Positions 1 to 64,000 of a DNA stretch of 64,000 bases are shown here, in pieces. Source of the stretch: Solidesulfovibrio carbinoliphilus subsp. oakridgensis (lineage in GTDB: Bacteria > Desulfobacterota > Desulfovibrionia > Desulfovibrionales > Desulfovibrionaceae); assembly GCF_000177215.2 (NCBI RefSeq), contig NZ_CM001368.1, positions 3,417,625 to 3,481,624 of the forward strand, read 5' to 3'. Under the pieces are notes generated by a model. The model did not search any database. It had not been told where the DNA came from and was given only the letters and a program-made list of their open reading frames with translations. The position numbers were made by a program, and so were the translations under genes. Each line of letters starts with the position of its first letter. Within the stretch, counting starts at the first letter, position 1.

Positions 1-199
1 CGCCCGGGCCAAGGCCGGCCGCCGCCAGGGTCGTGACGGGCAGGCCCGGCGGCAGGGCCAGCGGCGTGGCCCCGGCCTCGCGAAGGACGAGCCGCACGTC
101 ATGGCCGGCAGCGGCCAAAAGGACGGCCGTGTCGCACAGCACGGCCAGGCCGCCCGAAACCGTGCGCAACGGCGGCAGAAAAACAAAGGTGCGTCCCAC
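1..199 (-). CDS. Glycosyltransferase-like protein, N-terminal fragment
   Basis: Only the first 66 codons lie in the window; the gene runs off the left edge. On the minus strand a GTG at 197-199 follows a GGGGAG ribosome site by six bases. The peptide begins MGRTFVFLPPLRTVSGGLAV and continues with a short hydrophobic helix and the segment AAAGHDVRLVLREAG. This opening strand, glycine-rich loop and 'GHDV' second strand is the usual start of a GT-B glycosyltransferase of the GT1/GT4 kind. That family transfers sugars from nucleotide-sugar donors, usually in the cytoplasm. The fold is inferred from the pattern; the donor and acceptor cannot be told from this fragment. It is divergently arranged with the phosphofructokinase gene. 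Confidence 0.5.
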   Translation of the reverse strand, partial: MGRTFVFLPPLRTVSGGLAVLCDTAVLLAAAGHDVRLVLREAGATPLALPPGLPVTTLAAAGLGPG

Positions 200-325
200 G
201 TTCGCTCCCCGGTCGGCCGGCCCATGGTTCCATGTTCCCATGCGCCCATGTTGCCGGCCCGGTTCCAAAAGGCTAACACGAATGGCCCGATGTCTCTGCA
301 ACCGTAGATGCCGCAAGGAGTCGCC

Positions 326-1654
326 ATGCGCAACAACAAGGATGCCGCCCCCGACCTGACCCTGACCCCGGCGGACACGGCCGTGCCGACGCTCGGCCGG
401 CCGGCCTGCGACAATCCCAAACGGGCCGGGACGTTCGTGGCCGACGATGCGGGCGTCCTGGTCGGCATCGGCCGGGGCACGGTCTCCTGCGACGGCGCGG
501 AGCCGGTCTTTTTCGAGGAGGCCGGGCCCCGGGAGAAGATCTTTTTCACCCCGCACAAGACCAAGATCGCCATCGTCACCTGCGGCGGCATCTGTCCGGG
601 CATAAACGACGTCATCCGGTCCGTCGTCATGGAGGCCCACCACCAGTACGGGGCGGCCGCGACCCTTGGCATCCGCTACGGGCTGCGCGGTTTCATGCCC
701 TCGTGCCGCCACGACGTGCTGGAGTTTTCCCCGGAAAGCGTGGCCGAGATCCACCAGTTCGGCGGCACCATCCTCGGCTCCTCGCGCGGGCCCCAGCCCG
801 TGGACGAGATCGTGGACGCCCTGGAGCGGCTCGGCATCGGCTTTTGCGTCTTCATCGGCGGGGTCGGCACCATGCGGGCCGCCTCGGCCATCCAGGCCGA
901 AATCGCCGGGCGGGGGCTGGCCATCGGCATCGTCTGCATCCCCAAGACCGTGGACAACGACATCCACTTCGTGTCCCGCTCCTTCGGCTTCCTGACCGCC
1001 GTGGAACAGGCCACCGAGTCCATCGCCTGCGCCCATGTCGAGGCCCTCGGCGCCCCCTACGGCATCGGCCTGGTCAAGCTCATGGGCCGCCAGTCCGGCT
1101 TCATCGCGGCCGAGGCCAGCATGGGCCTCAAGCACGTCAACATGGTCCTCGTGCCCGAGGAGCGGTTCGCCCTTTCCGGCCCGGGCGGCGTTCTCGACGC
1201 CCTGTCGGACAGGCTTGCCCGGCGCGGCCACGCCGTGATCGTGGCCGCCGAGGGCGCAGGCCAGCATCTGGTGCCCCCGACCGGCCGGACCGATCCATCG
1301 GGCAACCCGGTGCTCGGGGATTTCTGCGGCCTGCTCGCTTCCGAAATAAAACGCCATTTCAAGGGCCAGGGCCTGCCCGTGACCCTCAAGATCATCGACC
1401 CGAGCTACATCGTGCGGGCCGTGCCGGCCAACACCGCCGACGCCGTCTACTGCGGCTTTCTCGGCCGGCTGGCCGTCCATGCCGGCATGGCCGGCAAGAC
1501 CGGGCTCATGATTGGCACGGTCAACGACCGCTACGTCCATGTGCCCCTGCCGCTGACCACCCGCGAGCGAAAACACATCGACATCCGTTCCGACTACTGG
1601 CAGGCCGTGCTCGACTCCACAGGCCAGCCCCGCTTCGCGGCCGATCCCTCCTAG
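326..1654 (+). CDS. pfkA: 6-phosphofructokinase (PfkA family)
   Basis: Phosphorylates fructose 6-phosphate to the 1,6-bisphosphate in glycolysis, in the cytoplasm. The 442-residue protein is read from ATG 326 because AAGGAG lies five bases before it; an ATG 18 bases upstream has no such site. Visible motifs: GGICPGIN near residue 87 (first phosphate loop), LGSSRGPQ, the catalytic segment PKTVDND (Asp210, Asp212), MGRQSGFIA and a C-terminal SYIVRAVPANTAD segment. It resembles the longer, non-allosteric PfkA group that may use ATP or pyrophosphate. Oddity: the usual GGDGT nucleotide/metal loop reads GGVGT here (Val180 in place of the Asp). cobT follows after 17 bases, so the two are probably co-transcribed. 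Family call is firm; the phosphoryl donor is not determined. Confidence 0.85.
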   Translation: MRNNKDAAPDLTLTPADTAVPTLGRPACDNPKRAGTFVADDAGVLVGIGRGTVSCDGAEPVFFEEAGPREKIFFTPHKTKIAIVTCGGICPGINDVIRSVVMEAHHQYGAAATLGIRYGLRGFMPSCRHDVLEFSPESVAEIHQFGGTILGSSRGPQPVDEIVDALERLGIGFCVFIGGVGTMRAASAIQAEIAGRGLAIGIVCIPKTVDNDIHFVSRSFGFLTAVEQATESIACAHVEALGAPYGIGLVKLMGRQSGFIAAEASMGLKHVNMVLVPEERFALSGPGGVLDALSDRLARRGHAVIVAAEGAGQHLVPPTGRTDPSGNPVLGDFCGLLASEIKRHFKGQGLPVTLKIIDPSYIVRAVPANTADAVYCGFLGRLAVHAGMAGKTGLMIGTVNDRYVHVPLPLTTRERKHIDIRSDYWQAVLDSTGQPRFAADPS

Positions 1655-1671
1655 AGTTGCAAGGAGCTTCC

Positions 1672-2739
1672 ATGTCCCTGACCCTGTCCGAGGTTTTTTC
1701 CGCCATCCGCCCCGTGGACCAGACCCTTTTCCCCGTGGCCGCGGCCCACCTCGACAACCTGACCAAGCCGCGCGGCAGCCTCGGCCGCCTGGAGGAACTG
1801 GCCGCCCGGCTTTTCGCCATCTCCGGCGGCGCGGCCCCGACCGTGGACCCGGCCCGGATCTACGTCTGCGCCGGCGACCACGGCGTGGCCGACGAAGGCG
1901 TGAGCCTTTTCCCCCAGGCGGTCACCCGCCAGATGGTGGCCAACTTCCTGGCCGGCGGGGCCGGCATTAACGTCCTTGGCGACACGGCCGGAGTGGACAT
2001 CCGGGTGGTGGACGCCGGCTGCCTCGGCGAGCCCTTTGCCGCCCATCCGCGCTTCGCCGGCTGCCGGGTGGCCTCCGGCACGGCCAATCTGGCCGCCGGT
2101 CCGGCCATGAGCCGCGAGGTCTGCGAACAGGCGCTCCTTCTCGGCGCGTCCCTGGCCGCCTCGGCCAAGGCCGAGGGCATCAAGGCCCTTGGCACCGGCG
2201 ACATGGGCATTGCCAACACCACGCCGTCCACGGCCCTTTTCTGCGCCTACCTGCACCTTGCTCCCGAGGCCATCACCGGCCCGGGCACCGGTCTTGACGC
2301 CAAGGGTGTCTGCCGCAAGGCCGGGATCATCGGCCGGGCCCTGGCCCTCCATGCCGACGTCCTGGCCTCGGGCGATCCCGTCGCCATCCTGGCCGCCCTC
2401 GGGGGCCTCGAAATCGCCTGTCTGGCCGGGCTGGTCCTTGGCGCGGCGGCGAACAAGCTGCCCATTGCCGTGGACGGGTTCATCTCCACCGCCGCCTACA
2501 CCGCCGCCCGGGCCATGGCCCCGGCCGTGGCCGACTACGCCTTCCTGAGCCACGCCTCGGCCGAGCCCGGCTACCAGGCCATCATGGCGGCCATGGGCCA
2601 GAAGCCGCTCCTGGACCTGGGCCTTCGCCTCGGCGAAGGCACGGGCGCGGCGCTCGCCCTCTTTCTCCTGCGGGCCAGCGCCAACATCTACAACAACATG
2701 GCCACCTTCGCCGCAGCCGGCGTCAGCGCGGGCGAGTAG
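1672..2739 (+). CDS. cobT: Nicotinate-nucleotide--dimethylbenzimidazole phosphoribosyltransferase
   Basis: Makes alpha-ribazole phosphate from nicotinate mononucleotide and a lower-ligand base, the step that activates the nucleotide loop of cobalamin. The 355-residue length matches the family. Conserved landmarks are the LTKPRGSLGRLE opening, YVCAGDHGVADEGVS, GAGINVL, GTGDMGIANTT and the C-terminal LGEGTGAALAL with the catalytic-glutamate context, followed by the typical ANIYNNMATF end. ATG 1672 has AAGGAG five bases before it. It sits directly after pfkA with no visible cobalamin riboswitch, so expression probably depends on read-through from the pfkA promoter. A cobalamin gene paired with a glycolytic gene is an unusual pairing but not evidence of transfer. 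Confidence 0.95.
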   Translation: MSLTLSEVFSAIRPVDQTLFPVAAAHLDNLTKPRGSLGRLEELAARLFAISGGAAPTVDPARIYVCAGDHGVADEGVSLFPQAVTRQMVANFLAGGAGINVLGDTAGVDIRVVDAGCLGEPFAAHPRFAGCRVASGTANLAAGPAMSREVCEQALLLGASLAASAKAEGIKALGTGDMGIANTTPSTALFCAYLHLAPEAITGPGTGLDAKGVCRKAGIIGRALALHADVLASGDPVAILAALGGLEIACLAGLVLGAAANKLPIAVDGFISTAAYTAARAMAPAVADYAFLSHASAEPGYQAIMAAMGQKPLLDLGLRLGEGTGAALALFLLRASANIYNNMATFAAAGVSAGE

Positions 2740-2754
2740 AAGAAGAGAAAAGAG

Positions 2755-2837
2755 GCCTCCGGCGGCCAGGAGAGGCGCTGCCTCTCCTGGACCTCTCCGC
2801 CGGGGGGGATCATCCCCCCCGGACCCCCTGGAAGGGG
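2755..2837 (+). repeat. GC-rich composite intergenic repeat, copy 1
   Basis: Begins 16 bases after the cobT stop, behind a purine tract (AGAAGAGAAAAGAG). Three parts are seen: GCCTCCGGCGGCC; a hairpin with arms CCAGGAGAGG / CCTCTCCTGG; and a palindromic core GGGGGGGATCATCCCCCCC followed by GGACCCCCTGGAAGGGGG. Eight further full, partial or variant copies occur in this window. Oriented with cobT transcription. Confidence 0.85.
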
Positions 2838-2885
2838 GAAATGGGGCGCAGTGGCAGTGAAGGCGTGGGGACCGGCTGGGGCCGG

Positions 2886-3650
2886 CTAGGATTTGACGGA
2901 TTTGGTGGCGGGCAGGAAGCGTTCGCCCGGGGCATGGAGGAAGACCATGTCCGGGAGGACGAGCGCTGTGAGGGCGCCGCCCCAGGCTGCGCCCGTGTCC
3001 AGGCCGATCTTGCCCGGCGCGACCAGCGGCGTGCGGCTGGTGGTGTGGCCGAAAACCACCGTCAGGCCCTCGGGCACAGGTCCCGTCAGAAACGCCCCCC
3101 GCACCGACAGCAGGCAGTCCGGCGGACAGGCCTCGGGCGGCAGCCCCCCGGGCAGGCCGGCGTGGACGAAGACGTAGGGTCCGATGCGGCGAAAGGATTC
3201 GAGGCCCAGAAGAAACTCCCGGTGCGCTTCCGGCAGGAAGGCCAGTCCGGCCAGGGAGGCGGCCGTCAGGTCGCCGTAGCTTTCAAGCGTGGTCTCGATG
3301 CCGAGCGTGCGCAGCAGGCGCAAATCCTCCGGATCGCCGCCGGCGGCATAGCGCAGCAGCGCCTCCTCGTGGTTCCCCAGACAGAAGACCGCGCCCGGAT
3401 CGTCCCGGCGGATGGTGGCCAGGATTTCCAGCACCCCCCGGGTGTCCGGTCCCCGGTTGATGTAGTCTCCCAGAAAAATCAGCCGGTCGCGGCCGGGCGT
3501 GTAGGGCAGGTCGTCCAGCAGACGACGCAGGGCGTCGCTCTGGCCGTGGACGTCGCCTATGGCGATCAGCTTGCCGTCGGTGTCGGATGGGGCGGGAGTC
3601 ACAGGGGCGTCAGGGGGGGCAGGGGTGTCGGGGGTATCGTGGAAAGCCAT
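2886..3650 (-). CDS. PPP-family metallophosphatase (Ser/Thr phosphatase or ApaH-like)
   Basis: A 254-residue calcineurin-like metallophosphoesterase. The ordered metal-binding motifs are GDVHG (residues about 28-32), GDYINRG, LGNHEEALL, VFVHAGLP and VFGHT, the layout of the PPP group that includes bacterial Ser/Thr phosphatases and diadenosine tetraphosphatases. The second motif reads GDYINRG rather than GDxxDRG; the metal-binding first Asp is kept. The start is ATG 3648-3650 (MAFHDTPD); the long upstream extension in the same frame is proline/arginine-rich and lacks family similarity. No signal peptide, so cytoplasmic. It precedes the YibE/F-like gene's 3' end by about 200 bases with no obvious coupling. 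Substrate unknown: phosphoprotein and dinucleotide polyphosphate are both possible. Confidence 0.8.
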   Translation of the reverse strand: MAFHDTPDTPAPPDAPVTPAPSDTDGKLIAIGDVHGQSDALRRLLDDLPYTPGRDRLIFLGDYINRGPDTRGVLEILATIRRDDPGAVFCLGNHEEALLRYAAGGDPEDLRLLRTLGIETTLESYGDLTAASLAGLAFLPEAHREFLLGLESFRRIGPYVFVHAGLPGGLPPEACPPDCLLSVRGAFLTGPVPEGLTVVFGHTTSRTPLVAPGKIGLDTGAAWGGALTALVLPDMVFLHAPGERFLPATKSVKS

Positions 3651-3851
3651 GGCTCTTTCGGATCGGCCGGCGAGGCGGCCGGTTGGAGGTGGGGCGCGGA
3701 CGTCCGCGCCAGGGGGACGGCTTACACCGGCCCGGCCCGGACCGGAAGCCTCTTGTGCCCCCGGCCGCTGCGGCACCTGCCGGCAAAGGGTTTTCCCGGG
3801 TTGGGGGCGCATCCGGCCCCAGGGCCAGGGCTCTGTCTGGCTGCCGGTGCC

Positions 3852-5021
3852 CTACGAGGCGTCGCGGGCCTGCGGCGGGGCCTGGGCCGACCCGGCCGGC
3901 TTCCGGCGCAGGAGCAGGGCCCCGGCCACGGCGGTCAGGGGCGCGGCGGTGACCAGCCCGAAGCTGCCGACCAGGGTGTTGGCGATCTCGGCCGCCACAT
4001 GCGGCATGGTGGCGACGTTTGTGAGCGGCACGCCCTGGGCCATAAAGACCATGAGCAGGGCCAGGCTGCCGCCGCAGTAGGCGAGCAGCAGGGTGGTGGC
4101 CATGGTCCCGACCACCACCCGGCCGACTCGCAGCCCGGACAGGCACAGGCGGCCGGCGGTGATCTCCGGGTGGTGGCCGGCTACCTCGGCCTGGCTCGCG
4201 GCCACGTCCATGGCCACGTCCATGATGGCCCCGCTGGCCCCCAGGCAGATGGTGGCCAGAAACATCCGCCCCAGGTCCAGGTGGGCGTAGCCGGTGTAGA
4301 GGAGCGTCTCGGCAAAGGGGCGCACCGCGCCGGGCAGGGCGAAACCCGGGGCCGTGGCCACGGCGAGCAGGCAGGTGACGGCCACGCCGCCCAAGGACCC
4401 GAGATAGGCGGCCAGGGACCGGCGGTTGGCTCCGCCGACCAGAAAGACGATGCCGGCCATAAGCACCCCGAGGACGCCCAGGGCCACGAAAAGCGGATCG
4501 TGGCCGCGCAGGAAAAGCGGCACCAGGACCTTCCACAAAAGCAGGGCGGCGAAGAGAAAGGACAGCACGGCCTTGGCCCCGGTCAGGCCGGCGTAGAGGA
4601 CCAGAGCCAGGGCGAAAAGGGCGAGGAGTCCGCCCTGCAACCCGAGCCGCCAGTGGTCCTGGGCCACGGCCGAGACGATTTTCCCGCCCCGTAGCGACAG
4701 GACGAGCAGGGCGGTGTCGCCCGGAGCGAAGACCTTGTCCAGCTCCAGCTTGCCGAGCAGGATGTTGTCGGCCACGATTTTCTGTCCGGCAAACGGCCCC
4801 GAGACCGGCTCGGCCGTGACCCGCTGCTCGCCCTCGCGCACGATGCCGTATTGGCGCACATGGGTGTTGTCGACATCGAGGATGCGGGCCTTGACCTGCA
4901 CCGCGTCGGCCGGCAGCCGGTCCTCAAACCCGGTCGGCCAGTACCAGAGGCCAACGGTCAGCGCGGCGAAGACCAGAAGAAGCAGGGCCTCCCGGCGCGG
5001 GAGAAAAGCGGAAAGCTGCAT
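3852..5021 (-). CDS. YibE/F family multi-pass membrane protein
   Basis: A 389-residue inner-membrane protein. One N-terminal membrane segment (LLLLVFAALTVGLWYW) is followed by an extracytoplasmic beta-rich domain of about 110 residues (KARILDVDNT, GKIVSAVAQDHW), then seven or eight membrane helices. The pattern, including DHWRLGLQGGLLALF, GASGAIMDVAMDVA and the later NTLVGSFGLVTAAPLTA, is that of the YibE/F family, whose function is not established; some members are thought to be transport proteins. ATG 5021 is chosen because the hydrophobic segment begins soon after it and a weak AAAGGT site precedes it; a 31-codon upstream extension is not convincing. It stands alone on the minus strand after a repeat element. 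Confidence 0.75.
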   Translation of the reverse strand: MQLSAFLPRREALLLLVFAALTVGLWYWPTGFEDRLPADAVQVKARILDVDNTHVRQYGIVREGEQRVTAEPVSGPFAGQKIVADNILLGKLELDKVFAPGDTALLVLSLRGGKIVSAVAQDHWRLGLQGGLLALFALALVLYAGLTGAKAVLSFLFAALLLWKVLVPLFLRGHDPLFVALGVLGVLMAGIVFLVGGANRRSLAAYLGSLGGVAVTCLLAVATAPGFALPGAVRPFAETLLYTGYAHLDLGRMFLATICLGASGAIMDVAMDVAASQAEVAGHHPEITAGRLCLSGLRVGRVVVGTMATTLLLAYCGGSLALLMVFMAQGVPLTNVATMPHVAAEIANTLVGSFGLVTAAPLTAVAGALLLRRKPAGSAQAPPQARDAS

Positions 5022-5150
5022 GCGGACCTTTGGCGCGGCGCGCGGCCACACAGCCGTTGCCACGCTTTTTTTATATTCCCATCCGACCCGCCCCAAACGC
5101 TCATGGGGCTGCAACGGTGCGACACCTTCGCGCCCGCCACAGCCCCATGT

Positions 5151-5236
5151 CTCCCCCTTTCGGGGGGTCCGGGGGGGATGATCCCCCCCGGCGGTGAGGT
5201 CCAGGAGAGGCAGAGCCTCTCCTGGCCGCCGGAGGC
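5151..5236 (-). repeat. GC-rich composite intergenic repeat, copy 2
   Basis: On the minus strand it reads GCCTCCGGCGGCC, the hairpin CCAGGAGAGG..CCTCTCCTGG, CCTCACCGCC, then the palindromic core GGGGGGGATCATCCCCCCC and GGACCCCCC. It starts eight bases beyond the stop of the minus-strand alkaline phosphatase gene and is oriented with its transcription. Nearly identical to copies 1 and 8. Confidence 0.85.
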
Positions 5237-5244
5237 ATCTCTGC

Positions 5245-6828
5245 CTAATTGCTGGCCACGGCCGTCTCGCCGAGGGCCGCCGCCATTTTTTTCGACAGGT
5301 CGGTGTTGTCGTAGTAGCCGGCGAAGGCCTGGGCTCCGGGGCCCTGGGCCGAGGTGACGACGGGCACGCCGGTGTGGGAGTAGCTGGTCCAACCGATGCC
5401 GGCCTTGTTGCCCAGGATATGGGTCAGGGTCACGGCCAGGGGCTCGTAGCCGCCGTAGGCCCGGTAGTCCATTTCGTTGCCCGGCTTTTCCTTCTCGTTT
5501 TGCATGCTGCGACCAAAGGCTTCCTTGACGGCGGCCAGTTCGAATTCCTTGAAATACAGGCCGTGGGGGTCGGCCGGCGAGGTGTTGTCCTCGTTGGGCT
5601 TGGGCGCGGCCTTCATGGCTTCGAGGTCGGCGGCGGTCGGCACGACGAGGCCGAAACTTTCCTTGATCAGGGGTGCGACATCCTCGAACCTGGCCGTCGT
5701 CGCGTCGTGGGTCTTTTTGTATTCCGCCAGGGCGGCCGCGAACCTGAGGAACGAGTCCTTCTGGCTTTTCAAGTAATCGTAGTAGTTGCCGTAGCGGGTG
5801 CCGGCGAAGCCGAGCGTCAGGCCGCCGCATTCGTGGTCGCCGGTGACCACGATCAAGGTCTCGTCGGGGTGGGCCTTGGCAAAGGCGACGGCCTCGGCCA
5901 CGGCGGCGTCAAAGGCCAGGGTGTCGCTGATCGAGGCGGCGGCGTCGTTGGCGTGGCAGGCCCAGTCGATCTTGCCACCTTCGACCATGAGGAAAAAGCC
6001 CTTGGGGTTGTCGAGCAGTTCGATGCCCTTGGTGGTGTACTGGGCCAGCGTCAGGCCCTTGTCGTCCCCGCCTCCGTCAGCGTCAAGGGCGTAGGGCAGG
6101 GCCTTGTCGGCATCGAGTTCGGGATTGACGGCCACGAGTTTGGTGCCGGGCTTGGCGGCCAGGATGGCCTCTCTGGTGTCGGCCACGGTGTAGCCGGCGG
6201 TCCGCATGGCGTCGAGGGCGTTTGGCTTCTCGCCGTCCGTCTTCGACTTCTTGCCGGCCGGGTCCTTGAAGCCGCCGCCGCCGAAGTAGTCGAAGCCGCT
6301 TTTGGCCGCGTCCAGGGCGATTTCGTAGTAGTTGTTGCGGCTGGCCTGATGGGAATAGAAGCAGGCCGGGGTGGCGTGGTCCAGGGACACGCTGGAGATG
6401 ATGCCGACCTTCATGCCCTTGTCCCGGGCCTTTTCGGCCAGGGTGGGCACGGGGTTTTTCGCGCCGTCGACGCCGATGGCGCCGTTGTAGGTCTTGACGC
6501 CCGAGGCGATGGCCGTGCCGGCCGCGCCCGAGTCGGTGATGATGGAGTTGAGGGACGAGGTGGCGGTCAGGCCCTGGACCGGCATCCGGTTCATGGCTAG
6601 CCGGACGGCGCCGGGGCCGGGCTTGCCCTCCTTGGCGGCCAGGAAGTACTCGGCCGCGCTGCGCTGGGCCAGGGCCATGCCGTCGCCGATGAACAGGAAG
6701 ACGTATTTCGGGGCTTGGCCGGAATCGGCCCGAACCGTGGCCGCGGCCAGAAACAGGACGGCCAGGACGATCCAGGCCACGCGGTTGATGGAAGACGCCG
6801 CAAAGGGCGGCAGGGCGTATCGGCGCAT
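5245..6828 (-). CDS. Alkaline phosphatase, secreted
   Basis: Hydrolyses phosphate monoesters outside the inner membrane. The 527-residue protein starts at ATG 6828, eight bases after GGAGG. It has a signal peptide (hydrophobic residues 17-31, likely cut after VRA near residue 34). Alkaline phosphatase hallmarks are FIGDGM (metal ligand Asp49), ITDSGAAGTA with nucleophile Ser100, HATPACFYSH, MVEGGKIDWACHAND, VTGDHECGG and a C-terminal SYSHTGVPV with the last metal-binding His. This is the PhoA superfamily of the longer, non-E. coli-like length, with an inserted region around residues 350-430. It is monocistronic and followed by a composite repeat. I see no clear Pho box in the short upstream region. 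Together with the pst genes it points to phosphate scavenging. Confidence 0.92.
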   Translation of the reverse strand: MRRYALPPFAASSINRVAWIVLAVLFLAAATVRADSGQAPKYVFLFIGDGMALAQRSAAEYFLAAKEGKPGPGAVRLAMNRMPVQGLTATSSLNSIITDSGAAGTAIASGVKTYNGAIGVDGAKNPVPTLAEKARDKGMKVGIISSVSLDHATPACFYSHQASRNNYYEIALDAAKSGFDYFGGGGFKDPAGKKSKTDGEKPNALDAMRTAGYTVADTREAILAAKPGTKLVAVNPELDADKALPYALDADGGGDDKGLTLAQYTTKGIELLDNPKGFFLMVEGGKIDWACHANDAAASISDTLAFDAAVAEAVAFAKAHPDETLIVVTGDHECGGLTLGFAGTRYGNYYDYLKSQKDSFLRFAAALAEYKKTHDATTARFEDVAPLIKESFGLVVPTAADLEAMKAAPKPNEDNTSPADPHGLYFKEFELAAVKEAFGRSMQNEKEKPGNEMDYRAYGGYEPLAVTLTHILGNKAGIGWTSYSHTGVPVVTSAQGPGAQAFAGYYDNTDLSKKMAAALGETAVASN

Positions 6829-6924
6829 GGGTGTTACCTCCGTTGCGGTTCTCCGCAAGGCCCTAGCCCCGGCCTGGTGACAACCCCATGGCAACCCGAT
6901 TGCAGTTGCCGCACTCCCCGATTC

Positions 6925-6980
6925 CCCCGTTGGGGAGGGTCCGGGAGGGGGTCACCCCCTCCCGGCCGCCGGAGGCATCT
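6925..6980 (-). repeat. GC-rich composite intergenic repeat, copy 3 (short form)
   Basis: Minus strand: a pyrimidine/purine tract, then GCCTCCGGCGGCCGGGAGGG and a GGTGACC-centred inverted repeat (GGGAGGGGGTGACCCCCTCC) and GGACCCTCCC. It lacks the AGGAGAGG hairpin and the centre reads GTGAC instead of GATCATC. It lies just beyond the stop of the minus-strand DedA gene. Confidence 0.7.
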
Positions 6981-7001
6981 TCTCTTCTCCCCCTTCTCCC
7001 C

Positions 7002-7661
7002 CTATTCCGCCTCCGCCGCCGCAGCGGCGGCGCGGCGGTGGCGGATGTATTCGATGATGCCGGGCAGGATGGAGATGAAGATGATGACGAGGATGGCCAC
7101 GCTGAAATTTTTCTTGATAAACGGCAGGTTGCCGAAGAAGTAGCCGGTGTAGACGAAAATCGCCACCCAGATGACCGCGCCGGCGATGCTGTAGGCCAGG
7201 AAGTGGGCGTAGGTCATGCGGGCGATGCCGGCGACGAAGGGGGAAAAGGTGCGCACGATCGGCACGAACCGGGCCAGGATGACGGTCTTGCCGCCGTGGC
7301 GTTCGTAGAAGGCGTGGGCCTTGAGCAGGTATTCCTTCTTGAAAAACCGGGTCTTTTCCCGCTCGAAAACAGCCGGTCCGACCCGGCGGCCGATCCAGTA
7401 GTTGAGGTTGTCGCCGATGAAGGCCGCGGCCACGAGCAGGCCGAAGATGATGTTGGGGTCCAGGACCCCGCCGCCGCACAGCGCCCCCGTGGCAAAGAGC
7501 AGGGAGTCGCCGGGCAGAAACGGCGTGACCACAAGCCCGGTCTCGCAAAAGACGATCATGAACAAAATGAAGTAGGTCCAGGTGCCGTAGTCGGCGGCGA
7601 TGGCATTGAGGTATTTGTCGACGTGCAGGACGATGTCGACGAGATGCATCAGGAAATCCAT
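7002..7661 (-). CDS. DedA family (SNARE-associated/VTT) membrane protein
   Basis: A 219-residue inner-membrane protein of the DedA family, known for roles in membrane homeostasis and, for some members, flipping of lipid carriers. The family signature is visible: ETGLVVTPFLPGDSLLF (acidic residue, then PGD), GDNLNYWIGRRVG, KTVILARFVPIVRTFSPFVAG with the conserved arginines, and a membrane-inserting end. There are four or five hydrophobic segments. Start ATG 7661 is supported by AAGGAG nine bases upstream; a much longer in-frame extension is the antisense of the neighbouring methyltransferase gene and is rejected. Divergently arranged with that gene. The C-terminus ends in a run of alanines (RRAAAAAAEAE). 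Confidence 0.9.
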   Translation of the reverse strand: MDFLMHLVDIVLHVDKYLNAIAADYGTWTYFILFMIVFCETGLVVTPFLPGDSLLFATGALCGGGVLDPNIIFGLLVAAAFIGDNLNYWIGRRVGPAVFEREKTRFFKKEYLLKAHAFYERHGGKTVILARFVPIVRTFSPFVAGIARMTYAHFLAYSIAGAVIWVAIFVYTGYFFGNLPFIKKNFSVAILVIIFISILPGIIEYIRHRRAAAAAAEAE

Positions 7662-7784
7662 GCAGGCGCACTCCTTTTCGGGCGATGGCGGGCGGCCATT
7701 GCATAGGCAGCACGGGAGCGTTTGGCAAGGGGCTTGTGCCCGGCCGGGGCTTCCCAAGGGGCGGCCGGCGCAGTAGGGTGCCCC

Positions 7785-9068
7785 ATGGCGTCTTGCGATG
7801 TGACCCCGGCGGGGGAGGCTCCCCGCACGTCCGGCCGTTCCTTCCGGCTGGTCTGTTCCCCAAGCGAAGTTCCCCTGGTCGAGGCCCTGCTCGGGGCCAC
7901 GGGGCATGTGGCCGAGCCCGAGCCGTTCTCCCCGTGGTGCCGGCGCATCGTGGCCGAGCCCACGGCCCTTGGCGCGTCCCTGGCCGCGCGGTTCGGCTGC
8001 ATCCACATCCAGGACCGGTCGTCCATGCTGCCGCCGCTCTTGCTCGACCCGCCGGCCGGGGCCCGGGTGCTCGACATGTGCGCGGCCCCTGGCGGCAAGA
8101 CCGGCTTTTTGGCCCAGCTTGTCGGGCCGACCGGTTTCGTCCTTGGCAACGAGCCCTCGCCGGACCGGCTGGCCACCCTGCGCCAGACCCTTTTCCGGGA
8201 AAGTCTCGCCAACGCGGCCACCTGCTCCCAGGCCGACCTGTCGCCGCACCTGCCCGAGGGGGCGTTCACGCACATCCTGCTCGATCCGCCGTGCAGCGGC
8301 TGGGGGACCCTGGATAAAAATCCCCAGGCCGCGAAAATCTGGAGCGGGGAAAAGGTCGCGCCGCTTATTGCCCTGCAACGCAAGCTCCTGGCCACGGCTG
8401 CGAATCTCCTGGCCCCGGGCGGGCGGCTCCTCTATTCCACCTGCACCACCAATGTGGCGGAAAACGAGGACCAGACGCGGTTCGCCCTGGAGAGCCTGCC
8501 GCTGGTCCCGGTGCCGCTGGCCCCGCCGGCCGGGTTCGTGTTCGAGGCCCCGCGCCGGGACGATGTTTCGGGCGTCCTGCGGGTGGACAGCGCCGCCTCG
8601 GCGGCCCAGGGCTTTTACATGGCTTTTTTCGAAAAGGCGGGAGGAACGCCGGTCGTCCGGGAAGACCGGGAACTGCCGGGCGCGCCTGTGCCGGAAAAGG
8701 CCCTTCGGGCGGCGGGCTGCGATCCGGCCGGGCTGCCGGCCGGGGCGGTCCGGGCCTTTGGCGAGAAGGTGTTTTTCCTGCCGGCCGGGGCGGCCATGCT
8801 GCCGGCCGGCTTCCGGTTCCAGGGCCACGCCCTGGGCACGTACCGGGCCGGCGTGTTCCGGCCGAGCGCCCGGGCCCGGCTGCTGGTGCCGCCGGCCGGG
8901 CCGGCGGCGGGGTTGAACGAGGAGGCGCTTTGCCGTATCGAGGCGCTCCTGGCCGGCCAGAGCCTGCCGGCCGGCGATCTGCCGCCAAGGCCCGGCCTCT
9001 ATTACCGGGGGCTGCCCCTGGGGTTTCTGGCCCGCAAGGGCGCGCGGCTTTTGTGGTCTGACAGGTAA
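7785..9068 (+). CDS. RNA m5C methyltransferase, NOL1/NOP2/Sun (RsmB/RsmF-like)
   Basis: S-adenosylmethionine-dependent cytosine-5 methyltransferase acting on RNA, most likely rRNA. The 427-residue protein has the SAM loop DMCAAPGGKTGF, the DPPCSGWGTL motif and the LYSTCTTNVAENED motif; the two cysteines in PPC and TC are the catalytic base-release pair of the family. A C-terminal extension of about 150 residues (GEKVFFLPAGAAML and onwards) resembles the PUA-like tail of RsmF-type enzymes, so RsmF-like is as likely as RsmB-like. ATG 7785 is chosen as the first start after the repeat-poor intergenic region, with a weak AGGG site; ATG 7722 in the same frame is an alternative. The aldolase gene follows after 29 bases. 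Confidence 0.85.
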   Translation: MASCDVTPAGEAPRTSGRSFRLVCSPSEVPLVEALLGATGHVAEPEPFSPWCRRIVAEPTALGASLAARFGCIHIQDRSSMLPPLLLDPPAGARVLDMCAAPGGKTGFLAQLVGPTGFVLGNEPSPDRLATLRQTLFRESLANAATCSQADLSPHLPEGAFTHILLDPPCSGWGTLDKNPQAAKIWSGEKVAPLIALQRKLLATAANLLAPGGRLLYSTCTTNVAENEDQTRFALESLPLVPVPLAPPAGFVFEAPRRDDVSGVLRVDSAASAAQGFYMAFFEKAGGTPVVREDRELPGAPVPEKALRAAGCDPAGLPAGAVRAFGEKVFFLPAGAAMLPAGFRFQGHALGTYRAGVFRPSARARLLVPPAGPAAGLNEEALCRIEALLAGQSLPAGDLPPRPGLYYRGLPLGFLARKGARLLWSDR

Positions 9069-9097
9069 CCAAGGCTCAACGCTCAATCGGAGGACGC

Positions 9098-9958
9098 ATG
9101 CACGGGAGCGATCGTAAACTGGCGCGGCTTTTTCATCCCCTGACGGGCAAGATGGTCATCGCGCCCCTGGACCACGGCGTGATGGAGGGGATGCTGACCG
9201 GCCTCGAGGAGCTGCAGCGGCTGCTCGAAATGGTCGGGGAATTTCCCGTGCAGGGCATCGTGCTCAACAAGGGGGCGCTTCGGGCCTACCTGCAGGACGT
9301 GCCGCTTTTTTCCCAGGCCATTGCCCAGCTTTCCGGCGGCACGAGGCACTGCCTGCCGCCGTACGCCCGCTCGCTCATGTGCGGCGCGGCCGAGGCGTTG
9401 CGTCTGGGGGCCGACATGGTGGCCGTGCAGGTCAACATCGCCAACGAGATGGAAGACCGGATGCTGGCCGACATGGGGGCCATCGTGGACGAGGCCCATG
9501 GCCTGGGCGTGCCGGTTTTGGCGCTGATCGCCCCCAAGGGCGACCGGGTGGTCAACGAGATGGATCCGAGCCTCATCAACCACTGCATTCGCCTGGGGGC
9601 CGAGCTCGGAGCCGACGTGACCGGCGTGCCCTATTCCGGGGATGCCCGCAGTTTCGGCCGGGCGGTCGGGGCGTCGGCCACGCCGGTGGTGGTGACGGGC
9701 GGCCCGTCCAAGGCGGATTTCAAGAGCTTCGCCGGCATGATCGAGGCGGCGCTCGAAGCCGGCGCGTCCGGCACCTGCATCGGCAGAAACGTCTTTCAAA
9801 ATCCCAATCCGCGCGAGGCCATGCGCCGGATCGTGGAAATCGTGCACGGCCCGGAGGTCCTGGCCGAGGCCGAAGCGGCCGTGGCCGCGGTCAAGGCGGC
9901 CGAGGCCCAAGCCGAGGCGGCCGAGCGGAACCCGGCCGGCGACGTGGCCGGGGATTAG
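9098..9958 (+). CDS. DhnA/LsrF-type class I aldolase homologue, Schiff-base lysine missing
   Basis: A 286-residue TIM-barrel protein of the group that includes class I fructose-bisphosphate aldolase of archaeal type and 2-amino-3,7-dideoxyheptulosonate (ADTH) synthase. Conserved points: IAPLDHGVMEG (Asp25), VVVTGGPSK, GASGTCIGRNVFQ and a normal length. In ADTH synthases the strand-6 segment reads about GADxVKTxYTGD, its lysine forming the Schiff base. Here it reads GADVTGVPYSGD, so that position is Gly176 while Tyr179 remains. Many sulfate reducers use an ADTH-synthase-like enzyme in aromatic amino acid synthesis, but without the lysine the reaction is uncertain. GGAGG precedes ATG 9098. The C-terminal 30 residues are an Ala/Glu-rich helix. 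Confidence 0.75.
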   Translation: MHGSDRKLARLFHPLTGKMVIAPLDHGVMEGMLTGLEELQRLLEMVGEFPVQGIVLNKGALRAYLQDVPLFSQAIAQLSGGTRHCLPPYARSLMCGAAEALRLGADMVAVQVNIANEMEDRMLADMGAIVDEAHGLGVPVLALIAPKGDRVVNEMDPSLINHCIRLGAELGADVTGVPYSGDARSFGRAVGASATPVVVTGGPSKADFKSFAGMIEAALEAGASGTCIGRNVFQNPNPREAMRRIVEIVHGPEVLAEAEAAVAAVKAAEAQAEAAERNPAGDVAGD

Positions 9959-9978
9959 CCGTTCGACGCGTTTTTTCG

Positions 9979-10096
9979 CCGTGAAAAGGCCGGGGCCTCC
10001 CCCGGCCCGAAAACGGCGAACCCCTCCCGGCATGGCCGAAAGGGGTTCGCAAGCAGGCCGAAACGGCCGTGCCCCCAGGGGCGCGGCCGTTTCGGC
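9979..10096. terminator. Stacked hairpins between convergent genes
   Basis: Three inverted repeats fill the space between the aldolase gene (+) and the small minus-strand gene: GGCCGGGG..CCCCGGCC near 9988-10008 inside CGCCGT..ACGGCG; CGAACCCC..GGGGTTCG (10018-10049); and a perfect 13-bp stem GCCGAAACGGCCG (10057-10069) / CGGCCGTTTCGGC (10084-10096). No clear U-tract follows, so a bidirectional transcript-end region is an inference. Confidence 0.5.
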
Positions 10097-10118
10097 GTTT
10101 GGAGAAGTTCGGGCCGGT

Positions 10119-10313
10119 TCAGGCCTTGTGGTCCGCCAGGTTTCCGGTCCGGATCTCGGCCAGGGCCGGTTCGCCCGAAGGGACGTCCTTTTCGGCCTGG
10201 GTGAGGGCCGAAGGCCCGGTGATGGAAAAGGGGCGGCGTCCGGCCGGCTCCAGGCCGTCGGCAAAGGCGATGGAGTGGTAGCCGTCGGAAACGCCGACAA
10301 CGAAGTCAGCCAT
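10119..10313 (-). CDS. Small hypothetical protein (64 aa)
   Basis: I do not recognise this protein. It reads MADFVVGVSDGYHSIAFADG at its start and has no membrane segment or cysteine. The ATG at 10311-10313 is well supported by GGAGG five bases upstream, so it is probably translated. It begins 18 bases after the stop of the membrane-anchored gene upstream, so the two form a small minus-strand operon bordering the phage-like module. Such position could mean either a host gene pair or a leftover of the integrated element; nothing in the sequence decides this. Confidence 0.6.
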   Translation of the reverse strand: MADFVVGVSDGYHSIAFADGLEPAGRRPFSITGPSALTQAEKDVPSGEPALAEIRTGNLADHKA

Positions 10314-10331
10314 GGCGTCCTCCAAAGACCC

Positions 10332-10748
10332 CTACTTGGCCACGTCGGCTTGCAGCTGTTTGGCCATCTCGGAAATCTTGGCCACGGCGGCCTTCTGCTC
10401 GGCCGTATCGAGGCCGGCGGCCAGACTTTCGGCCGAAGCCGCGAAGGCGGCCAGCCGGTCGGCGGCCATCTGTTTGCGGATGGTGGCCGGCAGGTTCTCG
10501 AACGTCGCCACCTTGACCTCCACGGCCGCCACCTTGGCCGGGACATCGGCCACGGACTGGGCCACGGCCGCCAGCTTGGCATCCAGGGCCACGTACACGC
10601 CAAGGGCCAGAATCACGGCCAAAAGGGCGATGGCCAGGCCGGCCCGGGCCGAATTGGCGGTTTCCTTGGCCTCCACTACGGGGTTGTTGACTTTGCTTTC
10701 AACATCGTCGCCATACAGAGCCCGGACTTTCTTTTCCATCCCAAGCAT
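10332..10748 (-). CDS. Single-pass membrane protein with helical domain, hypothetical
   Basis: A 138-residue protein. The N-terminus (MLGMEKKVRALYGDD) is cytosolic and charged, one membrane helix spans about residues 36-56 (AGLAIALLAVILALGVYVAL), and the rest is Ala/Lys/Glu-rich alpha-helical, probably coiled coil. I know no function. The start ATG 10748 has GGGAGGAG upstream. It is the first gene of a two-gene operon with the 64-residue protein. A membrane-anchored coiled coil next to a phage-derived region could be a host envelope protein or a prophage accessory; both are guesses. Confidence 0.65.
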   Translation of the reverse strand: MLGMEKKVRALYGDDVESKVNNPVVEAKETANSARAGLAIALLAVILALGVYVALDAKLAAVAQSVADVPAKVAAVEVKVATFENLPATIRKQMAADRLAAFAASAESLAAGLDTAEQKAAVAKISEMAKQLQADVAK

Positions 10749-11119
10749 AAGGCGTCTCCTCCCAGGGGGTTTTTGGAATTCAAAAAAGTACTATCCCAAA
10801 GCGGTTACGCCCACAATGGAAAAGAGTCCAACAGCCCGTTTCTCTGACCCTTTTTCCGGATTTCCCATCCCCTTCCTGTCCTGAGCGCTCAGTCAGAAAG
10901 ACCCTTTGCAGTCCGAGACCGGCCACAACAGCCGTGTCAAAGATCCTTCAATCCCGTCCGACCCACGGCCCGGCCTGCCGGCGAACCGGCAGGCCGGGCC
11001 CGGGAATTTTTTCCTTTCGCCGCCAAAACGGACGGGAACTGGCTGGTTTTGGTCCGGCATCCGTGGACTGATGGGGATTGTGGGCGGCGGGAAGCCGCCG
11101 CGAAAAGGGGAGACCAACC
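10749..11119. other. Non-coding left flank of the virion module
   Basis: This 371-base stretch separates the minus-strand pair from the plus-strand module. It holds an A/T-richer part (10780-10870), a perfect 12-base palindrome CTGAGCGCTCAG at 10881-10892 that could be an operator, and a terminator-like hairpin at 10967-11012. I see no tRNA, no integrase and no obvious direct repeat shared with the right end near 28050, so no attachment site can be named. Confidence 0.5.
10967..11012 (+). terminator. Strong intrinsic-terminator-like hairpin with no gene before it
   Basis: Perfect 15-bp GC stem, GGCCCGGCCTGCCGG (10967-10981) and its complement (10986-11000), with a CGAA tetraloop, followed after six bases by six T residues (11007-11012). 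The U-tract side makes it a plus-strand terminator, but no plus-strand CDS ends upstream, so it may close a short untranslated RNA or insulate the module. Confidence 0.6.
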
Positions 11120-11407
11120 ATGATCCTGCGCTGCCGCCTGTGCCATGCCGCCATTGCCGCCTTCAGTCCCGCCGACCTCAGCCTGCCGATGACCGGCGCC
11201 ATGTTCGGCCCCCTTGAGCCCGGCTTTCCGCCGCCCTTTGATCCTGAAGCCTCCTTTGACGCCGCCCGTTGTCCCTTCTGCCGCCACCACCCCCAGGGCT
11301 ACGACCCGGCCGGCCGGGCCACCCTGGAGACCGGAACCGGCCCCTGGCCCGTCGGCGGCACAGTCCGCCGCGTCGCCAAGGCCCATTCGAAAAAGGAGGG
11401 GAAGTGA
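11120..11407 (+). CDS. Small CxxC-CxxC zinc-finger-like protein, first gene of virion module
   Basis: A 95-residue protein with two CxxC pairs about 40 residues apart (CRLC near residues 4-7, CPFC near 54-57), the layout of a zinc ribbon. It lacks other recognisable motifs. ATG 11120 has GGGGAG seven bases upstream. Its stop overlaps the start of the portal gene (TGATG), so the two are translationally coupled and it belongs to the module. In phages a gene at this place may be a head-related or packaging accessory; function here is unknown. Confidence 0.65.
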   Translation: MILRCRLCHAAIAAFSPADLSLPMTGAMFGPLEPGFPPPFDPEASFDAARCPFCRHHPQGYDPAGRATLETGTGPWPVGGTVRRVAKAHSKKEGK

Positions 11408-13251
11408 TGTCCGACGCTGTCACGACCACCGCACTCCTGCCCCCGGCCGAACGGCCGGACCAGGTCGGCCGCCGCGTCTTCGAGCTCCTGGAGGCCGTGG
11501 TCCGCGACAAGGCCCGGCTTGGCCTCAACGAGAAGTGGACCCGCCACTACCGGCTCGGCCAGAACCGGGCCTGGCGGGGCCTTGTCCAGCCCGGGGTGCC
11601 GCTGGTCAGCGCCAATCTTCTCCATCTGCACCGCCAGCGCACGGTCAACATGCTGACCGACAACCATCCGACCTTCAACGTCAACCGGATCGGCCCCACC
11701 GGCGACGAGGAGCTTTTCCGGGCCCTCGAACGGGCGGCCGCCTGGTGGTGGACCGAGCAGGAGCAGCAGGCCGTGCTCGAACGGTCGGTCCTAAACGGCG
11801 AGACCTACGGCCTGGCCGTGGAAAAAGTCGTGTTCGACCCGGACCTGGAATACGGCCTGGGCGAGGTCCGCACCGTGGTGGTCGATCCCTTTGCCTTTGG
11901 CGTCTATCCGACCGCCTGTCCGGACATCCAGGACGCCGAGGCCGTGCTCCATTTCACGCCCATGACCCTTCGCGAGGCGGCCAGGCGTTGGCCCGAGGCG
12001 GCCGGCCGGCTGACCAGCGATGCGGCCCTCCTGGCCGATCTCGGCGACGGCCGCCGCGAGGCGGCCACCGGCGACGGCAGCCGGCGCGGCCTTTTCGCCC
12101 GGTTCGGCGAGGTGGTCCGGACGCTGGCCGGCGCGGGCCAGACGGACGGGCCGTCTGAGGACACCACGCTGGTGTGCGAGTGCTGGGTCAAGGACTACGC
12201 CATGACCTCCGACGGGCCACGCTACCCCGGCTGTATCCGCTGCGTCACCGTGGCCGGGGCCGGCGGCCTGGTCCTTTCCGACCGGGGCAATCCCTCGGTC
12301 AATCCGGCCCTCACCCCGGACGAGGCCATGGCCACCTACCTCTACGACCGGTTTCCCTTTGCCCTGGCCAACTCCCTGACCGATCCGGCCAGCCTTTGGG
12401 GGGCGTCCGACTTCGAGCAGCTGGCCGAGCTCCAGACGGAAGTGAACAAATGCCTGTCCCAGCTCACCTACCACAAGGACCGCTGCGCCAGGCCCAAAAT
12501 CATCAATCCGCGCGATTCGGGCGTGGCCAACGCCGCCTTCACCAATCGCCTGGGCATCGTCAATCCGGCCTCCATGGCCGCGGCCCAGGGCATTCGCTAC
12601 CTGGAATTCGCCAACAACACCAAGGACATCGAAAGCGTGCTGGCCATCTACCGCGAGCTTTTCAGCCAGATCTCCGGCCTTGGCGAACTGGAGCGGGCCG
12701 GCTCCCCGGACCATCCGGTCATCGCCTACAAGGCCATCTCGGCCCTGATCGAGCAGGCGGCGACGCTTCTTCGCGGCAAGATCCGCAACTATTCTCGCCT
12801 GGTCCGGGAACGCGGCCGGATGTTTCTGAGCCACATGCAGAACTGGTACACCGAGGAACGCTGGATCAGCTTCGCCGAAAACGGCCGGGCCTCGGTCGCG
12901 CCCGTAAGCGGCGCCAAGTGCCGCGTGCCCGCCCGCCTGACCGTGGTCTCCGGTTCCACCATGCCCGTTTCCAAGGTGCAGCAGCGCGAGGAGGCCCTGG
13001 CCCTCTACGAAATGGGGGCCATCGACCGCCGGGACCTGCTCGAAAAGCTCGACTGGTCCGGCCGCGCCGCCGTGCTGGAGCGGATGGGAGAAGAGAAGAA
13101 CCGAGGGGACGCTGTCCCCTCGGGCTCCCCTGCCGGGGGGGATCATCCCCCCCGGACCTCCCGAAAGGGAGAAGGGCGGGGGAGCGGTGGGTCTTCTCCG
13201 GCAGCGGAGACAGATACGAAGGAAGGGGAGGCCAGGCATGCCGCTTTATGA
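11407..13251 (+). CDS. Phage portal protein
   Basis: A 614-residue protein placed before a scaffold-like and a major-capsid-like gene, the standard place of a portal, the dodecameric ring at one capsid vertex. The text fits podovirus-type portals: an N-terminal helical region (EKWTRHYRLGQNRAW), QRTVNMLTDNHPTFNVNR, the wing with VDPFAFGVYPTA, and a long C-terminal helix set (YKAISALIEQAATLLRGKI, RNYSRLVRERGRMFLSHMQN). The start overlaps the previous stop and has AAGGAGGGG upstream. Oddity: the last ~50 codons (from about 13100) are made of a composite intergenic repeat, giving a Gly/Pro/Ser-rich tail with AGGDHPPRTS. The next gene starts inside this tail. Family call rests on order and pattern, not on a search. 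Confidence 0.7.
   Translation: MSDAVTTTALLPPAERPDQVGRRVFELLEAVVRDKARLGLNEKWTRHYRLGQNRAWRGLVQPGVPLVSANLLHLHRQRTVNMLTDNHPTFNVNRIGPTGDEELFRALERAAAWWWTEQEQQAVLERSVLNGETYGLAVEKVVFDPDLEYGLGEVRTVVVDPFAFGVYPTACPDIQDAEAVLHFTPMTLREAARRWPEAAGRLTSDAALLADLGDGRREAATGDGSRRGLFARFGEVVRTLAGAGQTDGPSEDTTLVCECWVKDYAMTSDGPRYPGCIRCVTVAGAGGLVLSDRGNPSVNPALTPDEAMATYLYDRFPFALANSLTDPASLWGASDFEQLAELQTEVNKCLSQLTYHKDRCARPKIINPRDSGVANAAFTNRLGIVNPASMAAAQGIRYLEFANNTKDIESVLAIYRELFSQISGLGELERAGSPDHPVIAYKAISALIEQAATLLRGKIRNYSRLVRERGRMFLSHMQNWYTEERWISFAENGRASVAPVSGAKCRVPARLTVVSGSTMPVSKVQQREEALALYEMGAIDRRDLLEKLDWSGRAAVLERMGEEKNRGDAVPSGSPAGGDHPPRTSRKGEGRGSGGSSPAAETDTKEGEARHAAL
13105..13180 (+). repeat. GC-rich composite repeat, copy 4, inside the portal gene
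   Basis: GGGGACGCTGTCCCC hairpin, then CTGCCGGGGGGGATCATCCC and the rest of the palindromic core, then GGACCTCCCGAAAGGG. The same core is intergenic elsewhere in the window; here it is read in frame as portal C-terminus. Confidence 0.8.
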
Positions 13252-13603
13252 CTTCGAGTGCCGGGCCTGCGGCCGCGTTTTCGAGGCCATGGCCGCCATG
13301 GACGCGGGGGAGGGTCGGTGCGCCTGCGGCGGATCGGCCAGGCGGCTGGTCGGCGTCGGCCGGGCCTACCGGGCCGACGCTCCCTGGCTCGAAACCGTGG
13401 CCGCCGTGGTCGAGAAGGATTCGGCCAGGCCCCATGTCCGGGCCTTTCTGGCCGAGCCCAGCCGGGCCAACCACCGCCGCTGGATGCGCGGCGAGGGGCT
13501 GCGGCCCCTGGAAGCCGGCGAGGCCCGGCCCGCCCCGTCCGGCGGCGGGTCCGTCCGGCGCGAGGTCTGGGACCGGTTCGCGGCCCGGCGCGGCCGCAAC
13601 TGA
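13238..13603 (+). CDS. FmdB-like zinc-ribbon protein in virion module
   Basis: A 121-residue protein whose N-terminus MPLYDFECRACGRVFE is the FmdB-type zinc ribbon: CxxC followed about 17 residues later by CAC. The remaining 80 residues are Arg/Ala-rich and unremarkable (HRRWMRGEGLRPLEAGEARP). ATG 13238 follows GGGGAGG and lies 14 bases inside the portal gene, so it is coupled to it. FmdB-like ribbons are usually small regulatory or nucleic-acid-binding domains; its role between portal and scaffold is unknown. Encoded in the phage module, so perhaps a head-assembly or DNA-end factor; that is inference. Confidence 0.7.
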   Translation: MPLYDFECRACGRVFEAMAAMDAGEGRCACGGSARRLVGVGRAYRADAPWLETVAAVVEKDSARPHVRAFLAEPSRANHRRWMRGEGLRPLEAGEARPAPSGGGSVRREVWDRFAARRGRN

Positions 13604-13659
13604 GGCCCTGGCCGCATCCCGTTCGAATTTCCGTCAACCCAAGCCCAAAGGGGGAGGTC

Positions 13660-14196
13660 ATGGAAACCGACCGCACGAGCGAGCCCAAGGCGGCTCCCGA
13701 GGACGCCGGCATCGCCGGCCTGGAAACGGTCTTTGCCGACCTGGAGGCCCGCCTGGATGCCCTCCTGGAAGCCCGGCTGGACGCCGTGGAAACCCGCCGC
13801 AAGGAGGCCGAGCGCGGAGCACTTCTCGCCCGGTTCGCCGCCGACAATCCGGATTTTACGGACCTGTCCGCCGCCGGCGTCCTGGAGGCCCAGAAGCGCG
13901 GCAATCCGCTCCTGGACGACGTGGGGGCCTATTTCGCCCACCATCTGGCCGCCGCCCGGGAAGCCGGCGACGCCGCCCTGGCCAAGGCCCGGGAAGAGGC
14001 CGCGTCCCAGGCCGAGGCCGACGCCCTGGCCCGGTTTAAGGCCAAGCGTCTGGCCCAGACCGTCACCGCCGCCCCGACCGGGGCCGGGCGCGGCCGGGAC
14101 GGCGCGCCGGAGCTGGCCGCGCCCGGGCAGTTCGGCGGCATAAACGCCGTGCTGGCCGCCCGTCTGGCCGCCCGCCGCCAATCCGCCGGCATTTAA
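13660..14196 (+). CDS. Putative capsid scaffolding protein
   Basis: A 178-residue, highly charged, Ala/Glu/Arg-rich helical protein directly before the major capsid gene. It has a coiled-coil stretch (residues about 20-55: ADLEARLDALLEARLDAVET), a second helix (AAAREAGDAALAKAREEAAS) and a flexible Gly-rich C-terminus ending in a basic amphipathic helix (NAVLAARLAARRQSAGI). Helical middle plus basic C-terminal helix is the classic layout of phage scaffolds, which bind capsid subunits through the C-terminus and leave during maturation. GGGGAGG precedes ATG 13660; the capsid gene follows after 18 bases. No sequence similarity to a named scaffold is claimed. Confidence 0.6.
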   Translation: METDRTSEPKAAPEDAGIAGLETVFADLEARLDALLEARLDAVETRRKEAERGALLARFAADNPDFTDLSAAGVLEAQKRGNPLLDDVGAYFAHHLAAAREAGDAALAKAREEAASQAEADALARFKAKRLAQTVTAAPTGAGRGRDGAPELAAPGQFGGINAVLAARLAARRQSAGI

Positions 14197-14214
14197 CCGC
14201 AAGGAGGATACCGC

Positions 14215-15186
14215 ATGTCGCTTTCCCTGACCGAGATCGAAGCCATCACCAGCGACTATTTCGCCGCGTCGAGCGGCAAGGCCGTGGACATCTATTTCCG
14301 CAACTCCTTTCTCCTGGACCTCCTCATGAACCGTCAGGCCGGCCTCTTCGAGCGTCCGGCCGGCGGCGAAAAGATCCGGGTGCCGCTCAACTACTCCGAT
14401 GCCGAGGGCGGTTTTTTCACCCGCTCCGACACCCTGTCGAGCGACGACCGGGTCACGGTCAACGCCGCGTCGTTCCACTGGAAGCACGCCTACGGCAACG
14501 CCACCGTCTACCTGACCGACGAGGTGGCTGCGGCCGGGGACTACGCCGCCGTCCAGTTCGTGACCCAGAAGCTCGAAACCGCCCAGCGGACCTGCGCCAG
14601 CTGGCTGGCCTCCACCCTCTATTCGGCGGCCGGCGACGAGGCCCCGACGCTCACCGGCCTTCGCGCCCTGACCTCGCCCGACGCGGCCAAGCCCTACGGC
14701 GGCATCGCCGAGAGCGACCTGGTGGCGTCCGACGGCACCACGCCCTGGAAGGGCCTGACCAACGACGCGGCCGGGGCCATGAGCCTCGAGGCCCTGCAGG
14801 AGCTCCGCAGCCTGGCCAAGGTCTCCGACGGCCGCGACGGCAAGCCCAACGTGGCCGTGACCACCGAGAGCCTCTACAACAAGGTCTCCCGGATCCTGCA
14901 AGTCCAGCAGCGCTACGTCACCGACGACGGCGTGGCCAGTGCCGGCTTCACCCATCTCGTCTACGAGGGCATGGTCCTGGCCGCCGACGACTACTGCCCG
15001 GCCGGCCACTGCTTTGCCATCAACACCAACTACCTGGGATTTGCCATCCACCAGAACGGCTTTTTCGCCCGCCAGCCCTGGGTCGACCTGGCCGGCCCGG
15101 CCGGCAGGTCCATGAAGATCCTGTGGCACGGCAACCTCATCTGCTCCAACCGCAAGGCCCACGCCTGCCACACCAACCTGTCCTAG
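14215..15186 (+). CDS. Phage major capsid protein
   Basis: A 323-residue protein forming the head shell. Evidence: position after portal and scaffold; size; mixed alpha/beta text with the N-terminal helix ITSDYFAASSGKAVDIYFRN, a long loop (GGFFTRSDTLSSDDRVTVN), the spine-like helix DYAAVQFVTQKLETAQRT and a C-terminal beta region (LVYEGMVLAADDYCPAGHC, LGFAIHQNGFFARQPW). This is the general HK97-fold distribution. Strong ribosome site AAGGAGGATACCGC before ATG 14215 fits high expression. Directly after the stop lies an AT-rich double hairpin, then a composite repeat. There is no N-terminal protease-cleaved delta domain, consistent with a separate scaffold. Confidence 0.75.
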   Translation: MSLSLTEIEAITSDYFAASSGKAVDIYFRNSFLLDLLMNRQAGLFERPAGGEKIRVPLNYSDAEGGFFTRSDTLSSDDRVTVNAASFHWKHAYGNATVYLTDEVAAAGDYAAVQFVTQKLETAQRTCASWLASTLYSAAGDEAPTLTGLRALTSPDAAKPYGGIAESDLVASDGTTPWKGLTNDAAGAMSLEALQELRSLAKVSDGRDGKPNVAVTTESLYNKVSRILQVQQRYVTDDGVASAGFTHLVYEGMVLAADDYCPAGHCFAINTNYLGFAIHQNGFFARQPWVDLAGPAGRSMKILWHGNLICSNRKAHACHTNLS

Positions 15187-15190
15187 TGTC

Positions 15191-15287
15191 GCGTTCTCGA
15201 AATTCGTACATACGAATTTCGAGAATAACATATTTAAATAATTGTTTTTTTCTAAAAAATATTAACATATTTTTTAGCGAACGCCAC
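15191..15287 (+). repeat. AT-rich double-hairpin element, copy A
   Basis: Starts five bases after the capsid stop. First hairpin: perfect 15-bp stem TTCTCGAAATTCGTA (15194-15208) / TACGAATTTCGAGAA (15211-15225). Second: CTAAAAAATA (15252-15261) / TATTTTTTAG (15268-15277). Flanked by GCGTTCTCGAAAT and AACGCCAC, the same flanks as the element after phoH. Very AT-rich against a GC-rich background; it may act as transcript 3' end or be a small mobile element. Confidence 0.8.
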
Positions 15288-15303
15288 ACGAGCGCATTCC
15301 CCG

Positions 15304-15355
15304 CCCGGGGGGTCCGGGGGGGATGATCCCCCCCGGCCGCCGGAGGCATCTTCTC
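15304..15355 (-). repeat. GC-rich composite repeat, copy 5, inverted within the module
   Basis: On the minus strand: AAGAGAAGATGCCTCCGGCG, then GCC, the core GGGGGGGATCATCCCCCCC and GGACCCCCC. It lacks the AGGAGAGG hairpin. It is oriented against the transcription of the surrounding phage genes, unlike most other copies. Confidence 0.8.
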
Positions 15356-15374
15356 TTCACCAAAGGAGGAACAG

Positions 15375-16094
15375 ATGGCCCAGCCCATGAAATTGAGCTT
15401 CACCCAGGACGTGGCCGAGACCTCGCCGGCCAAGCGCGAGGCGGTGGGGGCCCTGCGCATCACCGCCGACGGGCGCAAGTTCCGTTACGCCAGGGCCGGC
15501 GGCACGGCGCTTGCGGCCGGCACGCTGGGCTTGGCCCCGGCCGCCGTGGCCGAGCATCAGCACCTGGCCGCCGGTCCGGCCGCCGTCGGCGACCGGGTCT
15601 TGTCGCTCACTGTCGGCGCCGCGCCCGTGGTGGAAAACGCCTACGAAGACGGGTTCTTGCAGGTGGCCGAGGCCGACGGCCGGGGCCGGCAGTACCGCAT
15701 CCTGTCCAACACCGCCTGCCCGGGCGGCGGCACGGTCATCCTGACCCTGGCCGAACCCGTGCGGGCCGCGCTTACCGCCGACTCCAAGGTGTCGCTCGTG
15801 CCTTCGCCCTGGGCCGGGGTCGCCGCCTCGGCCACGGAGGAGAACCTGCCGGCCGGGGTCGCGCCCTGCGACGTGCCGGCCGGGCACTACTACTTCGCCC
15901 AGACCGGCGGCGTGGCCTGCTGCCTGGCCGGGGGCGCGGCCCCCATCGGGGCCATGCTGGTGCCCGGGGCCACGGCCGGGAGCCTGGCCGCCATGAATAC
16001 CACCCTGGACGTGGACCAGCCCGTGGCTGGCGTGGCCTTTGCCGCTGCCGCCACCGCCGGCCGCCACCAGCCCTGCTTCCTGACCCTCGACTAG
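15375..16094 (+). CDS. Virion protein after major capsid, possible head decoration
   Basis: A 239-residue, Ala/Gly-rich, beta-strand-rich protein (KLSFTQDVAETSPAKREAVG at the start, FRYARAGGTALAAGT, QYRILSNTACPGGGTVILTL). The length, lack of charge clusters and repeated short strands suggest an outer-surface or decoration protein, and such genes often follow the major capsid gene. AAAGGAGG lies seven bases before ATG 15375. It is separated from the capsid gene by the two repeat elements, so its expression may be set apart from that of the capsid. I do not recognise a named family; role is inference from place. Confidence 0.55.
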   Translation: MAQPMKLSFTQDVAETSPAKREAVGALRITADGRKFRYARAGGTALAAGTLGLAPAAVAEHQHLAAGPAAVGDRVLSLTVGAAPVVENAYEDGFLQVAEADGRGRQYRILSNTACPGGGTVILTLAEPVRAALTADSKVSLVPSPWAGVAASATEENLPAGVAPCDVPAGHYYFAQTGGVACCLAGGAAPIGAMLVPGATAGSLAAMNTTLDVDQPVAGVAFAAAATAGRHQPCFLTLD

Positions 16095-16106
16095 GCCGTC
16101 GCCTGA

Positions 16107-16135
16107 CCGGACCCGCGCCCCGGGCGCGGGTCCGG
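16107..16135 (+). terminator. GC hairpin between virion genes
   Basis: Perfect 12-bp stem CCGGACCCGCGC (16107-16118) / GCGCGGGTCCGG (16124-16135), with only CCTT after it and no U-tract. It follows the stop at 16094 and may attenuate or stabilise the upstream message. Confidence 0.4.
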
Positions 16136-16168
16136 CCCTTCGCGGCACAACGAACAAGGGAGAACGAC

Positions 16169-16900
16169 ATGGCCGAGGCTCACATTTCCCTGCCCCGGGC
16201 GGCGGCCGAAGGGCTGCGCGTTGCCTGCCCGGACACCCTGGCCGGCCTTGTGGCCGAAGTGGCCGGCATCCTGGCCGATCCGGCTGTGGCCGAGGAGGAG
16301 ATCGCCCGGGCCCTGGCCCGCGGCCTTTTCGCCGTGGCCGGCCGGGTCCGCCTGCCGTGGCTTGCGGCCGAGGCCCGGCTGCCCTTCGGACCGGGGCAGG
16401 GGGACGCCGCGCTGCCGGCGGACCTGCAGCATGGCCCGACCGATGCCTTCCTCCTCCCCGGGCGTTGCCGGGTCCGGGTCCTGCCGGACCTGGCGACGCT
16501 GCGGCGGTCCGTGCGCTACGGGGCCAGGGGCCGCATCCGGGTGGCCGCGGCCGGGGCGGGACGCCTCTTTGTCCGGCCCGTGCCCGTGACGGCGGTCGAG
16601 GTGGTCCTTTCCTACCACCGGTTGCCGGACACGCTCGTCGCGCCGTCGGACCGGCCGGCCTGCTTGCCGCCGCATCTGGCCGGACCGCTTCTTGTCAGCT
16701 TCGCCTGCCGGGAATGCTTCGAGCGTCTGGAGGAGGGGGCCGGCGGGAAAAAGATCCAGACCACGGCCTACGGCGTCCGTTTCGACGCGGCCCTGGCCGA
16801 ACTGCTGGCCCTGTGCCGGCCGTCCGTTTTTCAGGACGAGCCCGTGGACTTGCCCGTTGTCGGAGAGAGTTCCTACGCTTTCGGGGAGGACTGGCCGTGA
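16169..16900 (+). CDS. Putative head-tail connector/adaptor protein
   Basis: A 243-residue protein. The C-terminal half reads LPDTLVAPSDRPACLPPHLA, then LLVSFACRECFERLEEG, then GKKIQTTAYGVRFDAALAEL. The order of a loop with 'LPDTLV.P.D.P..LP..L', a helix 'LL..FA..E.FE..E', and a second helix 'A..Y...F..AL.EL' is what I expect of phage adaptor proteins that sit under the portal. AAGGGAG precedes ATG 16169. The stop overlaps the GTG of the next gene (GTGA). Function is inferred from this pattern and from its place after the capsid genes. Confidence 0.5.
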   Translation: MAEAHISLPRAAAEGLRVACPDTLAGLVAEVAGILADPAVAEEEIARALARGLFAVAGRVRLPWLAAEARLPFGPGQGDAALPADLQHGPTDAFLLPGRCRVRVLPDLATLRRSVRYGARGRIRVAAAGAGRLFVRPVPVTAVEVVLSYHRLPDTLVAPSDRPACLPPHLAGPLLVSFACRECFERLEEGAGGKKIQTTAYGVRFDAALAELLALCRPSVFQDEPVDLPVVGESSYAFGEDWP

Positions 16901-17808
16901 GTCCGGACTGCCGCTTCACCGTCTGTCTCGGCCTTGGCACGTCCGCCTCGCCGGCGGGCCTGGTCTGCGACCCGGCTTCCGGCCGCTATGAACTGGCCGA
17001 GGCCGTCAACGTCGAAGTGGCGGCCGGCCGGATCGTCCGCCGGCCGGGGATGATCCGCCTGTCGGACACGGGATTTGCCGACCTCTTTTCCGACGGCCCG
17101 AATCTCTACGGGGTGCGGGACGGTGGCCTCTGGCACATCCCGGACCAGGGCGGGCCGCGTCTCTTGCGGGACGGGCTCACGCCCGGGGCCCGGATGGCCT
17201 TTGTGGCCGTCGGCGGCACGGTCTACTTCGCCAACGGCCACGAAACCGGCCGCATCCGCGACGGCGTGGCCACGGACTGGAAGAGCGCGGGGGCCTACCC
17301 CGGCCCGGACCGGTCCGGCCGGTACGTGCCGCCGCCGGCCGGGCATCTGCTCGCCGCCTTTGCCGGCCGGATCTTCCTCGCCTGCGGCAGCCTCGTCCGG
17401 TTCACCGAAGGGGCCGGGCTCTTGGAGTGGGTCGATTCCCTGGCCGGGTTCCTGCCGCCGGCCACCGGCCGGGTGCGGCTCCTGGCCCCGGTCACGGGCG
17501 GCCTTTTCATCGGGGACGACGCCGGCGTGGTCTTTGCCGCCGGCACGGACCCCAAAACCATGGCCTTCGCCCGGGTCTGCCCGGCCCCGCCCCTGCCCGG
17601 GAGCGAGGTCCTGCTGCCGGCCGGCCGGCGCGAGGCCGTGGCCGGCCGGGACCTCTGCGGCGACGCGGTCCTGTGGGCCGCACCCGACGGCCTCTACTGC
17701 GGACTGGCTTCGGGCCGGGTCAGCCGGCTGGCCGCGGCCAACATCCCGGCCGCTTGCGCCGTGGCCGTGGCCGACCATGGCCGCTACCGCCTCTATTGCA
17801 GCGAATAA
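16897..17808 (+). CDS. Virion protein with beta-propeller-like repeats, possible stopper/tail hub
   Basis: A 303-residue protein starting at GTG 16897, overlapping the previous stop by four bases. After a short head (FTVCLGLGTSASPAGLV) it reads EAVNVEVAAGRIVRRPGMIR, a phrase also typical of packaged-DNA stabilisation proteins of podoviruses, where it opens a beta-propeller. Then come repeated units of about 45 residues with VGGTVYFANGH, AAFAGRIFLACGS, PVTGGLFIGDDAG and AAPDGLYCGLASG, consistent with propeller blades. No enzymatic motif is seen. Placement after the connector supports a portal-closing or tail-hub role, but this is inference. Confidence 0.5.
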   Translation: MSPDCRFTVCLGLGTSASPAGLVCDPASGRYELAEAVNVEVAAGRIVRRPGMIRLSDTGFADLFSDGPNLYGVRDGGLWHIPDQGGPRLLRDGLTPGARMAFVAVGGTVYFANGHETGRIRDGVATDWKSAGAYPGPDRSGRYVPPPAGHLLAAFAGRIFLACGSLVRFTEGAGLLEWVDSLAGFLPPATGRVRLLAPVTGGLFIGDDAGVVFAAGTDPKTMAFARVCPAPPLPGSEVLLPAGRREAVAGRDLCGDAVLWAAPDGLYCGLASGRVSRLAAANIPAACAVAVADHGRYRLYCSE

Positions 17809-17845
17809 GGCACGATTTCCGCAACCTTTTGCCAAGGAGAGCCCC

Positions 17846-18304
17846 ATGGCCCTGCGTCTTTCCACCGGTCTTCGCAACAAGCTGCTCGGCACCCAGGGAC
17901 TGAAGACCATCATGCAAAACGGCGTCATCCGCATCTATCCGGGCGTGCAGCCGGCCAGCGCCGACGATGCCGAGGGGGCCACCCACCTGATCGAGGTGAC
18001 CGTCTCCTCGGGCGCCTTCACCCCGGGCACGGCCACCAATGGCCTGAACTTCGCCGACCCGGCCGCCGGGGCCTGCGCCAAGACCACGGCCGAAGTCTGG
18101 TCCGGCGCGGCGGCGGCCACGGGCACGGCCGGCTGGTTCCGTTTCTACGCCAACGACCGGACCACCGGTGCGGACGCCAGCCACGCCCGCTTCGACGGCT
18201 CGGTCTCGACCTCCGGGGCCCAGCTCAACATGTCGAGCACGGCTATCACCGCCGGAGCCACCACCACCATCGACAGCTTCACCGTGACCATGCCGGCCTC
18301 GTAG
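17846..18304 (+). CDS. Small beta-rich virion protein
   Basis: A 152-residue protein beginning MALRLSTGLRNKLLGTQGLK, followed by short strands rich in Thr/Ser/Ala/Gly (VIRIYPGVQPASADDAEG, GTAGWFRFYANDR, STSGAQLNMSSTAITAG). Basic helix plus an immunoglobulin-like beta domain is common among minor tail proteins. AAGGAG lies seven bases before ATG 17846. A composite repeat copy lies between it and the next gene. I do not know its family name or exact role. Confidence 0.55.
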   Translation: MALRLSTGLRNKLLGTQGLKTIMQNGVIRIYPGVQPASADDAEGATHLIEVTVSSGAFTPGTATNGLNFADPAAGACAKTTAEVWSGAAAATGTAGWFRFYANDRTTGADASHARFDGSVSTSGAQLNMSSTAITAGATTTIDSFTVTMPAS

Positions 18305-18336
18305 GAGAATCGTGTCCAAAAAGAGCTGGCCTATCG

Positions 18337-18386
18337 GGGCTGCGCCCCGGACCACGCCGGGGGGAATCATCCCCCCGGCCCCGGGG
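18337..18386. repeat. GC-rich composite repeat, copy 6 (core only)
   Basis: Contains GGGGCTGCGCCCC, then CCGGGGGGAATCATCCCCCC and GGCCCCGGGG. The centre is GAATCATC, one base different from the GATCATC of other copies. It lies between two virion genes on the plus strand, 32 bases after the first one's stop. Confidence 0.7.
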
Positions 18387-18425
18387 TGGTGAAACAAGCA
18401 CGCCGGACGCAGCCGGAGGGAAGCC

Positions 18426-18986
18426 ATGTCCGATATCTATCCGCTCGCCATGCACTGCCGGTTCGAGGGCTTTCCGGCCCGCGTCCGGGTCGTGTGCGGC
18501 CGGGCGTTTTCCGAGGCCCGGAGCACGCCCTTTTCCTTCGGCAGCCGGGTGGACCTGTCCCGGACGCCGCAAAGCGGGGTGCCGGCCGGAGCGCTCGTTC
18601 CCGGCGAGCCCCTGCCGGCCCTGGAAACCGTCTATGCCGACACCGGCGACGACCACGTCTTCCACCTCAAAGTGGCCCACTACGGCTACGGCCGGTTCTA
18701 CCAGGCGGCGGCCGGGGACGCCTGCTACACCCTGGCCCTTGTCAAGGGCCTGCGGGTCGAGGCCCTTGGCATCTGCCGCTCCTTCGAGACGGTCGACATC
18801 TGGGAGACCCGGATTCCGGCCGCAACCGACCTGTCCGCCGTCCCGGTAGCATCGCCCGGGGCGGTGGTGGTCCAGGACGCGGACCCGGGCACCGGCGTGG
18901 TCTGGTTCGTCGGCGACATGCCGGGCGAGGGCTTGGTCGTGCGCGGCAGCCTCCAGCTCGGTGGTCAGGTCCACCTCCAAATCTAG
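18426..18986 (+). CDS. Virion-module protein, hypothetical (186 aa)
   Basis: A beta-rich protein with an aromatic middle (HVFHLKVAHYGYGRFYQAA, then CYTLALVKGLRVEAL) and a C-terminal segment (VVWFVGDMPGEGLVVRGSLQ). No membrane segment, no recognised catalytic motif. ATG 18426 follows GGAGGGAAGCC. The next gene starts nine bases after its stop, so the two are coupled. Likely a tail or appendage component by position only. Confidence 0.55.
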   Translation: MSDIYPLAMHCRFEGFPARVRVVCGRAFSEARSTPFSFGSRVDLSRTPQSGVPAGALVPGEPLPALETVYADTGDDHVFHLKVAHYGYGRFYQAAAGDACYTLALVKGLRVEALGICRSFETVDIWETRIPAATDLSAVPVASPGAVVVQDADPGTGVVWFVGDMPGEGLVVRGSLQLGGQVHLQI

Positions 18987-18995
18987 GAAGGCGCC

Positions 18996-19661
18996 ATGCA
19001 ACGCTTCATGCTCTACCACCAGACCGAGGGCGGCCTGCTCACGGTCGCGCCGGACCTGTCCGCCCCGGACGTCTACCGGGATCTGCTTTTTGTGCGCCGC
19101 CCGGAAGACGTCTTCGGCCATGTGCCGGCGGACGAGGACGGGCTCATCCTCACGCGGGGCGAGGTCTTCTACTCCACCTGCGGGGTGGTGGAACCGGCGG
19201 CCGTGCGCAACCGGTCCATCGGCAACGGGAACATGGAAAACGCCTGCTGGAGTCCCGATCCGCGAAACGCCACCCCGGAATACGTGGGCGTGCGCTTCGA
19301 CCAGCCGGCCCGGGTGACCGGCTTCCAGTTTGCGACCAATGTCTCGAACGCCGTCAACTGCCCCTACGGGGCCGGCCCCTGCGGCCACCCGACCAGTTTC
19401 GCCCTGGAAGGTTCCAACGACGAGGCCAATTGGACCCGGCTCCTCACGATGACGGACTTTACCGGCATGCGCGAGGCCCACCAGAGCCCCTTTCCCACGG
19501 AAAACGCCTCGTGGTGGGCCGACGGGGTCTTTCTCTCCGACCGTATGGACATTGCCGACAGCCACTACTTCCTGGCCTACAGGCTCGTGGTCTCGGCCTT
19601 CAAGCCGGACATCCACGGCAACTACAGCATCGTGGAACTCGTCCTTTACGGTGGATTCTAG
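18996..19661 (+). CDS. Virion protein with F5/8 type C (discoidin)-like domain
   Basis: A 221-residue protein. From about residue 70 to the end it reads like a galactose-binding, discoidin-type beta-sandwich: TPEYVGVRFDQPARVTGFQF, FALEGSNDEANWTRLLTM, and at the end HYFLAYRLVVSAFK.. IVELVLYGGF. The phrases 'ALEGSND..NW..L' and 'YRL.V' are diagnostic of the F5/8-C family, which binds sugars or cell surfaces. In a virion this suggests host-surface attachment. The first 65 residues (LYHQTEGGLLTVAPDLSAPD) probably attach it to the tail. ATG 18996 is preceded by a weak GGAAGGCGCC site. Confidence 0.7.
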   Translation: MQRFMLYHQTEGGLLTVAPDLSAPDVYRDLLFVRRPEDVFGHVPADEDGLILTRGEVFYSTCGVVEPAAVRNRSIGNGNMENACWSPDPRNATPEYVGVRFDQPARVTGFQFATNVSNAVNCPYGAGPCGHPTSFALEGSNDEANWTRLLTMTDFTGMREAHQSPFPTENASWWADGVFLSDRMDIADSHYFLAYRLVVSAFKPDIHGNYSIVELVLYGGF

Positions 19662-19724
19662 GGCCGTTCCGGTTCGCGCGGCCACAACCCGTTTGACAAC
19701 ACTTTTTCCTCGCAGGGGGTGCCC

Positions 19725-19931
19725 ATGGATGCCGTGACAGGACAAGGCCCAGGACCGGTTCCCGCCCTGGTGACGCCGGCCGTGCGCGAGGCCCTCCGGG
19801 CCGCAAGCGTCGGGGCCGGGGCCGACGTTTCCGGCCGGGTCGCGCCGCCGGGGCCCTTTGCCGGCCTGCGCGTCCGCCTCGTGCCGGACGGGGACGCCGC
19901 CCTTCCCGGGAGGCCCCATGCCCGTCCTTGA
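19725..19931 (+). CDS. Small virion-module protein (68 aa), hypothetical
   Basis: A 68-residue Pro/Ala/Val-rich protein (TGQGPGPVPALVTPAVREAL) ending GRPHARP. AGGGGGTGCCC precedes ATG 19725. Its 3' end overlaps the start of the next gene by 14 bases, and that gene's ribosome site lies inside it, so it may serve mainly as a coupling leader. No domain is recognised. Confidence 0.5.
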   Translation: MDAVTGQGPGPVPALVTPAVREALRAASVGAGADVSGRVAPPGPFAGLRVRLVPDGDAALPGRPHARP

Positions 19932-21639
19932 AGACTACCTCTTTTCCATGGAGGCCCTGCCCGAGGAGGTGGTCCACGGCTCGGGACTGGCCCCGCTGTG
20001 GCTTTGCGCCTCGGGCACCGGCACCTGCGGCGTGACCACCGCCGGAGACGGAATCCGCCTGCCGCTCCCGACCGTATCGGCCGCCGGCTCCTGGCGGCCC
20101 ATAGGCGTTTGTCCGCTTCCGCTGCCGGTGGCCGGGGCCGGGACTTATGGCTGGCATCCGGCCTGGGGCGGGATCGACCTGCCGGCCCTGGCCGCCCTTG
20201 GCCTGGCTTCGCTGCCGCTTCGGGTCGAGGCGGCCCTCACGTCCCTTTTCGCCCTGGCCGGGGCCGGGGCCGGGGCCGGCATCGGCTGGCCGGCCATGGC
20301 TTCCCTGGCCGGGACCGGAGCCACGGGCGGGGCCAGCCTTCCGGCCTGGATCGGCCAGGCCACCTCCGACCTGGACCGGCGGGGCGGGGCCTGGTGCGGC
20401 CTGCCGGTCCTGGCCGCCAAGGGGCTCGATTGCAGCCTAGCCAGTCCGGTCACGGCCGGCCTCGGCTCGGAGGCGGTGGTCCGGCTTCTCTGCCAGGGCG
20501 ACCCGGACATGGCACTGGCGGCCCGGGCCCTGGCCGGCGGAGCGGTCGGGGTGGCGGACGACGACGCCGTGGCCGGGGCCCTGCTGGCCGGGGTGGCCGC
20601 GTCGCTCGCCTACGTCGAGGACGGCGGGGCGGGGGTGGACGTCTGGACCTGTGCGCTCGCCACCTACTTTCGGGGCTCCGGCGACTGCGAGGACGGGGCG
20701 ATCCTGCTCCACGGCCTGCTCCTGGCCGCCGGGTTGCCGGCGGACCGGCTGGTCACGGCCTTTGGCCGGGTGGGGATCGACCGGGTGGGGCACTCGTGGG
20801 TGGCCTACCGAAGGCTGAGCGACGGCCGGTGGACGGCCCTCGACTGGACACTTGGCGCGTCGCAGGGGCCGGTGTCCGGCCTGCCTGTCCTTGGCGAGTC
20901 GGCCTTTTTCGCCGTGGTCGACTACGCCCTGACGACCGGGGCCTTTTTCTCGGTGCGTGAGGACGCGGCCGTCTTTTTCGCCCGGTCCGAGGCCGAGGGC
21001 GTCGTCCTGCCCCGGATCACGGTCGCGGCCGCAGGCTCGCTCGGGGCCCGGGGTGGCGTGTCCCTTGCGCCCGGCTGGCTGGTCTGCCGGGCCGTGACAG
21101 GGGCGGCCGGCGACTGCCGGTGGGTCCGGGCCGGGGCCACGGGCACGGCCGGATCGGTCGTTGGCGCGGCGACGGTGCCGGTTCCGGACATGCTCGCCCT
21201 GGCCGGGGCCGTTGGCCTGGCCGGGATGGCGACGCCCGAGGTGGCCGGCGCCGGCGGCGGCAACGGGCGGGCCGGGCTGGCCCTGCCCCGGGCGGCCTGC
21301 TCGGGCGCGGCCACGGTCGCGGCCCTGGTCGCCGGCCGTCTGGCCCTGTCCCGGGCGCGGGCGGCCAGCACGGGTCTTTGCGGCCTCCTTGGCGGCGGCG
21401 TGTGCCGCCTGCCCCGGCCCCGGGCGGTCGCCACCGGCCTGCCCGGCCTGACGGGCGTCGTCGGGCCGGACGGCATGGTTTTGCCCGTGCCGTCCTGCCT
21501 GGGGCACGACGGCCTGGGTGGGCAGGGGACGGGACAGGCGGCCATGGCCGGATGTATCGCCGAGGGACGGGGCCGGGCCGGCGGGGCAGGCCTCGGGGCA
21601 TACGTGTTTGCCCGCGCCAGCGGGGAGGAGTGGACATGA
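19918..21639 (+). CDS. Large virion protein with transglutaminase-like cysteine peptidase domain
   Basis: A 573-residue protein. The middle carries a transglutaminase-like fold: helix with ATYFRGSGDCEDGAILLHGL (Cys257), then RVGHSWVAYRRLSDG (His292), then WTALDWTLG (Asp309). Cys, His and Asp spaced 35 and 17 residues apart are the papain-like triad of this superfamily, which includes peptidases and amide-crosslinking enzymes. The N-terminal third and C-terminal third are long Ala/Gly/Leu-rich low-complexity stretches (LFALAGAGAGAGIGWPAM), unlike typical enzymes. ATG 19918 has GGGAGG four bases before it; a longer frame upstream overlaps the 68-residue gene. In the virion it might process or crosslink tail parts, or cut peptide stems during entry; substrate unknown. 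Confidence 0.7.
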   Translation: MPVLEDYLFSMEALPEEVVHGSGLAPLWLCASGTGTCGVTTAGDGIRLPLPTVSAAGSWRPIGVCPLPLPVAGAGTYGWHPAWGGIDLPALAALGLASLPLRVEAALTSLFALAGAGAGAGIGWPAMASLAGTGATGGASLPAWIGQATSDLDRRGGAWCGLPVLAAKGLDCSLASPVTAGLGSEAVVRLLCQGDPDMALAARALAGGAVGVADDDAVAGALLAGVAASLAYVEDGGAGVDVWTCALATYFRGSGDCEDGAILLHGLLLAAGLPADRLVTAFGRVGIDRVGHSWVAYRRLSDGRWTALDWTLGASQGPVSGLPVLGESAFFAVVDYALTTGAFFSVREDAAVFFARSEAEGVVLPRITVAAAGSLGARGGVSLAPGWLVCRAVTGAAGDCRWVRAGATGTAGSVVGAATVPVPDMLALAGAVGLAGMATPEVAGAGGGNGRAGLALPRAACSGAATVAALVAGRLALSRARAASTGLCGLLGGGVCRLPRPRAVATGLPGLTGVVGPDGMVLPVPSCLGHDGLGGQGTGQAAMAGCIAEGRGRAGGAGLGAYVFARASGEEWT

Positions 21640-22103
21640 GCGGCATCGGTTTTTCCCTGGAACTGGAGAGCGGGGCCCTCACCTGCCTGGCCGGGCCGGC
21701 CGTGGTCGCGGCCTGCCGCCACGGCGGCCGGACCGTGGTCTCGGACGGAGCCCGTCTCTACCATTTGGGCGGGAACGACGACGACGGCGCGGCCATTCCC
21801 TGGCGGCTGGCCCTGCCGGCCACGGACGGCGGCCTGCCTGGGCCGAAGAGGCTCACGCACGTGGCCCAGGAGGGGACCCTTGGCGGCGAGGCGGCGGTGG
21901 CGGCCGCAAGCGAGGCCGGTGCGGCCCTTGACGGCGTGGCCGGCCCGTCCGGAGAACCCGGCCTGCCCGGCCGGGCCGTGGCCCGGCTCGGTCGCGGCTC
22001 TGGGACCACCTGGCGGGTGGCCCTGGCCGGAACCGACGGCGGGGCCCTCGATCTCGGGGCCGTCGTCCTTGCCCTCGTGTCCCTGGACCGGAGGCCGGCG
22101 TGA
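21636..22103 (+). CDS. Virion-module protein, hypothetical (155 aa)
   Basis: Starts in an ATGA overlap with the transglutaminase-like gene. It alternates hydrophobic strands and Gly/Ala/Asp-rich turns (GRTVVSDGARLYHLGGNDD, RVALAGTDGGALDLGAVVLA) and looks beta-structured. No known family. GGGGAGGAG lies five bases before the start. Its stop overlaps the GTG of the following gene, continuing the chain of coupled genes. Confidence 0.55.
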   Translation: MSGIGFSLELESGALTCLAGPAVVAACRHGGRTVVSDGARLYHLGGNDDDGAAIPWRLALPATDGGLPGPKRLTHVAQEGTLGGEAAVAAASEAGAALDGVAGPSGEPGLPGRAVARLGRGSGTTWRVALAGTDGGALDLGAVVLALVSLDRRPA

Positions 22104-23518
22104 ACGCGGATTTTCGGCCGACCGTGCGCCTGCGGTTTGATGGCGACGCCGACGCCCTGGCCGGCCTGCGGGGGACGGCTTTGCGGGAACTTGACGCCAT
22201 GCGCCGGGAAAACGTCTTCGATCTGCCGGTCTACGGCCGCCACCTGCGTCTGCCCGGCGGGGAGGCCATCGTGTGCAGCCGGATCGGCCTGCTGGAGACG
22301 GTCACGATCCGGGCCCCGGGAGCGGGGGAGCGGCGTCCGTCCGGCCGGACCGCCTTGCCGGCCCTTCCCGATCCGGAAGGGTATTTTTACGCCATCCCCG
22401 GCTGCCTGGCCCGGTACGAGGGCCTGTCCAGCCTCGGCAACGCCGTCGAGGACGGGCCGCTCGCCGGCTGGACCGTCGGTCTTGGGGCCGACGTCGCCGT
22501 GGTCACGGCCTCCCGGGCCGGGCTGCCCGAACCGCCGGGCCTGCCCGCCGCCGGCATCGGCCGGGAGCTTGGCGTCTTCGTCCTGCCGGGCGGCGCGGCC
22601 TCGGGCCTGCTCTTTGGCCGCGACCACATTCCGGACGCGGCTCCCTTTTCCGTCAGCTGCCTGGTCCGGCTGCGGGAGCCGCTCGCCTATGACGACACCT
22701 ACGACGCGAGAGGCGTGCTGAACCCGTTTCGGGCTTATTTCCTCCAAAGCGCCGACGGCCGGGACTTCACCTGGGACTGCCCGGGCAGCATTTCGCCGCT
22801 TCTCGGCTTCTGCTCGCCCCACCTCCACCCGGACTGGGTCGAGATCGTCACCTATCCCTGGGCCCCGTGGAACCAGGATTTCGCCGCCAACACCGAACTT
22901 CTCGCCGGGGCCAAACGGGCGGACACGGCCTGCCCGGGCGCGCCGCCCCTGGCCGGGGAGGCCTACCGGGACGCGGTCGGAAACGCCTATCCCCACCCGT
23001 CGGGCTTTGTCGTCGGGCTCCAGGCGGCCGGGCTCTTCGTCTACAACGGCAACCGGCTCCTCGGGGCGCGCCTGTCCCACTTCGAGACCCAGACCGGCTA
23101 TGTCCCGGCCCTGTCCGACCCCCTGGAGTGCGGCGTGTGGCACCACGCGGTCCTGACCCACGAGGCGGACGGCGCGGTCACCTTGTACCTGGCCCGCGAG
23201 GACCGGGCCGAAGCCGACGCCTACGCCGGCGTCCAGCCCCTTTGCGCCATGGACGCGGCTTGCACCTGGCAGGCCAGCGGGGTCAACGCCTGGACCCTTC
23301 GCAACGGCCGCACCGGCCAGGCCATCGGCGCCTATCGCATGAATCCGGCCATGGACGTGGCTTTGCCCCGTTTCTTCGACTACGCCCTGTCCCCCGGCCA
23401 GGCCTCCCTGCTCCAGCTCGAGGCCCTGGCCGGACTGTTCGTGGCCGACGACCACGAGGTGGCCCGGGCGGCCGGCGCCGGACTGACGCCGATCATCATC
23501 GAAAAGGAGGCCTTATGA
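22100..23518 (+). CDS. Virion protein with LamG/concanavalin-like lectin region
   Basis: A 472-residue protein read from GTG 22100, coupled to the previous gene. The C-terminal half shows a jelly-roll lectin pattern: PFSVSCLVRLREPLAYDD, FVVGLQAAGLFVYNGNRLLG, GVWHHAVLTHEADGAVTLYL and a closing strand RFFDYALSPGQASLLQLEAL. The phrase 'G.WHH.V.T...DG.V.LY' is typical of LamG and related carbohydrate-binding sandwiches. The N-terminal 150 residues are likely a structural attachment domain. Together with the F5/8-C-like and C-type-lectin proteins it makes three candidate surface-binding proteins in one module. Confidence 0.6.
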   Translation: MNADFRPTVRLRFDGDADALAGLRGTALRELDAMRRENVFDLPVYGRHLRLPGGEAIVCSRIGLLETVTIRAPGAGERRPSGRTALPALPDPEGYFYAIPGCLARYEGLSSLGNAVEDGPLAGWTVGLGADVAVVTASRAGLPEPPGLPAAGIGRELGVFVLPGGAASGLLFGRDHIPDAAPFSVSCLVRLREPLAYDDTYDARGVLNPFRAYFLQSADGRDFTWDCPGSISPLLGFCSPHLHPDWVEIVTYPWAPWNQDFAANTELLAGAKRADTACPGAPPLAGEAYRDAVGNAYPHPSGFVVGLQAAGLFVYNGNRLLGARLSHFETQTGYVPALSDPLECGVWHHAVLTHEADGAVTLYLAREDRAEADAYAGVQPLCAMDAACTWQASGVNAWTLRNGRTGQAIGAYRMNPAMDVALPRFFDYALSPGQASLLQLEALAGLFVADDHEVARAAGAGLTPIIIEKEAL

Positions 23519-25434
23519 GCGATTCCACCGGCGCGGCCGGCATCGTCCGCAACAAGTTCGACACGGCCCAGAACTACGCCAGCGACGCCTGGACCTCGGC
23601 CATCGCCTTCCTGGAGCGCCTGGGCGGCGTGGCCCGGCTGACCTATCCGTCCGTGGACCTGCCGGGCCTGCCCGACCAGCCGGAATACGCGGCCGTGCCG
23701 GGCGCGCCGGCCCTTGCCGCCGTGACCCTGGCCCCGGTGGCCGGGCCACGGGTCCCGGACCTGACGGCCCTGGCCCTCGACGGCCTCGACCTGCCCCGGT
23801 TCGACGTGGCTCCGCCGGACATCGTCCTCCCGGGCGACCCGGACCCGGCCTGGCCCGACGCCCCGGGCCAGGTGCCGAACCTGCCGGACGTGGAGCTTCC
23901 GGCCGATCCGGCCCTGACCCTGCCCGAGCCGCCGGTCTTCGAGGCCATTGCCATCCCGGAATTGCCCGGCCCCATCACCCCGACCTTCGAGGGCGAGCGG
24001 CCGCCCATGCCCGAGCTGCTCGTTCCGGGGAACCTCTTCGTCCTGCCCCGGGAGGCGGCCTACGATTCGCCGCTTCGGGCCGCCCTGGCCGACCGGCTGG
24101 CCACGGAACTGGCCCGGGGGGGGGCCGGCTTCGGCCCGGAGTTGGAGCGTGACCTCTGGGACCGGGCCGGCCGTCGGGCCGAGGCGGCGCTGGCCGCGCG
24201 CCTCAAAGAGCTCTCCGACGGCTTCGCCGCCCGGGGGGCCTTTGCCCTGTCCGGCCCCCTGGCCGATCTCCTGCGCCAGGCCTACGCCGACCATGCCGAC
24301 GCCTTGGCTGCGGCCAACCTGGACATCCTGGCCAAACAGGCCGAGCTGGCCGGGCAAAACGGGCGGGCCGCGGTGGACCAGGCCCTGGCCCTCGAAGCCC
24401 AGAACATCGAACTGTTCAACCAGGCCGCCACCCGGGCCTTTGACGGGGCCAAGGCGTTGGCCCAGTACGGCTACGAGGCGCTCAACGCCGAAGTGGCCGT
24501 GCACAACGCCCAGCTGGCCCGCTACCAGGCCGACGCGGCCGTGTACGAGGCCCGCATCCGGGCCGCCCTGTCCGACCTCGAGGCCTACAAGGTCCGGCTC
24601 GAAGGGACCCGGCTCTCCGGCGAGGCCCAGAAGCGGGCGGCCGACCTCTATCTGGCCGAGCTTTCCGGGGTGACGGCCCTGGTCGGGCTCTACAAGGCCC
24701 GGATGGAGGGCGCGGCCGCCAAGTCGGCGCTTAACCGCGACCGTCTGGGCGCCTACGAGGCCCAGGTCCAGGCCTATGTGGCCTCGGTCAACGCCAACAC
24801 CGCCCGCTACAACGCCCATGCCGCCTCCGTGGCCGGCCAGGAGGCCAAGGCCCGGGTCTACGCCGAGCAGGTCCGGGCCTTTGGCGAGCGGGTGGGCGCG
24901 GCCAAGGCCGAGGCCGAGACCAGGCTGGCCCTGGCCACGGAGGAAAACCGGGTCAGGATCGAGGCCCAAAAGGCCGACGTGGCCCGGTTCGAGGCCGAAT
25001 TGCGCCAGGCCCAGGCCCAGGCCGAAGTCCTGCAAAAGGACAAGGAGCTGGCCCTTCGCGGCTACGAGGCCGGGCTCGCGGCCCGGCAGGCCGAGGCGGA
25101 CCTCAAAAGCAAGGACCACGCCGCCCGGATCGACGCCTACCTCAAGTCCGCCGAGGTCTCGATCAAGGAGGCGGACATGCTCCTGCAAAACTCCCTTGGC
25201 GAACTGCGCCTGGAGTCCGAGAAGATCCGCTCCGGGGCGCAAGTCTCGGCCCAGATGGCGGCCAGCGCCCTGGGGTCGGTCAACGCTTCGGCCCAGATCG
25301 GCTACAGCGAGTCCCTCGGCCAGCGCACCAACACCTCGACCACCGAATCGGTCCAGCGTTCGGTCAGCGAAACCACCTCCAAGTCGAACGGCTTCCGGGA
25401 AAGCTACAACCACAACTACAACTACAAGGTCTAG
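23515..25434 (+). CDS. Large coiled-coil virion protein, possible tail or ejection protein
   Basis: A 639-residue protein in an ATGA overlap with the previous gene and preceded by AAAAGGAGG. Residues about 45-180 are Pro/Asp/Leu-rich and extended (LPGLPDQPEYAAVPGAPALA, LPGDPDPAWPDAPGQVPNLP). Residues 190-600 are almost entirely heptad-like alpha-helix rich in Ala, Glu, Gln and Lys (FEAELRQAQAQAEVLQKDKE). The end is Ser/Thr/Asn-rich and closes with YNHNYNYKV. No enzyme motif. Long helical proteins of podoviruses form tail rods or the ejected inner core; a role of that kind is suggested by size and shape only. Confidence 0.55.
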   Translation: MSDSTGAAGIVRNKFDTAQNYASDAWTSAIAFLERLGGVARLTYPSVDLPGLPDQPEYAAVPGAPALAAVTLAPVAGPRVPDLTALALDGLDLPRFDVAPPDIVLPGDPDPAWPDAPGQVPNLPDVELPADPALTLPEPPVFEAIAIPELPGPITPTFEGERPPMPELLVPGNLFVLPREAAYDSPLRAALADRLATELARGGAGFGPELERDLWDRAGRRAEAALAARLKELSDGFAARGAFALSGPLADLLRQAYADHADALAAANLDILAKQAELAGQNGRAAVDQALALEAQNIELFNQAATRAFDGAKALAQYGYEALNAEVAVHNAQLARYQADAAVYEARIRAALSDLEAYKVRLEGTRLSGEAQKRAADLYLAELSGVTALVGLYKARMEGAAAKSALNRDRLGAYEAQVQAYVASVNANTARYNAHAASVAGQEAKARVYAEQVRAFGERVGAAKAEAETRLALATEENRVRIEAQKADVARFEAELRQAQAQAEVLQKDKELALRGYEAGLAARQAEADLKSKDHAARIDAYLKSAEVSIKEADMLLQNSLGELRLESEKIRSGAQVSAQMAASALGSVNASAQIGYSESLGQRTNTSTTESVQRSVSETTSKSNGFRESYNHNYNYKV

Positions 25435-25494
25435 CCGGCCCGGCGGCCGATCCCCCGACCCTTTCGCCCGAACCATCCAACCCCGGGAGGGAAC

Positions 25495-25914
25495 ATGGCC
25501 AACCTGCTGTACCCGGCCTTCAAGCGGTCCCTGGGCAACGGCTTTTTCAACCTGAGCGCCGACCCCCTCAAGTGCGCGCTCCTCAAAAGCACCTACCTGC
25601 CGGACGCGGCCCATGCCGTTTTTGCCGACGTGGCCGGCCACGAGGCCTCGGGCGACGGCTACACGCCCGGCGGCCAGGCCCTTTCCGGCGTCACCTGGAC
25701 GGTCTCTGGCACGGCCTGCGCCCTGGACGCGGCCGATCCGGTCTGGACCGAGGCCACGGTCACGGCCCGGTATGCGGTTGTGTACGCGGCCAAGACGGCC
25801 GGCAGCCTGGCTGATCCGCTGGTCTGCCTCCTGGATTTCGGCGCGGACAGGGGGGTGACCGGCGGTATCTTCACCGCCGTCTTCGATGCCGCCGGCATCC
25901 TCGGCCTGGAGTAG
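25495..25914 (+). CDS. Virion-module protein, hypothetical (139 aa)
   Basis: A compact beta-rich protein: MANLLYPAFKRSLGNGFFNL, then LKCALLKSTYLPDAAHAVFA, VARYAVVYAAKTAG-like strands (TARYAVVYAAKTAG) and LVCLLDFGADRGVTGGIFTA. The opening 'LL.PAFK..LG.G.FNL..D.LK..L' recurs in prophage proteins of varied bacteria as I remember them, but I know no function. GGGAGGGAAC precedes ATG 25495. Confidence 0.55.
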   Translation: MANLLYPAFKRSLGNGFFNLSADPLKCALLKSTYLPDAAHAVFADVAGHEASGDGYTPGGQALSGVTWTVSGTACALDAADPVWTEATVTARYAVVYAAKTAGSLADPLVCLLDFGADRGVTGGIFTAVFDAAGILGLE

Positions 25915-25920
25915 CAGGCC

Positions 25921-26262
25921 ATGAGCGGACCATGGGCGGATCGGAATGTGGCCTGGGTCGATTACGACGCGGCCTGGCAGCCGAGGACGGCCCGGGCCCC
26001 GCTCGGCCGGGCCGGGGGAGCCCTTTGGGCCGGACCGGTCCGGGCGGCGGCCGCCGCCTCGGTCCTGGTGCGGACCCTGGCCGGTATTTTTGTCGTCAAC
26101 CCGTGCGGAATCGACCAGCCCGGCCGCAAGCCCCTGCGCCTGGCCTCGCCCGTGGCCAGGCAGGCGAGGCTGGCCTCTCCCGTGGCAACGGCCATCCGGT
26201 CGGCCTCGCCCGGGACGACCACCGTGCGGCTCGCCGCGGCCGTGGAACCAGAAAAACCGTGA
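25921..26262 (+). CDS. Virion-module protein, hypothetical (113 aa)
   Basis: Begins six bases after the previous stop. The N-terminus is Trp-rich (MSGPWADRNVAWVDYDAAWQ); the C-terminus carries the short repeats RLASPVARQARLASPVATAI. No family recognised. The weak ribosome site (GAGTAGCAGGCC) suggests translation by coupling. Confidence 0.5.
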   Translation: MSGPWADRNVAWVDYDAAWQPRTARAPLGRAGGALWAGPVRAAAAASVLVRTLAGIFVVNPCGIDQPGRKPLRLASPVARQARLASPVATAIRSASPGTTTVRLAAAVEPEKP

Positions 26263-26269
26263 GGTGGAT

Positions 26270-26569
26270 ATGGCAGGGACCGTCTATCAAGGCGACGTGG
26301 GACTCGAAATCGTCCTCGACTGCGGCTGCGACGTGAGCGGGGCCGTGGGGGCGGCCGTGGCGGTGAGGACGCCTTCCGGGGCGGTGGTGGCCTGGCCGGC
26401 GGAAACGGCCGCGGCCGGCGGCGGAGGCGTCACCTGCCTGCGCTGCCTGACCCGGGCCGGCGACCTGGCCGAGGCCGGCACCTACCGGCTCCAGGCCTCC
26501 CTGACGCTTGGCGGCTGGACCGGGCGTGGACGGACCGCGATCCTCGTCGTCAAACCGAAATTTTCTTAA
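26270..26569 (+). CDS. Virion-module protein, hypothetical (99 aa)
   Basis: A 99-residue protein with an immunoglobulin-like strand pattern (GDVGLEIVLDCGCDVSGAVG, AVAVRTPSGAVVAWPAETA, AGTYRLQASLTLGGW). Such domains often decorate fibres. GAGGTGG lies just before ATG 26270, and the DGR-type target gene begins ten bases after its stop, so it may help in attaching that protein. Confidence 0.5.
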   Translation: MAGTVYQGDVGLEIVLDCGCDVSGAVGAAVAVRTPSGAVVAWPAETAAAGGGGVTCLRCLTRAGDLAEAGTYRLQASLTLGGWTGRGRTAILVVKPKFS

Positions 26570-26579
26570 AGGAGCGACC

Positions 26580-28049
26580 ATGGCCATTTCCGCCACCTAC
26601 GTCGATGCCGCGACGTTTTCGGCCACCTATGACGCGGCCGGGCAAAAGGACCTGCGCAGCCAGTGCGCCCCGGGGGTCAGGATTCGGGCCGATTGCGGTC
26701 CGGACGGCCTCCGGTACGGCGTGGTTGCGGCCGTCGCCTACGCCGACCCGGTGACCACCATCACCCTCGCCGGCGAGGGGCTCACGCCAAACCTGACGGC
26801 CTTCGTGCACGGCAACGACACGCCCGGGAGCCTGCCGGACCACGGGCACACGCCCGCCGCCGTCGGTCTCGGCAGGGTCACAGACGACGCCCAGGTCCGG
26901 CGGGACGAAAGGGGCCAACCAGGCGGCGTGGCCACCCTGGGCCCGGACGGGCTCGTGCCGGCCGGGCAGCTCCCATCCTCGGTCGATGCCACGGCGGTCC
27001 TGCGGCTGGTGGCCTCGCTCCCGGCCCACTACGCCCGGTCGTCCCTGGCCGGTCTGGCCGGCGCCGACGCGGCCGGCCGCCGGTCCCTGGCCCTGCCCGG
27101 CCGGATCACGGTCAACGTCAATGACTCGGGCTATGCCCTGACGGGCCTGCCGGCCATGGACCTGAACGCCGCGGCCAATTGGGACGCCGTGTCTCCGGAC
27201 TACACCGATCCGGCCAACCGGGCCGGCAAGGATTTTTACGTCTACGCCTGCGCCAGGGCCGACGGAACGTGCAAGCTGCTTTTTTCCGCCAACGCCACCT
27301 TCCCCGCCGGCTACGACGCCGCCACCTCGCGCAAGATCATGGGGGTTCACTGCCTGTGCCTGTCGGTTGGGACCATCGACGGCCATGCCCTGTCCGGTTT
27401 CGCCACCGGGGACATCCTGCCGGCCAGCCTCTGGGACCTCAAACACCGCAGCGCCGGCGACCAGGCCGGGCGGGTGTACAGCCCCGTGGCCGGCGGCAGG
27501 TGGGGCATGATCTACCTGCCGTCGGTCAGCGGCGGCAGGCTGGTTTCCGCTTACGGCGGGACCATCGCCTTGGGCGACACCACCCCGGCCTTCCATTGGT
27601 TCAAGTTCGCCCAGTGGCTCGGGGCCCAGGGCGAGCGCCCCATGACCCAGACGGAGTTCATGGCCTTTTCGCTCGGCAGCAACCAGGGCACCACCCTCGG
27701 CGGCACGGTCAAGCCGGCCACCACCGGCGGCCACGCGGATACCAACGGCCGCCGCATGGTCTCGGACCTCGGTTGCGAAGACTGCTGCGGCGTGTTGTGG
27801 CAGTGGGGGGCCGAGGCCGGCGGCGGCGTCGCCGCGGTGGGGTACGTCAACGCCTGCGACGCCAACGACAGCGGGGTCGCAGGGTATCGCAGCCAGGAGC
27901 CCAACCGCATCGTCATGGGCGGCGTGTGGTCCTTCAGTACTCCGGCGCAAGCCGGTTCGCGCAGTGCCAACTGGGTGAACGCCCCGCTGTCGTTGGGTGC
28001 CAACACGACGACACGCGGCGTCTCGGACAACCTGACCGGCGGGATATAG
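26580..28049 (+). CDS. Mtd-like tail tip protein with C-type-lectin variable domain (DGR-type target)
   Basis: A 489-residue protein ending the module, probably the receptor-binding tip. The N-terminal part is beta-rich, with LTAFVHGNDTPGSLPDHGHT. From about residue 215 it follows the plan of DGR variable proteins such as Mtd of the Bordetella podophage: FYVYACARADGTCKLLFSAN, SRKIMGVHCLCLSVG, SGFATGDILPASLWDLKHR, GRWGMIYLPSVSGG, RPMTQTEFMAFSLGSNQGTT, TTGGHADTNGRRMVSDLGCE, CGVLWQWG, and finally MGGVWSF.. AGSRSANW.. RGVSDNL. The last 42 residues match the usual variable region. AAAGGAG lies five bases before ATG 26580. No reverse transcriptase or template repeat is nearby, so a partner would have to act in trans or be lost. 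Confidence 0.8.
   Translation: MAISATYVDAATFSATYDAAGQKDLRSQCAPGVRIRADCGPDGLRYGVVAAVAYADPVTTITLAGEGLTPNLTAFVHGNDTPGSLPDHGHTPAAVGLGRVTDDAQVRRDERGQPGGVATLGPDGLVPAGQLPSSVDATAVLRLVASLPAHYARSSLAGLAGADAAGRRSLALPGRITVNVNDSGYALTGLPAMDLNAAANWDAVSPDYTDPANRAGKDFYVYACARADGTCKLLFSANATFPAGYDAATSRKIMGVHCLCLSVGTIDGHALSGFATGDILPASLWDLKHRSAGDQAGRVYSPVAGGRWGMIYLPSVSGGRLVSAYGGTIALGDTTPAFHWFKFAQWLGAQGERPMTQTEFMAFSLGSNQGTTLGGTVKPATTGGHADTNGRRMVSDLGCEDCCGVLWQWGAEAGGGVAAVGYVNACDANDSGVAGYRSQEPNRIVMGGVWSFSTPAQAGSRSANWVNAPLSLGANTTTRGVSDNLTGGI
27921..28046 (+). other. Putative DGR variable region (VR)
   Basis: Codes for GGVWSFSTPAQAGSRSANWV and the rest to the C-terminus. Codons here depart from the strong G/C-ending usage around it: AGT, ACT, CAA, GGT, AGT, TTG, GGT and ACA occur within 80 bases. 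Conserved anchors (GGVW, AGSR, NW, RGVSDNL) are interleaved with these. Template-directed adenine mutagenesis produces this kind of mix. No matching template was seen in the window. Confidence 0.55.
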
Positions 28050-28063
28050 GCGGCTTTTGCCGC
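28050..28063 (+). other. Short hairpin directly after the VR stop codon
   Basis: GCGGC (28050-28054), TTTT loop, GCCGC (28059-28063), starting on the base after the TAG stop. DGR variable regions often carry a hairpin/cruciform just 3' of the homing end; the stem here is short (5 bp), so this is only suggestive. Confidence 0.35.
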
Positions 28064-28194
28064 GCAGTCCCGGGTCAGGCGTCCGGCCCATGGCCGGCGG
28101 CCCCAGGGGCCGTCTTGAGCAACAGCCGGAAATGGCCTATTGCCGGGCCGTCGGGCCGCCTCTCCCGGGAGGCGGGCCACGGCCCGGGGGAGGC

Positions 28195-29394
28195 ATGGAC
28201 AAGCCGCGCATCATGTTCGTGGACGACGACCAGGAGATCCTGGCCGCCTATGCCCGCGCTTTCCGCAAACGGTACGCGGTGGAGGTGGCGGCCGGGCCCG
28301 AGGTCGGGCTCGACATGCTGCGGGCCGGCCTGCCCGTGGCCGTGGTCGTTTCGGACCTGCGCATGCCGGGCATGGACGGCGTGGAATTTCTCGGCCGGGT
28401 GCGCGAGATCCGGCCCGAGGCCGTGCGCATCATCCTGACCGGGTTCGCCGACATCGGCGTGGCCATGGCCGCGGTCAACAAGAGCAAGGTCTTCAGTTTC
28501 CTGACCAAGCCCTGTCCCGAGGCGGACCTGGAGGAGGCGCTGGCCGCCGCCCTCCGCCAGTACCAGCTGCTGGCCGCCGAAAAGGAGCTCTTGCGCGGCA
28601 CGGTGCGCGGCACCATAAAGCTCCTGACCAACCTGCTCGAGATGGTCAATCCCGAGGCCTTCGGCAAATCCTCCCGGGTCAAGCGCCTGGCCGTGGACCT
28701 CGGCGCCTACCTCGGGGTCGAGGACGCCTGGCGGCTGGAGCTGGCCGCCATGCTGTCCCAGATCGGCTGCGCCGCCATGCCGGCCGAGAGCCTGCGCCGG
28801 GCCTACCGGGGCGAGCCCCTGCCCGGGGACAAGGCCTACGAATTCGCCATGCATCCCCGGATCGCGGCCGATCTGGTCTCCAACATCCCGCGCCTGCGGG
28901 AAGTGGCCGAGATCATCGCCTACCAGGAGAAGCGCTACGACGGCGGCGGCCTGCCGCCGGACGGGACGAGCGGCGAGCGGATTCCCCTGGGCGCGCGCAT
29001 CCTCAAGGTGGCTCTCGATTTCGACACCCTGGAGGCCCTCTACCGCTACAAGCGGCAGTCGGCCAATCCCGTGGCCGAGGCCCTGGACCGCATGGGCGAC
29101 CGGGAGGGCTGGTACGATCCGGACGTGTTCGGGGCCCTCCAGTCCCTGGCCACCCTGCCCGACGGGTTCGAGCCGCGCCTGGTGCCGGTCGAGGAACTGG
29201 CCCCGGGCATGCTGCTCGACCAGGACGTCCTTGACCTGAAAGGCGAACTGGCGCTCAGCCGCGGGCTCGAACTCAATACGGTCTCCATCCGCCGGCTGGC
29301 CGGGCAGGCCGGGCAAACGGGGAAAAAGGCCCGCTGGCGGGTGCTCGTGCCGCCGGCGGAAAAGCTGGCCTTTGCCAAAATCCTTGATGGATAG
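28195..29394 (+). CDS. Response regulator with degenerate HD-GYP output domain
   Basis: A 399-residue cytoplasmic protein. Residues 1-120 are a complete receiver (VDDDQ acidic cluster, phosphoacceptor Asp54 in SDLRMPG, TKPC lysine). A linker helix leads to an HD-GYP-like domain (about 140-330) whose landmarks align but are altered: the HDIGK position reads SQIGC, the paired HHE position reads YQEKRYDGGGLP, and GYP reads GLP. The metal-binding His/Asp pair is gone, so cyclic-di-GMP hydrolysis is not expected; a binding or scaffolding role is more likely. A C-terminal 60-residue tail follows. GGGGGAGGC precedes ATG 28195. A paralogue lies at 32881-34095. Confidence 0.85.
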   Translation: MDKPRIMFVDDDQEILAAYARAFRKRYAVEVAAGPEVGLDMLRAGLPVAVVVSDLRMPGMDGVEFLGRVREIRPEAVRIILTGFADIGVAMAAVNKSKVFSFLTKPCPEADLEEALAAALRQYQLLAAEKELLRGTVRGTIKLLTNLLEMVNPEAFGKSSRVKRLAVDLGAYLGVEDAWRLELAAMLSQIGCAAMPAESLRRAYRGEPLPGDKAYEFAMHPRIAADLVSNIPRLREVAEIIAYQEKRYDGGGLPPDGTSGERIPLGARILKVALDFDTLEALYRYKRQSANPVAEALDRMGDREGWYDPDVFGALQSLATLPDGFEPRLVPVEELAPGMLLDQDVLDLKGELALSRGLELNTVSIRRLAGQAGQTGKKARWRVLVPPAEKLAFAKILDG

Positions 29395-29502
29395 GCGGAT
29401 TTAGGCCAAAGGAAAGCGGAGGATTCCCAAGGGTTCTCCCAGGCCGCGCTCCCTGGCCGGGACGGCAGCACCGCGACCGGCAACCACCAACCAGGCGCCC
29501 GC

Positions 29503-30318
29503 ATGGAAGCATCCCCCGCCATCCCAAAGGAACTCCTCGGCAAACCGGGCGAGCCGTTTCGGGGGGTCTTTTCCACCCAGACCCAGTCCGTCATCGGTTT
29601 CGGCGCCACCAAGCGCAAGGTGAAGCAGAACATCTTCGTCTTTGCCGAAGAGCAGGCCGACGGGTCTTTCAAGGTCAGAAGCCTCAACAAGCATTTCATC
29701 CCCACCGGCAAGGCCAGGACGCTCGGCAAGGACCAGCTCCTGTCGGAGTACCTTCCCGAGCCCGACCTCTACATGAACAAGGTCGTGCCCATGATGCGCC
29801 AGGTCCGCGAGACCGTGGACGCGGCCGACCAACACCGCTCCCAAGCCGAACTCATGTCCGCCGAGTTCGAATACAAAAACGCCCTGCGCGTGGACGAGGA
29901 GCACATCCGGGCCACCTTCGGCCTCGGGCTCACCTACCTGGACCGGGGCGAACTCGACAACGCCAATCTGGTCTGCCGGCGCATCATCACCCTGGAAGCC
30001 GCCTTCGGCGAGGAGCACAAGCACCTTTTCAACGAATTCGGCATCAAGATGCGCAAGCACAAGATGTACGCCCAGGCCCTGCGCTACTATTTCAAGGCCT
30101 ACCGCCTGACCCGACAGGACGACCACCTGCTCTACAACATTTCCCGGACCTATTACGAAAAGGGCAAACTCCGGCTGGCCAGGAAGTTCCTGGACATGGC
30201 CCTGGCCATCAACCCCGGCTTCGAAGAGGCGGGAGGGCTTTCGCGGGCCATCGAGAAGAAGGCGGAGCAGGAGGGGCGTTTCCCGGACCTCTCCGTGCGC
30301 AAGGGTTTTGACGCCTGA
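29503..30318 (+). CDS. TPR protein of the signalling cluster
   Basis: A 271-residue soluble protein. Residues 1-85 form an unknown domain (STQTQSVIGFGATKRKVKQN, IFVFAEEQADGSFKVRSLNK). Residues about 110-260 are tetratricopeptide repeats (YKNALRVDEEHIRATFGLGL, YAQALRYYFKAYRLTRQDDH, KLRLARKFLDMALAINPGFE), which bind partner proteins. It lies between the first degenerate HD-GYP regulator and the GspE-N/CheX-like gene. The ribosome site before ATG 29503 is poor. Its likely role is to link members of the pathway. Confidence 0.8.
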   Translation: MEASPAIPKELLGKPGEPFRGVFSTQTQSVIGFGATKRKVKQNIFVFAEEQADGSFKVRSLNKHFIPTGKARTLGKDQLLSEYLPEPDLYMNKVVPMMRQVRETVDAADQHRSQAELMSAEFEYKNALRVDEEHIRATFGLGLTYLDRGELDNANLVCRRIITLEAAFGEEHKHLFNEFGIKMRKHKMYAQALRYYFKAYRLTRQDDHLLYNISRTYYEKGKLRLARKFLDMALAINPGFEEAGGLSRAIEKKAEQEGRFPDLSVRKGFDA

Positions 30319-30354
30319 ACCGGCGGCCCGCCGGGCCGCCCGAAAAGGACCGGC

Positions 30355-31185
30355 ATGAGCTTTCTGGGTCGATTTCTTGTGGAGCAGGGGGCCATCACCG
30401 AGGAACAACTCGCGGGGGCCCTGCGTTTCCAGCGGGAACACAACCGCCGCATCGGGGAGGTGGCCGTGGACCGGGGGGTCCTCTCGCCCGCCCAGGTCCT
30501 GGCCATCCGGGACAGGCAGCAGGAAGACTCCAGGCTTTTCGGCGACATTGCCGTCGGCGATCGCCGGCTGACCCGGCGGACCCTGGACGAGCTCCTCTTT
30601 TTCCAGAAGGTCCAGCACACCTATCTCGGCGAGGCCCTGCTCCTTTGCGGGCATATCGACCGCGAACAGTACCAGGGACTCCTGGGCCGCCATGTCGCCA
30701 TGCGCGACACGGCGCGGGTGAGCCTGCGCTACCTCCAGGAATTTTTCACGGAAAATCGGGTGGCCGAAACCCTCTTCGACGCCCTCGGCCGGGTCCTTTC
30801 GAGGCTGGCCGGCGAAGACCTGGCCATCGCCTCCATCGGCGTGCCCTTTGAGCCGGACCGCTACCCCGAAACCGGTGTCCTCAAGGGCGTGTTGCCGGAC
30901 GGCCGCCGCCTGGCCGCGTCCGTCGGCCTGTCGGCGACCCTGGCCGCCCGGGTGGCCGGCGAAACCGGGGAGGGGTCCGGAAAAGGGCTGGCCGGGGTCT
31001 TTTTCCCGGCCGTGCTCCGGTATTTCGGGGACATGCTCCGGGACGCCTCCCTGTTCTTGACCGGTGGCCGGATCGTGCCGGGGGAGGCGTTCGCGCCGCC
31101 TCCGGAGGAGTCGCTTTTCCTGCGCTGCCAGGCCTCCTCGGGCGAGGCCGGGTGCGTGGTCTGGCTCGAGGAGGCCGCCCCATGA
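30355..31185 (+). CDS. GspE-N-like repeats plus CheX-like domain protein
   Basis: A 276-residue protein. The first 150 residues hold two or three copies of a helical motif like the N-terminal domain of type II secretion ATPases: LGRFLVEQGAITEEQLAGAL and YLGEALLLCGHIDREQYQGL. The C-terminal part (residues about 140-275: FFTENRVAETLFDALGRVLS, FPAVLRYFGDMLRDASLFLT) resembles CheX/CheC-type chemotaxis phosphatase or its inactive relatives, judged by the helix pattern only. No ATPase part is present. Its stop overlaps the ATG of the kinase gene (ATGA), so it is made together with the kinase and may act on its phosphorelay. Confidence 0.6.
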   Translation: MSFLGRFLVEQGAITEEQLAGALRFQREHNRRIGEVAVDRGVLSPAQVLAIRDRQQEDSRLFGDIAVGDRRLTRRTLDELLFFQKVQHTYLGEALLLCGHIDREQYQGLLGRHVAMRDTARVSLRYLQEFFTENRVAETLFDALGRVLSRLAGEDLAIASIGVPFEPDRYPETGVLKGVLPDGRRLAASVGLSATLAARVAGETGEGSGKGLAGVFFPAVLRYFGDMLRDASLFLTGGRIVPGEAFAPPPEESLFLRCQASSGEAGCVVWLEEAAP

Positions 31186-32840
31186 GCCGGTCCCGGTCCC
31201 GCTCCCGGGACCGGGCCGCGCCTGTCCCGGGCGGGCCCGACGCGCGCCTGCCCTTTTTCCAGGCGCTTTTCGAGTCCACGGACGAGGGCCTGTGTTTCCT
31301 CGGGGCCGACCGAAGGGTGGTGGCCGCCAACGGGGCCATGCGCCGGCTGTACGCGGGCAAGGATTTCGACGCCGCCGGGCCGTGCCCGGAAACCGGGAGC
31401 GCGGGCGAGGAGATCTGCGGCAACTGTCCGGCCGAGGCGGCGCTGGCCTCCGGCCGGACCGTGTCCCTGGTGGCCGAAACCGTGGGGCCCAAGGGAGAGC
31501 CCCGCCAGGTGGAAACCGTGTGCCATCCCCTGCGCGGGCCCGACGGCCGGGTGTTTGGCGTGGCCGAGATCGCGCGTGACGTGACCCGGCGCTTTGAGGC
31601 CGAACGGGACATGGCGGTGGCCACCCGGGACATCGAGATGCTTCTGGGCTCCATCCGCTCCATCCTGGTCACCCTCGACGACAAGGACCGCATCCGGCGG
31701 TTCAACGCCCGGGCCGAGGCCATTCTCGGCCTGACCGCCGGGGCCGTGATCGGCCGGGATTTTTTCGACGTGGGGCTCGCCTTCGACGGGGAGGCCGTGC
31801 GCGAGGCCGTGGCCGAGAGCCGGCGCACGCTTCTGCCCGTGCGCGTGGACGAGGTCCGCTGCCAGGTCCCGGGCCACGGCGAGCGTCTGCTTGGCCTGAC
31901 AGCCAATCCGGTGCCCGGCCCGACCGGGACCGTCCCGGGCGTTCTGCTCCTCGGCCAGGACCTCTCCGAGATAAAGGCCCGGGAACTCAAGGCCGTCCAT
32001 GCCCGGCGCATGCAGGCCATCGGCGGCCTGGCCGCCGGCATCGCCCACGAGATCAACACCCCCATCCAGTACGTGGGCTACAACGCCGGCTTCCTGGACG
32101 AGGCCTTCACCGACATCCTGGACCTGCTGGCCGCCTACGGCCGGCTGGCCGAGGCGGCCGAGGCGGCCGGCGGGGCGGACGGGACCCTGGCCGAGGCGGT
32201 CCGGGCGGTCCGGCGGGTGGAGGCACAGGTCGAGGTCGCCTACCTCCGGGACGAGATCCCGGCCGCCATCGCCAACAGCCGCAAGGGCATCGGCCAGGTG
32301 ACGGAGATCGTTTCGGCCATGCGCCAGATGTCGCATCCCGGGACCGGGGATTCGATCTTTTTCGACTGCAACGCGGCCATGCGCGACATCGTCACCATCA
32401 CGCGAAACACCTGGAAGCATGTGGCGGACGTGCAATTTGACCTCGCGCCCGAGCTTCCTTTGGTGTATGGTCTGCCGCATGAGGTTTCCCAGGTATTTTT
32501 GAACGTGGTCCTCAATGCCGCCCAGGCGGTGGAGGAACGCGTCAGCCGCGAGCCGTGGACCCGGGGCCGGATCGTGGTCACCACGAGCCGGACCGGCCAG
32601 GGGGTGGTGGCCGCGGTGGCGGACAACGGCCCGGGCATCGATCCGGCGGTCCAGGGGCGCGTTTTCGATCCCTTTTTCACCACCAAGGCGGTGGGCAAGG
32701 GCACGGGCCAGGGGCTGGCCATCTGTCAGGCCATCATGGTCCGCCACGGCGGGAGCATCGACTTTGCCACCCGCCCGGGAGAAGGGACCACGTTTTTCAT
32801 CCGGTTTCCCCTCGAAAGGGCCGCAGACGGCTCGCCATGA
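31182..32840 (+). CDS. PAS-domain histidine kinase
   Basis: A 552-residue soluble sensor kinase. An Arg/Ser-rich head (MSRSRSRSRDRAAPVPGG) leads to PAS 1 (about 25-150, with a CNGN-type cysteine cluster: CPETG..EEICGNCPAEAAL), PAS 2 (about 155-275), then a HisKA-like segment GIAHEINTPIQYVG (His289) with a long inserted helix pair, and the ATPase domain (NVVLNAAQAVEE, DNGPGIDP, FDPFFTTKAVGKGTGQGLA). The EINTPIQ form is that of a distinct kinase subgroup often paired with HD-GYP regulators. Coupled to the upstream gene. The next gene encodes the probable partner regulator. Confidence 0.9.
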   Translation: MSRSRSRSRDRAAPVPGGPDARLPFFQALFESTDEGLCFLGADRRVVAANGAMRRLYAGKDFDAAGPCPETGSAGEEICGNCPAEAALASGRTVSLVAETVGPKGEPRQVETVCHPLRGPDGRVFGVAEIARDVTRRFEAERDMAVATRDIEMLLGSIRSILVTLDDKDRIRRFNARAEAILGLTAGAVIGRDFFDVGLAFDGEAVREAVAESRRTLLPVRVDEVRCQVPGHGERLLGLTANPVPGPTGTVPGVLLLGQDLSEIKARELKAVHARRMQAIGGLAAGIAHEINTPIQYVGYNAGFLDEAFTDILDLLAAYGRLAEAAEAAGGADGTLAEAVRAVRRVEAQVEVAYLRDEIPAAIANSRKGIGQVTEIVSAMRQMSHPGTGDSIFFDCNAAMRDIVTITRNTWKHVADVQFDLAPELPLVYGLPHEVSQVFLNVVLNAAQAVEERVSREPWTRGRIVVTTSRTGQGVVAAVADNGPGIDPAVQGRVFDPFFTTKAVGKGTGQGLAICQAIMVRHGGSIDFATRPGEGTTFFIRFPLERAADGSP

Positions 32841-32880
32841 GGATCATTTTGCCGGCTGGGGCGGCGGGGACTTGGCATCT

Positions 32881-34095
32881 ATGGGCGCGAAACAGAAGAT
32901 CCTTTTCGTGGACGACGACCCGGAGATCCTGGCCGCGCTGCGGCGCAGGCTGCGCCGCAAGTATGTCGTGGATACGGCCCTGGGGCCGATCCGGGCCCTG
33001 GAGGCCGTGATCGAGCGGGGGCCCTACGCCGTCATCGTCTCGGACCTGCGCATGCCGGCCATGGACGGCATGGAGTTCCTGGGCCGGTTGCGCAAGACCT
33101 GCCCGGACACGGTGCGCGTCATGCTGACCGGGCACGCGGACCTCAAGACGGCCATGGACGCGGTGAACACCGACCAGGTCTTCCGGTTTCTGGCCAAACC
33201 CTGCGCCGAGGAAGATCTCGACGAGGCCCTGGCCGCCTCGGTGGCCCAGTATCTCCAGGCCTCGGCGGAAAAGGAATTTCTCAAAGGGGCCTTGCGCGGC
33301 ATCATCAAGGTCCTGACCGACCTCCTGGCCCTGCTCAATGCCGAGGCCCTCGGCCGGGCCACCCGGGTCAAGCGGCTGGTGGCCGACATGGCCCGCTACT
33401 GCGACGCGCCGGACGTCTGGCGCATCGAGCTTGCGGTCATGCTTTCCCAGCTCGGGGCCATGGTCATGCCGGAAGCCATGTTCGCGTCCCTTCGGGCCGA
33501 GGGGACGCTCGACGGGGACCGGGAGCGCCTGTTCGCCCGCCACCCGGCCATCGGGGCGGACCTCCTCGTCAACATCCCCAAGCTCGGCGAAGTGGCCGAC
33601 ATCATCCGCCACCAGGAGACGCCCTATGCCGGGGACGGCTCCGGCGGCCCGGCCGGGCCGGAGATTCCGCTCGGGGCCAGGCTCCTCAAGGCGGCCTTCG
33701 ACTTCGACCGGCTGCTGACTTCCGGCACCGGCCGCGACGAGGCGCTCGCCGTCATGGCCGGCCGCCAAGGCCTCTACGATCCCAGGGCCCTCGAGGTCCT
33801 CGGCCTCCTGGCCGGTTCCCGCGAAGGCTACTGCCGGGGCGAGGCCTCGGTTTCGGCGTTGACCGCGGGCATGGTCCTGGAGGAAGATATCTGCCTCGGC
33901 ACGGGCGAAAAGGCGGCCGTGGCCGGACAGGTGGTGGACCCGGGCCTGATCGAGCGTCTGCAGGGGCTCGGCATCGGCCGCAAGACGCCGGTCCGGGTGC
34001 TGACCCCGACGTCGGAGGAAGCCCAGTCGGGCATGGCCGATCCGGAACTGCTGGCGCTCTTGCGCCGGGTCCGCAGCTGCCCGACCGGCCGGTAG
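32881..34095 (+). CDS. Response regulator with degenerate HD-GYP output, paralogue 2
   Basis: A 404-residue paralogue of the regulator at 28195. The receiver is intact (FVDDDPE, Asp55 in SDLRMPA, FLAKPC). The HD-GYP-like domain again has SQ in place of HD (VMLSQLGAMVMP), HQE in place of HHE (IIRHQETPYAGDGSGG) and no GYP, so it too should lack phosphodiesterase activity. Loss of the same residues in both copies suggests the change preceded their duplication. A C-terminal extension of about 90 residues is shared in outline. It starts 40 bases after the kinase stop at ATG 32881 with a weak GGGGAC site, and is the most likely phospho-acceptor of that kinase. Confidence 0.85.
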   Translation: MGAKQKILFVDDDPEILAALRRRLRRKYVVDTALGPIRALEAVIERGPYAVIVSDLRMPAMDGMEFLGRLRKTCPDTVRVMLTGHADLKTAMDAVNTDQVFRFLAKPCAEEDLDEALAASVAQYLQASAEKEFLKGALRGIIKVLTDLLALLNAEALGRATRVKRLVADMARYCDAPDVWRIELAVMLSQLGAMVMPEAMFASLRAEGTLDGDRERLFARHPAIGADLLVNIPKLGEVADIIRHQETPYAGDGSGGPAGPEIPLGARLLKAAFDFDRLLTSGTGRDEALAVMAGRQGLYDPRALEVLGLLAGSREGYCRGEASVSALTAGMVLEEDICLGTGEKAAVAGQVVDPGLIERLQGLGIGRKTPVRVLTPTSEEAQSGMADPELLALLRRVRSCPTGR

Positions 34096-34108
34096 GAGAG
34101 AAGGCGCC

Positions 34109-35476
34109 ATGTCCAATATGATGCGGGTGAAAGCCGACCAGACGGCCAAACGCTACGAGCGCCTGGTGATCGACTACTTCGCCGACGGCGGCATGGTCGT
34201 GGTGGCCAGCGACGACGAAAGCTTCGTGCGCCTGGTGAAGTTCACCCTGGCCGGGCTGCGGGTGGACGTCAAAAGCGTCTTCCGGGAGACGACCGACTAC
34301 GACGAGGTGGTGGCCTTTGCCAACAAGGCCGTGGAGCGCCTCTCTTCCCCGCTGCTTCTCTTCCTCGAGCGCCGCATCCACAAGACCGCCTGCCTCAAGA
34401 CCGTCAAGGTGCTCAAGAATTTCTACGGCGACCGGGTCCGGCTGATCGTGGCCAGCACCGAGGTGTCCCGGGACGAGATCGTGCTGACCCACGAGATCGG
34501 GGCGGACAGCTTCATCACCAAACCCATTTCGGCCAATGCCATCATCGAAAAGATCGCCTTCACCATCAAGCCCAACAACCAGCTTGGCGTGCTCCTCGAC
34601 CGGGCCGCCGAACTGGTCGCTTCCGGCGACCTGGAGCAGGCCGAGCGGGTGACGGCCAAGGCCTTCGAGATCAAGCCCGACAGCCTCAAGTGCCACCTGC
34701 TCATGGGCGATGTGGCCCTCAAAAAGGGCGACCATCCGGCCGCGGAAAAGCACTACCTGGCCGCGGCCCGGGCCGAGAAGCTCTATATTGAGCCGCTCAA
34801 AAAGCTCGTGGACCTGTGCCGGGAGTCCGGGGAGCTCGACAAGCGTCTGGCCTACATGACCCGGCTCGACACCCTCTCCCCGCTCAATTTCGAGCGCAAG
34901 GTGGACATCGGCGAGGCCTACCTGGCCAAGGGCGACAACGAGAAGGCCAAGGTCTTTTTCGAGGAGGCGAGGCGGGTGGTCACCCGGGTGGCCTCGGACA
35001 TGGTCAGCGAGTCGCTCATGGAGATCGCCCGCAAGATCGGGGACAAGGACCAGGACATGGCCCTTCGCTTCGTGACCGAGGCCATCGAGGCCAAGGGCGA
35101 TTCCCTGGGCATAAGCGACCTGTGGATGTTCAACAACCGGGGCATTCTCCTGCGCCGCCAGGGGCTTTGGGCCGAGGCCGTGGAAAACTACCGCAAGGCG
35201 CTGACCATTTCGCCAAGGGACGGCGGCCTCCTCTACAACCTCGGCGTGGCCTACGCCGACGGCAAGCAGTACGACACGGCGGTCCGCTATTTCGAAAAGG
35301 CCCTGGAAGCGGATCCGTCCCTGGTCAAGCAGGCTCCGTCGGTCGGCTACAACATTGCCACCGCCCACCACCGCTGCCGCGATCTGCCCGAGGCGCGCCG
35401 GTTTCTGCAGGCCGCCCTGGACCTCGATCCCGGCTACGAAGCGGCCCGGCGGATGCTCGAACACCTGGCCGAGTGA
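34109..35476 (+). CDS. Pseudo-receiver/TPR protein
   Basis: A 455-residue protein. Residues about 25-150 have the receiver fold order (MVVVASDDESFVRLVKFTL, then a late TKPISA lysine) but the strand-3 aspartate position reads LLLFLERRIHKT, with no Asp, so it is a pseudo-receiver. Residues 155-455 are TPR repeats (LGVLLDRAAELVASGDLEQA, AVENYRKALTISPRDGG, YFEKALEADPSLVKQ, FLQAALDLDPGYEAARR). GGAGAGAAGGCGCC lies before ATG 34109. It sits between the second regulator and a SPOR protein. A docking platform for the other regulators is a reasonable inference. Confidence 0.8.
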   Translation: MSNMMRVKADQTAKRYERLVIDYFADGGMVVVASDDESFVRLVKFTLAGLRVDVKSVFRETTDYDEVVAFANKAVERLSSPLLLFLERRIHKTACLKTVKVLKNFYGDRVRLIVASTEVSRDEIVLTHEIGADSFITKPISANAIIEKIAFTIKPNNQLGVLLDRAAELVASGDLEQAERVTAKAFEIKPDSLKCHLLMGDVALKKGDHPAAEKHYLAAARAEKLYIEPLKKLVDLCRESGELDKRLAYMTRLDTLSPLNFERKVDIGEAYLAKGDNEKAKVFFEEARRVVTRVASDMVSESLMEIARKIGDKDQDMALRFVTEAIEAKGDSLGISDLWMFNNRGILLRRQGLWAEAVENYRKALTISPRDGGLLYNLGVAYADGKQYDTAVRYFEKALEADPSLVKQAPSVGYNIATAHHRCRDLPEARRFLQAALDLDPGYEAARRMLEHLAE

Positions 35477-35488
35477 GCCCTCCCGCCC

Positions 35489-36883
35489 ATGTCCGATGTT
35501 GCCTGCCCCGGCCGTCCCGGCGGCCCCAGGGGCCCCAAGGGCTGTGACGCGGCCTGCCTTTGCCTGGCTGTCCTCCTCCTGCTCCTGTGCCCGGTCCGGC
35601 CGGACGCCTTTGCCGCCGCCGGTCCGCCCGAGAAGGCCGTGCTCGAGATGTGCGGGCCGTTCTCGGTCGAGCCGGGGCTGGCCGAACCCTGGCCCGGGGC
35701 CAAGGCCGTGCGGCCGGGGAGTCCTGTCGGGCCGGCGGACAAGGGCTTTGGCTGCCGTTTCACCCTGGCCGGCAAGCCGGGCGGCGGCCCGGTCCGGGTC
35801 GAGGCCCGGCTGACCCGGCCGACCGGGACCGGCCGGCCGGCGGTCGAGCGGTGGTTCGTGACGGCCCGGCGGGGCGAACCGGCCGTGGCCGCCTATGCCC
35901 TTTTCCCGCCGGGCCGGGCCACGCCCGGCGACTGGACCCTGGAACTTTTCGCCGGCGACCGGCGTCTGGCCGGGGAGACCTTCACCGTCCTCGCCGCTGT
36001 CGAGGCCGTCCCGCCGCCCACGGACCAGACCGCGCCGGAAAAATCCCCGCCGCCGTCCGATCCGGCCACACCGTCCGATCCGTCGGATCCGCCAGAGAGG
36101 GCCGATCCGGCCCTCCCGCCCGGTCCCGTCCCGGAACCGGCCCGGGCCATGCCGCCGCCGGCCGCGGGGGCCCCGTCCCCACCGGCCGATCCGGCCCCCC
36201 TCGCTTTGCCCCTGCCGGCCGCGCTCCCGGCCGCCCCGGCACCCGCTCCGGCCGCCGCGCCCATGGCCGCCGTGCCGAAGGTCGCCACGTCCCCGCAAGC
36301 CATGCTTCCGTCGCCCCCGGCCGTCGCGCCGACTTCTGTTCCGCCCGCCGGGCCGACACCCGTCGCCCGGCCCGTTCCGGCCGCTTCCCCTGCGCCGGCC
36401 AAAGCCGCTGCCGCGCCAGCCGGTCCCCCCGCGCCGGGGACAGCGAAAAAGGCCCCGGTCCGCCCCGCCCCGCCGGTTCCCTTCCGACCGGCTTCGCCGG
36501 CCGCTTTCCGGTCGGCCCCGGCCGGGCCGGCCGCGACCGCACCAGCCCCGGCCGGCCCGCTTCCGGTCGCCTCACCGCCGGCCGCGCCGGCTCCCGTCGC
36601 CGGGGACAAGGCCGGCCGGTCCGCCTATGTCCTCCAGACCGGCTTTTTCACCGAGGCCCCGAACGCCGAGGCCCAGGCCGCGCGGCTCCGTTCCCGGGGC
36701 ATGCCGGCCTGTGTGGCCGTGGAAGGGCAAGGGGGCGGGCGGCGCTACCGGGTCCTGGCCGGCCGGTTCGGCGACGCCCGGGTGGCCGGCCGGGCCCGGG
36801 ACGAGGTGCGAACCATCGTCGGGACCACGCCCCTGGTCACCCGCCTGGACGCCGGCCAACTGGCCGGCCTGCGCTGCCATTAG
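35489..36883 (+). CDS. Secreted DUF3859-like/SPOR-domain protein
   Basis: A 464-residue protein. After a signal-peptide-like segment (LCLAVLLLLLCPVRP) comes a domain of about 120 residues (LEMCGPFSVEPG, DKGFGCRFTLAGKPG, WTLELFAGDRRLAGETFTVL) that looks like DUF3859. A Pro/Ala-rich linker covers residues about 175-370. The last 85 residues are a SPOR domain (AYVLQTGFFTEAPNAEAQA, GMPACVAVEG, RYRVLAGRFGDARVAGRA), which binds denuded glycan strands at the septum. The protein is probably periplasmic and cell-wall associated. It lies at the end of the signalling cluster, 12 bases after the TPR gene, and is followed by a composite repeat. Confidence 0.75.
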   Translation: MSDVACPGRPGGPRGPKGCDAACLCLAVLLLLLCPVRPDAFAAAGPPEKAVLEMCGPFSVEPGLAEPWPGAKAVRPGSPVGPADKGFGCRFTLAGKPGGGPVRVEARLTRPTGTGRPAVERWFVTARRGEPAVAAYALFPPGRATPGDWTLELFAGDRRLAGETFTVLAAVEAVPPPTDQTAPEKSPPPSDPATPSDPSDPPERADPALPPGPVPEPARAMPPPAAGAPSPPADPAPLALPLPAALPAAPAPAPAAAPMAAVPKVATSPQAMLPSPPAVAPTSVPPAGPTPVARPVPAASPAPAKAAAAPAGPPAPGTAKKAPVRPAPPVPFRPASPAAFRSAPAGPAATAPAPAGPLPVASPPAAPAPVAGDKAGRSAYVLQTGFFTEAPNAEAQAARLRSRGMPACVAVEGQGGGRRYRVLAGRFGDARVAGRARDEVRTIVGTTPLVTRLDAGQLAGLRCH

Positions 36884-36895
36884 CGGGGAGGGGAG

Positions 36896-36970
36896 CAGAG
36901 AAGAGAAGAGAAAGAGAAGAGCCTCTGGCGGCCGGGGGGGATCATCCCCCCCGGACCCCCTGGAAGGGGT
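36896..36970 (+). repeat. GC-rich composite intergenic repeat, copy 7
   Basis: Begins 13 bases after the SPOR gene stop: purine tract AGAGAAGAGAAGAGAAAGAG, then GCCTCTGGCGGCC, the core GGGGGGGATCATCCCCCCC and GGACCCCCTGGAAGGGG. It lacks the AGGAGAGG hairpin. Oriented with upstream transcription. Confidence 0.85.
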
Positions 36971-37060
36971 AGGGGCAAACGGCGGCCTGGATTCACGACG
37001 GTCGTTGGCGGGGGGGGCGGCCGGAAGTAACGTGGCGGGCCGGAGTGGCGACCCTCCACG

Positions 37061-37672
37061 TTACTTGTGGAAGACGGCCAGGGTCTTGTTGAGCTCGTAG
37101 AGCAGGGTGGTCAGGCGCACGAGGTAGCTCTCGTAGAGCTTTTGCACGTCGGACGAGGAGCCGAGCTCCATCTCCTGGTTCCGGGCCGTCAGGAAATAGA
37201 CCATGCTGTTCAAAAACGTGATGATGTTCCTGCTGCGGTTGTAGACGTAGACGTTCAGTTCCTGGTCGTCCGGGTTGCCGGGCTTGAGATAGATGTAGAG
37301 GACGTCGATCAGGTTGTTGAGGCTGGTCGTGACTTTTTGATGGGTGTCGAACAGAAACCGCAGCTTCTTGTACTCCTCCCCGTCCTTGTTCTTTTCGTAG
37401 GCCGGCAGCAGGGCCAGGATGCGGCCCTCGAACGGCCGCGTGTCGTCGTAATACTTGATGACGTCGTGCATCATGGCGACGAGGCTGGCCTCGTCGAGGA
37501 CGAGCGGCGCGGCCGGACCGGAGGCGGCGTCGGCCGCAGGGGCTGACGGAGTCGGCGGTTCGTCCCCGGCCCGGACCGGGAACGCGGTCCCGCAGCAGCA
37601 GAGGAACAGGACCAGGGCGCACAGGGCCCGGCACGGGCGGGCGCGGCGGGCGCGACGGAAAGATGCGGGCAT
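37061..37672 (-). CDS. Exported hypothetical protein (203 aa)
   Basis: A signal peptide is visible (ALCALVLFLCCCGTAFPVRA), followed by a Pro/Ala-rich stretch and a largely helical domain (LVAMMHDVIKYYDDTRPFEG, THQKVTTSLNNLIDVLYIYL, FLNSMVYFLTARNQEMEL). The mature protein is probably periplasmic, or lipid-anchored through the cysteines at residues about 25-27. I do not know its family. It begins 36 bases after the DsbA-like gene's stop with AAGGAAGG upstream, so the two form an operon and may work together in the envelope. Confidence 0.65.
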   Translation of the reverse strand: MPASFRRARRARPCRALCALVLFLCCCGTAFPVRAGDEPPTPSAPAADAASGPAAPLVLDEASLVAMMHDVIKYYDDTRPFEGRILALLPAYEKNKDGEEYKKLRFLFDTHQKVTTSLNNLIDVLYIYLKPGNPDDQELNVYVYNRSRNIITFLNSMVYFLTARNQEMELGSSSDVQKLYESYLVRLTTLLYELNKTLAVFHK

Positions 37673-37708
37673 GGCGGCGTCGCCTTCCTTGGGCAGGGCT
37701 CTCGGGCG

Positions 37709-38506
37709 CTACTGCTTTTTCTTGTCGCAGGCGGCGCAGGGGGCTTCCTCCCCGCCGCTTCGGGCCACTCGGCGCAGCACGTCCTCGAATTCGTCGATCG
37801 GCGCCGCGCCGCGCACGGACACGCCGTTGATGACGAAGGTCGGGGTGCCGTCGATGCCGAACGACCGGGCCTCGGCCACATCGTCGTCGAGGCGCTTGGC
37901 CAGTTCCGGATTGCGCATGTCGCGCCTCAGCCGGGGCAGGTTGGCCCCGAGCTTGACCGCCAGGGCGTAGACCGCCGGCGCGCCCGCCTGCTCGATCTCC
38001 TGCTGGGCGGCAAAGGCCGCGTCGTGGAAGGCGAAGGCCAGCTTCGGGTCCTGGACGGCCAGGGCCTCGTAGACCAGCGCCGCTTCCTTGGACAGGTCGT
38101 CCGTGGCGTAGTGCTTGAAAAGGACGCGCACCGAATCCGGGTGGCGCTCCATGAATTCCTTGAGCGTCACCGCGCCCCGGGCGCAGTAGGGGCACAGGAA
38201 GTCGGAATAGACGACCACCGTGGTCGTGGCCGAGGCCGGACCGCGAAAGGCCCGGGCCGGGTCCAGGGCCGGAGTGAGCGGCTTCTTGAATTCCTCGGCC
38301 TGCCGGGCCTGACGCTGGGCGTCCTGGTATTCGTTTTGTCCGGCCACGACCAGGCCGAACAGTTCGCTTTTGCGTTCGCCCAGGGCGTCGAGGACCATGT
38401 CCGGGTGCTCTTTGAGGGCTTGGCGCAGGCCGTTGTCCGACGGGCTCGGGGCGCAGGCGAAAAGGGCCAGGGTGGCGAGCAGGGCGAGGGCGGGGCGCAG
38501 GAGCAT
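37709..38506 (-). CDS. DsbA-like thiol oxidoreductase, lipoprotein
   Basis: A 265-residue thioredoxin-fold protein. The N-terminus has a lipobox (LALFACAPS, Cys18), so it is likely anchored in a membrane facing the periplasm. The active site is SDFLCPYCARGA (CPYC), followed by the helical insertion and the cis-proline strand FGIDGTPTFVINGVSV, the pattern of the DsbA/DsbG-like family. A C-terminal tail adds a second CxxC, EAPCAACDKKKQ, which is not part of the usual fold. AAAGGAAC precedes ATG 38506. It is transcribed with the exported protein downstream and divergently from the cytochrome gene, a context in which it could maintain cytochrome thiols. Confidence 0.85.
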   Translation of the reverse strand: MLLRPALALLATLALFACAPSPSDNGLRQALKEHPDMVLDALGERKSELFGLVVAGQNEYQDAQRQARQAEEFKKPLTPALDPARAFRGPASATTTVVVYSDFLCPYCARGAVTLKEFMERHPDSVRVLFKHYATDDLSKEAALVYEALAVQDPKLAFAFHDAAFAAQQEIEQAGAPAVYALAVKLGANLPRLRRDMRNPELAKRLDDDVAEARSFGIDGTPTFVINGVSVRGAAPIDEFEDVLRRVARSGGEEAPCAACDKKKQ

Positions 38507-38698
38507 GGGGTGTTCCTTTGAAAGGGACTGTCTTCGACTTGCGAAACTACCTTGGGCAGGGGGAATTGCAACAAAAATCTGTGAAATGCAAGGGAATGGG
38601 GCCGCAAGGATTGCATTTTTTTCGACGTGGGGTATGCATGCCCCCTGGACTTCGCCGCCGCGGGGCGGCGGCATGCACAGGCAAGCAAAGGAGGGAAC

Positions 38699-38986
38699 AT
38701 GAAACGTATTGCCGTGACTTTCTTCGCCCTGGTGCTCTGCGGCGCGGCCGCGGTGGCCCTGGCCGCCGGCGACGCGGCCAAGGGGGCCGATCTGGCCAAG
38801 GGCTGCGCCTGCCACAAGAGCAAGGGCGACCTCGACGGCCAGGACGCGGCCGCGCTTCTGAAGAAAATGGAGGCCTATAAGGCCGGCCAGGGCGAAAACA
38901 AGGCCATGATCGCCATCATGAAAAAGCACTCCGACGAGAACATGGCCGACCTGGCCGCCTATTACGCCTCCCTGCCCAAAAAATGA
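38699..38986 (+). CDS. Small class I cytochrome-like protein with atypical CxCH site
   Basis: A 95-residue exported protein. The signal peptide is clear (MKRIAVTFFALVLCGAAAVA, cut near ALA). The mature part is like a c553-type monohaem cytochrome: GADLAKGCACHKSKGDLDG, helix AAALLKKMEAYKAGQGENKA, and the closing MIAIMKKHS..MADLAAYYASLPKK with candidate Met ligand. The haem-binding site, however, reads G35-C36-A37-C38-H39, i.e. CxCH, not CxxCH. Either haem is held by one cysteine, as in xxxCH sites, or the family uses this form. AAAGGAGG precedes ATG 38699. A strong terminator follows. Adjacent to a divergent DsbA-like gene. Confidence 0.75.
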   Translation: MKRIAVTFFALVLCGAAAVALAAGDAAKGADLAKGCACHKSKGDLDGQDAAALLKKMEAYKAGQGENKAMIAIMKKHSDENMADLAAYYASLPKK

Positions 38987-39009
38987 TCCAGCCCCGCCCT
39001 GCGTCGCGC

Positions 39010-39045
39010 AAAAGGCCGGGAAACTCGCTTTTCCCGGCCTTTTTT
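39010..39045 (+). terminator. Intrinsic terminator of the cytochrome gene
   Basis: Stem AAAAGGCCGGGAAA (39010-39023) and TTTCCCGGCCTTTT (39030-39043) with a six-base loop, ending in a T-tract to 39045. It ends only 14 bases before the start of the next gene, which must therefore have a promoter of its own within or before this hairpin, or depend on read-through. Confidence 0.85.
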
Positions 39046-39059
39046 GGCGGGTGGCCCGG

Positions 39060-40046
39060 ATGAGGCCGTTCCTCTCCCTCCTGTTGCGCCTGGCCCTGGT
39101 CGGGTCGTGTCTGGCCTACGCCCTGTGGGGCGTGGACTTCTCCCGGCTTTGGGCGGATCTGGCCGGTTTTCCTCCCGTGGCCGTCGGCCTCTACGTCGCG
39201 CTGGTCCTGGCCGCGACCCTGGTGCCGGGCCTGCGGCTGCGGTTTCTCATGGCCGGCCGGGTCGGGGCCGTGACCGGCCTGCGGGCCTGCCTCATGGGGA
39301 TTGCGGTCAACAACGTGCTGCCGGCCCGGCTGGGGGAGATGGCCAAGGCCCTCTACCTGCGTCGGGAAGGGGGCGTGTCCCTGGGGCGGGCCCTGGAGGC
39401 GGTCTTCTGGGAGCGGTTTTTCGACCTGACCGCCCTTGTGGCCCTCGGCGTGGCCGTGGCCGCGCTTCTTGGCCGGGGGCTGGTCCTGTATCCGCTGCTG
39501 GCCGGGGTCGGGGGCGGCTGGGGGTTCCTGTTGCTGCTGCGGGTCCGGCCCCAGGCGGCCCACGCCGTGTTGCGGTGGCTGCCGGGCGAGCGGCTGCGCC
39601 TTTTCGCGGCCGAGATGCTGGGGCTTTTGGAAGCCAACCTGCGGGTCGGGTTCCTGGCCCGGCTCGGCCTGTGGACCCTGGCCGCCTGGGCCGGCTACGC
39701 CGCGCTCTACGCCGTCGGGCTTTGCCTCATGGCCGGCCTGCCGGCCGACCCGGCCCTGGTGCTGACGGTCTTTGCCGTGGCCACCCTGGGCTTCGCCCTG
39801 CCCGGGGTCCCCGGCGGCATGGGCGTCTACGAGGCTTCGGTGGTGCTGGCGCTCGGCTTTTTCGGCGTGGACCGGGAGCGGGCCTTTGCCGTGGGCCTGG
39901 CCATGCACCTCTTGCAGTACCTGCCCGTGACGGCCGCGGGCCTCCTCAGCCTGGCCGCCAGCGGCATGTCCGTGCGGGACCTGCGCGGCCAGGCCTCCCA
40001 AGCCTCGCAGGCGTCACCGGAATCCTCGGCGTCGCAGACCCTGTAA
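39060..40046 (+). CDS. Flippase-like membrane protein (lysylphosphatidylglycerol synthase TM/UPF0104 family)
   Basis: A 328-residue inner-membrane protein with about eight helices. Family marks: SLLLRLALVGSCLAYALWGV, LVPGLRLRFLMAG, the motif GIAVNNVLPARLGEMAKALY (N.xLP.R.GE), LEAVFWERFFDLTALVAL, and the late FALPGVPGGMGVYEASVVLA. These are the conserved points of the family that includes the MprF membrane half and many lipid- or glycolipid-export proteins. ATG 39060 is used; GTG 39051 in the same frame is possible, and neither has a good ribosome site. The C-terminus ends in a Ser/Gln/Ala repeat (QASQASQASPESSASQ). The exact lipid is unknown. Confidence 0.75.
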   Translation: MRPFLSLLLRLALVGSCLAYALWGVDFSRLWADLAGFPPVAVGLYVALVLAATLVPGLRLRFLMAGRVGAVTGLRACLMGIAVNNVLPARLGEMAKALYLRREGGVSLGRALEAVFWERFFDLTALVALGVAVAALLGRGLVLYPLLAGVGGGWGFLLLLRVRPQAAHAVLRWLPGERLRLFAAEMLGLLEANLRVGFLARLGLWTLAAWAGYAALYAVGLCLMAGLPADPALVLTVFAVATLGFALPGVPGGMGVYEASVVLALGFFGVDRERAFAVGLAMHLLQYLPVTAAGLLSLAASGMSVRDLRGQASQASQASPESSASQTL

Positions 40047-40062
40047 GGGGACGCAGGTCTCC

Positions 40063-40890
40063 TCAGGCCAGCTTCTCCCGGTGCCGGTCCAGGTGCCAGT
40101 GGTAGAAGATGTCGGCCAGTCCCGGGATCACATGGTCCGTGACGGTTTCCCACCGGATCTTGCCGGCCTTGGGGTCGAGGCTGCCGCCGGCCAGGAATTC
40201 CATGCCCACGGTCTCGTCCTGGCTGATGCGGTCCCGGGCGACGTGGCTGACCCGGGCCACCATCCAGAATTCGTTTGTGGCGGCCACCCGCGGTTCGTCG
40301 AACTGGAGATGGATGACCAGCCGTTGCCCCCGGGCCAGAAGCAGGTCCCGGTCCCGGACCAGGGCCGCGCGCAGGACGAGCCGCATGCCGCCGGCCGAGA
40401 TGTCGGCCAGCCGGGCCAGGCCGGCCTGGAAGTCACTGCCGCGCAGGGCCGGCGCGTCCAGGGCGAAGGTGGCGCCCTTGTCGTAGCGCCACAGAAAGGC
40501 CTTCTGGAGCCGGTCGAGGTCCGGCTCCACCCGCAGGCTCTTGCGCCGCTGGCCGAAGACCAGGGCCTCGGGCTCCCTGAGGCGCAGCCTGGCCTGGCCG
40601 GCCGGTCCGGTGGCGGCCCCCCGGATGCTGCTGTCAAAGGTGTAGAAGGTTTCCTCCAGCCCGTGGTCCCGCAGCACCAGCCGGAAAAAGCCGGTCACCG
40701 GCAGGCCCACCCAGTGGGGGCCGGCGGCCGCCTTGGCCGTGCTTTCGAGGAGAAGGCCCCGGGAAGAGGATTCCCGGATGGAGCAGTCGAGCTCCTTTAT
40801 GCCCGTGACGGTTTGGGGCAGCGACAGAAAGCAGCGGGAACGCTGGGATATCGCTTCTTCCATGAGACGACGGGAAGTTTTGGCGGTCAT
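40063..40890 (-). CDS. PilZ domain protein (YcgR-like)
   Basis: A 275-residue cytoplasmic protein. The N-terminal half (about 20-110) resembles the YcgR-N flagellar-brake domain (SLPQTVTGIKELDCSIRESS, TGFFRLVLRDHGLEETFYTF). The C-terminal half is PilZ: RRKSLRVEP supplies the RxxxR motif and LADISAGGMRLVLR the D/NxSxxG motif, the two c-di-GMP-binding elements. Binding of c-di-GMP is therefore expected, with an effect on motility or another output. ATG 40890 is selected; the upstream residues to 40905 are possible. It is convergent with the flippase-like gene and divergent from the SGNH gene. Confidence 0.8.
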   Translation of the reverse strand: MTAKTSRRLMEEAISQRSRCFLSLPQTVTGIKELDCSIRESSSRGLLLESTAKAAAGPHWVGLPVTGFFRLVLRDHGLEETFYTFDSSIRGAATGPAGQARLRLREPEALVFGQRRKSLRVEPDLDRLQKAFLWRYDKGATFALDAPALRGSDFQAGLARLADISAGGMRLVLRAALVRDRDLLLARGQRLVIHLQFDEPRVAATNEFWMVARVSHVARDRISQDETVGMEFLAGGSLDPKAGKIRWETVTDHVIPGLADIFYHWHLDRHREKLA

Positions 40891-40988
40891 GGGCGCTCGC
40901 GGCAACGCGGCCAGTTCTCCGACGCGGCGTGGTCGGGGGAGGGGTACGGCGGGTTGCGGATTTGGCGGTTACTACTTCTTCATACTGC

Positions 40989-41026
40989 ATCAGAATTCAG
41001 AAAAGCGGGATTTTGTCAATTCTGAT
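40989..41026. promoter_or_regulatory. Interrupted inverted repeat in divergent intergenic region
   Basis: Perfect 9-base arms ATCAGAATT (40989-40997) and AATTCTGAT (41018-41026), 20 bases apart, in an AT-rich patch between the divergent PilZ and SGNH genes. This could be an operator for a dimeric regulator. No known consensus matches. Confidence 0.4.
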
Positions 41027-41178
41027 CTGAAAAAAGATTGTTTTTTGCGCGCACGGTCCTTTTTCCCCGGCAACGGGGGAGGGCGGAGAAGTCTTTTCAA
41101 TGCCCGCGGGGCATGCTATCCCGCCCCCCGTGTTCGCCCAGCCGGGCGAGGGAATGTTTGTGCAAGGAGAGGGGAGAA

Positions 41179-41820
41179 ATGGTGTCGGCATGGTTGCGCA
41201 TGGGCGTCGTTTTGACGGCCCTGCTGTTTTTCGGTTCGGTCGAGGCCTTGGCCAAGACGGTTTTTCTGGGGGGCAGCCAGACGGCTGGCTGGAAGTATTC
41301 CGGGGATTTCAAGGACGTGGTCAACAAGGCGACGGTCAGCAACACCACCTCGAAGATTTTGAAGGGCCTTGGCCCGGTGGTCGCGCTCAAGCCCGAGAAG
41401 GTCTTCATCCTTGAAGGCGTAAACGAGCTGTGGAGCGCCAACGCCAGCATCCTGACGCGCTACCGGGAGATCCTGCGCCGCATCCACCAGGGGTCGCCAA
41501 AGACGCTCATCTTTGTGCAAAGCGTCCTGCCCGTGGTCAACCGGCCCGATCTTTCCAACGAAAAGATCACGGAACTCAACGCCGGCCTCAAGGCCCTGTG
41601 CGCCGAGGTCCAAAACTGCATCTATATCGATCTGTTCAGCCACTTCGCCGTGAACGGGGCCTTAAACGAGAGCCTGACCACGGACGGCGTGCACCTGCGG
41701 CCCGACGGCTACAAGCTGTGGCACGCCCTGATCGAGAAATACGTGGCCCTGCCAAACGACCAGCTCACCCGGCCCGAAACCCTGGCCGGACTCGGCGCGG
41801 CGGCCCCGGCCACCAACTGA
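41179..41820 (+). CDS. Exported SGNH-hydrolase-like protein
   Basis: A 213-residue protein with a signal peptide (LRMGVVLTALLFFGSVEALA). The mature part follows the SGNH/GDSL order: block I FLGGSQTAGW (Ser kept, the usual Asp replaced by Gly), block III LEGVNELWSANAS (N-E), and block V TTDGVHLRPDGYKLW (Asp-x-x-His). It could deacylate or deacetylate a cell-envelope glycan or lipid. AGGAGAGGGGAG precedes ATG 41179. An intrinsic terminator follows the stop. It is monocistronic, divergent from the PilZ gene. Confidence 0.75.
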   Translation: MVSAWLRMGVVLTALLFFGSVEALAKTVFLGGSQTAGWKYSGDFKDVVNKATVSNTTSKILKGLGPVVALKPEKVFILEGVNELWSANASILTRYREILRRIHQGSPKTLIFVQSVLPVVNRPDLSNEKITELNAGLKALCAEVQNCIYIDLFSHFAVNGALNESLTTDGVHLRPDGYKLWHALIEKYVALPNDQLTRPETLAGLGAAAPATN

Positions 41821-41841
41821 GGCCGGGAGCAGGCGAGCGAT

Positions 41842-41868
41842 AGGCGGGTCCGACCCGCCTTTTTTTTT
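41842..41868 (+). terminator. Intrinsic terminator after the SGNH gene
   Basis: Stem AGGCGGGT (41842-41849) / ACCCGCCT (41853-41860) with a CCG loop, followed by a run of T to 41868. Confidence 0.85.
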
Positions 41869-41980
41869 GCGTCCCGGCCGGGCGGCGGCCGGAAGGCGGG
41901 CCTTGACAGGCCGGGACGCGATGGTCATGCACAAGACCACGGCAGGCCGTGGCGAAACGGCGCGGCAACGGAGGCAGGCG

Positions 41981-43399
41981 GTGGGCAACGTCCTTATCAT
42001 CGACGACGACCAGACCATACGGGACGCCCTGGCCCGGGTGGTGAGCCGGCTTGGCCACAGGCCGGACATGGCCGCCACCCTGGCCGAAGGGTTGCGCCTG
42101 GCCGGCGGCTCGGATGTGGACGTGGTCTTTCTCGACGTGCGCATGCCCGACGGCAACGGCCTGGACGCCATAAGCGACATCCGGCGCGCGCCCTCGACCC
42201 CGGAAGTCATCGTGCTGACCGGCTGGGGCGATCCGGACGGGGCGGAGCGGGCCATGCGGCAGGGGGCCTGGGACTACATCGAGAAGCCGCCGACCGTGAA
42301 GACCATGACCGCCCAGCTGGTCAGCGCCATGGACCACCGCAGCCGGGGCCGGGGGGCGGCCCGCACGGCAGAATCGTTCCGGTTTCTCGGCATCGCCGGC
42401 GGCAATCCCAAGCGGGAGCAGTGCCTGGAACAGGCGGCCAAGGCCGCGGCCAGCGATGTCAACGTGCTCCTGACCGGCCCGACCGGGGCCGGCAAGGAGC
42501 TTTTCGCCCGGGCCATCCACGGCAACAGCCCCCGCCGGGACGGGCCCTTTGTCGTGGTCGACTGCGCCGCCCTGCCGGCCGGCATCGTGGAAAGCGTGCT
42601 TTTCGGGTCGGAAAAGGGGGTCTACACCGGCGCGGACCGGCGCCGGGAGGGGCTGCTGCTGCGGGCCCACGAGGGCACGCTTTTTCTCGACGAGGTGGCG
42701 GAGATGCCGCTGTCGGTGCAAAAGGCCTTTTTGCGGGTGCTCCAGGAGCGGCGGGTCCGGCCCCTTGGCGGCCTGGAGGAGGCGGCCTGCCACTTCCGGC
42801 TGGTGGCCGCCACCAACCAGGATCTGGCCGCCATGGCCGGGCAGGGGCTTTTCCGGGAAGACCTGCTTTTCCGCCTGCAGGGGGTCGGCATCGAACTGCC
42901 GCCCCTGGCCGGGCATCCCGAGGACATTCTCGATTTCGCCGCCCATTTCGCGGGCGACGCGGCCGCGCGGCTGGGGACGCCGGCCCGGCCCTTTTCCGAG
43001 GAATTTTCCCGGGCACTGCTCGCCTATTCCTGGCCCGGCAACGTGCGGGAACTGAAAAACACCCTGGAAGGGGCCTTGGCCCTGGCCGCCGGGGGCACGG
43101 TCCTCCTGCCGGTCCACCTGCCGCTCCATATCCGGGTCTGTGCCGCCCGCAACCGGGTCACGGGGCGCCTGGCCGCAGCGGCCGAGGCGGACGGGGCCGG
43201 GCTGCCGTCGGCCGTGTTGGCCGACGCCCCCCTGCCGCGCTTTCGGGACTACCGCGACAGCCGGGAGGCCGATTACCTGCGCGTCCTGTCCACGCGTTTC
43301 GGCGGGGATATCGGCCGGATGCTCGACGTGTCGGGCCTGTCGCGCTCGAGGCTTTACGCCCTGCTCAAGAAGCATGGCATCCCGGCCGTCCGTTCCTGA
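41981..43399 (+). CDS. NtrC-family sigma-54-dependent response regulator
   Basis: A 472-residue activator. Receiver: LIIDDDQ, phosphoacceptor Asp52 in FLDVRMPD, EKPP lysine. AAA+ domain: Walker A TGPTGAGKEL (Lys172), Walker B TLFLDEV, arginine-finger region RVLQERRVRPLGG, and WPGNVRELKN. The sigma-54 contact loop reads GVYTGA in place of GAFTGA. A Fis-type helix-turn-helix ends the protein (GGDIGRMLDVSGLSRSRLYA). GTG 41981 is chosen because GGAGG lies six bases before it and the receiver begins right after; ATG 41921 and 41867 in the same frame are alternatives. No kinase gene is adjacent, so the partner is unknown. Confidence 0.85.
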   Translation: MGNVLIIDDDQTIRDALARVVSRLGHRPDMAATLAEGLRLAGGSDVDVVFLDVRMPDGNGLDAISDIRRAPSTPEVIVLTGWGDPDGAERAMRQGAWDYIEKPPTVKTMTAQLVSAMDHRSRGRGAARTAESFRFLGIAGGNPKREQCLEQAAKAAASDVNVLLTGPTGAGKELFARAIHGNSPRRDGPFVVVDCAALPAGIVESVLFGSEKGVYTGADRRREGLLLRAHEGTLFLDEVAEMPLSVQKAFLRVLQERRVRPLGGLEEAACHFRLVAATNQDLAAMAGQGLFREDLLFRLQGVGIELPPLAGHPEDILDFAAHFAGDAAARLGTPARPFSEEFSRALLAYSWPGNVRELKNTLEGALALAAGGTVLLPVHLPLHIRVCAARNRVTGRLAAAAEADGAGLPSAVLADAPLPRFRDYRDSREADYLRVLSTRFGGDIGRMLDVSGLSRSRLYALLKKHGIPAVRS

Positions 43400-43542
43400 C
43401 CGCCCGGACGCGCGGCCAGGCCTTCGGGATTTTCGCCCGTCCGGTAAAGATCGCCGTCCCGGGGACCGAAAAGAAGGCTACGGAGGGGCGGGCCCGACCG
43501 GCATGGGGCCGGGCGCGGCCGTAACGCCCCCGTGGCGGTCCG

Positions 43543-43869
43543 GTGAAATATCTGGTGATCCTGATCGGCGTTATCGGCCTTGTGACCTACATCTTCGTGG
43601 GCGGGCCGAAGAAGGCCTTAAGCGGAGACGAGCCGGGGTTCAGCCGGGCCCAGCAAGTGGCCGACCGCATCGCCGATCTCGAACACCGGCGTCGGGACAT
43701 GCTCGTGCGGGCCTATGGGCGGATGGGGAGCTACACGCCCGTGGCCAGCCTGTCCCGGAAAGGCGCCTATGCCGCCGGCTACCGGGAAGGGTTCGGCCAG
43801 GGCTATTTCGAAGGCAGCTTCCTGGCCGGCCGCACCGGCCCCAACCCCCTGTTCTTCCCCATCCCCTGA
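43543..43869 (+). CDS. Small membrane-anchored hypothetical protein (108 aa)
   Basis: Read from GTG 43543. One N-terminal hydrophobic segment (YLVILIGVIGLVTYIFVGG) anchors a soluble tail with a helix (FSRAQQVADRIADLEHRRRD) and a Gly/Tyr/Phe-rich region (YAAGYREGFGQGYFEGSF). No known family. The ribosome site is weak (GGCGG). It stands alone between the NtrC-type gene and a composite repeat, so it is less certain than neighbours. Confidence 0.5.
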   Translation: MKYLVILIGVIGLVTYIFVGGPKKALSGDEPGFSRAQQVADRIADLEHRRRDMLVRAYGRMGSYTPVASLSRKGAYAAGYREGFGQGYFEGSFLAGRTGPNPLFFPIP

Positions 43870-43930
43870 TACGCTTTTCCCCTTCCGAATATCCCCGGCC
43901 CGTTTCATGCGAACCGACGCCTTGCCGCGC

Positions 43931-44013
43931 CCCCGTTCGGGGGGGCCGGGGGGGATGATCCCCCCCGGCGGAGAGGTCCAGGAGAGGCAGAGCCTCTCCT
44001 GGCCGCCGGAGGC
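43931..44013 (-). repeat. GC-rich composite intergenic repeat, copy 8
   Basis: On the minus strand it begins eight bases after the transglycosylase stop: GCCTCCGGCGGCC, hairpin CCAGGAGAGG..CCTCTCCTGG, CCTCTCCGCC, the palindromic core GGGGGGGATCATCCCCCCC and GGCCCCCC. Almost identical to copies 1 and 2. Confidence 0.85.
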
Positions 44014-44020
44014 GCCTTGC

Positions 44021-44971
44021 CTATCTCCCCCCCAGTCTGGCCTTGATGCGGTCGGCCACGGCCATGACGCCGAGGACGTAGAGGTCGCTGTGGTTGTAGG
44101 CGTAAACCACCTTGGCGGTTTCGGCCTCGGTCATGTCGGGCCGGTACCCGTGGCCGCGCAGGTAGCTGGCCACGCTGACGATGGCGTCGCAGGGGGCGAA
44201 AAGGTCCACCACGCCGTCGCCGTCGGCGTCGATGCCGTAGGTCAGGGCGTTTGTGGGCATGAACTGGCAGATGCCGATGGCGCCGTAGATGGAGCCGGGG
44301 ATGGTTCGGGGGGCCTTGCCGGTGGCGGTGGCGTAGCGCAGGAGGGCGAGAAGCTCCCGGTAGGCCCACTCGGCCCGGTCCCTGGCCGCGTTGGCGGCAA
44401 AGGCCCGGCGGTCCGGATCGCCTTGCAGGGTCTTCATGGATGGGGCGATGGCGTCGATGTCGGAGCTTCGGGCCAGACTGGCCAGGACGCTTACGGCGTC
44501 GCGGTCGCCGAGATAGGAACCGAGCTTGGTCTCGACCACCAGGAAGGCGGCCACCAGTTCCGGCGGCGGGCCGAACTCGCGCCTGGCCCGGTCGAAGGCG
44601 GCCTGGTTGGCCCGGATGAAGGCCACGGCCCCGTCGATGACGGCCGGGACCAAAAAATGCCGGTAGTTGCTCTGGGCCAGGGTCTTGGGGCTCGGCTTGG
44701 GTTTGGGCTCGAACTCCTTTTTGACCATGGCGTCGACCTTGCGGGCCATGATGGACGGGTCGTAGGCCACGGCGTTGCCGGCGAAAAGCCGGGTAAGGGC
44801 CGTCCGGTCCAGGCCGTCGGCGGCCAGCCGGTCGAGCAGCGGCCGCCAGCCCGGATCGCCGGACACGGCGGCCTCGGCGGCCAGGGCCACGGCCGGGCCA
44901 GGGCCGGACAGGGCCAGGAGGAGCCAGAGCAGGGAGAGGAAGAGCCGGGAGAAGGATCGCTTGGGTGTCAT
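44021..44971 (-). CDS. Lytic murein transglycosylase, MltB family
   Basis: A 316-residue exported enzyme that cleaves peptidoglycan glycan strands. A signal peptide is present (LFLSLLWLLLALSGPGPAVA). The catalytic Glu147 lies in VVETKLGSYLG, within the family's GVPPELVVAIxxVET context (FGPPPELVAAFLVVE). The EF-hand-like loop YGIDADGDGVVDLFAPCDA and the closing PPxYGIGICQFMP-type segment (IYGAIGICQFMPTN) are also typical of Slt35/MltB. ATG 44971 begins just before the signal helix. No lipobox is evident, so it may be periplasmic and soluble. It is followed by a composite repeat and is upstream of no co-oriented gene at short range. Confidence 0.88.
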   Translation of the reverse strand: MTPKRSFSRLFLSLLWLLLALSGPGPAVALAAEAAVSGDPGWRPLLDRLAADGLDRTALTRLFAGNAVAYDPSIMARKVDAMVKKEFEPKPKPSPKTLAQSNYRHFLVPAVIDGAVAFIRANQAAFDRARREFGPPPELVAAFLVVETKLGSYLGDRDAVSVLASLARSSDIDAIAPSMKTLQGDPDRRAFAANAARDRAEWAYRELLALLRYATATGKAPRTIPGSIYGAIGICQFMPTNALTYGIDADGDGVVDLFAPCDAIVSVASYLRGHGYRPDMTEAETAKVVYAYNHSDLYVLGVMAVADRIKARLGGR

Positions 44972-45086
44972 GCCCGTCTGGTACCGCTGCGGCCCGAGGC
45001 TGGCAAGCGCCAAGCGGGGCCGGGACCGGCGGGCGCCTTCCCGCCGGGCGGGAGACCCGGCCGGGGGAGAGGCGGAGGCTTCGGCC

Positions 45087-46046
45087 CTAGGCCAGGCGGG
45101 CCTGCTCGATGTTGTCGAGAAACCACCGGTAGGTGCCGGCCAGGCCGTCGGCCAGGGAGATGGTCGGGGCCCAGCCGAGCGAGGTCAGGCGGCCGATGTC
45201 CAGGGCCTTTCGCGGCGTGCCGTCGGGCTTGGCGGCGTCGAAGACGATGCGGCCGGAAAATCCCGTCACCCGGGCCATCCGTTCGGCCAGCTCCCGGATG
45301 GTCACTTCCTCGCCCGAGCCGATGTTGATGATCTCCTCGTCGTCGTAGCGCTCGTAGCAGGCGACCGCCGCCCCGGCCATGTCGTCGACGTGCAAAAATT
45401 CCCGGCGGGCGTTGCCCGTGCCCCAGACCGTGACCGTGTCCGCGCCGGCGAGCCTGGCCTCGTGGAAGCGGCGCATGAGCCCGGGGATGACGTGGGAATT
45501 TACGGGCGTGAAATTGTCGCCCGGGCCGTAGAGGTTGGTCGGCATGAGGCTTATGGCCGAAAACCCGTATTGGCGGCGGTAGGCCTGGCACATCTTGATG
45601 CCCGCGATCTTGGCGATGGCGTACCACTGGTTTGTGGCTTCCAGCGGGCCGGTGAGCAAGCTCTCCTCGCGCATGGGCTGGGGGGCCAGGCGCGGATAGA
45701 TGCACGAGGAGCCGAGGAAGACCAGCCGTTTGGCGCCGCTCTGGTAGGCCGCGTCGATGACGTTGGTCTGGATCAGCAGGTTGTCGCGGATGAAATCGGC
45801 CGGATAGGTGTCGTTGGCGTGGATGCCGCCGACCTTGGCCGCGGCCAGGAACACGGCGGCCGGGCGGGCGGCCGCGAAAAAGGCGCGCACGGCCGTCTGG
45901 TCGGTCAGGTCCAGCTCGGCGTGGGTCCGGGTCAGGACCTCGGCGCCCCGGGCGGCCAGGGCCCGGACGATGGCCGCGCCAACCAGTCCCCGGTGTCCGG
46001 CGACGTAAACGGGGCCGCCGGGGAGGGCGGCTTGGGTGCTCTTCAT
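45087..46046 (-). CDS. fcl: GDP-L-fucose synthase
   Basis: Converts GDP-4-keto-6-deoxymannose to GDP-L-fucose by epimerisation and NADPH reduction, for surface polysaccharide synthesis. The 319-residue SDR-family protein shows the GxxGxxG loop ([11 protein letters not shown]), the Ser in FLGSSCIYP (about 113-114), the Tyr142/Lys146 pair in YAIAKIAG and family phrases such as [30 protein letters not shown] and [17 protein letters not shown] precedes ATG 46046. There is no neighbouring GDP-mannose dehydratase; that gene must be elsewhere. A divergent promoter region of 180 bases separates it from the DUF2892-like gene. Confidence 0.95.
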
Positions 46047-46227
46047 GAGGGCTTCCCCTAGCACGCAACCGCCCGGAAGCCTAGTGCCGCGTGACCTCTC
46101 TGCCCTGGTCCCGTGGATTTCCGGGCGCCCGGGCGCATTGGCCGTTGACATCCCGTCTTCCGGTCGTGCTAGAGGTGGGAGGGTGGGGCCTTTTCCCGCC
46201 CACGCTCCAGCCAAGGAGGATGCGATC

Positions 46228-46701
46228 ATGCTGGCGAAAACGTTCAGGCGAGTCGAGGACCATACGCCGCCGTGGATCAACCGGGCCATCCGGCGGCAGA
46301 CCGAGCGCAACATCGAGCGGTACCGGCGGGCCGGGCCCATGGCCATCACCCGGCGGCTCGAGGAGTTGGAAGGCGAGTGGGACATCGAGCGGGTGCTTGA
46401 GACCAACGCGTCGAGCCTGGTCCTGCTCGGGCTCGGGTTCGGGTCCTGCGTCAACAAGCGGTGGCTGCTTTTGCCGACGGTGGTGGCCGGCTTTTTGCTC
46501 CAGCACGCCCTCCAGGGCTGGTGCCCGCCGATCGGGCTGCTGCGCCGGCTCGGCGTCCGCACCGCGGCCGAGATCGGCTACGAGGCGGCGGCGTTGCGGG
46601 CCCTGCGCGGCGATTTCGACTATCTGGGCGGGGAGGAGGGGGACGTTTGCGGGGAGCCGCTGGAAGACGACGACGCCTCGCTTTGCTGCGAACCGCGGTA
46701 G
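46228..46701 (+). CDS. DUF2892-like membrane protein
   Basis: A 157-residue protein with a charged N-terminus ([20 protein letters not shown]) and two close membrane helices ([31 protein letters not shown]) followed by [19 protein letters not shown]. The 'two helices then CP..LL..LG..T' ending is like the DUF2892/YgaP membrane part. The acidic C-terminus ([16 protein letters not shown]) has a cysteine pair. AAGGAGGATGCGATC lies before ATG 46228. Function unknown; some relatives are attached to rhodanese domains, absent here. Confidence 0.65.
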
Positions 46702-46756
46702 AAGGCCGGCCTAAAGGCCCGGTGCCGCCGGAGGCCGTCTTGCGGCCGGGCGGCGG

Positions 46757-47119
46757 TCAGGCCGGCGGCCGGCCGTCCGGCAGCAGGGGCGCGAGGGCCG
46801 TCCCGAGGGTGCGGCCGGCGGCCCGGGCCGGGTCCAGGTCGCCGCGCCGGGCCTTGGCAAAGGCCTCTTCGGCCAGGGCGGCCAGATCGGGCAGGCCGAG
46901 GTTCAGCAGGTTGCCCTTGAGGCCGTGGGCCGCCTCGGCGCAGGCGCCGGCGTCGCCTGCGCCCGCGGCCTTCTCCAGCCGGGCCAGGGCCTGGCCGAGC
47001 ACCTCGGCGGCCACGGCCAGGGCCTGGGCGGCCTCGTCCGGGGTCAGGAAGTGGGCGTCCTGCAGGAAGGCCATGACCCGGCCCAGGGTCTTGCCGTTTT
47101 GGGGATCTTGCGGACGCAT
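46757..47119 (-). CDS. Hpt phosphotransfer protein
   Basis: A 120-residue four-helix-bundle protein with the histidine phosphotransfer motif EAAHGLKGNLLNLGL (His65). It begins 11 bases after the stop of the hybrid kinase, so the two form a His-Asp-His relay: kinase His301, receiver Asp602, then this His65, and on to an unknown regulator. No ribosome site is obvious before ATG 47119 (GCGGGACCTTC..), which suits translational coupling. The last helix is Ala/Arg-rich (KARRGDLDPARAAGRTL). Confidence 0.85.
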   Translation of the reverse strand: MRPQDPQNGKTLGRVMAFLQDAHFLTPDEAAQALAVAAEVLGQALARLEKAAGAGDAGACAEAAHGLKGNLLNLGLPDLAALAEEAFAKARRGDLDPARAAGRTLGTALAPLLPDGRPPA

Positions 47120-47130
47120 GGGCGGGACCT

Positions 47131-49161
<2,031 letters not shown>

Positions 49162-49798
49162 CCAGACGCTCCTTGTAAGGCGGATGGCCGAAAAAGGCCG
49201 AGCCGGACACCAGCACGTCGGCCCCGGCCGCGACCAGGGCGGCGGTGTTGCCCGGGGTCACGCCGCCGTCCACCTGGATGCGGAAGGAAAGGCCCCGCTC
49301 CCGGCGCATGGCCGAGAGGGTCCGGACCTTCTCCAGGCAGAAGGGAAGAAACGACTGGCCGCCGAACCCGGGGTTGACGGTCATGATGAGGACCATGTCG
49401 AGCTCGGGCAGGAGGTATTCCACGGCCGAAAGGTGGGTGGCCGGATTGAGCGCCACGGCCGGGGCCGCGCCCAGGCGCCGGATTTCGGCCACCGTGCGCT
49501 CCAGGTGGACGGTGGCCTCGGCGTGGACGCAGATGAGGTCGGCCCCGGCGTCGCGAAAGGCCGCAAGATACCGTTCCGGCCGCTCGATCATGAGGTGGGT
49601 GTCGAAATAAAGGGAGCTGACGCGGCGCAGGGCGGCGATGACCGGCGGGCCGAAGGTGATGTTGGGCACAAAAAGCCCGTCCATGACGTCCAGGTGGGCC
49701 CAGGTGAGGCCGGCGGCCGCGAGCGCGGCCAGTTCGTCGGCCAGGCGGCTGAAGTCCGCGGATAAAAGCGACGGCGAAAGGATAAACGGTGCGGTCAT

Positions 49799-50125
49799 GA
49801 CGGCTCCGGCGGCGGGAATCAGGGGGGCGAGCCTTCCCCTTCGCCGCTTCCATACAACGATAGTCCGGCCGATGCCCCGGGTCAAGGCGGCGCTCCCGTT
49901 CCGTGGCCGGTCGGCTTTGCGCCGCTTGCCATTTCCGGGCAAAGGGGCATTGTGACATTGTGCCGGCCCAAGGAGCCTGCGCAGCGGCGGGAACGCCGCA
50001 GGCCGAGGCGTCACGCGTTTTCCGTGGCCCCGTCACCGAACCGTAACGGGCCAAACCTACCTTCCGCCCGTGACCAGGGACATTTCGCGCCAATCATGGC
50101 GCGACAACCATTGAGGAGGGTTTCC
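49799..50125. other. Divergent intergenic region between rpe and pstS
   Basis: A 327-base non-coding region. The rpe-proximal part holds no motif I can name. The pstS-proximal part holds a pair of direct repeats resembling a Pho box (50030-50047) and the pstS ribosome site GAGGAGGG. No open frame with a credible start was accepted here. Confidence 0.5.
50030..50047 (+). promoter_or_regulatory. Candidate Pho box upstream of pstS
   Basis: Two direct repeats, CCGTCAC (50030-50036) and CCGTAAC (50041-50047), start 11 bases apart, the spacing of PhoB-binding repeats (E. coli consensus CTGTCAT). They lie 79 bases before the pstS start. Two repeats in GC-rich DNA could occur by chance. Confidence 0.4.
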
Positions 50126-50929
50126 GTGAAAAAACTGATTGGCATCGTAGCCGCGTGTCTCATGATCGCTTCCACCGCCTTTGCCGACACCACCATCAAG
50201 GTCGACGGTTCCACCACCGTGCTGCCCATCATGCAGAAAGTGGTCGAGGCCTATATGAAGGCCCACCCGGATGTGAAGATTTCCGTGTCCGGCGGCGGCT
50301 CGGGCAACGGCATCAAGTCGCTCATCGACGGCGCCACCGACATCGCCATGGCCTCGCGCGCCATGGAGCAGAAGGAAATCGACCTGGCCAAGACCAAAAA
50401 CGTCAACCCCAACCAGATCGTCTGCGCCATCGACGCCATCGTGCCCGTCGTCAATCCGGGCAACAAGCTGGCCGAGATCACCACCGCCCAGCTCAAGGAC
50501 CTCTACACGGGCAAGATCACCAGCTGGAAGGATCTTGGCGGCGAGGGTCCGGTGGTCGTCATTTCCCGCGACACCTCGTCGGGCACCTACGAGACCTGGG
50601 AAGGTCTGGTCATGAAAAAGGAACGCGTCTTCCCGGGCGCGCTGATGCAGGCCTCGAGCGGCGCGGTGGTCCAGGCCGTCAGCAAGAACAAGAACGCCAT
50701 CGGCTACGTGGGCATCGGCTACCTCGACGCCTCCACCAAGGGCCTCAAGGTCGACGGCATCGAAGCCACTGCGGAAAACGCCAAGTCCAAGAAGTACCCC
50801 GTCTCCCGCGACCTGTACCTCTACACCAACGGCGCCCCCTCCGGCGCGGCCAAGGGCCTGGTCGACTTCCTGCTCGGCGCCGAAGGCCAGAAGCTGGTCA
50901 AGGAAGCCGGTTTCGTTCCCCTCAACTAG
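50126..50929 (+). CDS. pstS: Phosphate ABC transporter substrate-binding protein
   Basis: Periplasmic phosphate receptor of the Pst high-affinity transporter. The 267-residue protein has a signal peptide (KLIGIVAACLMIASTAFADT, cut near AFA) and the PstS phosphate-binding pieces: DGSTTVLPIMQKVVEAY, SGGGSGNGIKSLIDG, ASRAMEQKE, SRDTSSGTYETWEG and SSGAVVQAVSKNKNAIGYVG. It is of the compact PstS type common outside enterics. GTG 50126 is the start, five bases after GAGGAGGG. A hairpin separates it from pstC, which would allow more PstS than permease. A candidate Pho box lies upstream. Confidence 0.95.
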   Translation: MKKLIGIVAACLMIASTAFADTTIKVDGSTTVLPIMQKVVEAYMKAHPDVKISVSGGGSGNGIKSLIDGATDIAMASRAMEQKEIDLAKTKNVNPNQIVCAIDAIVPVVNPGNKLAEITTAQLKDLYTGKITSWKDLGGEGPVVVISRDTSSGTYETWEGLVMKKERVFPGALMQASSGAVVQAVSKNKNAIGYVGIGYLDASTKGLKVDGIEATAENAKSKKYPVSRDLYLYTNGAPSGAAKGLVDFLLGAEGQKLVKEAGFVPLN

Positions 50930-50950
50930 CCTGCCCGAAAACGCCCGCAA

Positions 50951-50985
50951 CGCGTCCCGGCCCGCCCGCGCGGCGTCGGGACGCG
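50951..50985 (+). terminator. Intercistronic hairpin between pstS and pstC
   Basis: Perfect 9-bp stem CGCGTCCCG (50951-50959) / CGGGACGCG (50977-50985), loop 17 bases, no U-tract. Placed to stabilise the pstS message or weaken read-through into pstC. Confidence 0.5.
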
Positions 50986-51001
50986 CCGCTTGGAGACGCC
51001 C

Positions 51002-51895
51002 ATGGCCCTTTCGCGCAAGACCAAGGACCGCCTGATCCAAAACGCCTTTTTCCTGACCGCCCTGTCGTCCATCGTGGCCCTGGCGCTGATCATGATCTAC
51101 CTCTTTGCGGAGGGGCTGCCGATCTTCAAGGACGTCTCGGTCCTGGACTTCCTGTTCGGCAACCTGTGGTATCCCACCTCCGATCCGCCGGAATTCGGCA
51201 TTTTCCCCCTGATCGTGGCCTCGCTGTCGGTCACGCTGGTCTCCTCGGCCATCGCCATCCCGCTTGGCGTCATGACCGCCATCTACCTGGCCGAGATCGC
51301 CAGCCGCAAGACCCGCGACATTTTCAAGCCCATCGTCGAGCTGCTGGCCGCCCTGCCGTCGGTGGTCATCGGCTTTTTCGGCATGGTGGTGGTGGCGCCG
51401 TTTCTCCAGGAGACCTTCGACCTGGCAACAGGCCTCAACCTTTTCAACGCCTCCATCATGCTGGCCTTCATGTCCGTGCCGACCATCTGCTCCGTGTCCG
51501 AGGACGCCATCTACGCCGTGCCCCGGGAGCTCAAGGAAGCCTCCCTGGCCCTGGGGGCCACGCACTTCGAGACCATCACCAAGGTGGTGCTGCCGGCGTC
51601 CTTGTCCGGCATCTCCACGGCCGTCATGCTCGGCATGTCCCGGGCCATCGGCGAGACCATGGTCGTCCTCATGGTGGCCGGCGGCGCGGCCATCATCCCG
51701 ACCTCGATTTTTTCCGCGGTCCGGCCCATGCCGTCGAGCATCGCGGCGGAGATGGCCGAGGCGTCCTTCCGCGGCGACCACTACCGGGCCCTCTTCGCCA
51801 TCGGCATCGTGCTGTTTCTTTTCACCCTGGTCTTCAACCTCGTGGCCAGCCACGTGTCCGAAAAGCACAAGCAGGTCGGCGCGGCCACGCTGTAG
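51002..51895 (+). CDS. pstC: Phosphate ABC transporter permease PstC
   Basis: A 297-residue inner-membrane permease with six helices. Typical features: LFAEGLPIFKDVSVLDFLFG, WYPTSDPPEFGIFPLIVASL, the conserved FKPIVELLAALPSVVIGFFG, and the ATPase-contact EAA loop with ELKEASLALGATHFETI and MSRAIGETMVVLM. ATG 51002 follows GGAG by six bases; an upstream TTG at 50990 is unlikely. pstA follows 17 bases after the stop. Confidence 0.95.
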   Translation: MALSRKTKDRLIQNAFFLTALSSIVALALIMIYLFAEGLPIFKDVSVLDFLFGNLWYPTSDPPEFGIFPLIVASLSVTLVSSAIAIPLGVMTAIYLAEIASRKTRDIFKPIVELLAALPSVVIGFFGMVVVAPFLQETFDLATGLNLFNASIMLAFMSVPTICSVSEDAIYAVPRELKEASLALGATHFETITKVVLPASLSGISTAVMLGMSRAIGETMVVLMVAGGAAIIPTSIFSAVRPMPSSIAAEMAEASFRGDHYRALFAIGIVLFLFTLVFNLVASHVSEKHKQVGAATL

Positions 51896-51912
51896 CCGCC
51901 AAGGAACTCCCC

Positions 51913-52791
51913 ATGAACGCCACCGCCGTCGCCCGCCAAAGCCTGGCCCGCCGCCACCGCACCCAGAAGATCATGTGGGGCGTCTTCGGCCTGTCGTCGC
52001 TCGTCAACATGGCAGCCCTGCTCCTTATCTGCGGCTTTCTGCTCATAAAAGGCCTGCCCGCCATCTCCTGGAGCTTTCTGACCGAGATGCCGCGCGACTC
52101 CATGACCGCCGGCGGCATCCTGCCCTGCATCCTCGGCACCATCTACTTGAGCCTCGGCACCATGGCCGTGGCCTTTCCCCTCGGCGTGGCCTCGGCCGTC
52201 TACTTAAACGAATACGCCACCCCGGGCCGGACCCTGCGGCTCATCCGCCTTGGCATCAACAATCTGGCCGGCGTGCCGTCGGTGGTCTTCGGCCTTTTCG
52301 GCCTGGCGTTTTTCGTCACCTTCTTTGGCCTGGGCGTCAGCCTCCTCTCCGGCATCCTGACCCTTTCGATCCTGGTCCTGCCGGTCATCATCGGCACGGC
52401 CGAAGAGGCGCTCAAAGCCGTGCCCCAGACCTACCGCGAGGCCTCGCTCGGCCTTGGGGCCACCAAGTGGCAGACCATCCGGCTGGTGGTCCTGCCGGCG
52501 GCCATGCCGGGCATGCTGACCGGGGCCATCCTCGGCCTGTCCCGGGTGGCCGGCGAGACCGCGGCCATCATGTTCACGGCGGCCGTCTTTTTCACGCCCT
52601 ACCTCCCGACCAACCTGACCGACTCGGTCATGGCCCTGCCGTACCACATCTACGTCCTGGCCACGGCCGGCACGGACATCGACAAGACCCGGCCCCTCCA
52701 GTACGGCACGGCCCTGGTGCTCATCGTCCTGGTCCTCGGCATGAACCTCGGAGCCATCCTCTACCGGGCCAAGCTGCAAAAAAAGCGCTAG
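51913..52791 (+). CDS. pstA: Phosphate ABC transporter permease PstA
   Basis: A 292-residue partner permease, again with six helices. Conserved parts include GGILPCILGTIYLSLGTMAV, INNLAGVPSVVFGLFGLAFF and the EAA loop TYREASLGLGATKWQTIRLV followed by LSRVAGETAAIMFTAA. AAGGAAC precedes ATG 51913. The ATPase gene pstB and phoU, normally next, are not here: a terminator-like hairpin follows at once. The ATPase must be supplied from another locus. Confidence 0.95.
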   Translation: MNATAVARQSLARRHRTQKIMWGVFGLSSLVNMAALLLICGFLLIKGLPAISWSFLTEMPRDSMTAGGILPCILGTIYLSLGTMAVAFPLGVASAVYLNEYATPGRTLRLIRLGINNLAGVPSVVFGLFGLAFFVTFFGLGVSLLSGILTLSILVLPVIIGTAEEALKAVPQTYREASLGLGATKWQTIRLVVLPAAMPGMLTGAILGLSRVAGETAAIMFTAAVFFTPYLPTNLTDSVMALPYHIYVLATAGTDIDKTRPLQYGTALVLIVLVLGMNLGAILYRAKLQKKR

Positions 52792-53128
52792 GTCCATGCC
52801 GTTAAAAAAGACGGCAGTGCTTTTTAAGGTAAAAACCAGTTTTTGCGGCATGTTGTATCAAGAATAGATATGTGTGGCCTTCCAAGGCACGGTGCCGGGC
52901 CGGGGCGCGGGAAAACCAGGCCGTGTTGGACCGGGGCGGGGCATGCCTGCTTGGCCCCAAGGCCGCGGCCGGCGTCCCGGCCGGCCGGCTGGGACGCCGG
53001 CGCGGATATGTCTGGCGGAACTTGCGAAAATTCCATAGCTTCTAGCCGAATCGCGACGGCCTTGCCTCACGCCGCCGGCCTTTGTGGTTTGGCCTGCGGA
53101 CCGCGCGCCAACCGCCAAAGGAGCCCTC
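52792..53128. other. Non-coding region after pstA
   Basis: Holds a terminator-like hairpin (52798-52825), an A/T-rich stretch (52803-52870), and a GC hairpin with a perfect 11-bp stem, GCCGGCGTCCC (52968-52978) / GGGACGCCGGC (52991-53001). The HdeA-like gene's promoter must lie in the second half. No open frame accepted. Confidence 0.5.
52798..52825 (+). terminator. Probable terminator after pstA
   Basis: Stem GCCGT (52798-52802) / ACGGC (52811-52815) with an A-rich loop, followed by AGTGC and five T. A short stem, so moderate strength. Confidence 0.5.
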
Positions 53129-53458
53129 ATGAAACGCGTGTCCCGCTGTCTGGTTTCGTGCCTTGTCCTTGTCCTGGCCACCGCCGCCCCGGCCCTGGCC
53201 AAGAAAAACCAGCAAGCCGAAGATATCGATTTCGGCGCCGTCACCTGCCAGGAATTCATCCAGGAAATCTCCGAAGCCGATGCCGAATCCGCCGGCATGA
53301 TCCTCTTGTGGCTGGACGGATACTTGAGCGGCGTCTCCGGCGACACCACGCTCAAATGGGCGCCCCTGGGCAAGTTTTCCGAGGCCTTGATGGCGGCCTG
53401 CGCCAAGAAGCCGGGCAGCAAGGTGCTCGACGTGGCCAAGCGGGTCGGCATCAACTAG
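53129..53458 (+). CDS. HdeA-like periplasmic protein
   Basis: A 109-residue exported protein. Signal peptide: CLVSCLVLVLATAAPALAKK. The mature part shows the HdeA/HdeB layout: DFGAVTCQEFIQEI, helix AGMILLWLDGYLSG, and AACAKKPGSKVLDVAKRVG, with two cysteines about 55 residues apart that would form the family's disulphide. HdeA proteins are acid-activated chaperones in enterics; in other bacteria the family is widespread and its job less clear. AAAGGAG lies six bases before ATG 53129. Stands alone. Confidence 0.7.
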   Translation: MKRVSRCLVSCLVLVLATAAPALAKKNQQAEDIDFGAVTCQEFIQEISEADAESAGMILLWLDGYLSGVSGDTTLKWAPLGKFSEALMAACAKKPGSKVLDVAKRVGIN

Positions 53459-53716
53459 GGGGGCGGCCCTTGAAGAAGAGGCCGGTATTTTTCACGGAAA
53501 AATTAATAAATTTATACGGTTGTCCATGAGAGGGCCTGTGCTTGCTCATGGACGCGACACGGGCCTCGGCCGCCGTGTCCGCCGGGAGCGGGACGGACGC
53601 CGCAGGGCACACCAACGGGCCAACGGGGCGGTCGGACGCAATGGGCGTCCGGCCGCCCCTTTTCGTTGACGCCGGACGGACCGCCGCCGGCGCGGAAGGA
53701 ATCCAGGGAGGCAGGC

Positions 53717-54922
53717 ATGACCGAGGGAGAGAGCCAGGGCCGCAAGAACTATGTGCTCGACACCAACGTGCTGATCGAAAACCCGCAAAGCGTGCTGAAG
53801 CTTCGAAACGGCGTGGAAAACGCCATCCACATCCCGGGCCATGTGCTCATGGAGCTCGACGGACTCAAAAAAACGACCAAGCTGCGCCATATCGTGGCCA
53901 ACGTCATCCAGACCCTGACCGAGAACCGCGACCACATCCACTTCATCCAGAACGCCAAAAGCCGCTCCGAGCTGACCGACAGCATCGACAACCGCATCCT
54001 GGACGAGATCGAAGCCTCCACCATCGACGACCCCATCCTCGTGACCAACGACCGGATCCTGCAGCTGCGGGCCGGGCTGCGCGGCATCAAAAGCGAGGAA
54101 CTGCGGGACTCCCGGCCGTTCGAATCGGAATCCCAGCGCTACACCGGGTTTGCCGAGGACGACGGCGAGATCGTGCCCAACTGCTTCACCTGGCGCGACG
54201 GCAAGCCCGTGCTCCACGCCCCGGACGGCGAGAAGGTCATCAACTACACCTGCGATGTCTGGAACGTCCGGCCTCGGACCGTGTACCAGAACCTGGCCCT
54301 CGAACTCATCATGGCCCCGCACGTCGACCTGGTCTCCATCCAGAGCGAGGCCGGCTACGGCAAGACCTTCCTGGCCCTGGCCGCCGCCCTGTTCGCGGTG
54401 CAGGAGAAAAAGCAGTACGACAAGATCGTGGTCTTGAAACCCACCATCGAGATCGGGGCCAAGATGGGCTACCTGCCGGGCGACGTGTCCGAGAAGATGG
54501 AACCGTACATGAAGTACGTCTTTGACCTCCTCGTCAAGCTCCACCGGTCGCGGGCGGCCAACAAGGTCTTCCTGAACCCCAACGACGAGATGTTGCGCAT
54601 AAACCCCAAGAAGTTCGAGATCCTGCCGCTGGCCTTCGTGCGCGGCATGAACATCGAGAACGCCTTCGTGGTCATCGACGAGGCCCAGAACCTGTCGCGC
54701 ACCGAAGTCCGGGCCGTGCTGACCCGCATGGGCGAAGGGGTCAAGTGCGTGGTCCTTGGCGACACCTCCCAGGTGGACAACCCCTATCTCAACGAAGCCA
54801 ACAACGGCCTCAACTGGATCGTGCGGAAGTTCAAGGGATTTGCCAACTACGCCCACATCGTGCTCAAGGGCGAGCGGTCGCGCGGCCCCATCACGGACAT
54901 GGTCCTGCGCTCCAAGCTCTAA
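53717..54922 (+). CDS. PIN-PhoH ATPase (PhoH2-like)
   Basis: A 401-residue protein with an N-terminal PIN nuclease domain (YVLDTNVLIENP, Asp15; ILDEIEAS; ILVTNDRILQLRA) and a C-terminal RecA-like PhoH ATPase (QSEAGYGKTFLA with Lys216, AFVVIDEAQNLSRTEV, VVLGDTSQVDNPYL). This PIN-PhoH arrangement is known as PhoH2 and is linked to RNA unwinding and cleavage. ATG 53717 is selected, with GGGAGGCAGGC upstream. Despite its historical name, phosphate control is not proven for this family. An AT-rich double-hairpin element follows three bases after the stop, then a terminator-like hairpin. Confidence 0.92.
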   Translation: MTEGESQGRKNYVLDTNVLIENPQSVLKLRNGVENAIHIPGHVLMELDGLKKTTKLRHIVANVIQTLTENRDHIHFIQNAKSRSELTDSIDNRILDEIEASTIDDPILVTNDRILQLRAGLRGIKSEELRDSRPFESESQRYTGFAEDDGEIVPNCFTWRDGKPVLHAPDGEKVINYTCDVWNVRPRTVYQNLALELIMAPHVDLVSIQSEAGYGKTFLALAAALFAVQEKKQYDKIVVLKPTIEIGAKMGYLPGDVSEKMEPYMKYVFDLLVKLHRSRAANKVFLNPNDEMLRINPKKFEILPLAFVRGMNIENAFVVIDEAQNLSRTEVRAVLTRMGEGVKCVVLGDTSQVDNPYLNEANNGLNWIVRKFKGFANYAHIVLKGERSRGPITDMVLRSKL

Positions 54923-54924
54923 GG

Positions 54925-55004
54925 GCGCGTTCTCGAAATCCGCGCACACGAATTTGGAGGCCAAGATATTAAAATAAGTATTTTAATATCTTGGCCAACG
55001 CCAC
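54925..55004 (+). repeat. AT-rich double-hairpin element, copy B
   Basis: Begins three bases after the phoH stop. Same flanks as copy A: GCGTTCTCGAAAT..CG at the left and AACGCCAC at the right. The first hairpin is imperfect (CTCGAAATCCG / CGAATTTGGAG). The second is a perfect 18-bp stem, GGCCAAGATATTAAAATA (54959-54976) / TATTTTAATATCTTGGCC (54979-54996), with a two-base spacer. Confidence 0.8.
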
Positions 55005-55032
55005 GCCAGACCGGGCGCAAAGGCGAAGGCAG

Positions 55033-55061
55033 GGGCGGGGCCGCGAGGCGCCGCCCTTTTT
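55033..55061 (+). terminator. Terminator-like hairpin after phoH
   Basis: GGGCGG (55033-55038) / CCGCCC (55051-55056), with GC-rich loop, followed by five T. Confidence 0.6.
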
Positions 55062-55319
55062 GTTTCCGGGACGGCGGCCGGCCGGACGGGCAAGGAAATA
55101 CGGCTCGCGGCGGAATTCCCCTCCCGACCGGCCGGTTTGGCCGGCTGCGGGCGGGGACGGGCATTCGGAACAGGCAAGATGCTTGCTGCGCCTCCCCGTT
55201 TGGGGTTAGGCTGGAGTAAAGAGAGCGGTGAAGTGTCCAGGGAATGGCCTCCGGTGGGGACCCGCCCGGCCTTCTGGCGTGGGATGGCGGGGTAGGATAT
55301 TGAAAACGATGGCTATGTT

Positions 55320-58535
<3,216 letters not shown>

Positions 58536-58698
58536 GCCTTTCCCGCCTGGAGGGGGGCGGCCGGCCCGGCGCTTTTCTCCGGGAAAAGCCCGCCCGCCCC
58601 TTTGCCATCAAACCGTAAATCATCTAGTCTACAATAGGCGCGAAACACGCGTGGGCCTGCGCTTGCAATCCGGGTCCGCACGCAAGGAGAACGCCACC

Positions 58699-59328
58699 AT
58701 GTCCGGATCACGCAAACGGAAGTTCGAGTTGGTGCTGCCCCGGGTCGAGGCCCTGGCCACCCTGGCCGGGCTGACCGCCCAGGCCGCGGCCGGCAATCTC
58801 GTCATCGGCGGCGAAGTCGTGCCGCTTGACGATTTCATGAGCCTTAAAATCGGCATCAAACACCTCGGCGCCTCGTCCATGCTGAAGGTCCGGCTCAAGT
58901 ACCCGGCCGTGGGTCTCGACGCCCTGCCGACCCCGGCCGGCGTGGACAGGGAGGACGCGGCCCGGGAGGCGGCCCTGGCCGCCGCGCCCGAAGCCGTTGC
59001 CGCCGATGCCGGGGGGGGCGGAGCCGTGGAGCCCGAGGGCCGGCCCCGATACAAGGGCCTCAAAAAGCGGATGAAGCATTTTTTCAAGGCCCTGGTCGTG
59101 TCGCTGCGGGCCGGGCAGGCCCCGGACCGGGACGTGGTGGCCGCGTTTATTGCCGACAGCCGGCTCATGACGTCTTTCCCCGGCAAGGGCGACGCCTTCT
59201 ATCCGGCCTACGACGCCGAGGTGGACCGGCTGGAGGAAGCCGCGGCCGCCGGCGACATCGCGGCCATGACGGCCTCGGTCGCGGCCCTTGACCGCATGAA
59301 AAAGGAGTGTCACAGCCGCCATGCCTGA
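58699..59328 (+). CDS. XXXCH-type protein: amphi-Trp-like head, cytochrome c'-like tail
   Basis: A 209-residue protein without signal peptide. Residues 5-75 (FELVLPRVEALATLAGLTAQ, GNLVIGGEVVPLDD, SSMLKVRLKYP) follow the amphi-Trp pattern seen in the small protein at 60686. The C-terminal half (from about residue 120) resembles the four-helix cytochrome c': FIADSRLMTSFPG, a helix rich in Ala/Glu, and the final AALDRMKKECHSRHA. There the haem motif CxxCH is reduced to xxxCH (Cys204, His205). I recall this as the 'XXXCH' family, placed by curators in a 'GAK system'; function is unknown. AAGGAG precedes ATG 58699. The stop overlaps the next start by eight bases, and that gene's ribosome site AAGGAG lies in the KEC codons. 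Confidence 0.75.
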   Translation: MSGSRKRKFELVLPRVEALATLAGLTAQAAAGNLVIGGEVVPLDDFMSLKIGIKHLGASSMLKVRLKYPAVGLDALPTPAGVDREDAAREAALAAAPEAVAADAGGGGAVEPEGRPRYKGLKKRMKHFFKALVVSLRAGQAPDRDVVAAFIADSRLMTSFPGKGDAFYPAYDAEVDRLEEAAAAGDIAAMTASVAALDRMKKECHSRHA

Positions 59329-60514
59329 TTCCAGCCATGCCCCGGCCGGCCTCGCCGGTCCGGCCGGACCGGAGGAGGCCCGCTGCGTGGAGATCGACCT
59401 CTCCCGGGTGGACCCGGCCGTCACCGAGGAGGACGAGGCGGCCTTCGCCCGCATAAACGACGTCACCCTGACCCCGCAGCAGGCGGCGCGCATCGCCAAT
59501 CCGGTCCGCACCTATCCGCGCCAGGAATACGTCCTGGCCGCCCACTGGCACCCCGAACACGTGCCCATGGAGCTTTTAAAGGAACGCATCGCCAAGCTCT
59601 ATCCCAACCGGATCGACGAGCTCATCATCCCCACCCAGCACAACATGCTCCTGGAGTACGACGGCTACCAGGGCGTGGAGGTGGACTGCTATTCGAGCGG
59701 GTTCAACCGCAAGGTGCAGCTCCTGCTCCACTTCAAGGGCCTCGATCGGGACCGGGCCGAGGTCCTGGCCTCCATGCTGCGCCACACCCACCGCTACCGG
59801 GCCTCCCAGCTTTTCGAGTACCTGGACGCCCTGGCCGAGCCGGCCGGGGAGGAAAGGCGCCAGCTGGCGGCCGGCCGCAGCAACGCCGAAGAGGAGCTGG
59901 TCGCCTTCGTGCGCATCCAGGCCGCCAAGCTCAAAGCGCTCATCCTGGCCCACGAGGCGACCCTCCCCGAGGACACCTACAAGAACAAGCTCGTGCGCAA
60001 CTTCCTCGACACCCTGCGCCCCCGCTTTGGCGACCGGCTGGTCAACAAGGCGCAGGTCTACGCCAGGGCCGTCAAGGAGCTGGTCAAGGAGGCCTTTTCG
60101 CTCTCCTACTTCTACCGGGCGACCGAGGTGATCGAGGAGGCCCGGTCCCTGGGGGCCGGCATCGTCATCCCCCACCCGGAGCAGTTCTGGCCGATTCTTC
60201 TGGCCGATTACGACGTGGACGGCATCGAGGTCTGGAACCCCCAGTCCCAGCAGTACACGGAATTTTTGATCAACGTGGTCAACCGCCGCAACCGCATGGG
60301 CTGGCACGGCGAGCGCCCCATCCTCATCTTCATGGGCGACGACTGCCACATGAGCGAAAAGACCCGGGACCCGGCCGAGCAGGACCCGGAAAAGGCGGCC
60401 CGGGAAATCGGGCTCCAGCCGGCCTGGCACGACTTCGCCATCAGAAAGAGCCTGATCATAAACGGGGTCAGCCGGCGCAAGATCATCGCCGAATACCGGT
60501 CCCGGCTGGGATAG
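59321..60514 (+). CDS. PHP-like metal-binding protein of the XXXCH cluster
   Basis: A 397-residue cytoplasmic protein. Metal-binding motifs appear in PHP-fold order: AAHWHPEHVP (His75, His77, His80), IIPTQHNMLL (His107), GIVIPHPEQFWP (His285), DVDGIEVWNPQ, and FMGDDCHMSEKT (Asp341, His343). PHP enzymes hydrolyse phosphoesters with three metals, so a phosphatase or phosphodiesterase is plausible. Between residues 125 and 270 lies a long helical insert (SMLRHTHRYRASQLFEYLDA, VNKAQVYARAVKELVKEAF) not typical of small PHP proteins. It overlaps the XXXCH gene by eight bases and is followed by a variant repeat and the amphi-Trp gene. Assignment is from motif order only. Confidence 0.6.
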   Translation: MPDSSHAPAGLAGPAGPEEARCVEIDLSRVDPAVTEEDEAAFARINDVTLTPQQAARIANPVRTYPRQEYVLAAHWHPEHVPMELLKERIAKLYPNRIDELIIPTQHNMLLEYDGYQGVEVDCYSSGFNRKVQLLLHFKGLDRDRAEVLASMLRHTHRYRASQLFEYLDALAEPAGEERRQLAAGRSNAEEELVAFVRIQAAKLKALILAHEATLPEDTYKNKLVRNFLDTLRPRFGDRLVNKAQVYARAVKELVKEAFSLSYFYRATEVIEEARSLGAGIVIPHPEQFWPILLADYDVDGIEVWNPQSQQYTEFLINVVNRRNRMGWHGERPILIFMGDDCHMSEKTRDPAEQDPEKAAREIGLQPAWHDFAIRKSLIINGVSRRKIIAEYRSRLG

Positions 60515-60570
60515 GCACGCGCGACGGCAGGGTCGGACGACCAGCGGCGGTGGCGGCAGGGGAAAAGGGG

Positions 60571-60614
60571 AAGCCTCCGGCGGCCAAAGGGCTTGGCCCT
60601 TTGGAAACCCTTTG
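60571..60614 (+). repeat. Composite intergenic repeat, copy 9 (variant)
   Basis: AAGCCTCCGGCGGCC followed by a 9-bp hairpin, CCAAAGGGC (60584-60592) / GCCCTTTGG (60596-60604), then AAACCC. It shares the head of the other copies but has an AAAGGG hairpin in place of AGGAGAGG and no GGGGATCATCCCC core. It lies 56 bases after the PHP-like gene. Confidence 0.7.
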
Positions 60615-60685
60615 AAATTTCAGGCAAGAAGCTGCAGGTTCTTTCGAGGGCCGGCCCCGCCGCTGTGACGACAAGGGAGAGACGC

Positions 60686-60970
60686 GTGGAAAAGGAATCC
60701 CGGTTCAAATACGAGTCCGTCCAGGACGCCGAGACGCTCAGGCGCTACCTGGAGACGGTCACCGCCGGCTTTGCCGCCGGCGAACTCCGGTTCGCCAGCC
60801 GCGAGGGCGAGGTGACGCTCCACCCCAAGGGCATGCTCGGGTTTCTCATTGAGGCCAAGTCCATGGGCGGGCGCATGAAGCTCCACTTGAAATTTTCCTG
60901 GCGCGAGGACGGCGCGGCCGAGGAGGGCGACGCGGGCCTCGTCATCGACGCCGGCGAGTCCTCCTCCTGA
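60686..60970 (+). CDS. Amphi-Trp domain protein
   Basis: A 94-residue protein read from GTG 60686, with AAGGGAGAG upstream. It matches what I know as the amphi-Trp domain: KFKYESVQD-like opening (RFKYESVQDAETLRRYLETV), GFAAGELRFASREGEVTLHP, GMLGFLIEAKSMGGRMKLHL, and KFSW with the conserved Trp. The alternating hydrophobic strands make amphipathic beta structure. Function is unknown; it is found near XXXCH, ATP-grasp and kinase genes in sulfate reducers. It lies between the PHP-like gene and the PhoU-kinase gene, supporting one functional unit. The tail is acidic. Confidence 0.8.
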   Translation: MEKESRFKYESVQDAETLRRYLETVTAGFAAGELRFASREGEVTLHPKGMLGFLIEAKSMGGRMKLHLKFSWREDGAAEEGDAGLVIDAGESSS

Positions 60971-61086
60971 GGCCGTCTCCTCGGGCGACGGGCCGCCCGG
61001 TCAAGGCGGCGGCCAGGGCGTAAGCACATGGCCTCGGGACTTCCCGGCACGGGGTCCGGAGGCGCGACACGGGCCGGGGAGGCGCC

Positions 61087-62721
61087 ATGCGCATATTGGA
61101 AGGGATCGAGGAAAATTTCCGGTTCATGGTCCTTGAGGTGTCCAAGCAGGTGGCCAGCGCCCTTTTGGCGGTCGAACGGCCGGACCCGGACCGCATAAAG
61201 CGCATCGAGAGCCGCGACGACTACATCGACAACCTGAAAAGCGTCATCGAGAACGCCTGCTGGGGCCGCATCCACGACTCCCGCGACACCAACAAGCGCA
61301 CCCTTGACCTGGTGCGGGCCGCCAACATCATCAACATCAACCTGGAGCGGATCGCGGACTACGCGGTTAACATCGTCTCCCAGGTCCAGTACCTGACCGA
61401 CCCGGCCTTCATCCGCCGCTACGACTACCGCGACCCGTTCGTGGACGTGGACAAGGCCCTGGGGCTGGTCTTTCCGGCCTTGACCCGCCAGGACGTGCGC
61501 CTGGCCCTGCGCATCTGCCGGGCGGAATTCTCCCTGGACGACCGGTTCAAGGCCGCCTTCGACGCCATCCTGGCCGATCTGCGGCGCGGCGAGTCCCCGG
61601 AAAACGCCATCTCCTGCTTCAACATCTTCCGCTATCTGGAGCGGATGGGCGACGCCCTGCTCAACATCGGCGAGGCCGTCATTTTCGCGGCCCTCGGCGA
61701 GAAGCTGAAAATCCACCAGTACCAGGCCCTGCAGGATTCGCTTGGTCAGGGCGAGGACGGGGCCCCGCTTGCCGCCGGGGAGTTCAGCTCCATCTGGGGC
61801 ACCCGGTCGGGCTGCCGCATCGGCCGGCTCGAGGAGCACGGGCCCCGGTCCAAGGGCGTGCTCTTCAAGGAAGGGACGGCCGCCAAGCTGGCCAAGGAAA
61901 AGGAGAACATCGAGCGGTGGCAGCGCCTGTCCCCGGGGCTCCCGCCGGCCATCCAGGCCTTCCAGACCGACGGCGACTCGGCTTCCATGCTGCTGGAATA
62001 TCTCGGCGGCTGCAATCTCCAGGAAGTGGTCCTGACGGCCGACCGGGAGATCGTGGAAAACGCCTGCTTCCTGGTCACCCAGACCGTGGGCGGCATCTGG
62101 GAGCAGACGCTCTCGCGCCGGCCGGTGCCGGCGGACTTCATGGGCCAGATGCGTTCCCGCCTGGAGGACGTCTTCCGGCTCTATCCCGGGTTCGCCCGGG
62201 GGCCCAAGCGGCTCGGCGAGGTGGCCATCGCCTCGGTGCCCGAGCTTTTGGCCTCGGCCACGGATGCCGAAGCCGGATTGGCCGCGCCCTTTTCCGTGTT
62301 CCTGCACGGCGATTTCAACCTCAACAACGTCGTCTACGACCACACGGCCCAGCGCATCCACTACATCGACCTCAACCGCTCGGCCGAGGGCGACTACGTC
62401 CAGGACACGGCCGTGTTCCTGGCTTCCAACTTCCGGCTGCCGGTCTTTGAAGCGCGCCTTCGCGGCCGCATCGAACTGGCCATGGCCCGGTTTTTGGAAT
62501 TCGCCCGGTCCTTTGCCGCCGAGCAGAATGATGCCCAGTTCGAGGCCCGGCTCACCTTCGGCGTGGCCCGGGCCCTCGCCACCTCGGCCCGGTTCGAGAT
62601 GCACCGGGACTTTGCCCAGGAACTGTTCCTGCGCGGCGTCTACCTGCTGGAACGGGCCACGGCCCATGCCGGGCGGCCCTGGGAGGACCTGGCCTTTCCG
62701 GACGCGGTCCTCCTGTATTAG
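61087..62721 (+). CDS. PhoU domain fused to aminoglycoside-phosphotransferase-like kinase
   Basis: A 544-residue cytoplasmic fusion. Residues 1-215 are a PhoU domain (RFMVLEVSKQVASALLAVER, DLVRAANIININLERIADYA, SPENAISCFNIFRYLERMGD), PhoU being a metal-binding helical bundle that links phosphate transport to signalling. Residues about 235-520 are an APH-type kinase: GVLFKEGTAAKLAKEKENIE (ATP-side Lys region), VFLHGDFNLNNVVYD with catalytic Asp409 and Asn414, and IHYIDLNRSAEGDY with metal-binding Asp428. Such kinases phosphorylate small molecules or proteins. Fusion to PhoU is uncommon. ATG 61087 has a weak GGGGAGGCGCC site. The cluster with XXXCH, PHP-like and amphi-Trp genes suggests a common task. 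Confidence 0.8.
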   Translation: MRILEGIEENFRFMVLEVSKQVASALLAVERPDPDRIKRIESRDDYIDNLKSVIENACWGRIHDSRDTNKRTLDLVRAANIININLERIADYAVNIVSQVQYLTDPAFIRRYDYRDPFVDVDKALGLVFPALTRQDVRLALRICRAEFSLDDRFKAAFDAILADLRRGESPENAISCFNIFRYLERMGDALLNIGEAVIFAALGEKLKIHQYQALQDSLGQGEDGAPLAAGEFSSIWGTRSGCRIGRLEEHGPRSKGVLFKEGTAAKLAKEKENIERWQRLSPGLPPAIQAFQTDGDSASMLLEYLGGCNLQEVVLTADREIVENACFLVTQTVGGIWEQTLSRRPVPADFMGQMRSRLEDVFRLYPGFARGPKRLGEVAIASVPELLASATDAEAGLAAPFSVFLHGDFNLNNVVYDHTAQRIHYIDLNRSAEGDYVQDTAVFLASNFRLPVFEARLRGRIELAMARFLEFARSFAAEQNDAQFEARLTFGVARALATSARFEMHRDFAQELFLRGVYLLERATAHAGRPWEDLAFPDAVLLY

Positions 62722-62812
62722 CCACTCCCCGCCGCCGGTCTCCTTTTGGTGCCTCGGGCACCGGCAGTCGCTTCTTGCCGCCGGGCCTTATTCGGGCCAT
62801 AGGATACGGCAG

Positions 62813-62840
62813 GCCTCCGGCATACCGGAGGCAAGGAGGT
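62813..62840 (+). promoter_or_regulatory. Hairpin abutting the ribosome site of the MDR gene
   Basis: Perfect 8-bp stem GCCTCCGG (62813-62820) / CCGGAGGC (62825-62832) with a CATA loop, directly followed by the ribosome site AAGGAGGT (62833-62840) and ATG 62845. It may affect access to the start. The arm sequence equals the GCCTCCGG head of the composite repeats. Confidence 0.45.
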
Positions 62841-62844
62841 TCCC

Positions 62845-63852
62845 ATGCAGGCAGTCATGGCCAAGGGCGGCGTGCCGCCCGGCCGGCCGGGCGCGTTCGT
62901 CCTGGCCGAGGTCCCGATTCCCGCGCCCGGGCCGGACGATCTCCTGGTCAGGGTCGCGGCCGTTTCCGTCAACCCGGTGGACGCCAAGGTCCACGCCAGG
63001 ATGGCCGCCGGCGAGGAAAAAATCCTCGGCTACGACGCCTGTGGCACGGTTGCGGCCGCAGGCGCCGCCGTGTCCGGCTTCGCCCCCGGCGACCGGGTCT
63101 ATTACGCCGGCGACGTGACCCGGCCCGGCTGCGACGCCGAGTTCCATCTGGTCGACGCCCGCATCGCGGCCAAGGCCCCGGCGAGCCTCGATACCCCGGC
63201 CGTGGCCGCCCTGCCCCTGACCGGCATCACGGCCTGGGAGGCCCTCTTTGACCGGCTCGGTTTCACCGCCGACGCCGGGGCCAACGCCGGGCGCGACATC
63301 CTCGTCATCGGCGGGGCGGGCGGGGTCGGCTCCATGGCCATCCAGCTGGCCAAATGGGCCGGCCTTCGGGTCGTGGCCACGGCCTCGCGACCCGAGTCCG
63401 CCGACTGGTGCCGGGGGCTCGGGGCTGAGATCGTCCTCGACCACAGGAAAGACCTGCCGGCCCAGCTCCAGGCCGCCGGCCTTGCCGACGTGTCGGCCGT
63501 TTTCTGCACCACCCACCTGGAGACCCACTGGGCGGCCATGGCCGCCTGCCTGCGGCCCCAGGGCGCGGTCTGCTGCATCGACGACCCGTCGGGGCCCCTC
63601 GACATCACGGTCTTTAAATCCAAGTGCGCGAGCATCCATTGGGAATTCATGTTCGCCCGTTCCATGTGGAAGACCCCGGACATGGCCGAGCAGGGCCGCA
63701 TCCTGGCCCGGCTGGCCGGGCTCCTCGACGCCGGCACGGTCCGGCCGACCCTGGCCGCCGCGCACTCGGGCCTCGATCCGGCCGTCTTCGCCAGGGCCCA
63801 CCAGGACCAGCTCTCGGGCCGGATGGTCGGCAAGCAGGTCATCGTCTTTTAG
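62845..63852 (+). CDS. Zinc-independent MDR oxidoreductase (quinone oxidoreductase-like)
   Basis: A 335-residue medium-chain dehydrogenase/reductase. The N-terminal GroES-like part has VRVAAVSVNPVDAKVHARMA and GYDACGTVAAAG..GFAPGDRVYYAGD; the Rossmann part has VIGGAGGVGSMAIQLAKWAG, an NADPH-type loop. The structural-zinc cysteines are absent, so it belongs to the quinone-oxidoreductase/YogA-like branch. It probably reduces quinones or enones with NAD(P)H. AAGGAGGT precedes ATG 62845. Stands alone, convergent with the gene at the right edge. Confidence 0.88.
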   Translation: MQAVMAKGGVPPGRPGAFVLAEVPIPAPGPDDLLVRVAAVSVNPVDAKVHARMAAGEEKILGYDACGTVAAAGAAVSGFAPGDRVYYAGDVTRPGCDAEFHLVDARIAAKAPASLDTPAVAALPLTGITAWEALFDRLGFTADAGANAGRDILVIGGAGGVGSMAIQLAKWAGLRVVATASRPESADWCRGLGAEIVLDHRKDLPAQLQAAGLADVSAVFCTTHLETHWAAMAACLRPQGAVCCIDDPSGPLDITVFKSKCASIHWEFMFARSMWKTPDMAEQGRILARLAGLLDAGTVRPTLAAAHSGLDPAVFARAHQDQLSGRMVGKQVIVF

Positions 63853-63859
63853 CGTGGGG

Positions 63860-63885
63860 GCGCGGCCGCCTGGTCGCGGCCGCGC
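63860..63885. terminator. Perfect hairpin between convergent genes
   Basis: GCGCGGCCGC (63860-63869) / GCGGCCGCGC (63876-63885), loop CTGGTC. No U-tract on either side. Placed between converging stops, so a bidirectional transcript-end role is possible. Confidence 0.5.
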
Positions 63886-63893
63886 CTGCCCGC

Positions 63894-64000
63894 TCAGGTG
63901 AAGTCGTAGCGCGTGCCCACGCTGCTTTGCATGAACTGTCCGGGCATGGCCGCGGCAAAGGCGTGGGTGGACTTCCAGCCGGTGCAGTGCATGGGGATGA
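63894..64000 (-). CDS. Metallo-beta-lactamase-fold protein, C-terminal fragment
   Basis: Only the last 35 residues are in the window: IPMHCTGWKSTHAFAAAMPG, then QFMQSSVGTRYDFT and a TGA at 63894-63896. The phrase 'P.HCTGW....F...MPG.F....VGT...' is the usual end of MBL-fold hydrolases of the dihydropterin-phosphate-synthase-like group, where the His is a metal ligand. The rest of the gene lies beyond the right edge. Confidence 0.6.
   Translation of the reverse strand, partial: IPMHCTGWKSTHAFAAAMPGQFMQSSVGTRYDFT

Follow-up and report, generated by a model that had tools for sequence, protein, structure and literature searches.

The window, a 64,000-nucleotide stretch of the genome of Solidesulfovibrio carbinoliphilus subsp. 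oakridgensis (hereafter the source genome), contains four plus-strand genes encoding an XXXCH protein, a PHP-like protein, an amphi-Trp protein and a PhoU-kinase fusion. Gene calls and family matches agree with the sequence-only reading of this DNA, which had described these four genes, two of them overlapping. The features of the region are as follows:

50030..50047, plus strand, Pho-box-like site ahead of pstS (score 19.3)
50126-50929, plus strand, pstS (Pfam)
51002-51895, plus strand, pstC (Pfam)
51913-52791, plus strand, pstA (assigned by position and similarity only)
53717..54922, plus strand, gene for a PIN-PhoH protein (context)
55320..58535, plus strand, hybrid histidine kinase gene, directly upstream of the XXXCH gene
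58602..58619, plus strand, Pho-box-like tandem repeat, two 7-nt half-sites with an 11-nt period (score 18.3)
58699..59328, plus strand, XXXCH gene, 209 aa, predicted amphi-Trp-like head and cytochrome c'-like four-helix bundle with a terminal invariant Cys-His
59321..60514, plus strand, PHP-fold gene, 397 aa from the ATG, predicted metal-dependent phosphoesterase fold
60686..60970, plus strand, amphi-Trp gene (type A), GTG start, 94 aa
61087..62721, plus strand, PhoU::APH fusion gene, 544 aa, PhoU domain joined to an APH-like kinase

The PHP-like reading frame overlaps that of XXXCH by 8 nt; for its start, the codon-bias gene caller favours 59387 over the ATG at 59321. The pstS-pstC-pstA genes (50126..52791) lie 6 kb 5' of the four genes on the same strand. 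A separate phoU adjoins pstB in the source genome.

The four genes are the first half of a conserved operon of about eight genes found in most related genomes, where the usual order is XXXCH, PHP, amphi-Trp, PhoU::APH, ATP-grasp, HprK-B, CofD-like and amphi-Trp. The 149 genomes of the class contain 76 PHP loci, with XXXCH ahead of PHP at 74 and PhoU::APH behind it at 75, which clearly contradicts the possibility that the genes do not co-occur in other genomes. ATP-grasp lies downstream of PHP at 64 of these loci and a CofD-like gene accompanies PHP at 54 or more, the CofD-like figures being lower bounds from which overlaps between genomes are not to be read. The PHP, full-length PhoU::APH and ATP-grasp genes are all present in the same 73 genomes of the 149; left out of the counts were 16 matches to PhoU alone (E 4e-13 or weaker), the PhoU portions of three hits that were split, the N-terminal pieces of four split PHP genes and ATP-grasp matches below the cut-off. 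Some genes, amphi-Trp above all, were missed or shortened by the codon-bias caller, and absences from its gene calls are weak evidence.

The NCBIfam set named the GAK system comprises TIGR04354 (amphi-Trp), TIGR04355 (HprK-related kinase B), TIGR04356 (ATP-grasp), TIGR04357 (CofD-like) and TIGR04358 (XXXCH). This label, given in the sequence-only reading, holds, since all five families score above the NCBIfam cut-offs: XXXCH and amphi-Trp are supplied by the window and the other three by genes elsewhere in the genome (one ATP-grasp, two HprK-B and one CofD-like copy). A four-gene system had been proposed; co-occurrence is confirmed, but the four genes do not stand alone, being half of a longer operon whose remaining enzymes are encoded elsewhere in this genome. 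In comparison with the NCBIfam set, PHP and PhoU::APH, which are unnamed there, are core members that we newly add to it, the source genome has its GAK set split over three places with the members not in one operon, and a Pho-box-like site is present. One of the GAK clusters of the source genome adjoins kdp. GAK copies were also found on contigs labelled Phycisphaerae, Atribacteria, Nitrospinota and Nitrospirae, which derive from metagenome-assembled or uncultured genomes where mis-binning is possible. No function is on record for the GAK families in the databases and literature checked; no paper on the system was found under the family names, amphi-Trp is absent from the literature searched, and the main text of a study of phosphate in D. 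alaskensis G20 does not mention ATP-grasp, HprK, PHP, CofD or XXXCH (PMC5193443). Seven of the proteins were also run through PADLOC for a defence system, with no hit.

The XXXCH protein matches TIGR04358 over residues 118-207 (E 2e-31, above the curated cut-off), and the Cys-His near its C-terminus is kept by every one of the 27 homologues aligned, all of which have xxxCH and lack the haem motif CxxCH. Profile-profile comparison relates its head to the amphi-Trp family (probability 85%, E 6e-6, 66 columns), in agreement with the amphipathic pattern that had been noticed in both. The protein had been described as cytochrome c'-like without a signal peptide: the xxxCH motif is confirmed and no hydrophobic stretch is seen at the N-terminus on inspection by eye, but the resemblance of the predicted model to the cytochrome c'-type four-helix bundle is weak (probability 1.00, best E 0.012, none below 0.001). 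Assignment of XXXCH as a cytochrome was dropped because cytochrome c' has the CxxCH motif that these proteins are missing. That XXXCH nevertheless is genuinely a haem protein, in a system linked to redox chemistry, would fit the predicted bundle and the invariant Cys-His, yet we regard it as very improbable given the missing motif, the lack of a visible signal sequence, the weak fold match, the detection of XXXCH with the codon-bias gene caller at no more than 74 of the 106 distinct loci (109 loci minus three duplicates between collections, the basis of the locus counts), and the larger neighbour clusters listed, in which no electron-transfer genes were seen by eye. The amphi-Trp protein of the window is above the cut-off of TIGR04354 (E 2e-18) and slightly below that of Pfam PF20068 (24.9 against 27).

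Searches with the PHP-like protein gave no NCBIfam match at E 1, no meaningful Pfam match and no hit to a PHP family model, and no usable result came from searching solved structures with profiles built from the PHP and amphi-Trp alignments. The metal motifs reported for this protein are retained in 28 of 28 homologues, in which HxH (75, 77), H107, E120, H155, H285 and DxH (341, 343) are invariant, and its AlphaFold2 model (pLDDT 88.8) matches solved PHP phosphoesterases (3o0f, E 7e-6; 3e0f, E 1e-5). By motifs and predicted fold, it is a PHP-fold metal-dependent phosphoesterase. The PhoU-kinase fusion that had been recognised from sequence likewise matches both PhoU (PF01895, E 9e-22) and APH (PF01636, E 5e-7), and its kinase part keeps the HGDxNxNN and Asp-x-x-Arg motifs. 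An aminoglycoside resistance gene was considered and rejected, since the APH resistance models gave 28 bits against a cut-off of 205 while only the general PF01636 was matched. The PhoU domain, the gene neighbourhood and the Pho-box-like sites are features shared with the PhoU/Pst signalling complex; the fusion differs from it in that PhoU is here joined to a kinase and, despite the PF01895 match, falls below the PhoU equivalog cut-off (TIGR02135, 77 bits against 130.25); the genome moreover has the phoU beside pstB.

The remaining enzymes resemble ligases and regulators. ATP-grasp is nearest to the amide ligases MptN, RimK and LysX rather than to phosphate kinases, with which it has the fold and the greater part of the catalytic region in common, but constitutes its own family (TIGR04356 424 bits against 132 bits for MptN). 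RimK carries a Glu-x-Asn motif, in place of which GAK ATP-grasp has Glu-Val-Ser. HprK-B is nearest to HPr kinases, over about 50-60 residues only, and the CofD-like protein to YvcK/UPF0052. In Firmicutes, HPr kinase and YvcK act in carbon control and their genes are neighbours; HPr-kinase-like and YvcK-like genes are also adjacent in the GAK operon, although the relationship is very distant and no HPr-like protein was recognised in the operon. These similarities count against the storage explanation, considered below, and favour a phosphate-responsive signalling or protein-modification system, which we consider possible but somewhat unlikely. In such a system, the amphi-Trp and XXXCH proteins would be phosphorylated by HprK-B and PhoU::APH and have amino acids ligated to them by the RimK-like ATP-grasp; PHP would reverse the phosphorylation, and the modified proteins, with the YvcK-like CofD protein, might act on transport by Pst or Kdp or on metabolism. 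The phosphorylation of proteins by HPr kinases, the presence of several small proteins per genome (four amphi-Trp genes in the source genome) and the cluster adjoining kdp are consistent with this scheme. The C-terminal ends of amphi-Trp homologues, however, show no conservation, unlike what is expected of a ligase or kinase target. Relatives of APH act mostly on small molecules, which also argues against it. The modification system suggested from the sequence is one of two main readings.

To examine phosphate control, we scored Pho-box-like sites (score >=16, coding strand) and found them ahead of 35 of 87 non-redundant operon starts, compared with 23 of 425 non-redundant control genes matched by source (GC 0.529 against 0.526) and 85 of 4350 dinucleotide shuffles. 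On the other strand 8 of the 87 starts have a site, and at other periods between 2 and 8; milder shifts were seen at other periods too (P 0.05 to 2e-8). Most of the sites (28 of 35) sit 77-129 nt ahead of the start. These site weights were loosened after a first scan had been seen, in which a strict E. coli consensus matched 30 of 115, compared with 57 of 449 controls. The tandem repeat predicted for a member of the Pho regulon is present in silico ahead of the window operon, at 58602-58619, 97 nt 5' of the XXXCH start; none was found ahead of the start of the hybrid histidine kinase gene, and the second GAK cluster of the source genome has no good coding-strand site ahead of it. Most GAK loci are without a pst or phoU neighbour, pstS, phoU or pstC with pstA being near the operon at 14 of the 106 distinct loci and PhoH at 13. 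Control of the GAK operon by phosphate, with PhoB as the predicted binding protein, is well supported in silico, and the set seems to run under such control in many sulfate reducers. Of the earlier proposal of a phosphate-linked system in sulfate reducers, the enrichment of Pho-box-like sites upholds the phosphate link; the copies on contigs labelled as other groups, if correctly binned, would extend the system beyond sulfate reducers. The sites fit a signalling role equally well.

Of the 149 class genomes, 29 have PPK1 and 14 have PPK2, and neither occurs among the 73 GAK carriers, the source genome included, an absence that the signalling and modification scheme leaves unexplained. However, 24 of the 29 PPK1 genomes belong to a single genus (g3), so that the exclusion of PPK1 is confounded by descent; 47 of the 149 have neither the GAK carriers' set nor PPK1, and no exclusion is seen in the phylum sample, where PPK1 is matched in 3 of the 23 genomes that carry PHP, against 2.5 expected. 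This weakens the case for storage. Desulfovibrio gigas forms phosphorus granules (cited in PMC5134017). Its GAK operon lies after pstB-phoU, with no good coding-strand site ahead of XXXCH but one (16.1) ahead of pstB instead, and the genome gave no match to PPK1 or PPK2. In a 1996 study the granule material was reportedly glucose pentakis(diphosphate), for which we know of no genes.

We tentatively favour the explanation that GAK is a Pho-controlled phosphorus-storage system that stands in for polyphosphate kinase, though at somewhat less than an even chance. PhoB would raise expression of the operon along with Pst, and the PhoU part of the fusion would sense phosphate or the state of Pst and direct the attached APH-like kinase. 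This kinase, HprK-B and ATP-grasp may then build a heavily phosphorylated small molecule, a phosphorus store replacing linear polyphosphate, from which the PHP enzyme would free phosphate. In D. gigas this product would make up the large phosphorus granules. The likeness proposed to polyphosphate kinase systems lies in phosphorus storage and in links to pst and phoU; GAK differs in having no sequence relation to them, and none of the 73 class carriers has a PPK, although the two overlap elsewhere in the phylum. The amphi-Trp and XXXCH proteins might cover this store or hold it in place; in some species they might do so by means of tails rich in Lys, Ala and Pro, such as the granule proteins AlgP and PhaF possess (PMC9239181). 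Of 43 distinct type-B amphi-Trp proteins, 17 have such a tail (at least 50% Lys+Ala+Pro) and 15 an acidic one; in a background set matched by source but not in length, 3 of 699 C-termini reach 50% Lys+Ala+Pro. The likeness to AlgP and PhaF is one of tail composition, not homology, as the head domains are unrelated as far as known, and neither the window amphi-Trp protein nor the others of the source genome have such a tail. The more specific version, in which the reserve is not polyphosphate, the D. gigas product is glucose pentakis(diphosphate) and amphi-Trp forms a phasin-like granule coat, is doubtful.

A phosphate-starvation biosynthesis pathway, whose product would be no store but either an envelope component that spares phosphate or a phosphometabolite resembling a cofactor, appears improbable. 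MptN-like ATP-grasp enzymes modify small cofactors, a PHP::GT4 glycosyltransferase protein adjoins the operon at 14 of the 106 distinct loci, and G20 replaces phospholipids with glycolipids at phosphate limitation (PMC5193443), all of which would suit such a pathway. Among the largest neighbour clusters listed, no enzyme acting on lipids or glycans is shared by most copies, and three enzymes of kinase or ligase type together with a phosphoesterase better suit a phosphate-rich product.

With the two core enzymes added, and with the Pho-box-like site and the link to a granule-forming species in which no PPK is recognisable, the orphan families of GAK become a testable pathway. If the storage explanation is true, the pathway could account for the phosphorus granules of sulfate reducers that are without PPK, and would represent another bacterial way to store phosphorus in organisms that matter in the phosphorus cycling of sediments.

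Gene positions and family matches confirm the four consecutive plus-strand genes that the sequence-only reading had described. NCBIfam names two of them, both members of its GAK system, and a search of that database returned no match for the PHP-like protein, assigned to the PHP-fold phosphoesterases by sequence motifs and predicted fold:

58699-59328, plus strand, XXXCH protein (TIGR04358)
59321-60514, plus strand, PHP-like protein, overlapping the XXXCH gene by 8 nt
60686-60970, plus strand, amphi-Trp protein (TIGR04354), GTG start
61087-62721, plus strand, PhoU domain fused to an APH-like kinase (PhoU::APH), which matches PhoU and APH models only in general terms and falls short of the curated cut-offs (NCBIfam; Pfam was also searched)

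Among 149 genomes of the class, PHP, full-length PhoU::APH and ATP-grasp over its cut-off each occur in 73, and these are the identical 73 genomes (termed carriers); inclusion of PhoU-only matches at E 1e-10 raises the PhoU::APH count to 79. The other members are found in 89 (XXXCH), 69 (HprK-B), 133 (CofD-like, over cut-off) and 86 (amphi-Trp) genomes. XXXCH lies upstream of PHP at 74 of 76 PHP loci, with PhoU::APH (75/76), ATP-grasp (64/76), HprK-B (59/76) and CofD-like (at least 54/76) downstream, the usual order being XXXCH, PHP, amphi-Trp type A, PhoU::APH, ATP-grasp, HprK-B, CofD-like and amphi-Trp type B. All 12 PHP loci that have no downstream ATP-grasp belong to the window's genus and one other (g4), and in the window's genome the set is split between the window and two further places, both on C1:

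C1:1237502-1241376, second GAK cluster: amphi-Trp, a second PhoU::APH, ATP-grasp and HprK-B, upstream of kdp genes
C1:738361-740693, third GAK place: a second HprK-B and CofD-like, after pstB-phoU

Among the best 80 of 209 relatives, the named ones with the highest identity (80-87%; loci L129-L135) carry the label Solidesulfovibrio or Desulfovibrio sp., and more copies lie on contigs whose labels read Desulfobacteraceae, Desulfarculus, Phycisphaerae, Atribacteria, Nitrospinota and Nitrospirae. Several copies under these outlying labels are without XXXCH or CofD-like, yet have PHP, PhoU::APH, ATP-grasp and HprK-B, as called by a codon-bias gene caller that may miss genes.

The XXXCH model (AlphaFold2, 27 aligned proteins; pLDDT 84) combines a beta-alpha-beta4 head with a four-helix bundle. 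Compared with solved structures, the bundle comes closest to cytochromes c' (best E 0.012 at probability 1.00; no match fell below E 0.001). Six columns, including the terminal Cys-His, are invariant in all 27 proteins, and amphi-Trp aligns with the head (hhalign probability 85%, E 6e-6). The PHP model (AlphaFold2, 28 sequences; pLDDT 88.8) matched only the PHP phosphoesterase BAD_1165 at E <0.001 (3o0f, E 7e-6; 3e0f, E 1e-5; TM by target about 0.5) and carries a long helical insertion; its HxH and DxH ligands are invariant in 28 homologues.

Some family members also stand apart from the operon. Short XXXCH paralogues (95-96 aa, without the amphi-Trp head), seen in the window's genome (L065:9862-10152) and two distant genomes (L125:5413-5700, L126:5673-5960), have parA on one side and a gene resembling an NAD-dependent sugar-nucleotide epimerase on the other, and parB is nearby. 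This points to a role of XXXCH beyond GAK, perhaps at the chromosome partition locus. CofD-like (L068:18492-19703 in the window's genome) exceeds its cut-off even in many class genomes without PHP and PhoU::APH; among solved structures it is most closely related to YvcK/UPF0052 proteins, and GAK has probably recruited it from a core function. A lone amphi-Trp gene (L067:9193-10155) lies directly 3' of an SGNH-hydrolase-like gene (named by eye), at a distance from the other GAK genes.

Upstream regions were scanned for Pho-box-like sites. With the E. coli consensus (score >=12), sites preceded 30 of 115 operon starts and, as a control, 57 of 449 other genes in these loci. A second scan, with half-sites loosened after the first to allow TGT[CA]A (score >=16, period 11, coding strand), gave 35 of 87 non-redundant operon starts, against 23 of 425 non-redundant equal-GC controls and 85 of 4350 dinucleotide shuffles of those starts. 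The opposite strand gave 8/87 and other periods 2-8/87, although score distributions at these periods were also mildly shifted (P 0.05 to 2e-8). The distance to the start is 77-129 nt for 28 of the 35 sites. Predicted sites lie in the window at:

58602-58619, plus strand, before the GAK genes, score 18.3
50030-50047, plus strand, before pstS, score 19.3

The pstB start at L068, elsewhere in this genome, also has a site (20.3); none scoring 16 was found in the second scan before the second GAK cluster (L066), lone amphi-Trp genes, PhoH or the histidine kinase. In D. gigas, where the operon (L121) follows pstB-phoU, a site (16.1) precedes pstB and none precedes XXXCH.

At least 14 of 106 distinct PHP loci contain pstS, phoU or pstC plus pstA, and at least 13 contain PhoH (locus lengths differ). 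In 15 loci (L124, L164, L179 and 12 others) a gene of about 147 aa is found no more than 5 kb from the operon; by eye it resembles arsenate reductase or a low-molecular-weight phosphatase. Downstream of the second cluster (L066:9888-13795), in the same orientation, come kdpABC/D-like genes for potassium uptake (named by eye); potassium could serve a phosphate store as its counter-ion. The 823-aa protein encoded at L068:12737-15208 joins an N-terminus that looks PHP-like by eye to a GT4 glycosyltransferase domain, and 14 of 106 distinct loci have relatives of it near the operon. Also recurrent near GAK or the PHP::glycosyltransferase gene are proteins of about 400 aa, judged Radical-SAM-like by eye from a CxxxCxxC motif (L068:11446-12645; the neighbour cluster of L090, L117, L159 and L200).

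Of the polyphosphate kinases, PPK1 occurs in 29 of the 149 class genomes and PPK2 in 14, all with PPK1; neither occurs in any of the 73 carriers (PPK1: 14.2 expected, P 1e-10), and at genus level the five genera with PPK1 and the 22 with carriers, out of 38, do not overlap (P 0.009). This separation is confounded by descent, because 24 of the 29 PPK1 genomes belong to one genus (g3); 47 class genomes have neither PPK1 nor GAK carriage. A phylum sample of 317 genomes included 23 with PHP and 34 with a PPK1 match; three had both (2.5 expected). All three belong to f87, the family with the weakest PHP matches, and in one of them PPK1 is represented by sub-threshold fragments alone; with the four f87 carriers excluded, PPK1 occurs in 0 of 19 PHP genomes (P 0.13).

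D. gigas has no PPK match. Its granules were reportedly identified in 1996 as alpha-glucose pentakis(diphosphate). A passage of PMC5134017, citing Jones and Chambers (1975), calls them polyphosphate, large and single, and one in PMC9239181 mentions a polyphosphate pellet from this species; D. alaskensis G20 loses phosphorus granules under phosphate limitation, according to PMC5193443. Among 43 distinct type-B amphi-Trp tails, 17 have at least 50% K+A+P, compared with 3 of 699 background C-terminal 50-mers (lengths not matched to the tails); net charge is +5 or above in 13 and -5 or below in 15. Passages of PMC9239181 locate AlgP, with its KPAA repeats, on polyphosphate granules and describe the PhaF tail as homologous to that of AlgP. 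K/A/P-rich tails are absent from all four amphi-Trp proteins of the window's genome. One type-B tail (L109:3235-4065) is very His- and Cys-rich and resembles a metal-binding sequence.

Against storage, the closest relatives of the ATP-grasp member are amide ligases, and those of HprK-B (HPr kinase) and CofD-like (YvcK) are regulators; the main rival is therefore a phosphate-responsive protein-modification circuit, which we consider somewhat less likely than storage. The GAK family names are already known from NCBIfam. It does not name PHP and PhoU::APH as core members, a Pho-box-like site, a split form of the set or a storage role, and none of these came up in the open-licence PubMed Central papers searched. 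Our tentative proposal, held at somewhat less than even chances, is that the GAK set may be a phosphorus-storage system.
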